DNA from: Oscillospiraceae bacterium
GTDB taxonomy: Bacteria > Bacillota > Clostridia > Oscillospirales > Ruminococcaceae
Direction of reading: 5' to 3'
NCBI GenBank assembly: GCA_029006135.1
Contig: JAQXGE010000075.1
Span: forward strand, 1 to 45,062
DNA length: 45,062 bases
Every line of letters begins with the position of its first letter. Position 1 is the first letter of the stretch. Of this stretch, positions 1-45,062 are shown in pieces. The notes under the pieces were generated by a model. That model did not search any database, was not told the DNA's origin, and saw only the letters and a list, made by a program, of their open reading frames with translations. A program made the position numbers and the translations under genes.

Positions 1-1545
1 GCCGGTGGAGCCGTCAATGCTCATCCAGTCGCCCTCATGGAAGGTGTGGCCGTTGACGGTGATCACCTTGGCATCGTAGTCGATGGTGACATCGTTGTCG
101 TTGCCGCAGCCGGAGACACAGCAGGTGCCCATGCCGCGGGCAACAACAGCAGCGTGGCTGGTCATGCCGCCGCGCACGGTCAGGATGCCCTGAGAAACCT
201 GCATACCGACGATATCCTCGGGGCTGGTCTCAAGACGGACCAGGACGACTTTCTTCCAAGCATCGTCCTTAACCTTCTCCTCGGCGTCCTCAGCGGAGAA
301 CACAACGCGGCCGCAGGCAGATCCCGGAGAAGCAGCCAGGCCCTTGCCGATGGCTTCAGCAGCCTTCAGGGCAGCGGCGTCAAACTGGGGATGGAGCAGC
401 GTGTCGAGCTGCTTGGGCTCAACGCGCAGAACAGCGGTGCGCTCATCAATCACGCCCTCGTCAACGAGGTCGCAGGCAATCTGCAGAGCAGCCTGCGCGG
501 TGCGCTTGCCGTTACGGGTCTGGAGCATGAAGAGTTTGCCATCCTCGATGGTGAACTCCATGTCCTGCATATCCTTGTAGTAGCTCTCAAGGCGGTTGGC
601 GATCTCAACGAACTGGTCGTAGACCTCGGGCATTTCCTCATGCAGCTTGCTGATGGGGGAAGGCGTGCGGATACCGGCCACAACGTCCTCGCCCTGTGCA
701 TTGATGAGGTACTCGCCCATCAGTTCCTTCTTGCCGGTGGCGGGGTTGCGGGTGAACGCAACGCCGGTGCCGGAACGCATACCGGAGTTGCCGAACGCCA
801 TCTGCTGGACGTTGACGGCAGTGCCCCACTCGTAGGGGATCTCGTTCATCTTGCGGTAAACGTTGGCGCGAGGGTTATCCCAGGAGCGGAACACGGCCTT
901 GACAGCACCGATGAGCTGCTCTTTGGGGTCCTGCGGGAACTCGCTGCCCTGCTTCTCGAGGTAGATAGCCTTGAACTCGGCGACCAGTTCCTTCAGGTCA
1001 TCGGCATCCAGCTCGATATCCTGGGTGACACCCTTGCGGGCCTTCATGGCGTCGATGCGCTCCTCAAAGAAGCTCTTGCCCAGCTCCATGACGACATCAG
1101 AGTACATCTGGATGAAGCGGCGGTAGCAGTCGTAAGCGAAACGGGGGTTGGAGGTCTTTTTGGCAAGACCCTCAACAGCCTGGTCATTCAGACCAAGGTT
1201 CAGGATAGTATCCATCATGCCGGGCATGGACTGACGGGCACCGGAACGAACGGAAACCAGCAGGGGATTTTCGATGTCGCCGAACTTCTTGCCGGTCTGC
1301 TCCTCGAGAATGCCCATATACTTGAAGATGTCGGCCTTAATCTCATCGTTGATTTCACGGCCGTCCGCATAGTACTGGGTGCAGGCCTCGGTGGTGATGG
1401 TGAAGCCCTGAGGGACGGGCATACCGGCATGAGTCATCTCAGCCAGGCCGGCGCCCTTGCCGCCCAGAATGTTCTTCATGGTCGTCTGGTCGCCGCCGAA
1501 GGCGTCATGGCCTTCTTTGAACAGATAGAGAAACTTCTTGCTCAT
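1..1545 (-). CDS. ppdK: Pyruvate, phosphate dikinase, N-terminal 515 residues (3' end outside window)
   Basis: Interconverts pyruvate + ATP + Pi and PEP + AMP + PPi in the cytoplasm; anaerobes use it in PPi-linked glycolysis or gluconeogenesis. The reading frame is open from an ATG at 1545 (GGAGG just upstream) to the window edge, so about 515 of the usual ~875 residues are present. The N-terminus has the nucleotide-binding signature GGKGAGLAEM. The phosphohistidine motif GGMTSHAAVVARGMG puts the catalytic His near residue 464, close to His455 of the Clostridium symbiosum enzyme. The C-terminal PEP/pyruvate barrel lies beyond the edge. It has its own promoter, divergent from the glmU/pth group. 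PEP synthase was considered, but the N-terminus and motif spacing fit PPDK. Confidence 0.96.
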   Translation of the reverse strand, partial: MSKKFLYLFKEGHDAFGGDQTTMKNILGGKGAGLAEMTHAGMPVPQGFTITTEACTQYYADGREINDEIKADIFKYMGILEEQTGKKFGDIENPLLVSVRSGARQSMPGMMDTILNLGLNDQAVEGLAKKTSNPRFAYDCYRRFIQMYSDVVMELGKSFFEERIDAMKARKGVTQDIELDADDLKELVAEFKAIYLEKQGSEFPQDPKEQLIGAVKAVFRSWDNPRANVYRKMNEIPYEWGTAVNVQQMAFGNSGMRSGTGVAFTRNPATGKKELMGEYLINAQGEDVVAGIRTPSPISKLHEEMPEVYDQFVEIANRLESYYKDMQDMEFTIEDGKLFMLQTRNGKRTAQAALQIACDLVDEGVIDERTAVLRVEPKQLDTLLHPQFDAAALKAAEAIGKGLAASPGSACGRVVFSAEDAEEKVKDDAWKKVVLVRLETSPEDIVGMQVSQGILTVRGGMTSHAAVVARGMGTCCVSGCGNDNDVTIDYDAKVITVNGHTFHEGDWMSIDGSTG

Positions 1546-1615
1546 ACTTACCTCCAAATAAACGTTTCTTCCCGGTGTGCCTCGCACACCCCGCAAACAC
1601 ATTTCATTCATTTGC

Positions 1616-1651
1616 AGAGTCCATTATAACAGACTCTAACAGGAATTTCCA
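1616..1651 (-). promoter_or_regulatory. ppdK promoter with inverted repeat over the -10
   Basis: On the minus strand TATAAT (1623-1628) is preceded by an extended TGT and, 17 bases away, by TGGAAA (1646-1651), a weak -35. AGAGTC (1616-1621) and GACTCT (1632-1637) form a perfect 6-base inverted repeat centred on the -10, which is where a repressor would compete with polymerase. The match to a promoter is seen directly; the operator role is inferred. Confidence 0.55.
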
Positions 1652-1723
1652 GTGGATTGTTAAAAAAATAGTGAATGGAACTGACGAAAAATTCCCTATA
1701 TTTTACCACAAAACTCTTGCACT

Positions 1724-1750
1724 TTGACCAAAAATGAGGTAAATTATAAT
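1724..1750 (+). promoter_or_regulatory. Putative promoter for glmU-like gene and pth
   Basis: TTGACC (1724-1729) and TATAAT (1745-1750) are separated by 15 bases, shorter than the usual 17. They face the truncated glmU gene and are divergent from the ppdK promoter about 100 bases away. Confidence 0.45.
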
Positions 1751-1963
1751 GGGTGGAAAGTTCGGAAATTATTATATCCACCGCGCGCTTGGAGGGCAGC
1801 CGTGTTTGCGGCTTTACTCCCCGGGCAGGTGGTGTATTCCGTTTTTTGCGCCTCGATTTTGTCTGCCCCGGCGCGGTTTTGCCGGAAGGTATTCTAAAAA
1901 TTCAGCTGCTTTGTTCCCTTAACGGGAGGGGCGGCACACGGTTTTTGAACGGAGGCTTTTACC
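1751..1963 (+). other. About 210-base leader before the glmU-like gene
   Basis: If transcription starts just after the -10 at 1750, the leader is about 210 bases. It contains several short GC-rich inverted repeats, such as AGCCG/CGGCT near 1797-1813 and CCGGC/GCCGG near 1867-1885. The long open frame across it starts poorly and overlaps the next gene, so it is not called. It matches no riboswitch class I recognise; in particular the glmS ribozyme core is absent. Confidence 0.35.
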
Positions 1964-2698
1964 ATGTCCAGTGCCAAGGAAAACTATCTGGCCGCCAAAG
2001 CGGCTTTTGCTGATACCTTTAATAAGCACCTTGAAAACGGTGTGGAATTCATCAGCGACAACGTGTACATTGATCCCGAGGTTGAGATTGCGCCCGGCGC
2101 AGTGATCCTGCCCGGCTGTATTCTGCGCGGCAAAACGGTCATCGGGGAGCGGTGCGTCATCGGTCCCAACACTCTGCTGGAAAACACCGTGGTGGAGGCG
2201 GGCAGCACCGTCAACGCCAGCCAGTGCTATGACAGCCATCTTGGCCCGGACAACCGCATTGGGCCTTTCACCCATGTCCGCACCGGCACTGTGACGGATG
2301 CGGGGGTGCATCTAGGCGCTTATGTGGAGACCAAGAACGCCAACTTTGCCGAGGGCAACACGGTGAGCCACCTGACCTACATCGGCGATGCGGACGTTGG
2401 CAAGTACTGCAACTTCGGCTGCGGCACCGTGACCTGCAACTATGACGGCGAGGGCAAGTACCGCACCACCATCGGGGATTACGCATTCATCGGCTGCAAC
2501 ACCAACCTGGTCGCGCCGGTCCGGGTGGGCGACCGCGCCTTTACGGCGGCAGGTTCCACCATCAGCCATGATGTGCCGGACGGCGCACTCGGCATTGAGC
2601 GCGCCAAGCAGGGCGAAGTGACGGGCTGGGGCGACAAAAAACTGGAAAAGTATGTCGCCAAAAAGGAAAAGCTGGAAGCCGAGCGGCACAACGACTGA
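1964..2698 (+). CDS. GlmU-type acetyltransferase domain (left-handed beta-helix), no uridylyltransferase half
   Basis: This 244-residue protein matches only the C-terminal half of bifunctional GlmU, which acetylates glucosamine-1-phosphate using acetyl-CoA for cell-wall precursor synthesis. Hexapeptide repeats run from about residue 35 to 205. Key residues align with E. coli GlmU at exact spacing: R106 (R333), K124 (K351), H136 (catalytic H363), Y139 (Y366), N150 (N377) and K165 (K392). The N-terminal nucleotidyltransferase domain, about 225 residues with the GTRM-type loop, is absent, and the upstream DNA does not encode it. The start at 1964 follows GGAGG. A lysine/glutamate-rich tail follows residue 224. 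It is probably co-transcribed with pth. GlcNAc-1-P acetylation is likely; another amino-sugar substrate is possible. Confidence 0.85.
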   Translation: MSSAKENYLAAKAAFADTFNKHLENGVEFISDNVYIDPEVEIAPGAVILPGCILRGKTVIGERCVIGPNTLLENTVVEAGSTVNASQCYDSHLGPDNRIGPFTHVRTGTVTDAGVHLGAYVETKNANFAEGNTVSHLTYIGDADVGKYCNFGCGTVTCNYDGEGKYRTTIGDYAFIGCNTNLVAPVRVGDRAFTAAGSTISHDVPDGALGIERAKQGEVTGWGDKKLEKYVAKKEKLEAERHND

Positions 2699-2734
2699 AT
2701 CGAATTGTGAATCGAATTGAGGGAACAGGAACGT

Positions 2735-3328
2735 ATGGGTATTTTTTCCGCTGCTTCGGGTGCAGACTGGCTGATTGCCGGTCTGGGCAATCCGGAGCCG
2801 AAATATGACGGCACACGCCACAACACGGGTTTTGCGGCACTGGACTATCTTGCAAAAAGCTGGTCCTGTGAGCTGAACCGCTCCAAATGGCAGGGGCTTT
2901 ACGGCATTGCAACGGTGGGCGAACACCGCGTGATGCTGCTCAAGCCTTTGACTTATATGAATCTTTCGGGTCAGAGCATCGCACCGGCGGCCGCTTTTTA
3001 CAAGCTGCCCAGAACGCACATCATCGTGCTCTGCGATGACATTGCTCAGCAGCCCGGCCACATCCGCATCCGGCCTTCCGGCTCGGCGGGCGGTCACAAC
3101 GGGCTGAAAAGCATTATCTCCTCCACCGGCGGAGAGGACTTTGTGCGCGTCCGCATCGGTGTGGGCGCCAAGCCTCGTCCTGACTATGACCTGGCCGACT
3201 GGGTTTTGGGCAAGTTCCCCGCCGAGGATGCCAAGCTGCTTGCCGACCGCCTGCCCGATGTTGAAGGTGCCTGCCGTCTCATCATGGATGGCCGACTGTC
3301 CGAGGCGCAGAACCGCTATAACCACTGA
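2735..3328 (+). CDS. pth: Peptidyl-tRNA hydrolase
   Basis: Cytoplasmic esterase that releases tRNA from peptidyl-tRNAs that dropped off the ribosome. The 197-residue product has the family motifs in order: GLGNP (N19), TRHNTGF (catalytic H29), the KPLTYMN segment, LCDD (catalytic-acid Asp) and GSAGGHNGLKSI, then the usual DYVL-like helix near the C-terminus. The ATG at 2735 is chosen, with GAGGGA ten bases upstream; an in-frame TTG at 2717 is a weaker alternative. About ten extra residues precede the first strand. It lies 36 bases after the glmU-like gene. In many Firmicutes pth is followed by mfd, but here an inverted gene intervenes. Confidence 0.96.
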   Translation: MGIFSAASGADWLIAGLGNPEPKYDGTRHNTGFAALDYLAKSWSCELNRSKWQGLYGIATVGEHRVMLLKPLTYMNLSGQSIAPAAAFYKLPRTHIIVLCDDIAQQPGHIRIRPSGSAGGHNGLKSIISSTGGEDFVRVRIGVGAKPRPDYDLADWVLGKFPAEDAKLLADRLPDVEGACRLIMDGRLSEAQNRYNH

Positions 3329-3342
3329 GGATATTTTTCTAT

Positions 3343-3379
3343 AAAAAATTGCCGGGGCAGGCATTGAGCCTATCCCGGC
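3343..3379 (-). terminator. Intrinsic terminator of the acyltransferase gene
   Basis: GCCGGG (3351-3356) and CCCGGC (3374-3379) pair, with a smaller inner GGC/GCC stem. Read leftward, the hairpin is followed by AATTTTTT (3350-3343). Read rightward there is no U-tract, so it serves the minus-strand gene and is at best a weak stop for pth. Confidence 0.7.
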
Positions 3380-3392
3380 GTTTAGGGGACTG

Positions 3393-4397
3393 TCAAGTTC
3401 TGTTCTTGCCGACAAACAGGTGCTCATAGCGCTCAATCACCAGCGCATAGAGAAGGTAGCAGATTGCCGCCACCGCCACAAAAAGTGCAGCCAACCCGCC
3501 CCAGCCCTGCCAGGCCGGAAGAAGTTCCAGCACCATAGGATGTGCCAGATACAGCCAGAAGCTGCCGGCACTGAAAAAGTTCAGCAGTTTTCTGCCCTTT
3601 TCCGGTATTTCCTTTGGCGGGTACTGAGCTGCAAGCAGAACCAGCACGGCAAAGACACATTCATACGCACAGCGTTCAAACCCGAACACAGCCGCCAAAA
3701 GCAGGCAGAACGCGCCAAAAACAAACTGGCGGTTTTCCCGCACAGCCGCCAAAACCGCCATGCCAAAGACAAAGCAATAGATGGTCATCAGCGGTGTCTG
3801 GGCACTGAACTGGCTGATATGCGCCTCCTCCGGCCAGCCGGACAGGTACGATTCAATTCTTTGCCCAAGCAGCCCCTTGCCTGCCAGGCAGACCAGCAGG
3901 ACGGCCATCGCATTCCGGAAGCGGCGGCACACCTTATAAAGCAGCGGCGCAATGAGGTAAAAGAACGCGAACGCGCTCATGGTCCACAGCACATTGCGGT
4001 TGTTCCAGAGGCTCCAGTCCTCACTGGGTATCCACATTTGCAGGAAGAAGAAATAGCGCAGATACCGCGGCCCGCACGGGCCGGAAAACACCTCGGCGGC
4101 AGGCATCCCGGATGCAAGGCAGCGCAGTGCATCAAACACCCAGCGCAGCACAAGCACCAGCCAGTACAGCGGCAGGATTCGCTGTACACGCCGCTTATAA
4201 TAGGTCACGGGATCTCCGTTGTGCTCAAGGCTCACGGCGGTAAGATAGCCGCTCAAAATAAAAAACAGTTCCACGCCCCGCGCGCCCACGGCGGCTGCCT
4301 CCCCAAGGCCAGCCTTCTGCCCCACATGGACGCCAAGCACCATGGCGGCCGCCAAAATACGGAGCAGATCCATGGCGGGATTTTTTTGTCGGACCAT
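3393..4397 (-). CDS. Acyltransferase 3 family membrane protein (OafA/YrhL-like)
   Basis: Predicted integral membrane O-acyltransferase that would transfer acetyl or similar groups to a cell-surface glycan; the substrate is unknown. The 334-residue protein starts DLLRILAAAMVLGVH with the conserved His (H24), then ELFFILSGYL and YYKRRVQRILPLYW, all hallmarks of the family. About ten hydrophobic segments follow and there is no C-terminal SGNH domain. The ATG at 4397 has GGGGA seven bases upstream; a start 21 codons earlier lacks a ribosome site. It is transcribed against its neighbours, has its own terminator, and splits the conserved pth-mfd pair, which suggests later insertion. Confidence 0.88.
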   Translation of the reverse strand: MVRQKNPAMDLLRILAAAMVLGVHVGQKAGLGEAAAVGARGVELFFILSGYLTAVSLEHNGDPVTYYKRRVQRILPLYWLVLVLRWVFDALRCLASGMPAAEVFSGPCGPRYLRYFFFLQMWIPSEDWSLWNNRNVLWTMSAFAFFYLIAPLLYKVCRRFRNAMAVLLVCLAGKGLLGQRIESYLSGWPEEAHISQFSAQTPLMTIYCFVFGMAVLAAVRENRQFVFGAFCLLLAAVFGFERCAYECVFAVLVLLAAQYPPKEIPEKGRKLLNFFSAGSFWLYLAHPMVLELLPAWQGWGGLAALFVAVAAICYLLYALVIERYEHLFVGKNRT

Positions 4398-4478
4398 TGA
4401 ACGGTCCCCTTTCTCTTTATCTTTCCGTTTCAGTATAGCACGCAGCGCCTTTGCGCACAAGGGTGACAGGGAGAGATC

Positions 4479-7400
4479 ATGTTCGATTCACTTTTTACCG
4501 CAACAGCGGAATATAAACGTCTGACGAATGCGCTTTCGGGCAAAGGAGCCTGTGCCCTTTTTGGCCTGCCCGCGTCAGGGCGGGCGGCGATCTATGCGGC
4601 GCTGTGCCGCACGATGGACAAGCCGCTCTGCATCGTCACCCCCGGCGAGGCGGAAGCCACCCGGTTTGCGGCGGACCTCAACACATTTGGGATTGCAGCG
4701 GACGTGTTCCCGGCGCGCGACTATGTTCTGCGCCCCATCGAGGGCGCATCGCGGGAATACGAGTACCGCCGTCTGGCTGTGCTGGGCAGTCTTGTGGGCG
4801 GGCGGCTCAAAGCCGTCTGCGTCCCGGCCGAGGCGTTCAGCCAGTACACAGTCCCGCGGGAAGATTTCTGTGCCGGGACCCGCACAATTCATCCCGGGGA
4901 CGAAATCCCGCGCGAGGAACTTCTTGACCTTTTGTTCCGCGCCGGCTATGCCCGCCGTGCGCAGGTGGACGGACCGGGTCAGTTTTCGGTCCGCGGCGAC
5001 ATTGTAGATATCTATGCGCCCGACATGGCCGCTCCCGTCCGTATGGAGTTCTGGGGCGATGAAGTGGACAGCCTGAACACTTTTGACCTGTCCACCCAGC
5101 GGCGCGAGGACCCGGTGGAAAAGCTCTATGTCAGCCCTGCGCGGGAGGTGCTTCTCGGCTCCCCTGCTGCCGCGGCGGAACTCCTGCGCAGCTTTGCCGC
5201 CAAGCAGCGCGGCAAAAAGAAAACCGCCCTCACAGCCTGCATGGCATCCGACCTGGACCTGCTTGACGGCGGCGCCATGCCGGTCAATGCCGACCGATAC
5301 CTGGCCGTGCGCTACCCGAAGCCCGCGACCATCCTTGACTATTTTGACGACCCTCTCCTCATTGCGGAGGAGCCGGCTTCCATCCGGGAAGCGGACCGCG
5401 CAGCCGCCTACCGCCGCGGTGAGGAGCTGAAAGCCCTGATGGAGGAGGGCATTCTCTGCGCCGGGCTGGAAAAGCTGTATGCGGAACCGGGGTATCTTTG
5501 GACCCAAACCGGGCAGTACCGCACAATCTGTGCCGAAAACTTTGCCCGCAGTATGCCGGACCAGCCCCTCAAGGACATTATCAACGCCCCCGCCCACACA
5601 CTGCCCGCCTGGAACGGTGAGACCGCCGCGCTTTTGGAGGATTTGAAGCCGCTTTGTGACGGCGGGTATACCGTCACACTGTTAGCGGGCACCGACCGCG
5701 CCGCGGCGGGACTCTGCCGCGATTTGCGGGACAAAGGCCTGACCGTGACCAATGACCCTGCGGCGCCCGCCGCGCCGGGGCTTGTTCAGATTCTGCCGGG
5801 GCACCTCTCGGCCGGATGCCAGTTTCCCTTTGCGCGCTATGCCGTGCTGACGGGGCGGGCTTTTGGCGAGAGCGTCAGCCGCAAAAAGGCCCACAAGAAA
5901 AACAAGGATGCGCTCAACAGCCTGACCGAGATCACGCCCGGCGATTTGGTGGTGCACCAGAACCACGGCATCGGACGGTATGCGGGGATCCAGCGGATGG
6001 CTGTGCAGGGCGTTACCAAGGATTATCTGCGCATTGAGTATGACAAAAAGGACGTGCTCTATGTTCCCGTCACCCAGCTTGACCTTCTGTCCCGCTACAC
6101 GGCCCCCGGCGATTCCGACAACGTCAAGCTGAGCCGTCTGGGCGGTGCCGAATGGACAAAGACCCGCCGCAAAGTCAAGGCCGCCACCGAGGCGATGGCG
6201 AAGGAACTGATTGAGCTGTATGCCCGGCGCAAGCAGGCGCCCGGCTATGCATTCCCGCCGGATGACACATGGCAGAACGATTTTGAGCAGCGGTTCCCCT
6301 ATGAGGAGACCGCTGACCAGCTGACGGCCGCCGCCGAAATCAAGCACGACATGGAACAGCCCTGGCCGATGGACCGGCTGCTCTGCGGCGATGTGGGCGT
6401 TGGCAAAACCGAGGTTGCCCTGCGCGCGGCTTTCAAGTGCGTGATGGGCGGCAAGCAGTGTGCAATTCTGGCCCCGACCACCATCCTGGCGTGGCAGCAC
6501 TTCAACACCGCCACGGCGCGGATGGAGGCGTTTCCCATCCGCATCGGGCTGCTCTCCCGCTACCGCAGTGCGCGGGAACAGAAGGAGACCTTACGCGGGC
6601 TGAAGGACGGCACCGTGGATATTGTGGTCGGAACCCACCGGCTGCTCTCGGATGATGTAAAGTTCCGCGATTTGGGGCTTGTCATCATTGACGAGGAGCA
6701 GCGGTTCGGCGTGCGCCACAAGGAAAAACTCAAAGAGAATTTCATCGGCGTGGATATGCTGACGCTGAGCGCCACGCCGATTCCCCGCACGCTCAACATG
6801 GCGCTTTCCGGCATCCGGGACATGAGCACCATCGAGCAGCCGCCCTTTGAGCGTCAGCCCATTGAAACCTATGTGCTGGAATACGATGACGGCATTGTGG
6901 CCGAGGCCATCCGGCGCGAACTTGGGCGCGGCGGTCAGGTCTATTACCTGCACAACCGTGTGGAAACCATCGAGCAGTGTGCCGCAAAGGTCGGCAAACT
7001 CGTTCCAGGCGCGCGGGTTGGCATTGCCCACGGCAAAATGAGCGAGGAACAGATTTCCTCTGTCTGGCAGCAGCTTTTGGACAATGAGATTGATGTTCTT
7101 GTCTGCACGACCCTCATTGAGACAGGCGTGGACGTCCGCAACTGCAACACGCTCATCATTGAAAACGCTGACCGAATGGGCCTTTCCCAGCTTTATCAGA
7201 TCCGCGGCCGGGTGGGACGTTCCAACCGCAAGGCCTACGCTTACTTCACGTTCCAGCGCGATAAAGTTCTGACCGAGATTGCCTCCAAGCGGCTTTCCGC
7301 CATTCGGGAGTTCACGAGTTTCGGTTCAGGGTTCCGCATTGCAATGCGCGACCTTCAGATTCGCGGTGCAGGCAGTCTTTTGGGGCACAGCCAGCACGGG

Positions 7401-7922
7401 CACATGGAGGCAGTCGGCTACGAATTGTATGTGAAGATGCTCAATCAGGCGATTGCGGCGGCCAAAGGTGAACCGCCCGCGCCGGACAAGAGCGATTGTC
7501 TGGTGGACATTACGGTGGACGCCTATCTGCCCGAGGAATACATTCCGGACGCACCGGGGCGCATCGAGGCATACAAGCGCATTGCGGCCATCACGAACCG
7601 CGAGGACGCCGAGGATGTGCTGGACGAACTCATCGACCGCTACGGCGACCCGCCGCGCAGCGTGCAGGGCCTTGTGGACATTTCGCTTGTCCGCGTGACG
7701 GCGGCGCGCGCCGGCGTGGACGAGATTGTGCAGAAGGGCGAAAACCTCATCCTCTACTCCAACGTCATAGGACCGCGTCAGCTCACCGCGCTCATGGATG
7801 CCATGCCGCACCGCGTGCTGTTTAACGCCGTGGCAAGGCCGTATATCAGCCTTCATGTTCTGCGCGGGGAGGACCCGCTCGTCATCCTGCGCGATGCCGT
7901 TGCGCTCCTGCCGGGCGCATGA
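4479..7922 (+). CDS. mfd: Transcription-repair coupling factor
   Basis: ATP-dependent translocase that removes RNA polymerase stalled at DNA lesions and recruits UvrA/UvrB. The 1147-residue length is typical. Order: UvrB-like N-terminal region (about 1-330), divergent D3, the RNA-polymerase-interaction module (GDLVVHQNHGIGRYAG, about 484-500), then SF2 helicase domains with Walker A GDVGVGKTE near residue 640, DEEQ near 737, SATPIPRTL, and the TRG-like LQIRGAGSLLG segment, and finally the C-terminal D7 domain. The ATG at 4479 follows GGGAGAG. Its promoter is not obvious; it may lie inside the divergent acyltransferase gene or come from read-through. Confidence 0.98.
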   Translation: MFDSLFTATAEYKRLTNALSGKGACALFGLPASGRAAIYAALCRTMDKPLCIVTPGEAEATRFAADLNTFGIAADVFPARDYVLRPIEGASREYEYRRLAVLGSLVGGRLKAVCVPAEAFSQYTVPREDFCAGTRTIHPGDEIPREELLDLLFRAGYARRAQVDGPGQFSVRGDIVDIYAPDMAAPVRMEFWGDEVDSLNTFDLSTQRREDPVEKLYVSPAREVLLGSPAAAAELLRSFAAKQRGKKKTALTACMASDLDLLDGGAMPVNADRYLAVRYPKPATILDYFDDPLLIAEEPASIREADRAAAYRRGEELKALMEEGILCAGLEKLYAEPGYLWTQTGQYRTICAENFARSMPDQPLKDIINAPAHTLPAWNGETAALLEDLKPLCDGGYTVTLLAGTDRAAAGLCRDLRDKGLTVTNDPAAPAAPGLVQILPGHLSAGCQFPFARYAVLTGRAFGESVSRKKAHKKNKDALNSLTEITPGDLVVHQNHGIGRYAGIQRMAVQGVTKDYLRIEYDKKDVLYVPVTQLDLLSRYTAPGDSDNVKLSRLGGAEWTKTRRKVKAATEAMAKELIELYARRKQAPGYAFPPDDTWQNDFEQRFPYEETADQLTAAAEIKHDMEQPWPMDRLLCGDVGVGKTEVALRAAFKCVMGGKQCAILAPTTILAWQHFNTATARMEAFPIRIGLLSRYRSAREQKETLRGLKDGTVDIVVGTHRLLSDDVKFRDLGLVIIDEEQRFGVRHKEKLKENFIGVDMLTLSATPIPRTLNMALSGIRDMSTIEQPPFERQPIETYVLEYDDGIVAEAIRRELGRGGQVYYLHNRVETIEQCAAKVGKLVPGARVGIAHGKMSEEQISSVWQQLLDNEIDVLVCTTLIETGVDVRNCNTLIIENADRMGLSQLYQIRGRVGRSNRKAYAYFTFQRDKVLTEIASKRLSAIREFTSFGSGFRIAMRDLQIRGAGSLLGHSQHGHMEAVGYELYVKMLNQAIAAAKGEPPAPDKSDCLVDITVDAYLPEEYIPDAPGRIEAYKRIAAITNREDAEDVLDELIDRYGDPPRSVQGLVDISLVRVTAARAGVDEIVQKGENLILYSNVIGPRQLTALMDAMPHRVLFNAVARPYISLHVLRGEDPLVILRDAVALLPGA

Positions 7923-7981
7923 GTACCCGCCGGGATACAGCCGAACCGCATTCGTCTTCCAAACAAAAGAACAGACAAAAT

Positions 7982-8017
7982 GACCGGGCGCCCGCGGAAA
8001 TCCGCGGGCGCCCGGTC
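7982..8017. terminator. Convergent hairpin between mfd and the redoxin gene
   Basis: A perfect 17-base inverted repeat (7982-7998 with 8001-8017) with a two-base gap lies between convergent genes. Leftward it is followed by ATTTTGTCTG, a modest U-tract; rightward it has no U-run. It probably ends the minus-strand operon and may also stop mfd transcripts. Confidence 0.65.
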
Positions 8018-8057
8018 CGGCATATGGGAGGTCAGGAGAGAACAATTCTTAATACAC

Positions 8058-8618
8058 TCAGTTCATCAAATCAGCAAGAGCCTGCGCATCCGGCACATCG
8101 CCGGCGCTCTTGCCGTAATGAGCGTAGCGGATGAGACATTTCTCATCCATCACAAAGGCTGCGGGGAGCTGAAGCTCATCCCCTTCATAGTCGCCATGCT
8201 TGATGCCGGCGGCTGTCGCTTTGGCGATTTTTGCCATGGTTTTGGCATCCGCCATCTTGACCATGGACTCAGCCGGTTTAATGCTGAAACGGTGATAAAG
8301 TGCTTCGGTCGGGTCACAGACGATAGCAAACGGCAGATCGTCCGGGGTCATCTGCTGGGCAAGTTTATCGGGGTCAGACTGCAAGACAACCAGCGCCTGA
8401 CCGCCCTTATCAGTGATGCGGTCATATTGCTGTGCCAGGCGCTGAATATCATACTGGCAGAGCGTACAGCCATAATAGCGCAGGAAAAGCACCGCAGTCC
8501 ACTTTGCCTGCTTGGCAGTCTGAGCAATCGAGACATCCTTGGCAAAAGGCGTGTCGTAGTGGAAGTCCGGCATTGTATCGCCGGCTGCCAGAACACAGGG
8601 CTGGACTTCGTTCCCCAT
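8058..8618 (-). CDS. AhpC/TSA-type thioredoxin-fold protein (peroxiredoxin-like)
   Basis: The 186-residue protein has a redoxin layout: LAAGDTMPDF near the N-terminus, TAVLFLRYYGCTLCQYD with a CxxC pair (C51, C54), then a strand giving VVLQSD and a late AAFVMDEKCLIRY. Peroxiredoxins usually carry PxxxT/SxxC, so this CTLC version looks more like a thiol-disulfide or unassigned redoxin. The ATG at 8618 is used with GGAGA 12 bases upstream; a GTG at 8630 would overlap the preceding stop and abut the SD. It begins two bases after the MalY-like gene ends, so it is surely co-transcribed. It may protect against peroxide or sulfide stress, which is inference. Confidence 0.75.
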   Translation of the reverse strand: MGNEVQPCVLAAGDTMPDFHYDTPFAKDVSIAQTAKQAKWTAVLFLRYYGCTLCQYDIQRLAQQYDRITDKGGQALVVLQSDPDKLAQQMTPDDLPFAIVCDPTEALYHRFSIKPAESMVKMADAKTMAKIAKATAAGIKHGDYEGDELQLPAAFVMDEKCLIRYAHYGKSAGDVPDAQALADLMN

Positions 8619-8620
8619 TT

Positions 8621-9841
8621 TTACACCCACTCTCCGTTAAAGACGTGCTCGTCAAGGCGCTTGAACGCTTCCTGAACGCGGGAGAGCGGCAGTGCGAGGT
8701 TCATACGGATGGAGCAGGGGCCGTGGAACATACGGCCGTCCTGAATGGCAACGCCGACATTCCAGCAGGCCTTCTCCACTTCCTCAATCGTCTTGCCGTG
8801 TGCCTCACACCACTTGGTGCAGTCAACGAACAGCATATAGGTGCCTTCAGGCTTGGAGACCTCAACGCCCTCAAAGTGTTCTTTGATGTAATCGCAGGCA
8901 AAGTTGATGTTGCCGCTCAGCACTTCCAGCAGCTCGTCCAGCCACTCGTACCCCTCGGGCTTGTAAGCGCCAATCAGGGCGTGCATGGACAGAACGTTCA
9001 TCTCATTGTAGTGCGACAGGCTGGATTCCTTGTCCACACGGTCACGCCACCACTTGTTGTAAATGATGTGATAGCTGCCGACGAGCCCCGCCAGATTGAA
9101 GGTCTTGCTGGGTGCATACATGGCGGCAACACGCTGACGGGCATCCTCGCTGATGGACTGCAGAGGCGTATGCTTATGGCCGTTCAGGATGAGGTCGCTC
9201 CAGATTTCATCGGAAACTACATAGACATCATATTTCTTGAACAGTTCCATGGCCTTTTCAAGTTCCCAGCGCTCCCAGACACGGCCGCAGGGGTTGTGCG
9301 GGTTGCACATGATTGCCGCATGGATGTTTTCGGTGGCGAGTTTCTTCTCCACGTCCTCAATGTCCATACGCCACACGCCGTTCTCATCCTTGACAAGCGG
9401 GCTGTGGACCAAGTTGTAGCCATTGTTGGTCAGGCTCTTGGTGAAGCCGATGTATGTAGGGCTGTGGATGAGGACCTTGTCGCCCTTGGAGCAGACGCAG
9501 TTCAAAGCGCTGATCACACCGCCGAGAACGCCGTTCTCATACCCGATATCCTCCTTGGTCAGGCCGGTGACGCCGTTGCGCGTCTCCTGCCACTTGATGA
9601 TTTCATCATAGTATTCCTGACGGGGGAAGAAGTAGCCGTAAGCGGGGTGCTTCGCACGCTCGATAATGGCTTCGGGAATGGTGGGAACGGTGGGAAAATT
9701 CATGTCGGCAACCCACATAGGGATGGCATCATAACCTTCTTTGGGTGCATCGGGGGTAAAGCCGGGCATCTGGCCCAGTCCATCCACTGCGGTGGCATCC
9801 ATGCCGTGACGGTCCATAATGGAAGTAAAATCGTACTTCAT
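8621..9841 (-). CDS. PLP-dependent aminotransferase, MalY/PatB (cystathionine beta-lyase) family
   Basis: The 406-residue fold-type I PLP enzyme has the MalY/PatB marks: IPMWVADMNF near residue 40, AYGYF, NPHNPCGRVW (181-189), VVSDEIWSDL (208-217) and the Schiff-base lysine in APSKTFNLAGL (K246). Members cleave C-S bonds of cystathionine or cysteine, giving pyruvate, ammonia and homocysteine or sulfide. The ATG at 9841 has GGAGA seven bases upstream; an upstream in-frame extension lacks a ribosome site. It follows ridA by 106 bases and precedes the redoxin gene by two. RidA clears the enamine/imine products such enzymes release, so the pairing makes sense. A true aminotransferase role cannot be excluded. 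Confidence 0.88.
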   Translation of the reverse strand: MKYDFTSIMDRHGMDATAVDGLGQMPGFTPDAPKEGYDAIPMWVADMNFPTVPTIPEAIIERAKHPAYGYFFPRQEYYDEIIKWQETRNGVTGLTKEDIGYENGVLGGVISALNCVCSKGDKVLIHSPTYIGFTKSLTNNGYNLVHSPLVKDENGVWRMDIEDVEKKLATENIHAAIMCNPHNPCGRVWERWELEKAMELFKKYDVYVVSDEIWSDLILNGHKHTPLQSISEDARQRVAAMYAPSKTFNLAGLVGSYHIIYNKWWRDRVDKESSLSHYNEMNVLSMHALIGAYKPEGYEWLDELLEVLSGNINFACDYIKEHFEGVEVSKPEGTYMLFVDCTKWCEAHGKTIEEVEKACWNVGVAIQDGRMFHGPCSIRMNLALPLSRVQEAFKRLDEHVFNGEWV

Positions 9842-9947
9842 GATAAAATCTCCTTTTCCGGCTGAATGCCATTTGCTGTGCAGTGCCGGCATTTTCCGTA
9901 TGCTTTTGCTGAGCATTCAAACGATTTTGTCCTGCACGGAGCCGGAA

Positions 9948-10328
9948 TTATTTGACCGCAATCGCCTCAATCTCAACGAGTGCATCTTTGGGCAGAGCCG
10001 CAACCTGGAACGCGGAGCGCGCCGGGCATACGCCGGTGAAATATTTTGCGTAGACCGCATTCATAGCGGCGAAGTCACCGATGTCCTTGAGCATAACAGT
10101 GGTCTTGACAACATCGGACATTTCAAGTCCAGCTTCAGCGAGGATGGATTTGACATTTTCAAGGGACTGCGCAGCCTGCGCTTCAATGGTGTCCCCGGCA
10201 AAATTGCCGGTGGCGGGGTCAATAGGAAGCTGCCCCGAAACATACACAAATCCGTTCGCGGCAACGCCCTGAGAATAGGGGCCAATAGCCGCCGGTGCCT
10301 GATTGGTGGATACCTGAACTTTTGCCAT
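9948..10328 (-). CDS. ridA: RidA family reactive enamine/imine deaminase
   Basis: Hydrolyses 2-aminoacrylate and related imines made by PLP enzymes, protecting other PLP proteins. The 126-residue length, N-terminal APAAIGPYSQGV, VYVSGQLPIDP and C-terminal CPARSAFQVAALP with the catalytic arginine (R104) and E119 are typical of the trimeric YjgF/RidA family. The ATG at 10328 has GGAGG seven bases upstream. It sits between the dehydratase-like gene (27-base gap) and the MalY-like gene on the same strand. Confidence 0.95.
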   Translation of the reverse strand: MAKVQVSTNQAPAAIGPYSQGVAANGFVYVSGQLPIDPATGNFAGDTIEAQAAQSLENVKSILAEAGLEMSDVVKTTVMLKDIGDFAAMNAVYAKYFTGVCPARSAFQVAALPKDALVEIEAIAVK

Positions 10329-10355
10329 AATAAAACCTCCGCGTGTTTTTTTCTA

Positions 10356-11684
10356 TCAGAGCCCTGCGGGCACGACAGTCTTGAGTGTGGGGGTGCCGCC
10401 GGCCAGTTCCTCCGCCGTGACGGGGCCGGGGGTGACGGGTTTTTCCAGCCGCTCCCGGGCAACGGCGAGCATCAGCTTGATGCGGTTTTCCTGATTGACG
10501 CGGGTGGCGCTGGGGTCATAGTCCACCGGCGTGATGTTGGCCTCAGGGTAGCGCGCGCGAATCTGGTTGATCATGCCCTTGCCGACGATATGGTTGGGCA
10601 GGCAGCCGAACGGCTGGGCACAGACAATATTGCCGTAGCCGCCCTCCACCAGTTCAATCATCTCAGCGGTAAGGAGCCAGCCCTCCCCCATCTTGGCGCC
10701 GAGGGAGATAATGCCCTCGGGCTTTTTCATCAGTTCACGGAAAGAGCCGGGCGCATAGAAGCCATTGGCGCGCATGGCATCATTCATCGAACAGCCGATG
10801 CCGTCCAGCCAGCTCAGCAGTGTGTCCGCACCGCCTGCTACAAGGTGGCTGCCGCCGTAGAGTTTGACATCGAGCGTCATGTTGGCAATGCAGTATTCAA
10901 TAAAGCCCATCAGGCCGGGCAGGTTGACCTCACAGTCCTGACTCTCCAGGAATTTCTCAAGGTCATTGTTGCCGAGCGGGGAATATTTGACGTAAATCTC
11001 GCCCACCACGCCGACCTTGACCTTGGGTGTGCGGGTGACGGGGAGTGACGCAAAGGAGGCGCAGATGATGGGGAACTGGCGCTTCATATCGTGCGCGTTA
11101 TAGTTGATGCCTTTGCGCATCCAGTCCTGAATCGTTGCAATCCACTTTTCAGTCAGCGCATCCGCGGAGCCGGGTTTGTTCTCATACGGCTTGGTCTGGC
11201 TGCGAAGGGCAACGAGCAAATCCCCATAAAAGACGCAGGCAATTGCCTTGCGCAGCAAAGGCAAGGACAGCGGCAGGCCGCTGTCCTTCTCAAGGCCGGA
11301 GAAATTGAGCGATGCAACGGGGATATTCCCGTAACCAGCCTTGACCAGTGCCTTGCGCAGCAGTTTGATGTAATTGGAGGCACGGCATCCGCCGCCCGTC
11401 TGGGTGATAAGCAGCGCCGTGTGGTCAAGGTCATACTTGCCGGAATTGAGTGCATCAATAAACTGGCCGATGACGAGCAGCGCAGGGTAGCAGGTATCAT
11501 TGTGGACGTATTTCAGCCCAAGCTGTGCCACCTCGCTGCCGCAGTTGCCAAGGACCTCAACGTTATAGCCCTCACATTCCAGTGCGGCCTGAATGAGCCG
11601 GAACTGGGTGACAGCCATATTGGGGATTAGAATCTTGTGGGTTTTTACCATATCCTTGGTAAAATTGGGGGTCATATATTCCAT
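10356..11684 (-). CDS. HgdB-like 2-hydroxyacyl-CoA dehydratase-related protein (split C-terminal part of the activase-related family)
   Basis: The 442-residue protein resembles the last third of the ~1400-residue 'acyl-CoA dehydratase activase-related' proteins of Clostridia. It starts in the segment KTHKILIPNMAVTQF and continues with NDTCYPALLVIGQ, TQTGGGCRASNY and AQPFGCLPNHIVGKGM. The scattered cysteines (NDTC, GGGC, FGC) are the kind that bind an iron-sulfur cluster in HgdA/B-type proteins. The start at 11684 has AGAGG nine bases upstream. It follows the 977-residue activase by 50 bases with its own ribosome site, so this is a gene fission and not a frameshift. Which substrate is dehydrated or reduced, if any, is unknown. 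Confidence 0.8.
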   Translation of the reverse strand: MEYMTPNFTKDMVKTHKILIPNMAVTQFRLIQAALECEGYNVEVLGNCGSEVAQLGLKYVHNDTCYPALLVIGQFIDALNSGKYDLDHTALLITQTGGGCRASNYIKLLRKALVKAGYGNIPVASLNFSGLEKDSGLPLSLPLLRKAIACVFYGDLLVALRSQTKPYENKPGSADALTEKWIATIQDWMRKGINYNAHDMKRQFPIICASFASLPVTRTPKVKVGVVGEIYVKYSPLGNNDLEKFLESQDCEVNLPGLMGFIEYCIANMTLDVKLYGGSHLVAGGADTLLSWLDGIGCSMNDAMRANGFYAPGSFRELMKKPEGIISLGAKMGEGWLLTAEMIELVEGGYGNIVCAQPFGCLPNHIVGKGMINQIRARYPEANITPVDYDPSATRVNQENRIKLMLAVARERLEKPVTPGPVTAEELAGGTPTLKTVVPAGL

Positions 11685-11734
11685 AGTTGTCTGCCTCTCA
11701 AACAAAGGTCAGGTTTTTCTTTAATCGGCGCGGC

Positions 11735-14668
11735 TCAGTGAGCGGCCTTTTCCTTTTCCTCGCTGCGCTCATCCAGTGCGGCAAAAAGGCTGCGCAGACG
11801 GATGTTCACCGCACCGAGATTCGTGATCTCATCAATCTTGAGCTGGGTGTAGAGCTTGCCGCCCTCCTGAAGGATTTCCCGCGTCTCATCGGTCGTGATT
11901 GCATCGAGGCCGCAGCCGAAGCTGACCAGCTGCACAAGGTCCATATCGGGCTGAGTCGTGCAGTATTTGGCGGCCGCATACAGGCGGCTGTGATAAGTCC
12001 ACTGGTTGAGCACGGCGGTGGGGAATTTTTCCACATTGCAGCTCACCGAATCCTCGGTGATGACGGCAGCACCCTGCCGGATAATAAGTTTGTCAATGCC
12101 ATGGTTGACCTCAGGGTCCACATGGTAGGGCCGGCCCGCAAGCACGACAATGCGGCGATGCTCCGCCCGGGCGCGGGCAATAATCTCGGCGCCCTTGGTG
12201 CGCACCTGCGTCATGTGGCGCTCATACTCCTCGTAGGCGGCGTCAATGGCGGCGCGGACTTCCTTTGCGGGGATGCCAGGGAAGTATTTTGCCAGAATGG
12301 CCGGGAACTTTTTGGTAAAGTCCTTGCGGCGGGAAAGATTGATGTAGTCGTAGATGAACTTGGTGTTCTTCAGTTCGGGGCAGTTGCCCTCAAGAACCTC
12401 GGGATAGTAGGCCACAACCGGGCAGTTATAATGGTTATCGCCCAGGTTTTCATCCACGTTGTAGCTCATGCAGGGGTAGAAGATTGCATCCACGCCCATC
12501 TCACACAATGCGGCAATGTGACCATGGGAAAGCTTGGCGGGGAAGCAGGCGGTATCGCTGGGAATGGTTGCCTGCCCCTTCTGGTAAAGCGCCCGGTTGG
12601 AGACAGGGCTGACCCGAACGGTAAAGCCAAGCTTTGTAAAGAATGTATGCCAGAACGGCAGCAGCTCATACATGTTCAGGCACAGCGGGATGCCGATGGT
12701 GCCGCGCGGGGCATTTTCGACCGGCTTGTAGTCCTCGAGCAGATGAAGTTTGTAGGCATAGAGGTCCAGGTCTTCATCGGCAGCCTTGCCGGTGACCGGC
12801 TTATCACAGCGGTTGCCCGAAATGTAGCGCTTTCCGTCCGCAAATACGTTGACGGTCAGCTGGCAGTGGTTGCCGCAGCCTCCGCACTGAACGGTGCTGA
12901 CCTTCTGGGTGAAGGCCTCCAGCTCCGCGCGGGTCAGCACGGTGCTGTGTGCGCCGGGCTTTGTGTGCGCTTTGCCGTAAAGGGCTGCGCCGTAAGCCCC
13001 CATCAGGCCGGCAATGTCCGGGCGGATAACGTTGACGCCCATTTCTTTTTCAAAGGCACGCAGAACCGCCTCATTATAAAAGGTACCGCCCTGCACAACG
13101 ATGTTATGGCCCAGTTCCTCGGGGCTGGAGGCGCGGATGACCTTATACAGCGCATTTTTGACAACCGAGATGGAAAGGCCGGCGCTGATATTTTCAATGC
13201 TTGCGCCGTCCTTCTGCGCCTGCTTGACGCTGGAGTTCATAAAGACCGTACAGCGGCTGCCGAGGTCAACCGGGCGGTCGGCGAACAGGCCCAGTGCGGC
13301 GAACTCCTTGACATCATAGCCCAGTGCCTGGGCGAAGGTCTGCAGGAAACTGCCGCAGCCCGAGGAGCAGGCCTCGTTGAGGAAGATGTTGCTGATGGCA
13401 CCGTCCTCAATCTTGAAGCACTTCATATCCTGGCCGCCGATGTCAATGATAAAATCCACATCGGGCATAAAATGCTTGGCAGCCGTGAAATGCGCCACTG
13501 TCTCGACCAGTCCGCGGTCGCAGTGGAAGGCATTTTTGACGAGTTCCTCGCCGTAGCCGGTGGTGGTGACGCTGGCAATCTCAAGATTCGGGTGTTCCTT
13601 ATAGAGATGGAGCAGCGTTTCCCGCACCAGCGGGAGCGGGTTGCCGAGGTTTGGCTGGTAGTTGGTAAAAAGAATGTTCTCGTTGTCGTCTATCACGACC
13701 AGTTTGATGGTGGTCGAACCGGAGTCAATACCGATATGTACCGGGCCGCAGTCGGTGCCGAACGGGACACAGGGCACACTGGCCTTCATATGGCGGGCAT
13801 GGAACTCCTCATATTCTTCTTTGCTCTCAAAGAGCGGGGGCAGGCTCACATAAGTTGCCTTGGCGCTGTAATCGTCCAGGCGGCGGGCGACCTCTTCAAG
13901 GTCGCACTCCTCATCGGCATAGTAGGCCGCTCCGAGTGCAACATAGAGCAGGCTGTTTTCCGGGCAGGTACCCTTGACGCCCAGTGTTTCGTCAAAGCTC
14001 TTGCGCAGCACGCTGGAAAAGGTCAGCGGGCCGCCGAGGTACAGCACATTGCCCTTGATGGGCCGTCCCTGCGCCAGACCCGCGATGGTCTGGTTGACAA
14101 CAGCCTGATAGATGGAGGCCGCAATATCCCCCGCCCGGGCGCCCTGATTGATCAGGGGCTGAATGTCGCTCTTTGCAAAAACGCCGCAGCGGGAGGCAAT
14201 CGTATAAGTGCGCTCGGCGGTCTGCGCCGCCTTGTCCATCTCATCGGCGGACATTTTGAGCAGGGTGGCCATCTGGTCGATGAATGCACCGGTACCGCCC
14301 GCACAGCTTCCGTTCATACGGACTTCGGTGCCGTTGGTGAGGAACAGAATCTTTGCGTCCTCACCGCCGAGTTCAATGATGCAGTCCGTTCCGGGAGCAA
14401 GGCGTTTTGCCGCCACGCGGGTGGCAAACACCTCCTGTACAAAAGGAACCTTGCAGCCGTCCGCAAGGCCCATGCCGGCAGAGCCGGAAATCGCCAGCAG
14501 CGCACGGCCGTTCGGCAGATAATCCTTTGCCACGCGCTCAAGCAGTTCTTTGCCTTTTTCGAGAATATGGCTGTAATGGCGTTCGTAGGTGGAATAGACG
14601 ATGCGCTCGGCTTCATCCAGCACAACGCATTTGATGGTAGTGGAACCAATGTCCAGGCCGACTCTCAT
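11735..14668 (-). CDS. Tandem BadF/HgdC-type ATPase (acyl-CoA dehydratase activase-related, with DUF2229)
   Basis: The 977-residue protein has two ASKHA ATPase domains: GLDIGSTTIK (residues 4-13) opens the first and GIDSGSTTIK (about 319) the second. HgdC activases ('archerases') use ATP to inject an electron into 2-hydroxyacyl-CoA dehydratases and bind one [4Fe-4S] cluster between two subunits through two cysteines each. Both repeats keep them: GSCAGGTG and SRCGVF in the first, EACSSGCG and SRCTVF in the second, so one chain could form the dimer. A CGGCGNHC motif follows near residue 605, then a DUF2229-type domain. The ATG at 14668 follows AGGAGG. It heads the leftward run to the redoxin gene. 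Confidence 0.88.
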   Translation of the reverse strand: MRVGLDIGSTTIKCVVLDEAERIVYSTYERHYSHILEKGKELLERVAKDYLPNGRALLAISGSAGMGLADGCKVPFVQEVFATRVAAKRLAPGTDCIIELGGEDAKILFLTNGTEVRMNGSCAGGTGAFIDQMATLLKMSADEMDKAAQTAERTYTIASRCGVFAKSDIQPLINQGARAGDIAASIYQAVVNQTIAGLAQGRPIKGNVLYLGGPLTFSSVLRKSFDETLGVKGTCPENSLLYVALGAAYYADEECDLEEVARRLDDYSAKATYVSLPPLFESKEEYEEFHARHMKASVPCVPFGTDCGPVHIGIDSGSTTIKLVVIDDNENILFTNYQPNLGNPLPLVRETLLHLYKEHPNLEIASVTTTGYGEELVKNAFHCDRGLVETVAHFTAAKHFMPDVDFIIDIGGQDMKCFKIEDGAISNIFLNEACSSGCGSFLQTFAQALGYDVKEFAALGLFADRPVDLGSRCTVFMNSSVKQAQKDGASIENISAGLSISVVKNALYKVIRASSPEELGHNIVVQGGTFYNEAVLRAFEKEMGVNVIRPDIAGLMGAYGAALYGKAHTKPGAHSTVLTRAELEAFTQKVSTVQCGGCGNHCQLTVNVFADGKRYISGNRCDKPVTGKAADEDLDLYAYKLHLLEDYKPVENAPRGTIGIPLCLNMYELLPFWHTFFTKLGFTVRVSPVSNRALYQKGQATIPSDTACFPAKLSHGHIAALCEMGVDAIFYPCMSYNVDENLGDNHYNCPVVAYYPEVLEGNCPELKNTKFIYDYINLSRRKDFTKKFPAILAKYFPGIPAKEVRAAIDAAYEEYERHMTQVRTKGAEIIARARAEHRRIVVLAGRPYHVDPEVNHGIDKLIIRQGAAVITEDSVSCNVEKFPTAVLNQWTYHSRLYAAAKYCTTQPDMDLVQLVSFGCGLDAITTDETREILQEGGKLYTQLKIDEITNLGAVNIRLRSLFAALDERSEEKEKAAH

Positions 14669-14723
14669 GGGAAACCTCCTGGGTATATCAAAAACCGTAT
14701 TGCAATTTTGTCGAAATCAATTT

Positions 14724-14752
14724 ATTGTAACGCTTTGCGGCGGGAAATGCAA
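14724..14752 (-). promoter_or_regulatory. Promoter of the activase-ridA-malY operon
   Basis: On the minus strand TTGCAT (14747-14752) and TACAAT (14724-14729) are exactly 17 bases apart, about 55 bases before the activase start codon. No other good promoter was found before the redoxin gene. Confidence 0.7.
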
Positions 14753-14890
14753 CTTTTTCTCCGGGGCAAATGGGCGAAAACGTCCGAACTGTGCCCTTTT
14801 CCCTCGATTTTTGCCGGCCGCGTTTATATAAAGATACCATAAAGATTTGAAGTTTTCCTGAACAGCCGGGGCTATTCTCATAAAAAAATC
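14753..14890. other. Gene-free part of the divergent region before the MFS gene
   Basis: Between the leftward activase promoter and the inverted repeat at 14891 I see no open frame with a ribosome site and no RNA gene. The stretch is AT-rich in its left part, and a run of seven A lies at 14882-14888, which is a U-tract when read leftward. Confidence 0.4.
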
Positions 14891-14939
14891 CGCCCGCGCC
14901 GGCTGGACTTTAGCCGGGGCAGGTGATATAATGCGGGCG
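14891..14939 (+). promoter_or_regulatory. MFS gene promoter embedded in nested inverted repeats
   Basis: TGGACT (14904-14909) and extended TGATATAAT (-10 at 14927-14932) are 17 bases apart. The -35 sits in the loop of CCGGCT/AGCCGG (14899-14904, 14912-14917). Outer arms CGCCCGC (14891-14897) and GCGGGCG (14933-14939) enclose the promoter. Read leftward, the inner structure runs into seven T, so it can also act as a terminator for antisense transcripts. The operator role is inferred. Confidence 0.55.
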
Positions 14940-14995
14940 TCGATTTTGTCTGCGCCCACGCAGTTTCCGGGCGGATTGTGAGAGGAGAAAATCTT

Positions 14996-16156
14996 ATGGC
15001 ATCCCTTTTGCTGCCTGTTATCTATCTGGCTTTTATCAGTCTTGGTCTGCCGGACTCGCTGCTCGGGGCGGCGTGGCCGAGCATCTATCCGTCCCTTGGC
15101 GTTCCGCTCTCCTGGGCGGGCGGGATTTCGGCCATCATCTCGGCGGGAACAGTGGTTTCAGCCCTCGCAAGTGACCGGCTCAATGGATGGCTGGGCACCG
15201 GGAAAGTCACGGCTCTCAGCGTGGCGCTGACCGCCGCGGCGCTCTTTGGGTTTTCCTGTTCGAGTTCCTACTGGCAGCTCTGCCTTTGGGGGATTCCTTA
15301 CGGGCTGGGTGCCGGAAGCGTGGATGCTGCACTGAACAACTACGTTTCCCTTCATTATAAGAGCCGCCACATGAGCTGGCTCCATTGTATGTGGGGCGTT
15401 GGCGCAAGCGTGGGTCCGATGATTATGGCGCGTGCGCTGTCCGGCCCAGGCTGGACGACCGGCTACCGCACCATTGCACTGCTTCAGGCCGGACTCACTG
15501 CCATTCTGGTGCTGAGCCTGCCGCTCTGGAAGCGACCGCAGGATGCCGCGGACGGTGAAGCGTTCACCCCCGAACACCGTTCCCTGCCCGAATTGTTCAA
15601 AGTTCCCGGTGTGCCGCAGGTCATGCTCTGCTTTTTCTGCTACTGCTCACTGGAGTCCACGGCCGGGCTGTGGTCGGCCAGTTACTGCACGCTGGTGCGC
15701 GGTATTGATGCCGCCACCGCCGCGCGGTGGGCCAGCCTTTTCTACTTAGGCATCACGGTGGGACGGTTTTTCAGCGGTTTCCTGACCATGCGGATTTCCG
15801 ACCGCAATATGATTCGGCTGGGTCAGGGTGTGATTGCTGTTGGCATCCTGCTCATTTTGCTGCCGCTGGGCAGCGGTGTGCTGTTTGCCGGGCTGATTCT
15901 GCTCGGGCTGGGCTGTGCGCCCATCTACCCCTGCATCATCCACGAGACACCGGCAAACTTCGGCCGCGCGCTGAGCATGGCGCTCACCGGGCTTCAGATG
16001 GCGTTTGCCTATGTCGGCACCTGCGTGATGCCGCCGCTGTTCGGTCTGCTGGCGGACAAAATCAGCCCCGCTCTCTATCCCTGGTACATGGCTGTGCTGC
16101 TGGTCGTGATGTTCATCATGGCAGAAGAACTCCACAAAAGAACTGCCGTGCAGTGA
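14996..16156 (+). CDS. Major facilitator superfamily transporter
   Basis: The 386-residue membrane protein has about twelve hydrophobic segments in two halves. The first opens with FISLGLPDSLLGAAWP; the first-half loop after TM2 has a DRLNGWLGTGK segment in the place of the MFS A-motif, and a second-half loop reads MRISDRNMIRLG. The layout and GLPDSLLG start resemble the sugar/unknown-substrate MFS carriers of Firmicutes; the substrate cannot be told. The ATG at 14996 has GAGGAG nine bases upstream; a GTG at 14978 is within the SD region and less likely. It has its own promoter and is followed within 15 bases by a methyltransferase remnant. Confidence 0.85.
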   Translation: MASLLLPVIYLAFISLGLPDSLLGAAWPSIYPSLGVPLSWAGGISAIISAGTVVSALASDRLNGWLGTGKVTALSVALTAAALFGFSCSSSYWQLCLWGIPYGLGAGSVDAALNNYVSLHYKSRHMSWLHCMWGVGASVGPMIMARALSGPGWTTGYRTIALLQAGLTAILVLSLPLWKRPQDAADGEAFTPEHRSLPELFKVPGVPQVMLCFFCYCSLESTAGLWSASYCTLVRGIDAATAARWASLFYLGITVGRFFSGFLTMRISDRNMIRLGQGVIAVGILLILLPLGSGVLFAGLILLGLGCAPIYPCIIHETPANFGRALSMALTGLQMAFAYVGTCVMPPLFGLLADKISPALYPWYMAVLLVVMFIMAEELHKRTAVQ

Positions 16157-16168
16157 GCGAGGATTTAA

Positions 16169-16363
16169 GAGGAGGCGTTCCGTCCCATTGTTTTTTATGA
16201 TGTCGGCGCATTTGTGTGGTTTGCTCATATCATTGAATGGGAGTTCCCGGGATTTTCCATTGACCGCTGTTTTGACCGGCTGCTCGAAATGCAGAAGGAA
16301 ATTGATGAAAACGGATTTGTGCAGGGCACCATCCACAGATACCTCATCGTGGCGGAAAAATAA
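16169..16363 (+). pseudogene. 3' remnant of a class I SAM-dependent methyltransferase gene
   Basis: This frame, open from a stop at 16166-16168 to TAA at 16361-16363, encodes about 64 residues with no ATG, GTG or TTG near its 5' end. It reads EEAFRPIVFYDVGAFVWFA, then IIEWEFPGFSIDRCFDRL, and ends with GTIHRYLIVAEK. I recognise this as the C-terminal part of a Firmicute SAM-dependent methyltransferase family in which FYDVGA.VWFA, EWEFPGFS and HR...VA.K are conserved. The roughly 190-residue N-terminal Rossmann part is missing, and the MFS stop codon is only 12 bases away, so a deletion joined the MFS 3' end to the tail of this gene. Confidence 0.75.
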
Positions 16364-16414
16364 ATGCCTGCGCTGTGTTTTTGTCTTTCAAATGTAAAAA
16401 TTCAAGGCCTATGA

Positions 16415-16443
16415 TTGCCTTTTATCAGGCATTACCTTATAAT
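16415..16443 (+). promoter_or_regulatory. Promoter of the small lipoprotein gene
   Basis: TTGCCT (16415-16420) and TATAAT (16438-16443) are 17 bases apart, about 50 bases before the lipoprotein start. Confidence 0.65.
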
Positions 16444-16496
16444 AAATAAAGGCAGAATTTTCACATCCCCCTGAATTCTGTAATAGGAGGACCGCC

Positions 16497-17069
16497 ATGA
16501 AAAAGACCATCTGCACCGCAGCCGCGCTCACCCTTTCCGTGTGCCTGTGCGCCTGCTCAAAGAGCGAAAAGCCCTCCATGTATATTAAGCCCTGCGAATT
16601 TTCCAAGGAAACGACCGAGATTCTTGATTTATTCGATGAGGAACTCCGTTTTTTCGATTTGTCGCTCGATGATACGGTCAAATCGACTGCCATAACGGTT
16701 TGGATTTATCAAAACGGCGAATGGGTGGATTACGGCGGCACCTATGGCAATGCGGATCATCAAACGGCTCGAATCGGCATCCAGCTGAATGAAAGCGAGT
16801 ATGAACTGTATTCGATTGACGAGGACGGACATACAAAGTATACGCTTCCTTTCGGCGAGGATATTTTTGCGGGTTTGCTGAGCGTTTCCAGCACGCCGAT
16901 TGCTGAGCAGACGCCGATTGAACTGAATAAGGAAATCCCGATTTGGGTCAAAATCGGAACTGATAAAAACGCCATGCGGGTCACGGATACCACTGAGGAT
17001 TTCCGCGATGCCGACTGCAGCGCCGGTGTTGCCATCACCTTTACGGCACGGGATACGGCTGTTGAATAA
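16497..17069 (+). CDS. Small predicted lipoprotein of unknown function
   Basis: The 190-residue protein has a type II signal: a lysine pair, a hydrophobic stretch, and LCAC with the lipid-modified cysteine at C20, so it should be anchored on the outer face of the membrane. The mature part is acidic, with alternating strands and no motif I recognise. The ATG at 16497 follows AGGAGG with good spacing. It is flanked by its own promoter and a hairpin, so it is a single-gene unit. Its codon use looks less GC-rich than its neighbours, which may point to a different history, but no mobile element is seen. Confidence 0.75.
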   Translation: MKKTICTAAALTLSVCLCACSKSEKPSMYIKPCEFSKETTEILDLFDEELRFFDLSLDDTVKSTAITVWIYQNGEWVDYGGTYGNADHQTARIGIQLNESEYELYSIDEDGHTKYTLPFGEDIFAGLLSVSSTPIAEQTPIELNKEIPIWVKIGTDKNAMRVTDTTEDFRDADCSAGVAITFTARDTAVE

Positions 17070-17090
17070 AACGCCGGGAAAACATTATAA

Positions 17091-17119
17091 AAACGGGAGG
17101 CAGCGGATGCCTCCCGTTA
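17091..17119. terminator. Hairpin between convergent lipoprotein and DAHP synthase genes
   Basis: A perfect 10-base stem (ACGGGAGGCA with TGCCTCCCGT) and a five-base loop follow the lipoprotein gene. Leftward the stem is followed by TTTTTATAA, a fair U-tract; rightward by TAATTG, a poor one. It probably terminates in both directions, better for the leftward DAHP synthase transcript. Confidence 0.55.
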
Positions 17120-17199
17120 ATTGTATGTACTGGTTTTTAGAATAGCACCTGCAGAAGCGGAAGTTATAAAGATAAACGGCAGCTTCCCGCAAAGCTTTT

Positions 17200-17245
17200 A
17201 TCCCCTCAGTCCAGCTCCCCTTTATAAAAAAGGGGAGCCTTTTCT
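17200..17245. repeat. Short intergenic palindrome (GCTCCCCTT/AAGGGGAGC)
   Basis: GCTCCCCTT (17214-17222) and AAGGGGAGC (17230-17238) form a perfect stem with an AT-rich loop, preceded by CCCTCAGT and followed by CTTTTCTC. It resembles dispersed palindromic elements I recall from gut Oscillospiraceae genomes; only one copy is in this window, so repetition cannot be shown here. Read rightward it could also work as a terminator. Confidence 0.4.
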
Positions 17246-17302
17246 CTATTGCCCTTTTACGACTGAAAATTTAGCTGCTGCGTTTCAAAACTCTGCTGTG
17301 CC

Positions 17303-18325
17303 TCAGTTCAGCGTCTTGCCGAAGAATTCGAGTTCGGGGCGGATGGTGGCCATCAAATCGTCAAACTGGTCGGGCGTCAGGCTCTGGGCGCCATCGCTCT
17401 TGGCGCGGGCAGGGTCGTTGTGTACTTCAATCATCAGGCCGTCCGCGCCGACCGCCACGGCCGCCTTGGCAAGGCTGGGCACCATGAAGGCGATGCCCGC
17501 CGCATGGCTGGGATCAATGACGACCGGCAGATGGGTCATCTTTTTGAGCATCGGCACGGCGGAGATGTCCAGCGTGTTGCGCATACTCGTCTCAAACGTG
17601 CGGATTCCGCGCTCGCAGAGCACCACGTTGGGGTTGCCCTCCGCCATGATGTATTCGGCACTCATCACAAGTTCTTCCAGCGTGGAGGAAAGCCCGCGCT
17701 TGAGCAGCACCGGTACCTGTGTACGGCCAACCGCCTTGAGCAGTTCAAAGTTCTGCATATTGCGCGCGCCAATCTGAATCATGTCCACCTTCTCGTCAAG
17801 GAACAGCGGAATGTGGTCATTGTTCATCAGCTCAGTCACGATGGGCTGACCGGTCTGACTGCGCGCATGCGCCAGCAGTTCAAGACCCTCTGCCCGCAAG
17901 CCCTGGAAGCTGTACGGGCTGGTGCGGGGCTTGAATGCACCGCCGCGCAGAATGCTCGCGCCGGCCGCCTGAACGCGCTTGGCCACAAGCGTAATCTGCT
18001 CCTCGCTCTCGACGCTGCAGGGTCCTGCCATCACGGCAAAGTTTCCGCCGCCGATGCGCACCTTTCCGCCAACTTCCACCACCGTGTCATCGGGGTGGAA
18101 CTTGCGGTTGGCTTTTTTGTACGGCTCGGACACGCGGCGGCAGGTATCCACCACGGGGTTGGCCAGCACCCAGCTTTCGCTCAGCGCTTTCGTGTCGCCA
18201 ATCAGGCCAAGAATATGGGTATCACTGCCCACGGAATCATTGATTTCAAAGCCCATGCCTTTGAGTTCGGCACAGAAGTTCTGCACTTTGTCGGCGGGGG
18301 CGTGCTGTTTCAATACAATAATCAT
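17303..18325 (-). CDS. aroF: 3-deoxy-7-phosphoheptulonate (DAHP) synthase
   Basis: Condenses PEP and erythrose-4-phosphate in the first step of the shikimate pathway. The 340-residue protein is of the short type with an N-terminal ferredoxin/ACT-like regulatory domain (about 1-70), followed by the barrel with MAGPCSVES, GGAFKPRTSPYSFQG, LKRG, LCERGIRTFE and VVIDPSHAAG, all conserved. Such enzymes are often feedback-controlled by aromatic amino acids through the N-terminal domain. The ATG at 18325 has GGAGA eight bases upstream. No other shikimate gene is nearby. The promoter has an operator-like repeat. Confidence 0.96.
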   Translation of the reverse strand: MIIVLKQHAPADKVQNFCAELKGMGFEINDSVGSDTHILGLIGDTKALSESWVLANPVVDTCRRVSEPYKKANRKFHPDDTVVEVGGKVRIGGGNFAVMAGPCSVESEEQITLVAKRVQAAGASILRGGAFKPRTSPYSFQGLRAEGLELLAHARSQTGQPIVTELMNNDHIPLFLDEKVDMIQIGARNMQNFELLKAVGRTQVPVLLKRGLSSTLEELVMSAEYIMAEGNPNVVLCERGIRTFETSMRNTLDISAVPMLKKMTHLPVVIDPSHAAGIAFMVPSLAKAAVAVGADGLMIEVHNDPARAKSDGAQSLTPDQFDDLMATIRPELEFFGKTLN

Positions 18326-18369
18326 GGTTTTTCTCCTTTTCCCTGTTCCGATTTGTTTCAGCGAGGTAC

Positions 18370-18398
18370 AGTTTAGCACTTTAATACGCTAAAGTCAA
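18370..18398 (-). promoter_or_regulatory. DAHP synthase promoter with overlapping inverted repeat
   Basis: On the minus strand TTGACT (18393-18398) and TAAACT (18370-18375) are 17 bases apart. TTTAGC (18372-18377) and GCTAAA (18388-18393) form a perfect inverted repeat with a 10-base gap that fills the spacer and touches both hexamers, an ideal repressor site. The left half resembles a CIRCE half-site, but the spacing does not fit HrcA. Confidence 0.65.
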
Positions 18399-18404
18399 TA
18401 GGTT

Positions 18405-18433
18405 TTGACATTCTTTTTTCTCCGGCCTATAAT
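18405..18433 (+). promoter_or_regulatory. Consensus sigma-A promoter for the ybaK operon
   Basis: TTGACA (18405-18410), a 17-base spacer and TATAAT (18428-18433) match the consensus perfectly. Its -35 is six bases from the -35 of the divergent DAHP synthase promoter, so the two probably compete for polymerase. Confidence 0.8.
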
Positions 18434-18454
18434 AAGCGGAGAAATGCACTTTCC

Positions 18455-18478
18455 GCCGTGCCCCGATTTTGGGGCATA
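18455..18478 (+). other. Leader hairpin before the ybaK-like gene
   Basis: TGCCCC and GGGGCA pair around a GATTTT loop, with CCG/CGG extending the stem across mismatches, in the leader of the ybaK transcript. No U-run follows, so it is not a terminator. It may stabilise the 5' end or be neutral. Confidence 0.4.
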
Positions 18479-18522
18479 CGGCTCATAAAATAACTGTCTA
18501 TCGCAGGAAAAGAGGAAATAAA

Positions 18523-19014
18523 ATGTCCAAGGAAGCAAAGACCAACGCCATGCGGATGCTTGAGCGGGCCAAAATCTCCTACACCTCCCACGAATATCCC
18601 CACGAGGAAGGCTCCGCCGTGGACGGCGCAACGGTGGCGCAGCTGACCGGGCAGGACCCCGCGCGGGTGTTTAAGACCCTTGTGACACAAGGCGCGGACA
18701 AAAACTATTATGTGTTCGTTGTCCCCGTTCTGGCCGAACTGGATTTGAAGAAGGCCGCCCGCAGCGTGGGCGTCAAAAGTGTTGCCATGATTCATGTGGC
18801 GGACATCAACAAGGTCACCGGCTATATCCGGGGCGGGTGCAGCCCGGTGGGGATGAAGAAGCAGTTTGTCACAGTCTTTGACGAAAGCTGCTTAAACCAG
18901 TCCACCATCCTTGTTTCGGGCGGGCGCATCGGAACCCAGATTGAGTGTGCGCCCGCCGATTTGGTGCGGGCTTCACGGGGCAGCACCGCCGCCATCACAA
19001 AGGCGGTGGAGTGA
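18523..19014 (+). CDS. ybaK: YbaK/EbsC-type aminoacyl-tRNA deacylase
   Basis: Predicted trans-editing enzyme that hydrolyses mischarged tRNA, typically Cys-tRNA(Pro). The 163-residue protein fits the YbaK family: NAMRMLERAKISY, TLVTQG, FVVPVLAELDLKKAA, GYIRGGCSPVGMKK (the conserved GG.SP.G loop), and SGGRIGTQIE. The start at 18523 has AGAGG seven to eight bases upstream; the frame extends 18 codons further back without a ribosome site. Its stop overlaps the next start by one base, so the two are translationally coupled. Confidence 0.93.
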   Translation: MSKEAKTNAMRMLERAKISYTSHEYPHEEGSAVDGATVAQLTGQDPARVFKTLVTQGADKNYYVFVVPVLAELDLKKAARSVGVKSVAMIHVADINKVTGYIRGGCSPVGMKKQFVTVFDESCLNQSTILVSGGRIGTQIECAPADLVRASRGSTAAITKAVE

Positions 19015-19736
19015 TGCGTCTGGACCGATATCTTTCCGAACGTCTCGGCGTGACCCGAAGTGAGAGCCGCCGCATGGCCGCCGCAGGCCGTGTGACGGTG
19101 GACGGACAGCTCTGCCGCAAGGCGGATTTTCACTTGGACGAGCAGGCCGCACAGGTCGCAGTGGACGGCAAGCCGCTGGCAGGCAGCTACCAGCAAACCG
19201 TCTACATCATGCTCAATAAACCTGTTGGGGTGGTCAGCGCTGCGCAGGACCGCCGGGAGAAAACCGTGGTGGACCTTGTGAAGGACGCCTTCCCGCGCCG
19301 GCAGCTTTTCCCCGCCGGACGGCTCGACAAGACAAGCACGGGTTTTGTGCTGCTGACCGATGACGGCGCTTTTGCCCACGACATCCTTGCGCCCGGCCGC
19401 CATGTGGATAAACAGTATCTTGTGACGCTGGATACCCCGCTCACTCCTGCCATGGTGCAGGGCTTTGCGGCGGGCGTAACGCTGGCGGACGGGCAGACCC
19501 TGGCGCCCGCCGAACTCAAAGCGGCGGGAACGGACCCATGCACGGTGCGCGTTGTCCTGCATCAGGGGGTATACCATCAGATTAAGCGGATGTTCGGCGT
19601 CTTTGATGCGGGGGTCAATGCACTCCACCGCGAGGCCATCGGCCCCGTTGCGCTCGACCCTGCCCTTGCGCCGGGTCAATGGCGCGAACTGACCGAGCAG
19701 GAAGTGCAGAGCCTGCGCGAAGCCGCCGGGGCATAA
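19014..19736 (+). CDS. RsuA/RluB-family pseudouridine synthase
   Basis: Modifies uridine in rRNA. The 240-residue protein has an N-terminal S4 RNA-binding domain (1-50, MRLDRYLSERLGVTRSESR) and a catalytic domain with YIMLNKPVGVVSA and GRLDKTSTGFVLLT, in which D105 is the catalytic aspartate, then HQIKRMFG. The size and layout fit the small-subunit enzyme RsuA (16S U516) best. The ATG at 19014 overlaps the ybaK stop as TGATG. A short stem followed by six T (about 19746-19770) may end the unit. Confidence 0.93.
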   Translation: MRLDRYLSERLGVTRSESRRMAAAGRVTVDGQLCRKADFHLDEQAAQVAVDGKPLAGSYQQTVYIMLNKPVGVVSAAQDRREKTVVDLVKDAFPRRQLFPAGRLDKTSTGFVLLTDDGAFAHDILAPGRHVDKQYLVTLDTPLTPAMVQGFAAGVTLADGQTLAPAELKAAGTDPCTVRVVLHQGVYHQIKRMFGVFDAGVNALHREAIGPVALDPALAPGQWRELTEQEVQSLREAAGA

Positions 19737-19745
19737 GGCCCAAAA

Positions 19746-19770
19746 TCGGCGCATCAAAGCCGTGTTTTTT
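19746..19770 (+). terminator. Weak terminator after the pseudouridine synthase gene
   Basis: CGGC and GCCG pair across eight bases, followed by TG and six T. The stem is only four base pairs, so termination would be partial. The next promoter begins two bases later. Confidence 0.35.
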
Positions 19771-19771
19771 C

Positions 19772-19800
19772 TTGCCATTTGGTTGGGAATACCGTATAAT
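19772..19800 (+). promoter_or_regulatory. Promoter of the nonulosonic acid operon
   Basis: TTGCCA (19772-19777) and TATAAT (19795-19800) are 17 bases apart, about 38 bases before the first start codon of the operon. No operator-like repeat is seen. Confidence 0.75.
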
Positions 19801-19838
19801 AATAGGGAATATAGAAAATTATGATCGGGGGATTTGAG

Positions 19839-21011
19839 ATGTCCACATTCATCCCGTTGTCAGTGCCGAATTTCGGCGAAAAAGAAGCACAGTATGCCGC
19901 TGAGGCCATCACGTCCGGCTGGGTTTCCACCAGCGGTGCCAAAGTCGGCGAATTTGAGGAGGCCCTGGCGCACTATGTCGGGATGCCGCGCGCGGTTGCC
20001 GCCAACAGCGGCAGTTCCTCGCTCCATCTGGCGGCGCTGGCCGCCGGGATCCAGCCCGGCGATGAGGTCATTGTTCCCACGCTGACCTTTATTGCCGCTG
20101 TCAATCCCCTCACCCGCTATGTGGGCGCCGAGCCGGTGTTCATCGGCTGTGATGACTCACTGTGCATCGACCCGGACGGCGTGGAGGATTTCTGCGCCAA
20201 TCACTGCACACTTCGTGAAGACGGACTGTATGATAACGCAACCGGGGCGCGGGTGCGCGCGCTGGGCGTGGTTCATGTGTTCGGCAACATGGCGGATATG
20301 CCCCGCCTGCTTGACATTGCCCGCCGCTACCGCCTGACCCTCATTGAGGACGCGACCGAGGCGCTGGGCACCCGCTACACCGCCGGGCCGTTGGCCGGGA
20401 AGTTTGCCGGCACGATGGGCGACATCGGCTGCTACAGCTTCAACGGCAATAAAATCATCACGACTGGTGCAGGCGGATTCCTTGTCTCAAATCATCCCGA
20501 CTGGACCGAGCACGCCAAACACCTTTCCACCCAGGCAAAGGCGGACGTGCTGCAGTTCTACCACGATGAAGTGGGTTACAATTACCGCATGACCAATGTG
20601 CAGGCCTGCCTGGGTCTTGCTCAGCTGGAGCGGCTGGAAGATTTTATCACCATCAAGAAGGCCCGCTATGAGCAGTACCGCGCCGGTCTGGACGGCGTGG
20701 GCGGACTGCGTATCCTGCCGTTCAAAGAGGAAGCGGACGGCGTGCGCTCCAACCACTGGTTCTACAGCCTCAGCCTTGAAAATACTGCGCTGGATCGTGA
20801 CACTGTCATTGAAAAACTTCAGGCGCAGAACATCCAGACCCGCCCGATTTGGGCGCTCATCCATGAGCAGGCGGATTATCCGGGCAGTGCGGCCTATGAC
20901 CTTGACAAGGCGCAGTTCTACCGCAAGAACATTGTCAACCTCCCCTGCTCCACTAACCTGACCGAAGCGGACTGTGACCGGGTCATTGAGGCGGTCCGGG
21001 CGCTGCTGTGA
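19839..21011 (+). CDS. legC: LegC-like sugar 4-aminotransferase (DegT/DnrJ/EryC1/StrS family)
   Basis: PLP-dependent aminotransferase acting on a nucleotide-linked 4-keto sugar. The 390-residue protein matches the LegC branch closely: IPLSVPNFGEKE at the start, SGWVSTSG, PTLTFIAAVNP, IEDATEALGT and FNGNKIITTGAGG with the Schiff-base K205, then STQAK and GYNYRMTNVQACLGLAQL. In the legionaminic acid pathway LegC aminates the product of the LegB dehydratase. The ATG at 19839 has GGGGGA six bases upstream. It is the first gene of the operon. A related 4-aminotransferase for a different amino sugar is possible; the neighbours favour the legionaminic route. Confidence 0.88.
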   Translation: MSTFIPLSVPNFGEKEAQYAAEAITSGWVSTSGAKVGEFEEALAHYVGMPRAVAANSGSSSLHLAALAAGIQPGDEVIVPTLTFIAAVNPLTRYVGAEPVFIGCDDSLCIDPDGVEDFCANHCTLREDGLYDNATGARVRALGVVHVFGNMADMPRLLDIARRYRLTLIEDATEALGTRYTAGPLAGKFAGTMGDIGCYSFNGNKIITTGAGGFLVSNHPDWTEHAKHLSTQAKADVLQFYHDEVGYNYRMTNVQACLGLAQLERLEDFITIKKARYEQYRAGLDGVGGLRILPFKEEADGVRSNHWFYSLSLENTALDRDTVIEKLQAQNIQTRPIWALIHEQADYPGSAAYDLDKAQFYRKNIVNLPCSTNLTEADCDRVIEAVRALL

Positions 21012-21047
21012 CGCCCTGCATTCCCTGCCCCGAAAGGAGATCTTGTC

Positions 21048-22097
21048 TTGCTCAAAGCTGAAGAACTGTTTATCCCGGAAACCGCCTCCATTCTGGACGC
21101 AATGAAACGCCTGGATGAGACTGGTCAGCGTATCCTCTTTGTTGCGCCGGAAGGCCGGCTCAAGGCAGTCGTCACGGACGGCGACATCCGCAAGTGTATG
21201 CTGCGGGGCGGAAGTCTTGAAGATCCCATCAGCAATGCCGCAAACTATCACCCCAAAAGTCTGCCGATTGCCGAGCGCGGCCGCGCCCGGAGCGAGATGG
21301 AGCATTGGGGAATTGATGCGCTGCCCATTCTTGACCGCAGCGGCGTTATCACGGACATTGTCTTTGCGGACGGCGTCAACGTGGACAACCGCAAAAAGGT
21401 GGATATTCCGGTCGTCATGATGGCGGGCGGGCTGGGAACCCGGCTCTACCCCTACACAAAAATTTTGCCCAAGCCCCTGATTCCCGTTGGGGAAAAGCCC
21501 ATTGCCGAGATGATTCTCAGCCGGTTCCGGGAGTTCGGCTGCCGGCATATGACGATGATTGTCAACTACAAGCGCGGCATGATCAAGAGTTATTTTGCCG
21601 ATCTTGAAAAAGATTATACGGTGGATTTCATTGATGAGGACACCTTCATGGGCACCGGCGGCGGGCTTTGCCTGCTCAAGGGGCAGATGAACTCGCCGTT
21701 TTTCTTCACCAACTGCGATACGCTGCTCGACATCGACTTCGGTGACCTCTATGAGTATCACCGCTCCCACGGCAACCTTGTGACGATGGTCTGCGCCTAC
21801 AAGCACTTCACGGTTCCTTACGGCGTGGTGGAGCTGGGCGATGACGGGTCCATTGCTTCGATGCGGGAAAAGCCCGAGCTGAATTTCCTGACCAACACCG
21901 GCGTCTATGTTGTGGAGCCGCGTGTGGTGGAGGAGATGCCGGACGGGGAGTTCATCGGCTTCCCTGATGTGATTGACCGCTACCGCGCCGCCGGGGAAAA
22001 GGTCGGCATCTACCCCATCAATGAGAGCTGCTGGATGGATATGGGCCAGATGGAGGAGTTGGAAAAGATGCGCCGCCGTCTGGATCAGCAGAACTGA
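21048..22097 (+). CDS. CBS-domain nucleotidyltransferase (PtmE-like, probable glucosamine-1-phosphate guanylyltransferase)
   Basis: The 349-residue protein has a CBS pair (about 1-115, with the VVTDGDIRKCML motif) followed by a sugar-phosphate nucleotidyltransferase domain that begins MMAGGLGTRLYPYTKILPKP (124-142). PtmE of Campylobacter jejuni has this layout and makes the GDP-sugar that enters the legionaminic acid pathway; the same role is likely here. The start is TTG at 21048, with AAAGGAGA seven bases upstream; the next ATG would remove the first CBS strand. It follows legC by 36 bases. Confidence 0.87.
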   Translation: MLKAEELFIPETASILDAMKRLDETGQRILFVAPEGRLKAVVTDGDIRKCMLRGGSLEDPISNAANYHPKSLPIAERGRARSEMEHWGIDALPILDRSGVITDIVFADGVNVDNRKKVDIPVVMMAGGLGTRLYPYTKILPKPLIPVGEKPIAEMILSRFREFGCRHMTMIVNYKRGMIKSYFADLEKDYTVDFIDEDTFMGTGGGLCLLKGQMNSPFFFTNCDTLLDIDFGDLYEYHRSHGNLVTMVCAYKHFTVPYGVVELGDDGSIASMREKPELNFLTNTGVYVVEPRVVEEMPDGEFIGFPDVIDRYRAAGEKVGIYPINESCWMDMGQMEELEKMRRRLDQQN

Positions 22098-22136
22098 AAC
22101 GCACCCACGATTCAATATTAAAGAGAGGTAAAACCT

Positions 22137-23132
22137 ATGCCCGTAACGATCATTGCGGAAGCCGGTGTCAACCACAACGGCGACCTTGCGATGGCCAAAG
22201 AACTGGCCCGCACCGCCAAGGAGTGCGGTGCCGACATCGTAAAATTTCAGACGGCCGTGCCCGAACTTGTGGTGAGCCGCTTTGCCGAAAAAGCCGCATA
22301 CCAGAAAGAGACGACCGATGCGGCGGAAAGCCAGCTTGAGATGATTCGGCGGCTGCATTTTTCTTTTGAGGGGCATCGGGAACTGAAAGAATACTGTGAT
22401 TCCATTGGGATTCAGTACCTTTCCGCGCCCTTTGATATCCCGAGCGTGCGGTTTCTCGGATCTCTCGGCCTGCCGCTGATCAAGATTCCTTCCGGGGAGA
22501 TTACCAACCTGCCCTACCTGGAAGAAGTCGGCAAGCTGCACACGCCTGTGCTGCTTTCCACCGGCATGAGCACGCTCGGTGAAATCACCGATGCGCTGGG
22601 CATTCTGGATGACAACGGCTGCCCCGAGGTCACCATTCTGCACTGCAACACGCAGTATCCCACGCCCTATGAGGATGCAAACCTCACGGCCATGATGGAG
22701 CTGTTTGACCAGTTTGGCTTGCCGGTTGGCCTGTCCGACCACACGCCAGGCTGGGAGTGTGACGTAGCCGCGACGGTGCTGGGTGCACAGGTCATTGAAA
22801 AGCACTTTACGCTCGATAAGTCCCTGCCCGGCCCCGACCAGAAAGCCAGCCTTGACCCCAAGGAGTTCCGCGCAATGGTGGACGCCGTGCGCCACACCGA
22901 GGCCGCACTGGGCAATGGGCGCAAGCACGTTACGGCCAGTGAGTCCCCCAACAAGGCCGTGGCGCGCAAGAGCATTGTGGCCGCAAAGCCCATTCATGCC
23001 GGCGAGGAGTTTACAGCGGACAACCTGACCACCAAACGCCCCGGGGATGGCATCAGCCCGATGCGCTGGTATGAGGTCTTAGGCCGCACCGCCGTGCGCG
23101 ATTTTGCGGAGGACGAAAAGATTGAGCTGTAA
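22137..23132 (+). CDS. legI: NeuB/LegI family nonulosonic acid synthase
   Basis: Condenses PEP with an N-acetylated 6-deoxy or hexose sugar to form a nine-carbon acid. The 331-residue protein has the barrel domain (ITAEAG-like start IIAEAGVNHNGD, KFQTA, IKIPSGEITNLPYL, STGMSTLGEI, LHCNTQYPTPYEDANL, GLSDHTPG, EKHFTLDKSLPGPDQKASL) and a C-terminal SAF/antifreeze-like domain from about residue 272. The HCNTQYPTP and GLSDHT segments are closer to legionaminate synthases than to Neu5Ac synthases as I remember them, but the substrate is not certain. The ATG at 22137 has AGAGAGG upstream. Confidence 0.9.
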   Translation: MPVTIIAEAGVNHNGDLAMAKELARTAKECGADIVKFQTAVPELVVSRFAEKAAYQKETTDAAESQLEMIRRLHFSFEGHRELKEYCDSIGIQYLSAPFDIPSVRFLGSLGLPLIKIPSGEITNLPYLEEVGKLHTPVLLSTGMSTLGEITDALGILDDNGCPEVTILHCNTQYPTPYEDANLTAMMELFDQFGLPVGLSDHTPGWECDVAATVLGAQVIEKHFTLDKSLPGPDQKASLDPKEFRAMVDAVRHTEAALGNGRKHVTASESPNKAVARKSIVAAKPIHAGEEFTADNLTTKRPGDGISPMRWYEVLGRTAVRDFAEDEKIEL

Positions 23133-24294
23133 GCGTGTTATCGCCGCTGTCACCTCCACAAGGGCCGAGTACGGCCTGCTGCGCTCTCTTTTGCGCAAAA
23201 TTGAGGACAGTCCTGCACTCGAACTGCGGCTGATGGTGACGGGCGCACACCTGTGCAGCCGGCTCGGCAGCACCGTTTCGGAGATTGAAGCGGACGGACT
23301 GCCGATTGCCGAGCGGCTTGTGATTTTTTCCGAGCAGAATCCGGACGAACCGGTTGGGCAGACGATTGCGCGCACCATCGAAGTTTTTGATGCTGCTTTT
23401 GCGCGCAGCCGCCCCGATGCCGTGCTGCTGCTCGGCGATCGGTTTGAGATTTTTGCCGTGGCCGTGGCCGCCTCGGCGCGCCATATTCCCATCGCGCATA
23501 TTTCGGGCGGGGATGTGACGCTCGGCGCCGCGGACGAATTTTACCGCCACTGCATCTCCAAGATGGCGGCGCTGCACTTCCCCTCCTGTGCGGACAGTGC
23601 GGCGCGGCTGATCCGCATGGGCGAGGCACCTGCCACGGTCTTTAACGTGGGCGGGCTTGGGGATGAGAACATCCGCACGCTGCCCAAAATGAGCCGGGAG
23701 GAGCTTTGCCGCTCCACCGGCTTTGACCTGATGCAGCCTTTCGGACTTGTGACCTACCACCCCGAGACCGCCCAAAACGCCGGTGACCCTGCCGCACAGG
23801 CGCAGGCGCTCTGTGAAGCCATGGCGGCGGTGCCAGGGGTATTCTGGCTCATCACAGGTTCCAACGCCGATGCCGGGGGTGCGGTATGCACTGCCCGGAT
23901 GCAGGAATTTGTGCGGCAGAACCCAGCGCGCGCCGGGTTTATCAACAGCCTTGGCCTTGTCCGCTACCTGTCCGCCATGCAGTATGCGGCGGTCGTGGCG
24001 GGCAATTCCAGTTCGGGCGTTGTGGAAACGCCCACGTTCGGAGTGCCGGCGGTCAACATTGGCAGCCGGCAGGCGGGACGGGCCATCTGTGCCAATGTGC
24101 TTTGCTGCGAAGCGAACGCCAAAGACATTGAGGCCGCACTGCGCACCGCCCTGAGCCCGGAATTCCGGCGCACGGCCCGCAGTGCCGTCAGCCCCTATAA
24201 CGGCGGGGCAACGAGCGCGCGCATTGTGTCCGTGCTGGAAACCTTTGATTTTTCACGACCCAAAGTTTTTTATGACGGTCCCGACCAAACTTGA
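23122..24294 (+). CDS. legG: NeuC/LegG family hydrolysing UDP/GDP-sugar 2-epimerase
   Basis: Releases the nucleotide from an NDP-amino sugar while inverting C2, supplying the substrate of the synthase encoded just upstream. The 390-residue protein has TSTRAEYGLLRSLL, VTGAHL, LLLGDRFEIFA, HISGGDVTLGA, RHCISKMA and the C-terminal GNSSSGVVETPTFGVPAVNIGSRQ. The usual GGE of the family reads GGD here. The start is TTG at 23122, with GGAGGA eight bases upstream, so the gene overlaps legI by 11 bases; no ATG lies near. Coupled translation with legI is expected. Confidence 0.9.
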   Translation: MSCKRVIAAVTSTRAEYGLLRSLLRKIEDSPALELRLMVTGAHLCSRLGSTVSEIEADGLPIAERLVIFSEQNPDEPVGQTIARTIEVFDAAFARSRPDAVLLLGDRFEIFAVAVAASARHIPIAHISGGDVTLGAADEFYRHCISKMAALHFPSCADSAARLIRMGEAPATVFNVGGLGDENIRTLPKMSREELCRSTGFDLMQPFGLVTYHPETAQNAGDPAAQAQALCEAMAAVPGVFWLITGSNADAGGAVCTARMQEFVRQNPARAGFINSLGLVRYLSAMQYAAVVAGNSSSGVVETPTFGVPAVNIGSRQAGRAICANVLCCEANAKDIEAALRTALSPEFRRTARSAVSPYNGGATSARIVSVLETFDFSRPKVFYDGPDQT

Positions 24295-24309
24295 AAAGGA
24301 GTCTGCGCG

Positions 24310-25311
24310 ATGAATGTGCTGATCGTAGGGCTGGGGAGCATGGGCAAACGCCGCGCCCGCCTGGCTAAAGGAATGGACAAAACGCTGCGTATCATTGGAG
24401 TGGACACGGCCGACAGCCGCCGTGAGGAGGCCCTTCGCCTGGGCCTTGCGGATGAGGTGTACCCGACCATTGCCGAAGCCGCCGGGGCCGCTGCGCCCGA
24501 GGCTGCCCTTGTCTGCACGGCGCCGCTGAGCCATGCCGCCATCATCGGTGAACTGCTTGACCGGAGCATCCCGGTTTTCACCGAGTTGAATCTGGTGGAT
24601 GACGGCTATGATGAAAACATCGCAAAGGCGAAGGAAAAGGGCGTTGTGCTCTTTCTCTCCTCCACGATGCTCTACCGGCGGGAGACACAGTACATCAAGC
24701 GCCGCGTGACGGAATTCGGCCGCCCGGTGCATTATATTTACCACATCGGGCAGTATCTGCCCGACTGGCATCCGTGGGAGAATTACAAGAACTTTTTTGT
24801 CGGCAACGCGCGGACCGGCGGCGTGCGGGAGATTTTCGGCATTGAACTGCCGTGGCTGCTGGATGCGTTCGGGGATGTAACCGCCCTGTCGGTTCAGACC
24901 GACCAAATCAGCGATTTGGGTCTGCCCTACCCCGACTGCGCCACGCTGATGCTGCGCCATTCTTCCGGCGCGCAGGGTGTACTGGCGGCGGATGTCGTCA
25001 GTCCCCGGACCGAGCGCATCTTTGAGTGCTTCGGCGATGGACTGCACCTGTTCTGGGAGGGCAATCCCAAGGCGCTGTACGAATATCGCGATGGAGAGAA
25101 ACAGCCGGTGGACACCTACACCTCCTTTGAACACGACAGCCGGTACAGCGACAATATTGTGGAAAACGCCTATGTGGATGAACTGGCAAACTTTTTTGCC
25201 GTTCTGCGCGGGGAGGAAGCGCCCCGCTGGAGCTTTGAGAAGGACCGTGCCGCCATCGCCGTGATGGACGCGGCAGAGCGTGCCGAGGTTGGCCGGCCCG
25301 TTACCTACTGA
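24310..25311 (+). CDS. Gfo/Idh/MocA family oxidoreductase, first of two
   Basis: NAD(P)-binding protein of 333 residues with a Rossmann fold (VLIVGLGSMGKRRARL, 3-18) and a C-terminal substrate domain. The family's usual EKP motif, whose lysine is catalytic, is replaced by TELNLVDD, so a different or lost catalysis is possible. Such genes recur in sialic/legionaminic-type clusters, but no reaction is established to my knowledge. The ATG at 24310 has AAAGGAG upstream, 15 bases after legG. It shares little beyond the fold with the next gene. Confidence 0.82.
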   Translation: MNVLIVGLGSMGKRRARLAKGMDKTLRIIGVDTADSRREEALRLGLADEVYPTIAEAAGAAAPEAALVCTAPLSHAAIIGELLDRSIPVFTELNLVDDGYDENIAKAKEKGVVLFLSSTMLYRRETQYIKRRVTEFGRPVHYIYHIGQYLPDWHPWENYKNFFVGNARTGGVREIFGIELPWLLDAFGDVTALSVQTDQISDLGLPYPDCATLMLRHSSGAQGVLAADVVSPRTERIFECFGDGLHLFWEGNPKALYEYRDGEKQPVDTYTSFEHDSRYSDNIVENAYVDELANFFAVLRGEEAPRWSFEKDRAAIAVMDAAERAEVGRPVTY

Positions 25312-25336
25312 GATTGCCGGGAAAGGAGTGCAATGT

Positions 25337-26281
25337 ATGCAGACTCTCACTGCGCTGTTTATCGGGCTGGGGTCCATTGGCACCCGGCACCTCAAAAATC
25401 TTGCATCCGTGTGTAAAAAGCGCGGCATTGCCCTGCAGGCGGACGCACTGCGGAGCGATTTGAACCGCGCTCTGCGTCCCGGCGTCAGCGAACTTTTGCA
25501 CCGTCAGCTGACGGAAGCTGACCCGATTGGGAACTATGACCTTATCTTTATCACCAACCCGACCAGCCTGCACGCGGATGCGCTGGCCCGTGTGCGGGGC
25601 AAGGCAGGCGCGCTGTTCATTGAAAAGCCCATCTTCTCCGCCGAGCAGACCGGGCTTTCGCTGTCGGACTATCTTGACCCCGGGCAGAAAGCCTATGTTG
25701 CGGCGCCGATGCGGTGGTGCGGCACGATGCTGGCCCTCAAGCGGCATCTGCCTGAGCTGAAGCCCTACTGTGCGCGGGTGCTCTGCTCCTCCTACCTGCC
25801 CGACTGGCGGCCCGGGGTGGATTACCGCACCGTGTACAGCGCGCACCGCGCCATGGGCGGCGGTGTGACGATTGACTTAATCCATGAGTGGGATTACCTG
25901 ACGGATCTGTTCGGGATGCCGCAGGAAGTATACAACATCAAGGGGCAGTATTCTGAGCTTGAGATTGATTCCGACGATGTTTCGCTCTATATTGCCCGTT
26001 ATCCGCACCTTGTCGCGGAGGTTCATCTTGACTATTTTGGCCGCGGCTACCGCCGGAGCATCGAACTTTTCTGCCCGGATGGAAGTTGTGTGGCGGACTT
26101 TGGCGCGGGAACGCTGACTTTGCCGAACGGCACAGTTGAGCACTGCGAGGAGGACGTCAACGAGCGGTATCTGCGCGAGATGGAGTATTTTCTTACCTAC
26201 GCCGCCGGGCCGGCCGGGCCGAGCATCAATCCGCCCGAAGCCGCTCTGGATGTATTAAAACTTACGCTGGGGGAACTGTAA
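25337..26281 (+). CDS. Gfo/Idh/MocA family oxidoreductase, second of two
   Basis: A 314-residue Rossmann oxidoreductase with LTALFIGLGSIGTRHLKNL at the N-terminus, ITNPTSLH, FIEKPIF carrying the EKP lysine, and a C-terminal part with GVTIDLIHEWDYLTDLFG. The substrate is unknown; it probably modifies the nonulosonic acid, one of its precursors, or another sugar of the same glycan. The ATG at 25337 has AAAGGAG upstream. An ATG four bases earlier is out of frame. It is followed after one base by the cytidylyltransferase gene. Confidence 0.85.
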   Translation: MQTLTALFIGLGSIGTRHLKNLASVCKKRGIALQADALRSDLNRALRPGVSELLHRQLTEADPIGNYDLIFITNPTSLHADALARVRGKAGALFIEKPIFSAEQTGLSLSDYLDPGQKAYVAAPMRWCGTMLALKRHLPELKPYCARVLCSSYLPDWRPGVDYRTVYSAHRAMGGGVTIDLIHEWDYLTDLFGMPQEVYNIKGQYSELEIDSDDVSLYIARYPHLVAEVHLDYFGRGYRRSIELFCPDGSCVADFGAGTLTLPNGTVEHCEEDVNERYLREMEYFLTYAAGPAGPSINPPEAALDVLKLTLGEL

Positions 26282-26282
26282 T

Positions 26283-27044
26283 ATGAAACGCCTGCTCATT
26301 ACCATCTGCGGCCGTGCCGGCAGCAAAGGATTCAAAAACAAAAATCTCAAAAATTTCTGCGGGCATCCGCTGGTCTACTACTCGCTGAGCGCCGCTGAAC
26401 TGTTCATCAAAAACCACCCCGAACTGGAAGTGGACATCGCCCTCAACACCGACAGTCAGGCGCTGGCCGACCTTGTGGCGGCGCAGTACCCGGAAGTCAT
26501 CTATCTGCCCCGCGGTGAGGAGCTCGGCGGGGATACGGTTCCCAAGGTGGAAGTCTACAAGGACAGCTTTGCCCGCATGGAAGCCAAGACCGGCCGCCCT
26601 TATGACGCAATGATTGACCTTGACATCACAAGCCCCCTGCGCACCGAGCAGGACATTGAGAACGCCTTCGCCAAAGCCGCGAAGCGTCCCGATCTGCAGA
26701 TTATCTTCAGCGTCTGTGAGGCACGGCGCAACCCGTGGTTCAATATGTTCAAGGCAGTCGGTGACCATGCCGAGATGGTCATCAGCAGCGAATTTACCGG
26801 GCGGCAGCAGGCGCCCGAGGTCTATGACGCAAACGCCTCTATCTATGTCATCCGCCGGGAATTTCTGGTGGATAACCCCGACCCGATTCTCTGGCACAGC
26901 AAATTCGGCGTGAGCGTCATGATGGATACCGGCATCATTGACATTGACTCCGAGCATGACTACCAGCTCATGGAAGTCATTGCCCGCCACCTCTATGAAA
27001 CTGACCCCGCATTCCGTGCGGTACAGGAGAACATCCGTGGCTGA
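26283..27044 (+). CDS. legF: Acylneuraminate/legionaminate cytidylyltransferase
   Basis: Activates the nine-carbon acid with CTP to give CMP-sugar for glycosyltransferases. The 253-residue protein has ICGRAGSKGFKNKNLK at the N-terminus in place of the common IPARGGSKGIKNKN, then LVYYSL, IDLDITSPLRTEQDIENA with the conserved SPLR, and DTGIIDIDSEHDY at the C-terminus, where acidic residues bind the metal. The start at 26283 lies one base after the previous stop. Neu5Ac and legionaminate enzymes are close relatives; the operon favours a legionaminate-type substrate. Its end overlaps the exporter gene by eight bases. Confidence 0.9.
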   Translation: MKRLLITICGRAGSKGFKNKNLKNFCGHPLVYYSLSAAELFIKNHPELEVDIALNTDSQALADLVAAQYPEVIYLPRGEELGGDTVPKVEVYKDSFARMEAKTGRPYDAMIDLDITSPLRTEQDIENAFAKAAKRPDLQIIFSVCEARRNPWFNMFKAVGDHAEMVISSEFTGRQQAPEVYDANASIYVIRREFLVDNPDPILWHSKFGVSVMMDTGIIDIDSEHDYQLMEVIARHLYETDPAFRAVQENIRG

Positions 27045-27795
27045 CCGGGCGCTGAAACTGATTATGGATTGCGGCCAGGCAATGCTGAAAAGCGGGGGCG
27101 AAGCGTTCCGTGCGCAGGACACCATGGAGATTATGGCCCGCAGTCTGGGCCTTGAAGACTTTCATGTCTATGTGCTGACCAACGGCATTTTTGCTTCCGC
27201 CAAGGGCGGCACCGTCAATGCCGTGCGCTATGTTCCCACATTCTCGACCAATTTAGGGCGGGTGGAAGCCATCAATTCCATTTCGCGCAAAATTGCAGAC
27301 GGTGATCTGGACCTCGATGGTGCGGAGCAGGAACTGAAAAAGGCGATGCACACGCCGGTCTTTTCCGAGATGATCGAGCATCTGGCCTCCATGGTTGGGT
27401 GCGCCTGCTTCGCGTTCCTGTTCGGCGGCGGTCCGGCGGAGATGCTGGCTGCCGCTCTGGCAGGCGTGCTGGAGTCCGTTATTGTCACGACGTTTTCTCA
27501 TCACCGCATCAATCGGATGTTCACCGACCTTTTGGCGGCGACTGCCTGCACACTGCTTGCGCACGCGGCGCACCTGTTTTATGCGCCGCTCAACGTCAAC
27601 GTGAGCATCATCGGCGCGCTGATGGTGCTGACCCCCGGCGTGGCGCTGACCATGGCCATCCGTGACATTATCAACGGAGACTATCTTTCCGGCACAATCC
27701 GGCTCTTTGACGCACTGCTCGTGGCGGGCTGCCTTGCCGGCGGCGTGAGCCTGGGGTATCTGCTGATGCAGGGAATTATGGGGGTGATTGCATGA
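27037..27795 (+). CDS. ThrE-type threonine/serine exporter, N-terminal/first-half subunit (DUF1212)
   Basis: The 252-residue protein matches the ThrE_1 family: a cytoplasmic part with MDCGQAMLKSGGEAFRAQDTM (in part) and FASAKGGTVNAVRYVP, then about five membrane helices with GALMVLTPGVALTMAIRDIINGD. Two-gene versions split the ThrE carrier into this long subunit and a shorter one. The start is GTG at 27037 with AGGAGA six bases upstream, so it overlaps legF by eight bases. Export of amino acids is the family role; a link to the glycan is inferred only from the coupling. Confidence 0.85.
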   Translation: MADRALKLIMDCGQAMLKSGGEAFRAQDTMEIMARSLGLEDFHVYVLTNGIFASAKGGTVNAVRYVPTFSTNLGRVEAINSISRKIADGDLDLDGAEQELKKAMHTPVFSEMIEHLASMVGCACFAFLFGGGPAEMLAAALAGVLESVIVTTFSHHRINRMFTDLLAATACTLLAHAAHLFYAPLNVNVSIIGALMVLTPGVALTMAIRDIINGDYLSGTIRLFDALLVAGCLAGGVSLGYLLMQGIMGVIA

Positions 27796-28292
27796 CCGCT
27801 GCCGAAATGCCGCTGCCTCTGAGCCTGCTCTGTCAGTTTATACTGGCCATGCTCGCCACGATTTCCTTTGCCGTTGCCTTTCAGGTCCCGCGCCGGCATC
27901 ACATGGCCTGCGGGCTGGTCGGTGCTGTGGGTTGGATTGTTTATACCCTGTGCAATACCCTGCTGGGGCTTTCCGCGCCGGTTTCCACCCTGATTGCGGT
28001 TTTGCCGCTGACCGCGCTGGCCCGGTTCTTTTCCATCACGCATCGTGCGCCGGTCACGCTGTTTTTGCTGTCCGGCATTTTCCCGCTGGTTCCGGGCGCG
28101 GGCATCTATTATACGGCCTACTATTTCATCCGCAACGACCAGCGGCTTTGTACGAACAAAGGCATTGAAACAATCAAGGTTGCCATTGCCATCGCACTGG
28201 GCATTGCCTTTGTCTGTTCCATTCCTCTGCCCCGGCGTCTCAGCCGTCAGCAGTACCGCGGGCCAAATTCATCCGACAGTTCTCCCCAATAA
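27792..28292 (+). CDS. ThrE-type exporter, second subunit (DUF3815)
   Basis: The 166-residue membrane protein has four to five hydrophobic segments, including MACGLVGAVGWIVYTL and FLLSGIFPLVPGAGIYYTAYY, which carries the conserved PLVPG..IY of the ThrE_2 family. It overlaps the first subunit by ATGA, so the two are translationally coupled. It is the last gene of the nonulosonic acid operon, which ends in a bidirectional hairpin eight bases later. Confidence 0.85.
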   Translation: MTAAEMPLPLSLLCQFILAMLATISFAVAFQVPRRHHMACGLVGAVGWIVYTLCNTLLGLSAPVSTLIAVLPLTALARFFSITHRAPVTLFLLSGIFPLVPGAGIYYTAYYFIRNDQRLCTNKGIETIKVAIAIALGIAFVCSIPLPRRLSRQQYRGPNSSDSSPQ

Positions 28293-28299
28293 AAGCATC

Positions 28300-28342
28300 A
28301 TCCCCCGCACAGCGCCCCATGCAGGGCGGTGTACGGGGGGAT
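28300..28342. terminator. Bidirectional terminator between convergent operons
   Basis: ATCCCCCG (28300-28307) pairs with CGGGGGGAT (28334-28342), with an inner GCCC/GGGC stem. Rightward it runs into ATTTTC; leftward into ATGCTTTTATT. It separates the exporter gene from the leftward helical-protein gene. Confidence 0.7.
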
Positions 28343-28367
28343 TTTCACGTTTTCACGCAGGGTGCCA

Positions 28368-28820
28368 TCAGACAAATTCGCGCCAGGCCTGCTCGGCGCT
28401 GGCCTCAAAGCTGCAAAGTTCCTGCATCAGGCGCTGTGCGCCGGGGCTAGCGTTGGGGTAGTCGCTCACTGCCTTGCGGCATTCGAGTACCCCCTGCCCC
28501 GAACCTTCCGCCAGCATCGTGGCAAGGTTGCGGGTGCTTTTGTCCAGCATCGTGCGGGTGCGGATGCCCATGCTCACGCTCATCTTTGCCGCCGCCGTCT
28601 GGCCTTTGGCTTCGGCCCCGATGGCATCCAGCGCATTGTGGGCCTGCTGACTGATGCGGCGGAACTCTTTGCGCTGGCGCATCATCTCATCCCTGAGTTT
28701 CTGGTCATGGGTCAGGCCCATCATCTCATCGAGCGTATTTTTGCCCGTCTCGGTATTCTGAACGATTTCCTGAAGCATCGCTTCGTTGTCGCTCATCTGG
28801 TTCTGTTCTTCCTTTGGCAT
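28368..28820 (-). CDS. Small helical protein of unknown function
   Basis: The 150-residue protein is almost entirely predicted helix, rich in M, E, Q and A, with no signal peptide. It has a heptad-like MLQEIVQNTETGKNTLDEMM segment near the N-terminus and MRQRKEFRRISQQAHNAL in the middle. The length and charge pattern suggest a four-helix bundle of the ferritin-like or DUF2383 kind; that is a guess. The start at 28820 has an AGGGGGA SD that lies in the 3' arm of a large hairpin, so its translation may be controlled. Not assigned a function. Confidence 0.65.
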   Translation of the reverse strand: MPKEEQNQMSDNEAMLQEIVQNTETGKNTLDEMMGLTHDQKLRDEMMRQRKEFRRISQQAHNALDAIGAEAKGQTAAAKMSVSMGIRTRTMLDKSTRNLATMLAEGSGQGVLECRKAVSDYPNASPGAQRLMQELCSFEASAEQAWREFV

Positions 28821-28825
28821 AAAAA

Positions 28826-28887
28826 TCCCCCTTGTGTACCATTCTTGTCCGGGAAGCTTCCGGGCTTAGTATGGCTTACAAGGGGGA
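28826..28887 (-). promoter_or_regulatory. Terminator-like hairpin containing the SD of the helical-protein gene
   Basis: TCCCCCTTGT (28826-28835) and ACAAGGGGGA (28878-28887) are perfect complements; a CCAT/ATGG pair and GGAAGCTTCC lie inside. Read leftward, the last arm is ACAAGGGGGA followed by TTTTT and then ATG at 28820. The same bases are thus a terminator for the GGDEF-like gene and the ribosome site for the next gene. Confidence 0.6.
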
Positions 28888-28910
28888 ATTTATTCGGTTT
28901 ATTTGGGATT

Positions 28911-29708
28911 TTAGCCGTTCAGCCGCTGTTCGGCCAGCGAGAGCATAAGGTCCCAGCTCCCGGTTTCGGCCCAGTCGGCGGCGCCGACGCGCATCGTAAA
29001 GGTACCGCGGCGGGACAGCGAAATGCCGAACGTGCAGCGGGACTGCTCCAGCGCCTGACGAAGATGATGCTCCATCGCGGCCGCCGTGGTTCCGATGGTC
29101 ACAATCAGGAACAGGCCGTCCTCAAGGCGGACCACGGTGTTCTCCGGCTCAGCCATGCCGGCGGCAAGCTGAAGCACACCGGCGGCACTGTTCAGGCAGT
29201 GGTCGGCGGCGGTGCTGCCTTCGGTACGCAGCACTTCGCCGTACTCATTCACCCGTGCCATGACAACGCCAACCGGCTGACCGCCGCGGGCAGCTTCGGT
29301 TAGTTTGCCAAGGAAGGCGCCGTCCAGATAACTGCGGTTATAAACACCGGTCACATAGTCGCGGCGCAGTTCTTCACCGCACTGGCTGAGTGCGCGCAGA
29401 AGGGCATTGGCCTCCCGCTCATCGGCGGGCAGCGAGCCGGGCAGGCTGTACGTCATGACCAGCACGCAGGGGTATGAATCCACCCGAATGGTCTGGTAAA
29501 AGACAAACGCGCCGTCATCCGAAATCTGCGGCTTCCAGCCGCGTCCGGCGGCATTCAGCGCAGGGATGGGGTCGGCAGGGGCGACTGGCGCAAACGTGGT
29601 TTCATCTAAGCGGGCCTGAAGCCCTGCATCCACAATACAAACATCATCAAAAATATTCCGCAGTGCCGAAATCTGCACGGCGAGCTGTTCCCGGGTATAT
29701 TCCTGCAT
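28911..29708 (-). CDS. Degenerate GGDEF-domain protein
   Basis: The 265-residue protein has an N-terminal part of no clear family (1-140) and a C-terminal domain that follows the diguanylate cyclase pattern: RRDYVTGVYNRSYLDGAF for the DxLTGLxNR entry motif, then VGVVMARVNEYGEV where the metal-binding IDIDHFK strand would be, and VVRLEDGLFLIV where RYGGDEF is expected. The GG and the catalytic acids are not kept, so it is probably not a cyclase and may only bind GTP, c-di-GMP or a partner. There is no signal or membrane segment. The ATG at 29708 has GGAGT eight bases upstream. Confidence 0.72.
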   Translation of the reverse strand: MQEYTREQLAVQISALRNIFDDVCIVDAGLQARLDETTFAPVAPADPIPALNAAGRGWKPQISDDGAFVFYQTIRVDSYPCVLVMTYSLPGSLPADEREANALLRALSQCGEELRRDYVTGVYNRSYLDGAFLGKLTEAARGGQPVGVVMARVNEYGEVLRTEGSTAADHCLNSAAGVLQLAAGMAEPENTVVRLEDGLFLIVTIGTTAAAMEHHLRQALEQSRCTFGISLSRRGTFTMRVGAADWAETGSWDLMLSLAEQRLNG

Positions 29709-29833
29709 CGTATGTACTCCTTTGCCCTTATCATAGCATAATACCCGTATATTTTATCACACCGCTCCCGTTTTTCCCATATCCGCGATATCCAAAGAAT
29801 CCGGCGTTTTTCTTTGCAATACTGTTCAAAAAG

Positions 29834-31597
29834 TCATTTTGCTTTTGCTGCCGTCTTTTTGACCATTTTTGCGGATGTTTTGCGCGCGGCAGGCTTCTTC
29901 GTTTTGGCCTCGGTTTTCGCGGCAGACTTATTTTCTGCCTTTGCGGCGGGCTTTTTGGCCGTCTTTGCAGGCGTTTTGCGCGCAGCGGGCTTCGCGGGGG
30001 ATTCTGCGGCGGGTGCGGCCGTTTTTTCTTCGGCAGGCACGGCCGGTTCCAGGGAGCTGTCCGTCTCTTCCTCAGCGGGTAGCGGCTCCGCGCGGAAATA
30101 GCGTGCGCAGAGCGTATGGATATGCTTTGCCAGTTCCGGCGTCATATCTGCCTTGTCAGCGCGCCACTGCCAGTTGCCGGTGGAGCAGCCCGGCAGGTTC
30201 ATCCTTGCCTCGCTGCCCTTGCCGAGCCAGTCAGCCATCGTGACAACGGCCAGTTCGGCGGGGCTTGCCAGAACACCGCGCAGCAGGCCGGTCAGTTCCC
30301 CTTCCTTTTCGGTCAGAGCGAAATAGTCCCTTGCCTGACGGCGCTGAGCGGGGGTCGTTTCCTGCTCAAACCAGCCTTTGAGTGTGTTATTGTCATGGGT
30401 GCCGGGGTAGGCCACGCAGTGGCGGGGATAGTTATGGGGCAGATCCACGCTGTCCGTTCCGGTGAAGGCAAACTGAAGCACCTTCATGCCGGGGAAGCCG
30501 CTCTCTTTCAGCAGTTCGCGGACCGAGTCAAACATCTCGCCCAAATCCTCCGCCACGATGGGCAGTTCGCCGAGCGAGGTGCGCAGGGCGCGGAACAGGT
30601 CCATGCCGGGACCTTTTTCCCACCGGCCGTTGCGGGCAGTGCTCTCCCCGGCGGGGATAGCCCAATACGTGTCAAAGGCGCGGAAATGGTCAATGCGCAA
30701 AATATCGTAAATGCTCAGTGCATGGCGCACGCGGCGAATCCACCAGGCATAGCCGGTCTTCTTGTGGTAGTTCCAGTCGTAAAGCGGATTGCCCCAGAGC
30801 TGACCGTCCGCCGCAAAATAGTCCGGCGGGCAGCCCGAGACACGGCGGGGATGACCCTCGCTGTCCATCTCGAACAGCTCATGGCCCGCCCAGGCGTCAG
30901 CGGAATCCGCCGCGACATAGATGGGAATATCGCCCATGATCTGAATGCCGTGGTCATTTGCATACTTTTTAAGGGCTTTCCACTGGCGGTCAAACTCAAA
31001 CTGGACAAAGGCCCAGAATCCGAGGTCCTCCGCGTGTTCACGGCGGAACTGTTCGAGCGCTTCCGGCTCACGCAGGCGCAGCGGTGCGGGCCAGGTCTGC
31101 CAGTCGGACATCTGATTTTCTTCCTTGATGGCCATATACAGGCAGTAATCCGGCAGCCAGGAATCCGCAAGGAACGTAAAGCGATACCAGTCATCGCCGT
31201 ACGGCGTATCATAGCCGGGCACAGGGCGCTGTGCAAGGAAGTTCTTATATGCTTTGCGCAGCACCTTGTAACGCCCATTATACAGACGAGCATAGTCTAC
31301 ATGGGCAGGGTCATCGCCCCAATCCATCTCCTGATAATCTTCCGGTGCCAGCAGACCTTCAGCGGCCAGCTGATCGAGGTCGATAAAATAGGGGTTGCCC
31401 GCAAAAGCCGAACAGCTCTGATACGGGCTGTCGCCGTAGCTTGTGGGGCCGACAGGCAGAATCTGCCAGATGCTCTGACCGGCCTCGGCCAGAAAATCCA
31501 CAAAATCCCGGGCGGGTTTGCCAAGGCTTCCGATGCCATACCCGCCGGGCAGGCTGGAGATTGGCATTAAAATACCGCTGCTGCGCTTAAAATCCAT
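29834..31597 (-). CDS. malQ: 4-alpha-glucanotransferase with histone-H1-like C-terminal tail
   Basis: Disproportionates maltodextrins (GH77). The 587-residue protein has the barrel with GILMPISSLPGGYGIGSLG at the start and the catalytic groups RIDHFRAFD (D303), AEDLGE (E350) and GTHDNNT (D402). The enzyme body ends near residue 507. About 80 further residues start acidic (AEEETDSS) and become lysine/alanine/proline-rich, with a 20-residue unit KPAARKT..AK..KK..AKA that occurs twice. Tails of this kind bind nucleic acids or polyanions in histone-H1-like proteins; on MalQ it is unusual. The ATG at 31597 has GAGGAAG upstream. It follows the lipoprotein gene by 20 bases. Confidence 0.95.
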   Translation of the reverse strand: MDFKRSSGILMPISSLPGGYGIGSLGKPARDFVDFLAEAGQSIWQILPVGPTSYGDSPYQSCSAFAGNPYFIDLDQLAAEGLLAPEDYQEMDWGDDPAHVDYARLYNGRYKVLRKAYKNFLAQRPVPGYDTPYGDDWYRFTFLADSWLPDYCLYMAIKEENQMSDWQTWPAPLRLREPEALEQFRREHAEDLGFWAFVQFEFDRQWKALKKYANDHGIQIMGDIPIYVAADSADAWAGHELFEMDSEGHPRRVSGCPPDYFAADGQLWGNPLYDWNYHKKTGYAWWIRRVRHALSIYDILRIDHFRAFDTYWAIPAGESTARNGRWEKGPGMDLFRALRTSLGELPIVAEDLGEMFDSVRELLKESGFPGMKVLQFAFTGTDSVDLPHNYPRHCVAYPGTHDNNTLKGWFEQETTPAQRRQARDYFALTEKEGELTGLLRGVLASPAELAVVTMADWLGKGSEARMNLPGCSTGNWQWRADKADMTPELAKHIHTLCARYFRAEPLPAEEETDSSLEPAVPAEEKTAAPAAESPAKPAARKTPAKTAKKPAAKAENKSAAKTEAKTKKPAARKTSAKMVKKTAAKAK

Positions 31598-31617
31598 ACT
31601 GTTTTCTTCCTCTCTAT

Positions 31618-32910
31618 TCAGGGCTGAACATTCGTGTTGTCCAGCGCCGCAATTACCTTTTCGCGCCATTCCTCGCGGGCAGCCTTGCTCCAATCGGTGC
31701 GGGCGCTGCCGTCCTGCTCATAGCAGAGCGCCTCGTCAGCATCAGCAAGCGCCTGCGCGGCGGAACAGTCGAGCATCACGCCGGGCAGGATTCCCGTTCC
31801 CACCTGTTCAATCTGCATCGCCCCGGGCACGGTCCCATCGCTGGCGGTTCCCCATGGAGATACAAGAAGCAGATCCCCCGTAAGGGCCTGCTCCCCCGCC
31901 GTGCTGGTATAGAGCCAGAGAACGGCGGATGCCGCGGCACGGGTCTGCTCCTCCCCGGCATCCGCCGGGATGGCCAGCCAGGCCGGGGCCGCAAAGATGG
32001 GATAGTTCATCAGGCCGGTGAGATTATATTCCACCGTGGAAAGGTCATCCTCCACGAAGTCACACTTGACGGGCAGCGGGACCAGGCGCTCAGCCTCGTC
32101 CGGTTCCATCTCAAGGGCCAAGTCCGCCAAAAAGCCGCGGCGGAACAGTGCCTGCTCGCCCTCATTGGCCTGATGTGTCTGCTCGAGTTCAATCGCGCTG
32201 AAAAGGCCGTTGAGCGGGCCGATGAGAGTCTGCTCGCTGCGCTGTTCCCCGGCCGCAAGCAGCACGCCGGTGTAGAGTGCGGCGGTGTTATCCGCTTCAA
32301 AAGACGGGGCCGGTGTGTCAAAGACCGCCGTGAGGGCAGCGGTGCGGCCGGACTTTTCTTCGGGCAGCGTGTAGGTATGGCCGCCGAGGGTGACGGAGGC
32401 CGGGGACGGCGTTGCGATCCACCCCGTCAGGGTCTGGGCAAAGGTTTCCCACTCTGACCAGGAGGCCGCCTGAAGATTGCTGACAGCATCTGCCCCCAGC
32501 AGTTCTTCCAGCATAGCACTGTCCGCCCAATAACCGTAAAGGCTTCGGCCGATGGGCAGCGCCGTCACTGTCCCTCCATCCATATCCGCAAGTTCCGCCG
32601 CCGCAGTGAGCAGCGCATCGCTGCTAAAGTCCAGCCAGCTGCCGTCCTGTGCGGGCGCAGCGGGCAGAATTACAAGGCCGGCCTGCTGCACATCATCAAC
32701 AAATGTCAGTGCAACACCCTGCGCCTCGGCATAGCACTGCACGGCGCGGGCGGCGGCTGTATTTTCCCCCGCCGCCGCATAGACTGAAAGAGCCTGTGGT
32801 GCCGCCGTGGGCGCGGGTGAAACGGTCGGCACGGATTGGGCAGGCGCTTCACTTTCCGCACAGCCCGCCAGCAGGCAGGCGCAGAGCGTCAATGCCGCCA
32901 ATCGCTTCAT
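31618..32910 (-). CDS. Predicted solute-binding-type lipoprotein
   Basis: The 430-residue protein has a lipoprotein signal ending LLAGC (C17), so it should be anchored outside the membrane. A proline/alanine/threonine-rich linker (about 20-42) is followed by a domain with the outline of extracellular sugar-binding proteins of ABC importers: ALSVYAAAGENTAAARAV at the start, a long helical middle, and WLAIPADAGEEQTRAAASAVLWLYTS near the end. No permease or ATPase is adjacent. Its partner in the operon is malQ, which hints at maltodextrin sensing or uptake. The ATG at 32910 has GGGGG upstream. The assignment to the binding-protein class is tentative. Confidence 0.6.
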   Translation of the reverse strand: MKRLAALTLCACLLAGCAESEAPAQSVPTVSPAPTAAPQALSVYAAAGENTAAARAVQCYAEAQGVALTFVDDVQQAGLVILPAAPAQDGSWLDFSSDALLTAAAELADMDGGTVTALPIGRSLYGYWADSAMLEELLGADAVSNLQAASWSEWETFAQTLTGWIATPSPASVTLGGHTYTLPEEKSGRTAALTAVFDTPAPSFEADNTAALYTGVLLAAGEQRSEQTLIGPLNGLFSAIELEQTHQANEGEQALFRRGFLADLALEMEPDEAERLVPLPVKCDFVEDDLSTVEYNLTGLMNYPIFAAPAWLAIPADAGEEQTRAAASAVLWLYTSTAGEQALTGDLLLVSPWGTASDGTVPGAMQIEQVGTGILPGVMLDCSAAQALADADEALCYEQDGSARTDWSKAAREEWREKVIAALDNTNVQP

Positions 32911-32970
32911 AATGGGTTGCCCCCTTTCCATGACAAACGATGAATGCGTATAAGTACTCAATTAAATTTT

Positions 32971-32999
32971 ATTATAACGGATTAGAACGGTTTTTTCCA
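32971..32999 (-). promoter_or_regulatory. Promoter of the lipoprotein-malQ operon
   Basis: On the minus strand TGGAAA (32994-32999) and TATAAT (32971-32976) are 17 bases apart, about 60 bases before the lipoprotein start. The hexamers match the ppdK promoter. Confidence 0.5.
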
Positions 33000-33010
33000 C
33001 TGTCGATTTA

Positions 33011-33019
33011 TGATATAAT
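33011..33019 (+). promoter_or_regulatory. Extended -10 promoter for the alaX operon
   Basis: TGATATAAT (33011-33019) is an extended -10; the region 17 bases before is T-rich without a clear -35. It is divergent from the lipoprotein promoter, with less than 20 bases between the two. Confidence 0.5.
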
Positions 33020-33052
33020 AAAAAATATTTCGGCGCTCAAGGAGATGTCTGT

Positions 33053-34225
33053 ATGGGTCAAACCCTGAAATTATACGAATCCGCCCCCACTGTCCAGGAA
33101 TTTACCGCAGTGGTCCTCGCCTGCACCCCGGCGCAGGACGGCTGGGAGGTCGAGCTGGACCAAACCGCCTTCTACCCTGAGGGCGGCGGCCAGCCCTGCG
33201 ACACCGGCACGCTCGGCGGCGCGGCCGTGAGCGGGACACGGATTCATGAGGGCACCATTCTTCATCACACCTCAGCCCCCCTCGAGCCGGGGCGCACCGT
33301 GGAAGGCCGGATTGACTGGGGCCGGCGGCTTGACCACATGGAACAGCACACCGGTGAGCATATTTTGAGCGGAACGCTGCACCGGCTTTTCGGTGCGGAA
33401 AACGTAGGGTTCCACATCGGGCAGCCCGCCGTGCGGATGGACATGAGCCTGCCTTTAACGGCTGAAGAGCTTGCGCAGGCCGAAGCCGCCGCCAATGCGG
33501 CTGTGCGCGCTGACCGTCCTGTGCGCTGCTGGTACCCCGACGAGGAGGAACTGGCGGCGCTGCCCTACCGAAGCAAAAAGGCGCTGGAAGGTCCTGTGCG
33601 GCTGGTGGATGCAGGCGGCGCTGACCTGTGTGCCTGCTGCGGCACGCACTTAGATTCCACCGGGCAGGTCGGGCTGATTAAGATTCTCAGCGCACAGAGC
33701 TACAAAGGCGGCGTGCGGCTGGCCGTTGTCTGCGGGCAGCGCGCCTATGAGGCCGTAGCCGCCGCCTGGCAGGATGCCGGTCAGGCCGGTGCGCTGCTCA
33801 GCGCGGGGCCGGGCAGGCTGACGCCGGCCGTGACGGCCATGCAGCAGGGTGAAGCCGCCCTGCACCAGCGGCTGGCTGCCTTGCAGAACACGCTCGGGGA
33901 GGCTTTGGCCGCAAAGGCCGTGCCGGGCAAGCCCTTTGCGGCGCTCTGCCCCGGCGCGGATGGGGACGGGCTGCGCCGGCTCTGCCTGGCTGTATCCCAG
34001 CGTTCCGGCGCACTGACGGCAATATTCGCACCCGGCGGCGCAGGGCTTTCCTATGCGCTGACCGTGCCGGATGCGGATGCCCGGCCGCTCTGCCGCGCTC
34101 TCAATGACGCGTTCAGCGGCCGCGGCGGCGGCAAGGCGGCATTTTGTCAGGGCAGCCTGAGCACTGCCGATTTTGACGCCGTGCGGGCGTTTTTGCTCCG
34201 ATATTCCAATCAGGAAGAAAAATAA
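33053..34225 (+). CDS. alaX: AlaX-type alanyl-tRNA editing protein with DHHA1 domain
   Basis: Free-standing editing enzyme that hydrolyses Ser- or Gly-mischarged tRNA(Ala). The 390-residue protein has the AlaX zinc motifs HTGEH (H99, H103) and CCGTH (C195 and H199), a preceding FYPEGGGQPCD segment, and a C-terminal DHHA1 domain ending GRGGGKAAFCQGS. It lacks the aminoacylation domain of AlaRS, so it is the long (AlaX-L) form. The ATG at 33053 has GGAGATG upstream; the ATG inside that SD is out of frame. It begins an operon with trmB. Confidence 0.92.
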   Translation: MGQTLKLYESAPTVQEFTAVVLACTPAQDGWEVELDQTAFYPEGGGQPCDTGTLGGAAVSGTRIHEGTILHHTSAPLEPGRTVEGRIDWGRRLDHMEQHTGEHILSGTLHRLFGAENVGFHIGQPAVRMDMSLPLTAEELAQAEAAANAAVRADRPVRCWYPDEEELAALPYRSKKALEGPVRLVDAGGADLCACCGTHLDSTGQVGLIKILSAQSYKGGVRLAVVCGQRAYEAVAAAWQDAGQAGALLSAGPGRLTPAVTAMQQGEAALHQRLAALQNTLGEALAAKAVPGKPFAALCPGADGDGLRRLCLAVSQRSGALTAIFAPGGAGLSYALTVPDADARPLCRALNDAFSGRGGGKAAFCQGSLSTADFDAVRAFLLRYSNQEEK

Positions 34226-34260
34226 ATCCAGAACAAAACAAAGAGAGGAACATTTTACCT

Positions 34261-34992
34261 ATGCGTATGCGTTTTAAGCCCTATGCGCGGCCCGAGCTGC
34301 TGGCCTGCGACTTTCACATTCACGAACCTCTGACCCATGCCGGGCACTGGCATGAGCAGTTTGCCAACCCTGACCAGCCGCTCCATCTGGAACTGGGCTG
34401 CGGCAAAGGCGGCTTTTTGAGCCAGCTTGCGCCGCGCCATCCCGACATCAACTATCTCGGCATTGACATTACCGACAAGGTGCTGATTCTTGCCAAGCGC
34501 AAGGTGGAGGCCGCCTACCTTGCCGCGGGGCTTCCCACCGACAATGTCCGAATTGCCTCGCTGGACATTGAGCGGATGTCCGGCGTGTTCAGCCCGGCGG
34601 ACACGGTAGAGCGCATCTACATCAATTTCTGCAATCCCTGGAGCAAGAATGCGGGCAGCAACAAGCACCGTCTGACCCATCCGCGCCAGCTGCTGCAGTA
34701 CCGCGCCCTGATGCCGGAGGGCGCCGAAATCTACTTCAAGACCGATGACGATGACCTGTTCCGGGACAGCCTTGAATACTTCCCCGCCGCCGGGTTTGAA
34801 ATCACCTGGCAGACCTTCGACCTGCACAAGGATGAACCGGACTGGAACATCCGCACCGAGCACGAGGGAATGTTCAGCGAGCAGGGAATTCCCATCAAGG
34901 CTCTCATTGCCCGCAAGGGACCTGACTCGACTGTGACATGGGTCGAACCGAAGGCGCGCGTCCGTGCCGAAGAGGAGAACGAAGATGCGTGA
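34261..34992 (+). CDS. trmB: tRNA (guanine-46-N7) methyltransferase
   Basis: Forms m7G46 in tRNA variable loops. The 243-residue protein has the SAM-binding LHLELGCGKGGFL (41-53), YLGIDI, YINFCNPWSKN for the usual NFxDPWPKK, HRLTHP, YFKTDDD and TEHEGMFSEQGIPI. The PWP is PWS here, a minor change. The ATG at 34261 has GAGAGG 13 bases upstream, a long spacing; a second ATG two codons on is further still. It overlaps the next gene by eight bases. Confidence 0.95.
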   Translation: MRMRFKPYARPELLACDFHIHEPLTHAGHWHEQFANPDQPLHLELGCGKGGFLSQLAPRHPDINYLGIDITDKVLILAKRKVEAAYLAAGLPTDNVRIASLDIERMSGVFSPADTVERIYINFCNPWSKNAGSNKHRLTHPRQLLQYRALMPEGAEIYFKTDDDDLFRDSLEYFPAAGFEITWQTFDLHKDEPDWNIRTEHEGMFSEQGIPIKALIARKGPDSTVTWVEPKARVRAEEENEDA

Positions 34993-35956
34993 ATTTTTAG
35001 CCAATCCCACCGTTTACTCGGTGCTGCACCTCATTTTCCTGTTCTTCCTGTACAGTCTCATCGGCTGGGCAGCGGAGGTTGCCTTTGCGGCCGTCACGAC
35101 ACGTCAAATCGTCAACCGCGGGTTTCTTAACGGGCCAATCTGCCCCATCTACGGTGTTGGCATGTCCTTAATGATTTTGATACTTGGGCAGTTCAGCACC
35201 CCCGCACCGGGGCAGGAACATCCGTGGTACGTCAACGTCATTGCGGTATTCTTCGGCGGTATGATTATCACGACGCTGGTCGAACTGGTTGCCGGCTACA
35301 TTCTTTATAAAGCGTTCCATACCCGGTGGTGGGATTACTCAATGTACAAGGGCAACTTGGGCGGGTATATCTGCCCGCAGTTTTCCCTGCTCTGGGGCGT
35401 TGGCAGCGTGGTGCTGATGCTGGTGATTCATCCCCTCATCAACAGGCCCACCGGTCACATTCCCGCCTGGATTCTTCTGATTACTGACGCCATTCTGCTG
35501 GTCCTGTTTGCGGTGGACCTCGCCGCTTCTGTTATGGAGGCAGTCGGCCTGAGCCGTCACCTGAGCCGCATTGATGAGATGCGCGCAGAGCTGCGCCGCA
35601 CGAGCGATGCACTGACCGACGCCATCGGCGGCAGCGCCATGACCATCGACACACTGCTCGATGAGCATCGGCTCCAGCTGATGCTGGGCGCTATGGAAGG
35701 GCGGGATAACGCCGCCGAATGGCGCGCACAGCTCACTGACCTGTCCGCCCGCGCCAAAGACCTGCGCGCTGCCACCAAACAGATGGAACGGCAGCGCTAC
35801 CTTGGCACCGGACGTTTGCTGCGCGCTTTCCCGAACATGGTTCCGGACCGGCACGAAGCGATGGACACCCTGCGCGATGCACTGAACCGCCTTGCGGACG
35901 CCGCCCGCCAGGCCGTTGCGGACAACGTGGAGGACTGGAAGGAAAATCACAAATAA
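34985..35956 (+). CDS. Multi-pass membrane protein, 'putative ABC transporter type IV' family
   Basis: The 323-residue protein starts with HLIFLFFLYSLIGWAAEV and GFLNGPICPIYGVG, which I recognise as the PF06541 family of Firmicutes (annotated as putative ABC transporter permease, function unproven). Five or six helices lie in the first 190 residues; the last 130 are cytoplasmic and helical, with a DALTDAI-rich stretch. No ATPase partner is adjacent. The ATG at 34985 follows GAGGAG and overlaps trmB by eight bases. It ends at a strong terminator. Confidence 0.82.
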   Translation: MREFLANPTVYSVLHLIFLFFLYSLIGWAAEVAFAAVTTRQIVNRGFLNGPICPIYGVGMSLMILILGQFSTPAPGQEHPWYVNVIAVFFGGMIITTLVELVAGYILYKAFHTRWWDYSMYKGNLGGYICPQFSLLWGVGSVVLMLVIHPLINRPTGHIPAWILLITDAILLVLFAVDLAASVMEAVGLSRHLSRIDEMRAELRRTSDALTDAIGGSAMTIDTLLDEHRLQLMLGAMEGRDNAAEWRAQLTDLSARAKDLRAATKQMERQRYLGTGRLLRAFPNMVPDRHEAMDTLRDALNRLADAARQAVADNVEDWKENHK

Positions 35957-35960
35957 CGCA

Positions 35961-36009
35961 AACCCGCCGTCCCGGCTGGCTGACAGCCATGGGACGGCGG
36001 GTTCTTTTT
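35961..36009 (+). terminator. Strong intrinsic terminator of the alaX-trmB operon
   Basis: AACCCGCCGTCCC (35961-35973) pairs perfectly with GGGACGGCGGGTT (35991-36003), followed by CTTTTTAT. It stands between convergent operons; leftward there is no T-run, so the minus-strand permease gene gets little help from it. Confidence 0.85.
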
Positions 36010-36031
36010 ATAAAAATTGCAAAGGCGGAAA

Positions 36032-36868
36032 TCATTTTCCCCGGCGGTCATAGGCAAGGCGCAGCACGAGCCAGGCTGCCGCCACGCAGACGATGATAAT
36101 CAGCCCGAGCATCTGCCAGCTGTGGACGAGGTTCGGCACCGTTGCATCATACATGACATCATCCAGCCCGGCGTTGAGCCAAGACAATCGGCTGTTGAGG
36201 TCAGTCGAAGCGCCGAGTGCCGCCATGCCCCAGCGGCAGACAATGATATAACCGACCGCGGTCAGCGCGCCGCTGATGGGGAACAGAACGCCGCTGAACA
36301 CAACCTGCCCAATCATGAGCACAAGCACGAGCAGCACCGCGGCCTCGCTGTTTTTGAGTGCAGCGGAAACGAGCAGTCCCATGGCGGAGGAAGCCATGAG
36401 CAGCAGCAAAAGCGTGATGTACACTTCCAATTCGGTGGGCAGCAGCAGGTTGTTGCGGGGGATGTGGATGATGGTCACAAACCCCGCCGTCAGCACCGCC
36501 GCCTGAACGGCTTCCACAAGGAAAAGCGTGACTGCCTTGCTGAGCACAACCGCTAAAAGCGAGACGCCGACGCTTGCCTCCCGGAAGATGATTTCCCGTT
36601 CGCGGCAGATTTCACGGTAGGAGTTGAGCAATCCCATGAACGCCGCCATCGCACAGACCACAAAGAGGATTGTTCGGCTGCCAATATTGATGAGGTTGGA
36701 GGTAAAGCAGTCCGGTTCCCCGACCAGCTTAACGACCAGCACCATGAGCGGAGCCTGAAGAACAAGACTGGACAGGATCAGTTTCTGGTTCCAGATCAGC
36801 CGGAAGTTCCGTGCCAGGAGCACCCCGAACTGCCGGAAAAATTTACCGGGTCTTATGAATTGCTGCAT
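36032..36868 (-). CDS. ABC-2 type permease (ABCG-like membrane half)
   Basis: The 278-residue protein has six hydrophobic segments, a cytoplasmic N-terminus ending NFRLIWNQK, and SREICREREIIFREASVG-like residues (NSYREICREREIIFREASVG) that match the connecting helix of ABCG transporters, then LVLVLMIGQVVFSGVLFP. It overlaps the ATPase gene by 16 bases. ATPase and permease together would form an exporter of the ABCG/Rv1747 type; the cargo is unknown. The ATG at 36868 is used. It is the last gene of the five-gene FHA operon. Confidence 0.88.
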   Translation of the reverse strand: MQQFIRPGKFFRQFGVLLARNFRLIWNQKLILSSLVLQAPLMVLVVKLVGEPDCFTSNLINIGSRTILFVVCAMAAFMGLLNSYREICREREIIFREASVGVSLLAVVLSKAVTLFLVEAVQAAVLTAGFVTIIHIPRNNLLLPTELEVYITLLLLLMASSAMGLLVSAALKNSEAAVLLVLVLMIGQVVFSGVLFPISGALTAVGYIIVCRWGMAALGASTDLNSRLSWLNAGLDDVMYDATVPNLVHSWQMLGLIIIVCVAAAWLVLRLAYDRRGK

Positions 36869-38382
36869 CGCGCGTCCGCCTCCTTGGCCGCCTCGGGGTA
36901 CTGCGCCGCCATCCGGTTGAAGCCGGGGGTGGTGTAGTACTTGCGGCGGTAATATTCCACCTGTTCAGAGTCATGCAGTTTTTCAAAGATGTCGCTCGTG
37001 AGGGAGACATCAAAGTAATCGTCCAGTCCTTCCGGCTCACCGTAGTAGCACAGCACGCCGCCGGCGCCAAGAAATGCCACTTTATCGCAGAGGTTGATGT
37101 TGGACATATTGTGGGTCACCATGAGGACCGTGCAGTTCTCATGGCTCAGACGGCGGCAGAGTTCCATCATGCTGCGGTCAAGGTCGGGCGAAAGTCCGCT
37201 GGTCGGCTCGTCAAGAATCAAAAGACGCGGCGAGGCAAGCAGTTCCATCGCGATGGAGACGCGCTTTTTCTGCCCGCCGGACAGCTTGCAGATCATGGTC
37301 TTTTCCCGCCCCGTCAAATCGACCGCGCGGATGGCGTGCGCCACAGCGGCCGCAATCTCCGCCTTTGTGGTGTCGTGGGCAATGCGCAGCCGGGCTGTAT
37401 AGGTCAGGCTCTGTTCCACCGTGAGATAGTCATACATAATATCCTGCTGGGGCACATAGCCCAGCACCGCATCAAAGGCGTTGCGGTTGCCCTTGGTGTC
37501 GATGCCGTCAAAGCAGACGCTGCCCGAAGTGCAGGGCGCCGACCCGGTGACGCAGGTGAGCAGGCTCGACTTGCCGGTTCCCGATCCGCCCACAAGAACC
37601 ACAAAACTGTTGGGTTCCACCTCCAGGCTGACGCCGTCCACAATTTTGAGCGGCTGGCCGGTGGCGCTGTCCTGCACGGTCTTTGTCACATTCACGAGTT
37701 CAATGCTGATGCCGGCTCGGTGCTGATGGTAATGCAGCACCCCGCCCGAAAATGCAAACACCTGCGTCGGCACATTGATGACCGCTCCGTCGGTGAGAAT
37801 CTCGTTCTGGATGCGTCTGCCGTTTAAGTAGGTTCCGTTGGTGGAGCCGAGGTCATGCAGTTCGCAGTGCCCGTCCTTATACACCACCTCGCAGTGATGG
37901 CGGCTGACGCGGTCGCTGACAAGGCGGACGTCACAGTCCTCCCCACGGCCAATGAGTACCCGGCGTTTGCGGCGCAGATCCACTTCCCGCAATACGCCGG
38001 CCGCTGCCGGGTTTTCCTGCCGCACGGCGGCGGAATTTTCCGCATCGCGGATGGTCTCCACGCGGAAGGTAATCTCCTGCGTGGTATCGTCCCGGTCGGT
38101 ATCCAGACCAATCACATCCCCGGGCTGAAGCGTGACCGGCTCATCCTTATGAATGTAGCGGTTGTTGTACCAGGTTCCGCAGGCGGTGGAACCCTCATCC
38201 CGGAGCAGCCACGCGCCGTTCGACCAGTCCAGTGTGAACTGATGGTCGCCGACATTATTGCGGCGCAGCACAAACGTGCAGTCCCGCCCGCGGCCGAAAA
38301 CGCAGGGCGCGGCATCGCTCGAGAGGGTAATCCGCTGACGGTTGCGGCGCTCGGTGATGAGCAGAACGATTTCACTGGCCAA
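36853..38382 (-). CDS. FHA-FHA-ABC transporter ATPase (ABCG type)
   Basis: The 509-residue cytoplasmic protein has two FHA domains and an ABC ATPase. FHA1 (about 1-110) keeps FGRGRDC and GSTACGTWYNN but has VGDHQF for the phosphothreonine-binding SRxH. FHA2 (120-215) is canonical: GRGEDCDVRL, SRHH (S160, R161, H163) and GSTNGTYLNG. The ATPase (230-500) has Walker A GGSGTGKSS (265-273), signature LSGGQKKR (367-374), LLILDEP (387-393) and H424. Mycobacterial Rv1747 has this order fused to its permease and is controlled by a Ser/Thr kinase. The start is TTG at 38382; no ATG lies near and the next is inside the ATPase. It begins six bases after the upstream gene ends. Confidence 0.93.
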   Translation of the reverse strand: MASEIVLLITERRNRQRITLSSDAAPCVFGRGRDCTFVLRRNNVGDHQFTLDWSNGAWLLRDEGSTACGTWYNNRYIHKDEPVTLQPGDVIGLDTDRDDTTQEITFRVETIRDAENSAAVRQENPAAAGVLREVDLRRKRRVLIGRGEDCDVRLVSDRVSRHHCEVVYKDGHCELHDLGSTNGTYLNGRRIQNEILTDGAVINVPTQVFAFSGGVLHYHQHRAGISIELVNVTKTVQDSATGQPLKIVDGVSLEVEPNSFVVLVGGSGTGKSSLLTCVTGSAPCTSGSVCFDGIDTKGNRNAFDAVLGYVPQQDIMYDYLTVEQSLTYTARLRIAHDTTKAEIAAAVAHAIRAVDLTGREKTMICKLSGGQKKRVSIAMELLASPRLLILDEPTSGLSPDLDRSMMELCRRLSHENCTVLMVTHNMSNINLCDKVAFLGAGGVLCYYGEPEGLDDYFDVSLTSDIFEKLHDSEQVEYYRRKYYTTPGFNRMAAQYPEAAKEADARCSNS

Positions 38383-38388
38383 ATCCGT

Positions 38389-38898
38389 TCACGTCCTTTC
38401 GGGGTCGGGCTGGGATGTCCAGCGCCGTTCTTTGCCGCAGTACGGCACAAACTCTGCCGAAGCGCCGCCCAGCGTGAAAACATCTCCCGCTGTGAGCGGG
38501 GATTTTTCCAGCAGACTCTTGCCGTTGAGCGCACACAGCTCATTGGAGGAGCCGGGCAGCGCACACCACTGCGCCTCGGCGGGGTCATAGACGACGATGC
38601 CCTGCCGCGCGGCAAGCGGGCTGTCCGCATCGAGCACGGCGGGGCATCCCGCCGCGTCAACACCCAGGAAGTTCCTGCCCTCCTCAAGGCGCAGGTCGCG
38701 CCCTCGAGCCGGCCCGTCCTTCACAACGAGCCATCCCGCAACAGGGCCGCGCGGCTGTGCGGATTTTACTGCGGCCGCCCCCGCGCTGCCGGGCTGAACA
38801 ATGCCGGCCCGGTGCTGCAGTTCGGTGTTGCAGTAGGGGCAGTCAGGGTATTTGTCCGCGTCATAGAAATGGCCGCTCTCGCATTTTGTCAGTTTCAT
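38389..38898 (-). CDS. Zinc-ribbon FHA-like protein
   Basis: The 169-residue protein starts KCESGHFYDADKYPDCPYC, a zinc-ribbon with C6, H10, C20 and C23, then a flexible segment rich in A and G (30-55), then a divergent FHA domain (about 55-152): GWLVVKDGPARGRD, LEEGRNFLGV, LCALNGKSL and LTAGDVFTLGG. The phosphothreonine-reading residues are not clearly present. It has no signal or membrane segment. The ATG at 38898 has GGAGA upstream and lies 11 bases after the vWA-FHA gene. It is probably an adaptor between the other FHA proteins, which is inferred. Confidence 0.8.
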   Translation of the reverse strand: MKLTKCESGHFYDADKYPDCPYCNTELQHRAGIVQPGSAGAAAVKSAQPRGPVAGWLVVKDGPARGRDLRLEEGRNFLGVDAAGCPAVLDADSPLAARQGIVVYDPAEAQWCALPGSSNELCALNGKSLLEKSPLTAGDVFTLGGASAEFVPYCGKERRWTSQPDPERT

Positions 38899-38909
38899 GG
38901 CTTTTCTCC

Positions 38910-40622
38910 TCACAGTACAAGACGCAGATTGGTGCGTCCGATGCGGATGGTATCATCATTGTTCAGGCGGTGCGCGTCACCAATCGGCTCACCGTTCACC
39001 AGCACTTCGGCTTCGCCAAGCGGGCAGACCGTCACATCGTCACCGTCCACGGCAAAGACCGCGTGCTGGGGCCGAACCCGCGCATCCTCCAGACAGAGAT
39101 CACACTGGGCAGGGTCACTGCCAACAATCAAACTGCTCTCCACATAGCCGGACCAGCGGGTTTCGCCAATGCTCCGGTAACCGCGCAGATAAAACGTCAG
39201 CCAGCCGCCTGGCAGTTCATCCGTCTGTTCCGCTGCGGCATCCTCGAGCAGATGCACCGCCTCGGCCTGTTTTTCGGCATTGCGGTCCCTGCGGCGGCGA
39301 ACAGTTCCCGCCATTGCAAGCGCCGCCACTGCCAGCAGCATCAAAGCCGCAGGCAGGCGGAACCTTGCTGCATAAAAAGCGCGGTCCCTCGGCCAGTCCT
39401 CCACAGTAAAAGTAAAGGTCTGCCCCGCATCGCTCACGTTGGCGGGGGTCATGGCGCTGGGCATCTGCCGCAGGCTGAGGGCATAACTTCCCTCATAGAG
39501 CGGTTCGGTTTGCAGCACGGCGGTGCGGCCGCCGCGCTCAACCCGCGCGCTTTTTACCCGGACGTTCCAGCCCCAGATATCCTGCGCCTTCACGCGGTAG
39601 CACACCGGGTCATCCCCCTGCCCGACCGCCTGATTGAAGGTGACCGTCAGTTCATTCCGGCCCGTCACTTTCACTGACTGGACCGCCGGGGGTGTGAGTT
39701 TGTGCCCCATATAGACGGCGGCGGACGTTGTGACCGCGCTGCCAAGGCTTGGCACGCTGACCGTCACGGTCTCAAGCCGCTCGCCGTAAAAACGGCTTTC
39801 AATGGCGGTTTTGATTTCAACCGCACCCGCCAGTTCCTGCTGTTTCTGCTGCATGGCTTCGGTGAGCGTTCCGGGCGTTACCGGCTGCACTGTTCCGCCG
39901 GTCAGCTGCTCGGTCAGGCCCGCCACGCTGCTGCCCTCATTGAGCAGGGCAAACACCGTCAGCGGAATGTCCAGCTGCGCGGCGCTCTCATCCGACAGAG
40001 CGGTGAGCGCCGCCAGGCTTGACGCAGACGCTCCTGCGCCCGTGCAAATCCAGAGCACCTTGCGCGGGGCCATGTCCTGATAGTTTGTATTCAGTTCCTC
40101 GGCAACCAAAGCGGCGGCCTGAACGGGGTTGGCCTCCCCCCGCTCTGCCGCAAGGGCGTTCACGGCTTTTTTTGCGAGAGTTTTGTCCGCCGTTGCGGAC
40201 AGAACACGCTGCGGCGTACCCGCCATTGTCACAAGAACCAGCTGGTCCCGCTTGCCTTTTGTTTCAAGCAGAGAGAGGAGCGCTGTTCGGCAGTCTTCCA
40301 AGACCTCCTCCCCGGCGCTGTTGTCCACCAAAACAATGTAGCATATCGGTTCGCTGGCGGAAATGATGTTGCCCGTGGGGACCTTTTCCTCCCCAACGCG
40401 GACTTCCACCCCGGCGGAACTGACCAGAGCGGGGTCCAGCGGGCTGCCGGCGGTGTCCTCCACACGGAGGAAAACATCCATCTCGGGAACGTTGAGATAA
40501 ATCTGTTCAATGGAAAAGCTGCCCAGTGAGGCAGCTTTGGGCGCACAGAGCCACCCGGCCAGCAGTGCGGTCAGGATGGCGGTACAGAGCAGGCATGGGA
40601 GCCTGCGGTGTGCGATATTCAT
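38910..40622 (-). CDS. Membrane-anchored vWA-like, Ig-like and FHA protein
   Basis: The 570-residue protein has a signal anchor or signal peptide (10-31), a vWA-like domain (about 40-250) whose MIDAS reads DNSAG (100-104) where DxSxS is usual, a bacterial Ig/SbsA-like domain (312-408, ELTVTFNQAV), a membrane helix (423-440) with RRRR after it, and a cytoplasmic FHA domain (485-570). FHA keeps GSDPAQCDLCLEDARV and LVNGEPI but has RPQH for SRxH. It would sense something outside and contact phosphoproteins or other FHA partners inside. The ATG at 40622 has GGGGG upstream, 27 bases after the coiled-coil gene. Confidence 0.85.
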   Translation of the reverse strand: MNIAHRRLPCLLCTAILTALLAGWLCAPKAASLGSFSIEQIYLNVPEMDVFLRVEDTAGSPLDPALVSSAGVEVRVGEEKVPTGNIISASEPICYIVLVDNSAGEEVLEDCRTALLSLLETKGKRDQLVLVTMAGTPQRVLSATADKTLAKKAVNALAAERGEANPVQAAALVAEELNTNYQDMAPRKVLWICTGAGASASSLAALTALSDESAAQLDIPLTVFALLNEGSSVAGLTEQLTGGTVQPVTPGTLTEAMQQKQQELAGAVEIKTAIESRFYGERLETVTVSVPSLGSAVTTSAAVYMGHKLTPPAVQSVKVTGRNELTVTFNQAVGQGDDPVCYRVKAQDIWGWNVRVKSARVERGGRTAVLQTEPLYEGSYALSLRQMPSAMTPANVSDAGQTFTFTVEDWPRDRAFYAARFRLPAALMLLAVAALAMAGTVRRRRDRNAEKQAEAVHLLEDAAAEQTDELPGGWLTFYLRGYRSIGETRWSGYVESSLIVGSDPAQCDLCLEDARVRPQHAVFAVDGDDVTVCPLGEAEVLVNGEPIGDAHRLNNDDTIRIGRTNLRLVL

Positions 40623-40649
40623 AACAGGCCCCCTTTCCCCGCCCGTGCG

Positions 40650-42041
40650 TCAGTTCTCAATATGGCGGAGCATACGGTCGAGGGCGCGAAGTGCCGCCAC
40701 TGCCTTGCGGCGGCGGGCGGAATCCGTTTTCTTATCATTGGACTCGTTGGACGCCGCAGCGGGCCGTTCCGGCTCCTGCGGCTCCTCCGGGGCCGTCAGA
40801 TCCGGTTCCTCATCCTCCTCCAAAACCGGCATGACCGGTGCGCGCGGCGCAGCGGCGGGCGGGGTCTCATCGGGGCGGGTATTTTCCACCGGGCGGACAA
40901 TCGGGGAGGAGAAGATGGCACCGGGCACCTCGGTCAGTGCCGGGCCGGTCTGATGGTTGGGGTCTCCGGTCGGCCGGGGCGCTTCCTCCTCGGCAGCGGG
41001 CACAGATTCCGGGGTCTCCGGTTCTTCGGCCGGCTTTTCCTCAGGCGTTTCCTCGGGTGCTTTCTCCGGCTCCTGCTCCTCGGCAGCGGCCTGCGCGCGC
41101 ATCTCATCCACCACGCGGGCCAGCGTCTCGGGGTCAAGGTTCAGCCGGACCTTCGGTGTGGGCACGGTGTGCAGTTCGGGCAGTTCGCTCTCAAGTTCGC
41201 GGTCGGACGGATCCTGCGCGGCGGCGCGGGCAATCGGGTCATCGCTTTCCGCCTCGGCTTTGAGGTCGGCAAGGCGCTGGCTCATCAGGCCCAGGCACTG
41301 AATCAAAGCGGCACGCTGGGCTTCCATCTGCTTCACTTCATCGCGGAGATTGTTCAGGCGCAGCTGGTGGGCATTCTGAATCTCGTTGGCCTCAGCCGCA
41401 GCGGCATCAACCAGTTTCTGTGCCTGCTCGCGGGCCTGCTCACGGGCGGCGACGCCGGTCGCGGCGGCGGCATCCTGCGCATTTTTCTCGATGGCGGCGG
41501 CGCGGGACTTTGCCTGTTCCACAATCCGGTCCGCCTCGGCACGGGCTTCGCCCATCGTCTTTTCGCGGTTCTGTTCAAGCGTAGTGCGGGTCTCATCGAG
41601 GGCGCGGCCCTTAATGCGCAGTTCGGCCTCCGCCTGTTCTGTGCGCTCCTTGAGCTGCTCCATCTCCTTCTGAAGGCTTCCGTTTTTGAGCCGCAGCACG
41701 GCGCACTGGTCATTCAGCGAATGATTGCGCTCCTGCAGGGCCGCTACACGGGCGTTAAGGTCCTCTTTTTGGCGGGAGTAGGTTTCACTGCTGCCCGCAA
41801 GTGCCGCATTCTGGCCGGACAGACGCTGGTTCTGTGCCGAAAGCGCCTGGCAGTGCTGCTGCAGTGCGGTGTTCTCCTGCACAGTCTTTTTGAGCTGGCT
41901 CTCCGCCCGGCTCAGCCGCTTTTCATATTCATCACAGAGCAGCTGGAGCGCCGCACGGACATCCTCCGTCTCATAGCCGCCAAAGCGTGCACGGCGCATT
42001 CCGGACTGTTCCATAAACTTTGTCACATCAATTTTAGGCAC
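40650..42041 (-). CDS. DivIVA-like coiled-coil protein, first gene of the FHA operon
   Basis: The 463-residue protein opens with a DivIVA-like motif (RFGGYETEDVRAALQLLCDEYEKRL), then a long coiled coil (about 40-250) rich in E, Q, A and R with many heptads, then an acidic proline/glutamate-rich disordered region (about 300-435), and a basic C-terminal helix (RRRKAVAALRALDRML). DivIVA-type proteins mark curved membrane and recruit partners, and several are substrates of Ser/Thr kinases. The start is GTG at 42041, with GGAGG seven bases upstream; an ATG at 42074 is too close to the promoter -10. It probably places or scaffolds the rest of the operon. Confidence 0.82.
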   Translation of the reverse strand: MPKIDVTKFMEQSGMRRARFGGYETEDVRAALQLLCDEYEKRLSRAESQLKKTVQENTALQQHCQALSAQNQRLSGQNAALAGSSETYSRQKEDLNARVAALQERNHSLNDQCAVLRLKNGSLQKEMEQLKERTEQAEAELRIKGRALDETRTTLEQNREKTMGEARAEADRIVEQAKSRAAAIEKNAQDAAAATGVAAREQAREQAQKLVDAAAAEANEIQNAHQLRLNNLRDEVKQMEAQRAALIQCLGLMSQRLADLKAEAESDDPIARAAAQDPSDRELESELPELHTVPTPKVRLNLDPETLARVVDEMRAQAAAEEQEPEKAPEETPEEKPAEEPETPESVPAAEEEAPRPTGDPNHQTGPALTEVPGAIFSSPIVRPVENTRPDETPPAAAPRAPVMPVLEEDEEPDLTAPEEPQEPERPAAASNESNDKKTDSARRRKAVAALRALDRMLRHIEN

Positions 42042-42082
42042 GGTATATTCCTCCCTGCTCGAAGCTGGTTTCACTTACTTGC

Positions 42083-42111
42083 ATTATAACAATTTTTATC
42101 CTCCTGTGCAA
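42083..42111 (-). promoter_or_regulatory. Promoter of the five-gene FHA operon
   Basis: On the minus strand TTGCAC (42106-42111) and TATAAT (42083-42088) are 17 bases apart. Transcription would start near 42076, giving a leader of about 35 bases to the GTG at 42041. Confidence 0.75.
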
Positions 42112-42459
42112 CAAATTTTAATAGGTAGAGGGAAGCAGCGATACAAAGTTCTCTTTGCCCTGCCGCAAATTGTAAATTTTATTTTTTTCCGCATTTTCGT
42201 GACACATTTTATACATTTGGGTCGTATTATAAGATAGGGCGAGATGAAGAAAGTCTATCGCCGAAATTCTTCGCAATTTCACCATATTTTATTTACATCT
42301 CTTGTAAGAGCTGCACAAATTTCATTCCCTTGCAGAGGGAAAGCTTGTTGTTCCTTATTCTTGTTTTTGCAATATTGGGGAAGTATAATAGGGTACCACG
42401 CAGGAAGAAATGCTTTCTGCCTGATCCTTTTACTGCCCTGTCATCGAAGGAGCTATTTT
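42112..42459 (+). other. AT-rich intergenic region and leader before the PAP2 gene
   Basis: No gene or recognised RNA is seen in about 350 bases that are clearly more AT-rich than the coding DNA. A promoter, TTGTTT (42361-42366) and TATAAT (42384-42389) 17 bases apart, lies near its right end. After it GCAGGAAG and CTTTCTGC form a leader hairpin (about 42401-42421). A continuous open frame from 42244 lacks a ribosome site and is not called. GATAGGGC/CTATCGCC (around 42232-42264) is an imperfect repeat of unknown meaning. Confidence 0.45.
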
Positions 42460-43137
42460 ATGCGTGCCTGGTGTAAAGATCACCCCATCCAATTCATGGC
42501 CTTGTATCTGGTATTTTATCTGATTTTCTTTTATCTTCTGGAAAAGAGTGTTGTGGTGCCCGACCTCGTTCTGCACTGCGCGCTGGATGATATGATTCCG
42601 TTCTGCAAATATGCAATCATCCCGTATTATCTCTGGTTTGCCTGGATTCCCTGCACGCTGTTCTACCTGCTGTGGTTCAACGACCGGCGGGAGTTCTGGC
42701 GTCTGTGCCTGCCGCTGTTTGCCGGCATGACGCTCGCTTTGCTGTTCTGCGCCATTGTGCCGAACGGCGTGGACCTGCGTCCGGGGCACATTGCGGGGAA
42801 TGACATTTTTGCGCGTCTGGTGCGGATGCTCTGGAAGAGTGACACCTCCACCAACGTTTTTCCCTCCATCCATGTGTTCAATTCCGTGACGCTCGCTCTG
42901 GCCTATCACCGCTGTGCCCGGCTCCGCGACCGCAAATGGTGGTGGGTCAAGGCCTGTGCTGATGTGCTGTGCGTGGCCATCATTCTCTCCACCCTGCTGC
43001 TCAAGCAGCACTCGGTGATTGATGCCGTTGGCGGCATTGTGCTGGCTCTGGTGCTGGATGCCATCGCCGACTCGGTGGTTCGCCGCACCTCTCCCGATCT
43101 TGCTTACCGCCGCCGCACGGTTCCCCTGCATTATTAA
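42460..43137 (+). CDS. PAP2-family membrane phosphatase
   Basis: The 225-residue protein has five or six membrane helices and the two late PAP2 motifs: PSIHVFNS (H138) and KQHSVIDAVGG (H184, D188). The first motif, KxxxxxxRP, is not clear. This fits the PAP2_3/Aur1-like branch, which acts on lipid phosphates or transfers phospho-head groups. A role in undecaprenyl-phosphate or phospholipid metabolism is possible. The ATG at 42460 has AAGGAG seven bases upstream. It is a single gene ended by a strong terminator. Confidence 0.85.
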   Translation: MRAWCKDHPIQFMALYLVFYLIFFYLLEKSVVVPDLVLHCALDDMIPFCKYAIIPYYLWFAWIPCTLFYLLWFNDRREFWRLCLPLFAGMTLALLFCAIVPNGVDLRPGHIAGNDIFARLVRMLWKSDTSTNVFPSIHVFNSVTLALAYHRCARLRDRKWWWVKACADVLCVAIILSTLLLKQHSVIDAVGGIVLALVLDAIADSVVRRTSPDLAYRRRTVPLHY

Positions 43138-43146
43138 ATGATACGG

Positions 43147-43185
43147 TCCGGCCATGTGCAAAGTCCATGGCCGGATTGATTTTTT
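43147..43185 (+). terminator. Intrinsic terminator of the PAP2 gene
   Basis: TCCGGCCATG (43147-43156) and CATGGCCGGA (43166-43175) form a perfect 10-base stem with a nine-base loop, followed by TTGATTTTTT. Confidence 0.85.
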
Positions 43186-43207
43186 CCTCTGTTTTATTCC
43201 CATGGGA

Positions 43208-43236
43208 TTGAAGTTTTCATAGAAGTGTGGTATGCT
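43208..43236 (+). promoter_or_regulatory. Promoter of the flavodiiron gene
   Basis: TTGAAG (43208-43213) and TATGCT (43231-43236) are 17 bases apart, about 45 bases before the start codon. Confidence 0.5.
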
Positions 43237-43279
43237 TGAACCGTTATAAAGGTAAGAATAATTGAAGGAGGATTCTTTC

Positions 43280-44482
43280 ATGCAGAACATTCAGTCTATT
43301 GCCGACGGCATCCTGTATGTGGGTGCGAGTGACCGCCGGATTGCAAAATTTGAAAATCTTTTCCCCATTCCGCGGGGTGTCAGCTATAATTCCTATGTCA
43401 TTCTTGACGAGAAAACCGCACTGATGGACACCTGTGAGATGTCGATGGGCGGGCAGTTCCTCGAGAATGTGACCGCTGCGCTGAACGGACGTGCGCTCGA
43501 TTACCTCGTCATTGACCACATGGAACCGGACCATGCCTCGATGATTGACGCTGTCCTGCTGCGCTGGCCTGATGCACAGCTGGTCTGCAATGCCAAGACC
43601 GTTGCCATGCTGCGGATGTACTTCCCCGGCCATGAGGACAAGATTGCCTCCGCTCTGCTCGTCAAGGAGGGCGACACGCTCACGCTGGGCCGCCATACGC
43701 TGCAGTTCATTATGGCACCGATGGTTCACTGGCCCGAAGTCATGATGGCTTATGAGACAAGCACCGGCACGCTCTTCACCGCGGACGCCTTTGGCACCTT
43801 CGGTACGCTCGGCGGCTCCATCTTTGCCGACGAGGTGAACTTTGCTGAGGACTGGCTGGATGATGCCCGCCGCTATTACACCAACATTGTGGGCAAGTAC
43901 GGCGCTCAGGTACAGGCTGTGCTGAAGAAAGCCGCCGCACTGGACCTGCACATTCTTGCTCCTCTGCACGGACCTATCTGGCGCAGGGACCTTGATTGGT
44001 ACATCGGCAAGTATGATTTGTGGAGCCGCTGTGTTCCGGAAGAGAAATCCGTGGCTGTTTTGTACGGCAGTCTCTACGGCAACACGGCCAGTGCCGCCGA
44101 AGCCCTGGCCGCCCGCATTGCAGCAAAGAATATCCCCGTCCGGGTGTTTGATCTGTCCTGCATTGACAACAGCGAGGCCGTCGCCGAGTGCTGGCGTGCC
44201 AGCACCATCGTGCTGGCCTCCCCGACCTATAACGGCGGGCTTTACCTGCCGGTCGAAGCGCTGCTCAATGACCTCAAGGCGCTGGGCCTGCATGACCGCA
44301 CCTTCGCTTTGATGGAAAACGGCAGCTGGGCACCCCAGGCCGCCCGTCTGATGACCGCCAAGATTGAGGAGCTCAAGAGCTGCACCATTCTTGAGCCGAA
44401 AGTCACCATCCGCGGCCGCCTGAGCGATGCACAGCAGGCTGAACTGGACGCTGAGGCTGAAGCTGTCGCCGCTGCACTGTAA
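43280..44482 (+). CDS. Flavodiiron protein (A-type flavoprotein, FprA-like)
   Basis: Reduces O2 to water, or NO to N2O, and protects anaerobes from oxygen. The 400-residue protein has a beta-lactamase-like diiron domain with ligands HMEPDH (H80, E82, D84, H85), MVHWPE (H150), TADAFG (D169) and APLHGP (H230), and a C-terminal flavodoxin domain from about residue 250 (VLYGSLYGNTASAAEAL). No rubredoxin or flavin reductase domain is fused, so electrons come from a separate partner. The ATG at 43280 has AAGGAGGA upstream. It is a single gene. Confidence 0.96.
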   Translation: MQNIQSIADGILYVGASDRRIAKFENLFPIPRGVSYNSYVILDEKTALMDTCEMSMGGQFLENVTAALNGRALDYLVIDHMEPDHASMIDAVLLRWPDAQLVCNAKTVAMLRMYFPGHEDKIASALLVKEGDTLTLGRHTLQFIMAPMVHWPEVMMAYETSTGTLFTADAFGTFGTLGGSIFADEVNFAEDWLDDARRYYTNIVGKYGAQVQAVLKKAAALDLHILAPLHGPIWRRDLDWYIGKYDLWSRCVPEEKSVAVLYGSLYGNTASAAEALAARIAAKNIPVRVFDLSCIDNSEAVAECWRASTIVLASPTYNGGLYLPVEALLNDLKALGLHDRTFALMENGSWAPQAARLMTAKIEELKSCTILEPKVTIRGRLSDAQQAELDAEAEAVAAAL

Positions 44483-44509
44483 TCAGGACACAAAATTTTT
44501 AGCTTATAG

Positions 44510-44536
44510 GCCGCTCCCCTGTTTTTGGGGGGCGGT
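44510..44536 (+). terminator. Hairpin after the flavodiiron gene
   Basis: CCGCTCCCC and GGGGGGCGG pair, with one G-T wobble, around TGTTTTT, followed by TTTAT. The U-run is short, so termination may be partial; the next promoter's -10 starts seven bases on. Confidence 0.55.
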
Positions 44537-44539
44537 TTA

Positions 44540-44548
44540 TGTTATAAT
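44540..44548 (+). promoter_or_regulatory. Extended -10 promoter for the last gene
   Basis: TGTTATAAT (44540-44548) is an extended -10; no convincing -35 is seen because the position lies in the preceding hairpin. Confidence 0.45.
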
Positions 44549-44601
44549 GAAAAAGTATCTATCCATGGAATTTCAGCACAGATGGGAAAGGAGGGCTTGC
44601 C

Positions 44602-45062
44602 ATGCCCAACCGGGAGGGCGGCTACGGCGGTTACCGCCAGCAAACACCGCGCAGCAAAAACCGAAAAGTCAACGCGCCGGGCAGCGGCAATGTGCGCCGC
44701 GGTGTGACACCCGGGAATATGGCACCGCCATCTTCCCGCCCCACCTACCGGCACGACCCTTGCACCCCCACCAGTGACGGGCGCACCGGGCCTGCCCGCT
44801 ATAACGCCGGTAACCTGGATTCCGACTGGGTCCGGGCGGAGGATCTGCGGCGCAGCACCGCCCGCCCCGCCGCACAGCAAGGCGGCACCGCTCCGCGCCA
44901 AAGTTCCTCTCAGCGCGGCAGCACCCCGCCGCGCCGGAGCACGCAAAGCGGCGCGCCCCGGCGGCGCAAACGCAAACCTGCCGTCAGCCGCCGGACATTT
45001 TTTGCGGGTGCGGCGGCCGGAATTCTGCTTCTGTCCGGTATCATCACACTGCTTCTTCCCTC
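44602..45062 (+). CDS. Membrane protein with long basic disordered N-terminus (3' end outside window)
   Basis: The frame is open from the ATG at 44602 (AAGGAGGG seven bases upstream) to the window edge, giving 153 residues. The first 130 are low-complexity and rich in R, P, G, S, T and Q, with a strongly basic stretch just before a hydrophobic segment (about 134-153, FFAGAAAGILLLSGIITLLL). This is the layout of a cytoplasmic disordered tail, a membrane helix and an outside domain, as in several Firmicute cell-envelope enzymes, but the outside domain is missing from the window and no function is assigned. SRRTFF before the helix resembles a twin-arginine motif but is too far from the N-terminus. 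Confidence 0.75.
   Translation, partial: MPNREGGYGGYRQQTPRSKNRKVNAPGSGNVRRGVTPGNMAPPSSRPTYRHDPCTPTSDGRTGPARYNAGNLDSDWVRAEDLRRSTARPAAQQGGTAPRQSSSQRGSTPPRRSTQSGAPRRRKRKPAVSRRTFFAGAAAGILLLSGIITLLLP

Follow-up and report, generated by a model that had tools for sequence, protein, structure and literature searches.

Described relatives of the locus

Among described systems, the closest in design to the operon studied here is Rv1747 of Mycobacterium tuberculosis, a transporter controlled by the kinase PknF in which two FHA domains lie N-terminal to an ABC ATPase and a membrane part. The FHA region of Rv1747 condenses when PknF phosphorylates it, with reversal by PstP (PMC9312465), and its FHA I binds a protein containing phosphothreonine (PMC5549992). 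The preliminary description of our locus, which lies in a window of 45,062 nucleotides (the whole stretch analysed, from a Gemmiger genome referred to as G000), had likened its FHA-bearing exporter to a split Rv1747. The comparison supported this likeness, and the exporter genes, where present in the genus, kept a single order. However, the Gemmiger permease is a separate gene with a 16-base overlap, FHA1 of the Gemmiger ATPase is degenerate while FHA2 is intact, the linker between the two is short, with no invariant Thr found in it among the Gemmiger ATPases, and the operon has no kinase and two extra FHA-fold proteins.

Homologues of these two extra proteins, the vWA-FHA and zinc-ribbon-FHA adaptors, were found in other genera within kinase/PP2C/FHA gene clusters (L169, L301-L318). 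All contain zinc-ribbon-FHA homologues; L169 also has a vWA-TM-FHA homologue, and L307/L319 a fused FHA-FHA-ABC-permease. Unlike the Gemmiger operon, which has neither enzyme, these clusters have PP2C, adjoining the zinc-ribbon-FHA gene, in 18/18 fetched loci and a kinase in 13/18, and the FHA residues of their zinc-ribbon protein are mostly canonical. The closest-scoring relatives of the ATPase-permease part, with the top profile scores outside the genus among the relatives compared (346–381 bits for 38 whole ORFs), were the split FHA-FHA-ABC and permease pairs of Borkfalkia, Gallimonas and other Clostridia. These share the split layout and have no kinase nearby, but their FHA domains, FHA2 included, are mostly decayed, and their fetched flanks held no vWA-FHA, zinc-ribbon-FHA or DivIVA-like partner, the sole partner-like exception being a 17-bit coiled-coil match in L088.

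The operon is an unusual composite of already known parts. No literature on Gemmiger together with FHA was found, and searches on combinations of FHA, ABC, PASTA, T7SS, PP2C, zinc ribbon and DivIVA returned, among the matches listed and as judged by title or abstract start, no description of this set. The earlier statement that no system with these five genes had been described was therefore not contradicted among those matches.

Layout of the operon and its FHA folds

Five same-strand ORFs were confirmed at 36032..42041 on the (-) strand, with the following features:

42083..42110 (-), sigma-A-like promoter site (TGCACA, 16 nt, TATAAT; 10/12), pattern match only
42041-40650 (-), long coiled-coil protein (463 aa), DivIVA-like; first of the co-directional genes, starting at GTG
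40622-38910 (-), vWA / Ig-like ectodomain, one TM helix and cytoplasmic FHA fold, 570 aa
38898-38389 (-), zinc-ribbon and degenerate FHA-fold adaptor, 169 aa
38382-36853 (-), FHA1-FHA2-ABC ATPase, 509 aa, TTG start, ATPase motifs present
38104-38301 (-), FHA1 of the ATPase, degenerate
37774-37959 (-), FHA2 of the ATPase, canonical
36868-36032 (-), ABC2_membrane permease, 278 aa
35963..36001 (-), terminator-like inverted repeat CCCGCCGTCCC / GGGACGGCGGG, found by eye, separating the operon from the convergent gene that ends at 35956

The tight spacing noted in the preliminary description was borne out, as the ORF coordinates gave intergenic gaps of 27, 11 and 6 bases ahead of the ATPase/permease overlap, and one gene order was kept in 17/17 Gemmiger loci whose contigs span all five genes (window included). 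The TATAAT box upstream of the operon ends at 42083; four promoter-like sites occur in a region where shuffled sequence averaged 1.5, which makes the sigma-A-like site weak evidence. The terminator-like repeat was missed by a hairpin listing with a loop limit of 8.

By Pfam, the ATPase has two FHA domains ahead of ABC_tran, the vWA protein one FHA domain and the permease ABC2_membrane; searched against PDB sequences, the permease had no match. The earlier count of four FHA folds was also right. The fourth, in the zinc-ribbon protein, was not matched by PF00498, and by the YscD cytoplasmic model only below threshold (E 0.007). The best structural matches to the AlphaFold model of this protein (pLDDT 85.4) nevertheless included solved FHA domains, those of OdhI and GarA. 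In the vWA protein (AF2 model pLDDT 78.9, pTM 0.48), the binding residues of the FHA fold are degenerate. Its vWA region scored 23.8 bits, under the Pfam cut-off of 27, and the metal site (MIDAS, DxSxS with a loop Asp) is incomplete in the window, with DNSAG and CTGAG instead; DxSxS is whole in 2/17 rows and the loop Asp present in 12/17. The extracellular vWA "sensor" is putative, a domain call from the sequence only.

Putative phosphothreonine reading and the kinase PrkC

FHA2 of the ATPase was the only one of the four FHA folds with intact phosphothreonine-binding residues. The same residues (G, R, S, R, H, N, G) recur in 21/21 Gemmiger ATPases, whereas FHA1 keeps the binding set in 0/21. 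Among 40 related ATPases from other Clostridia, kinase-less in their fetched flanks, the FHA1 set was kept in 0/40 and FHA2 had Gly-Arg, Ser, His and Asn in 4/40, with the Arg in 14/40. In the seven related FHA-FHA-ABC genes that share a stretch with a kinase and PP2C (six from the ATPase search, one from the zinc-ribbon search), FHA2 was canonical in 7/7 and FHA1 had Gly-Arg, Ser and His in 7/7. Kinase-coupled, kinase-less and Gemmiger transporters together form a natural experiment on the keeping and losing of phospho-reading residues.

All Pfam FHA matches of G000 fall inside the operon. PF00498 matches were likewise confined to the block in 13 of the 21 genomes carrying the ATPase gene, ten of these 13 having at most two kinase-domain matches; the other 8/21 had further FHA genes outside the block, some with their own kinase clusters. 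No kinase match was found among the ten proteins of the stretch scanned with Pfam, and models built from few sequences found no kinase/PP2C frames of at least 80 aa in the 45 kb window, or of at least 100 aa in 20 kb of L036. G000 has two kinase-like genes, both on contigs other than the window's. One looks catalytic, the PASTA kinase PrkC with PrpC adjacent; the second is a PASTA protein with HRG replacing HRD and without DFG. The G000 assembly is 84% complete, so kinase genes may be missing from this inventory. The co-occurrence with PrkC genes proposed in the preliminary description spoke neither for nor against control by the kinase, because a kinase-domain match was present in 61/61 genomes searched.

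The intact phosphate-reading domain, together with the lack of an adjacent kinase, suggests that a general wall-sensing kinase may control the exporter. Our best explanation, for which we judge the case evenly balanced, is that PrkC/PrpC steer the exporter in trans, by way of FHA2. The last four genes would encode a membrane exporter complex reached by a phosphorylation signal in trans, with FHA2 as its sole working phosphothreonine reader. The three folds that have lost their binding residues (FHA1, and those in the vWA and zinc-ribbon proteins) would act as structural contacts; the vWA/Ig protein would span the membrane, the zinc-ribbon protein would be cytoplasmic, and both would bind the ATPase-permease pair into one complex. 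PrkC would sense the envelope state and phosphorylate a threonine, which may be the juxtamembrane one of PrkC itself, whereupon FHA2 would bind the marked residue and the transporter would be recruited or activated, with PrpC reversing the mark. The substrate may be some envelope precursor or lipid-like molecule, and the DivIVA-like gene, while co-directional, would have a role separate from the exporter. The related pairs with decayed FHA domains probably also have a PASTA kinase elsewhere in the genome, so that the mere presence of a genomic kinase would not suffice to preserve FHA2, a point against this explanation. To our knowledge, few direct membrane outputs of the PASTA kinases of Gram-positive bacteria have been described. 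In genomes like G000, with one intact FHA domain set against one apparently active kinase, a direct kinase-to-exporter link would be testable in a gut commensal.

Many of the same observations would fit a phospho-independent assembly in which all FHA folds are structural, as in secretion-system ring proteins, with no kinase control. Binding residues are lost in three of the four folds, three of the five operon proteins match a YscD-type model (one weakly), the few-sequence models found no kinase/PP2C frame in the window, and the kinase-less related pairs have mostly decayed FHA domains. The full FHA2 set in every Gemmiger ATPase, against so few of the kinase-less pairs, is what this reading leaves unaccounted for, and we consider it unlikely.

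For steering by PrkC, a possible point of contact came from the kinase alignment, in which a juxtamembrane Thr was present in 19/22 block-positive rows versus 0/10 block-negative rows (11/11 versus 0/10 in a smaller first sample, before the remaining genomes were added). This tally counts G006 (partial block) as block-positive, counts the Thr-bearing one of the two PrkC copies of G029, the other being without it, and omits three genomes of unknown block state (Thr in G013, not in G002 or G030). Both block-negative clades lack the Thr, as do two outgroup rows. It is also missing from three block-positive rows of one clade (G010, G017 and G028) and is therefore not a general requirement. In a control, simple association placed 12 residue rules, spread over 11 further PrkC columns, above the Thr, the pattern expected from shared descent. 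Only two columns, the Thr and a D-to-E column, showed a parallel pattern over both block-negative clades, in an exploratory test that rests on two events. Based on the alignment, the Thr is a possible candidate docking site for FHA2. We regard as doubtful the more specific proposal that PrkC gained a dedicated exporter in Gemmiger, whereby the juxtamembrane Thr would dock FHA2, muropeptide/lipid II sensing would directly gate envelope export, and exporter-losing lineages would also have lost the Thr.

The DivIVA-like gene is separable from the transporter block

The DivIVA-like gene was present without the transporter block in 10 of 35 genomes of the genus, in which the ATPase, zinc-ribbon-FHA and permease genes were not found anywhere; it was accordingly rejected as an obligate part. 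These ten genomes are divided between two clades. Regain of the block by transfer in G003/G023 is not favoured, as the ATPase-permease tree, in which their joint branch is weakly supported (81/16) and 9/18 inner branches are open, does not nest them within another lineage.

The protein resembles the DivIVA / GpsB family in having a weak N-terminal match followed by a coiled coil. It differs in that the window protein falls under the Pfam gathering cut-off (PF05103, 23.9 bits versus 28), in a C-terminal region that is far longer, acidic and proline-rich, and in the FRGY-type motif, which reads F-G-G-Y, both Gly being invariant in 17 rows. In B. subtilis DivIVA, the F-R preceding G-Y binds the membrane, and the Arg, here replaced by Gly, is the residue of membrane insertion.

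These findings count against the earlier view of the protein as a needed scaffold, and against all five proteins forming one machine, in which the DivIVA-like protein would set a pole or septum location and the vWA protein would sense an outside signal. The invariant gene order, the short gaps and the coiled coil with a weak N-terminal DivIVA match (E up to 0.01) in 14/17 members would suit such a machine. We nevertheless find it distinctly improbable, given the ten genomes that keep the gene alone, the Arg-to-Gly change and the two further DivIVA-type genes of G000, one close to a gene that we take to be sepF-like, the other following what we take to be ftsZ; in addition, profile comparison with the sepF-adjacent protein gave 16.5% probability, over the coiled coil only.

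That the block belongs to a T7SS-like secretion or conflict system exporting a toxin or bacteriocin is highly improbable, since, while EssC-like genes of the FtsK/SpoIIIE type occur close to vWA-TM-FHA relatives in L170, L174 and L180, no such match rose above its own cut-off among the ten scanned proteins of the stretch, the sole match of the neighbouring gene at 34964-35956 was to WXG100 at E 0.22, and PADLOC matches of the operon proteins were to a generic ATPase or weak. The one PADLOC match of the coiled-coil protein was a weak one, to LmuB (E 0.00076).

Operon layout and the four-gene block

42041-36032, minus strand: five-gene operon (DivIVA-like, vWA/FHA, zinc-ribbon-FHA, FHA-FHA-ABC ATPase, permease), the first four separated by 27, 11 and 6 bases, the last two overlapping by 16 bases

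By Pfam, the second protein carries an FHA domain, the fourth combines an ABC ATPase with a pair of FHA domains, and the fifth has an ABC-2 membrane domain; the window proteins scored under the cut-offs of the DivIVA and vWA models. AlphaFold models of the second and third proteins, for which 17 and 19 Gemmiger sequences were aligned, had a vWA/Ig-like/TM/FHA layout (pLDDT 78.9, pTM 0.48) and an FHA fold (pLDDT 85.4), respectively; in Foldseek the former matched vWA proteins and the latter FHA domains.

Full-length relatives of the ATPase (72-76% identity) were identified in 20 genomes besides that of the window among 61 searched, all from the same genus. This genus is Gemmiger, with G. formicilis ATCC 27749 among the relatives and one of 19 close records labelled Subdoligranulum. 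The gene order in the preliminary description was kept: it was identical in all 16 relatives' loci that spanned the five genes, the remaining four of the 20 loci compared being interrupted by contig ends. The full-length vWA protein was found in Gemmiger only (2 of 297 and 1 of 394 genomes in the family and order samples, both even draws from larger groups); matches in 14 and 16 further genomes, respectively, were partial.

The five genes had also been described as one set, but the DivIVA-like gene stands without the other four (the block) in ten genomes of the genus (G007, G008, G009, G011, G014, G015, G024, G025, G032 and G033). Of 35 genomes of the genus, 30 matched it over the greater part of its length and 32 at any length, two of these matches being short and weak; that of G014 was divided between two contigs. 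Genome-wide searches of the ten identified no ATPase or zinc-ribbon-FHA gene of the block in any, no block permease except divergent copies in G011 and, in the three searched for the vWA gene, partial matches or none. Seven of the ten had zero FHA matches genome-wide. In G007 and G015 the DivIVA-like gene still adjoins the CmpB gene, the four block genes missing between them, while in G024 and G014 it reaches a contig end, such that the downstream side is out of view on that contig. The unit is four genes, with the DivIVA-like gene outside it.

G002 and G013, whose assemblies are incomplete (86% and 68%), had neither the DivIVA-like gene nor the block. G006 and G030 had block fragments at contig ends, and G030 (6% contamination) had two DivIVA-like genes. 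In a tree of the PASTA kinase PrkC the block-negative genomes formed two clades, parted with starred support by block-positive G003, G023 and G006. The tree tool counted three changes when the unknown G002 and G030 were taken as positive; with both as unknown, two block losses are the simplest account. The DivIVA-like protein tree needed three changes, at least two of them forced.

FHA binding residues and relatives of the operon parts

The conserved FHA set, as described in PMC5549992, is G, R, S, H, N. The key positions of the second ATPase FHA domain (FHA2) were G,R,S,R,H,N,G, and those of the first (FHA1) G,R,G,D,Q,N,N, in all 21 Gemmiger ATPases. The vWA-protein FHA had Ser or Thr where Arg is expected, with the Ser missing in most rows, and most of the set was missing from the zinc-ribbon FHA (19 aligned rows); in relatives of the latter that adjoin PP2C genes the set was mostly present. 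The four FHA or FHA-like domains counted earlier stand as folds, that of the third protein by modelling, but the binding set is degraded in FHA1 and in the FHA folds of the vWA and zinc-ribbon proteins.

Matches to the zinc-ribbon-FHA family, some covering the zinc ribbon alone, occurred in 41 of 294 family genomes, including the window's genome (G000) and G026. Loci were compared from 18 of these 41 genomes, 17 of which belong to other genera, the remaining locus being a second copy in G026. The zinc-ribbon-FHA gene adjoined PP2C genes in 18/18, and kinase genes lay inside the compared stretch in 13. One cluster, L169, unites vWA-TM-FHA (E 2e-19 over 498 columns) and zinc-ribbon (E 5e-31 over 111 columns) homologues with PP2C and kinase-FHA genes. 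L170, L174 and L180 have EssC-like genes of the FtsK/SpoIIIE type close to vWA-TM-FHA genes that are accompanied by PP2C and kinase-like matches, a hint of a connection to T7SS-like loci. A further cluster held a fusion:

L172:6457-7863 (+): trypsin-like protease-FHA fusion inside a PP2C/vWA/FHA cluster

A permease alignment scan returned 61 loci, 42 of them outside Gemmiger; the ATPase gene was present in 40 of the 42, and in two of these 40 it was split over two frames. The compared flanks of these 42 loci, several of them short, had no kinase, PP2C, vWA or zinc-ribbon-FHA genes, the sole exception being a weak kinase-like match at L093. These ATPases kept the FHA1 set in 0/40, FHA2 Gly-Arg, Ser, His and Asn in 4/40, and the Arg in 14/40. 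The ATPase search also identified six loci (L051, L052, L054-L057; L054 and L055 are near copies) that each combine FHA-FHA-ABC, kinase and PP2C genes within one stretch, although L051 and L052 match PP2C weakly; five of the six are second transporters of Gemmiger genomes. FHA-FHA-ABC likewise accompanies kinase and PP2C genes at L307/L319, from the zinc-ribbon search.

Judged from the relatives' neighbourhoods and the scores of the operon parts, rather than from a dated tree, the Gemmiger operon appears to be composite: its transporter pair is of the kinase-less type, its two adaptors resemble those of kinase clusters, and its coiled-coil (DivIVA-like) gene was found at full length in Gemmiger only.

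The second transporter set of some Gemmiger genomes (L054-L057) differs from the first and has the order PP2C, FHA-FHA-ABC, permease, kinase. L307 with L319 (G328, contig C13) is one gene run of zinc-ribbon-FHA, PP2C, FHA, PP2C, kinase, FHA and a fused FHA-FHA-ABC-permease of 763 aa, whose FHA residues are mostly canonical.

Candidate kinase and proposed mechanism

All three FHA matches of G000 were inside the operon, and 13 of the 21 genomes with the ATPase gene had no FHA match outside the block, the other eight having some. PASTA kinases sense wall fragments. Of two kinase-domain matches in G000, the first was PrkC, which has three PASTA stretches and lies beside PrpC, and the second was an apparent PASTA pseudokinase, judged from its motifs:

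L235:1276-2967 (G000, contig C25), strand -: zinc-ribbon, kinase-like, TM, two-PASTA protein with HRG for HRD and without DFG

Partial kinase matches resembling this protein (profile about 60-253) were found in most genus genomes.

Of 22 block-positive rows, 19 had a Thr at about position 325 of PrkC, between the kinase and the membrane, as against 0 of the 10 block-negative rows; the three block-positive rows lacking it (G010, G017, G028) form one clade. In a plain association ranking 12 residue rules in 11 other PrkC columns beat the Thr. In only two PrkC columns was a residue missing from every block-negative row but shared by the majority of block-positive rows and by the neighbours G003, G023 and G006. 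The Thr-block pairing, found post hoc and representing two events, is a lead rather than proof.

We propose that PrkC, or a PrkC substrate, would display a phosphothreonine to which FHA2 would bind. The ATPase-permease pair would then be recruited or activated, with PrpC resetting it, and the degenerate FHA folds and the vWA/Ig ectodomain may hold the complex together. The nearest studied case is Rv1747, the Mycobacterium tuberculosis FHA-FHA-ABC exporter, in agreement with the preliminary description; its FHA region condenses upon phosphorylation by PknF, according to PMC9312465.

G000 also encodes a second long DivIVA-type protein:

L237:5397-6524 (+), G000, contig C43: DivIVA-type protein, 22.7 bits, under the Pfam cut-off

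The gene directly before it is one that we take to be ftsZ.
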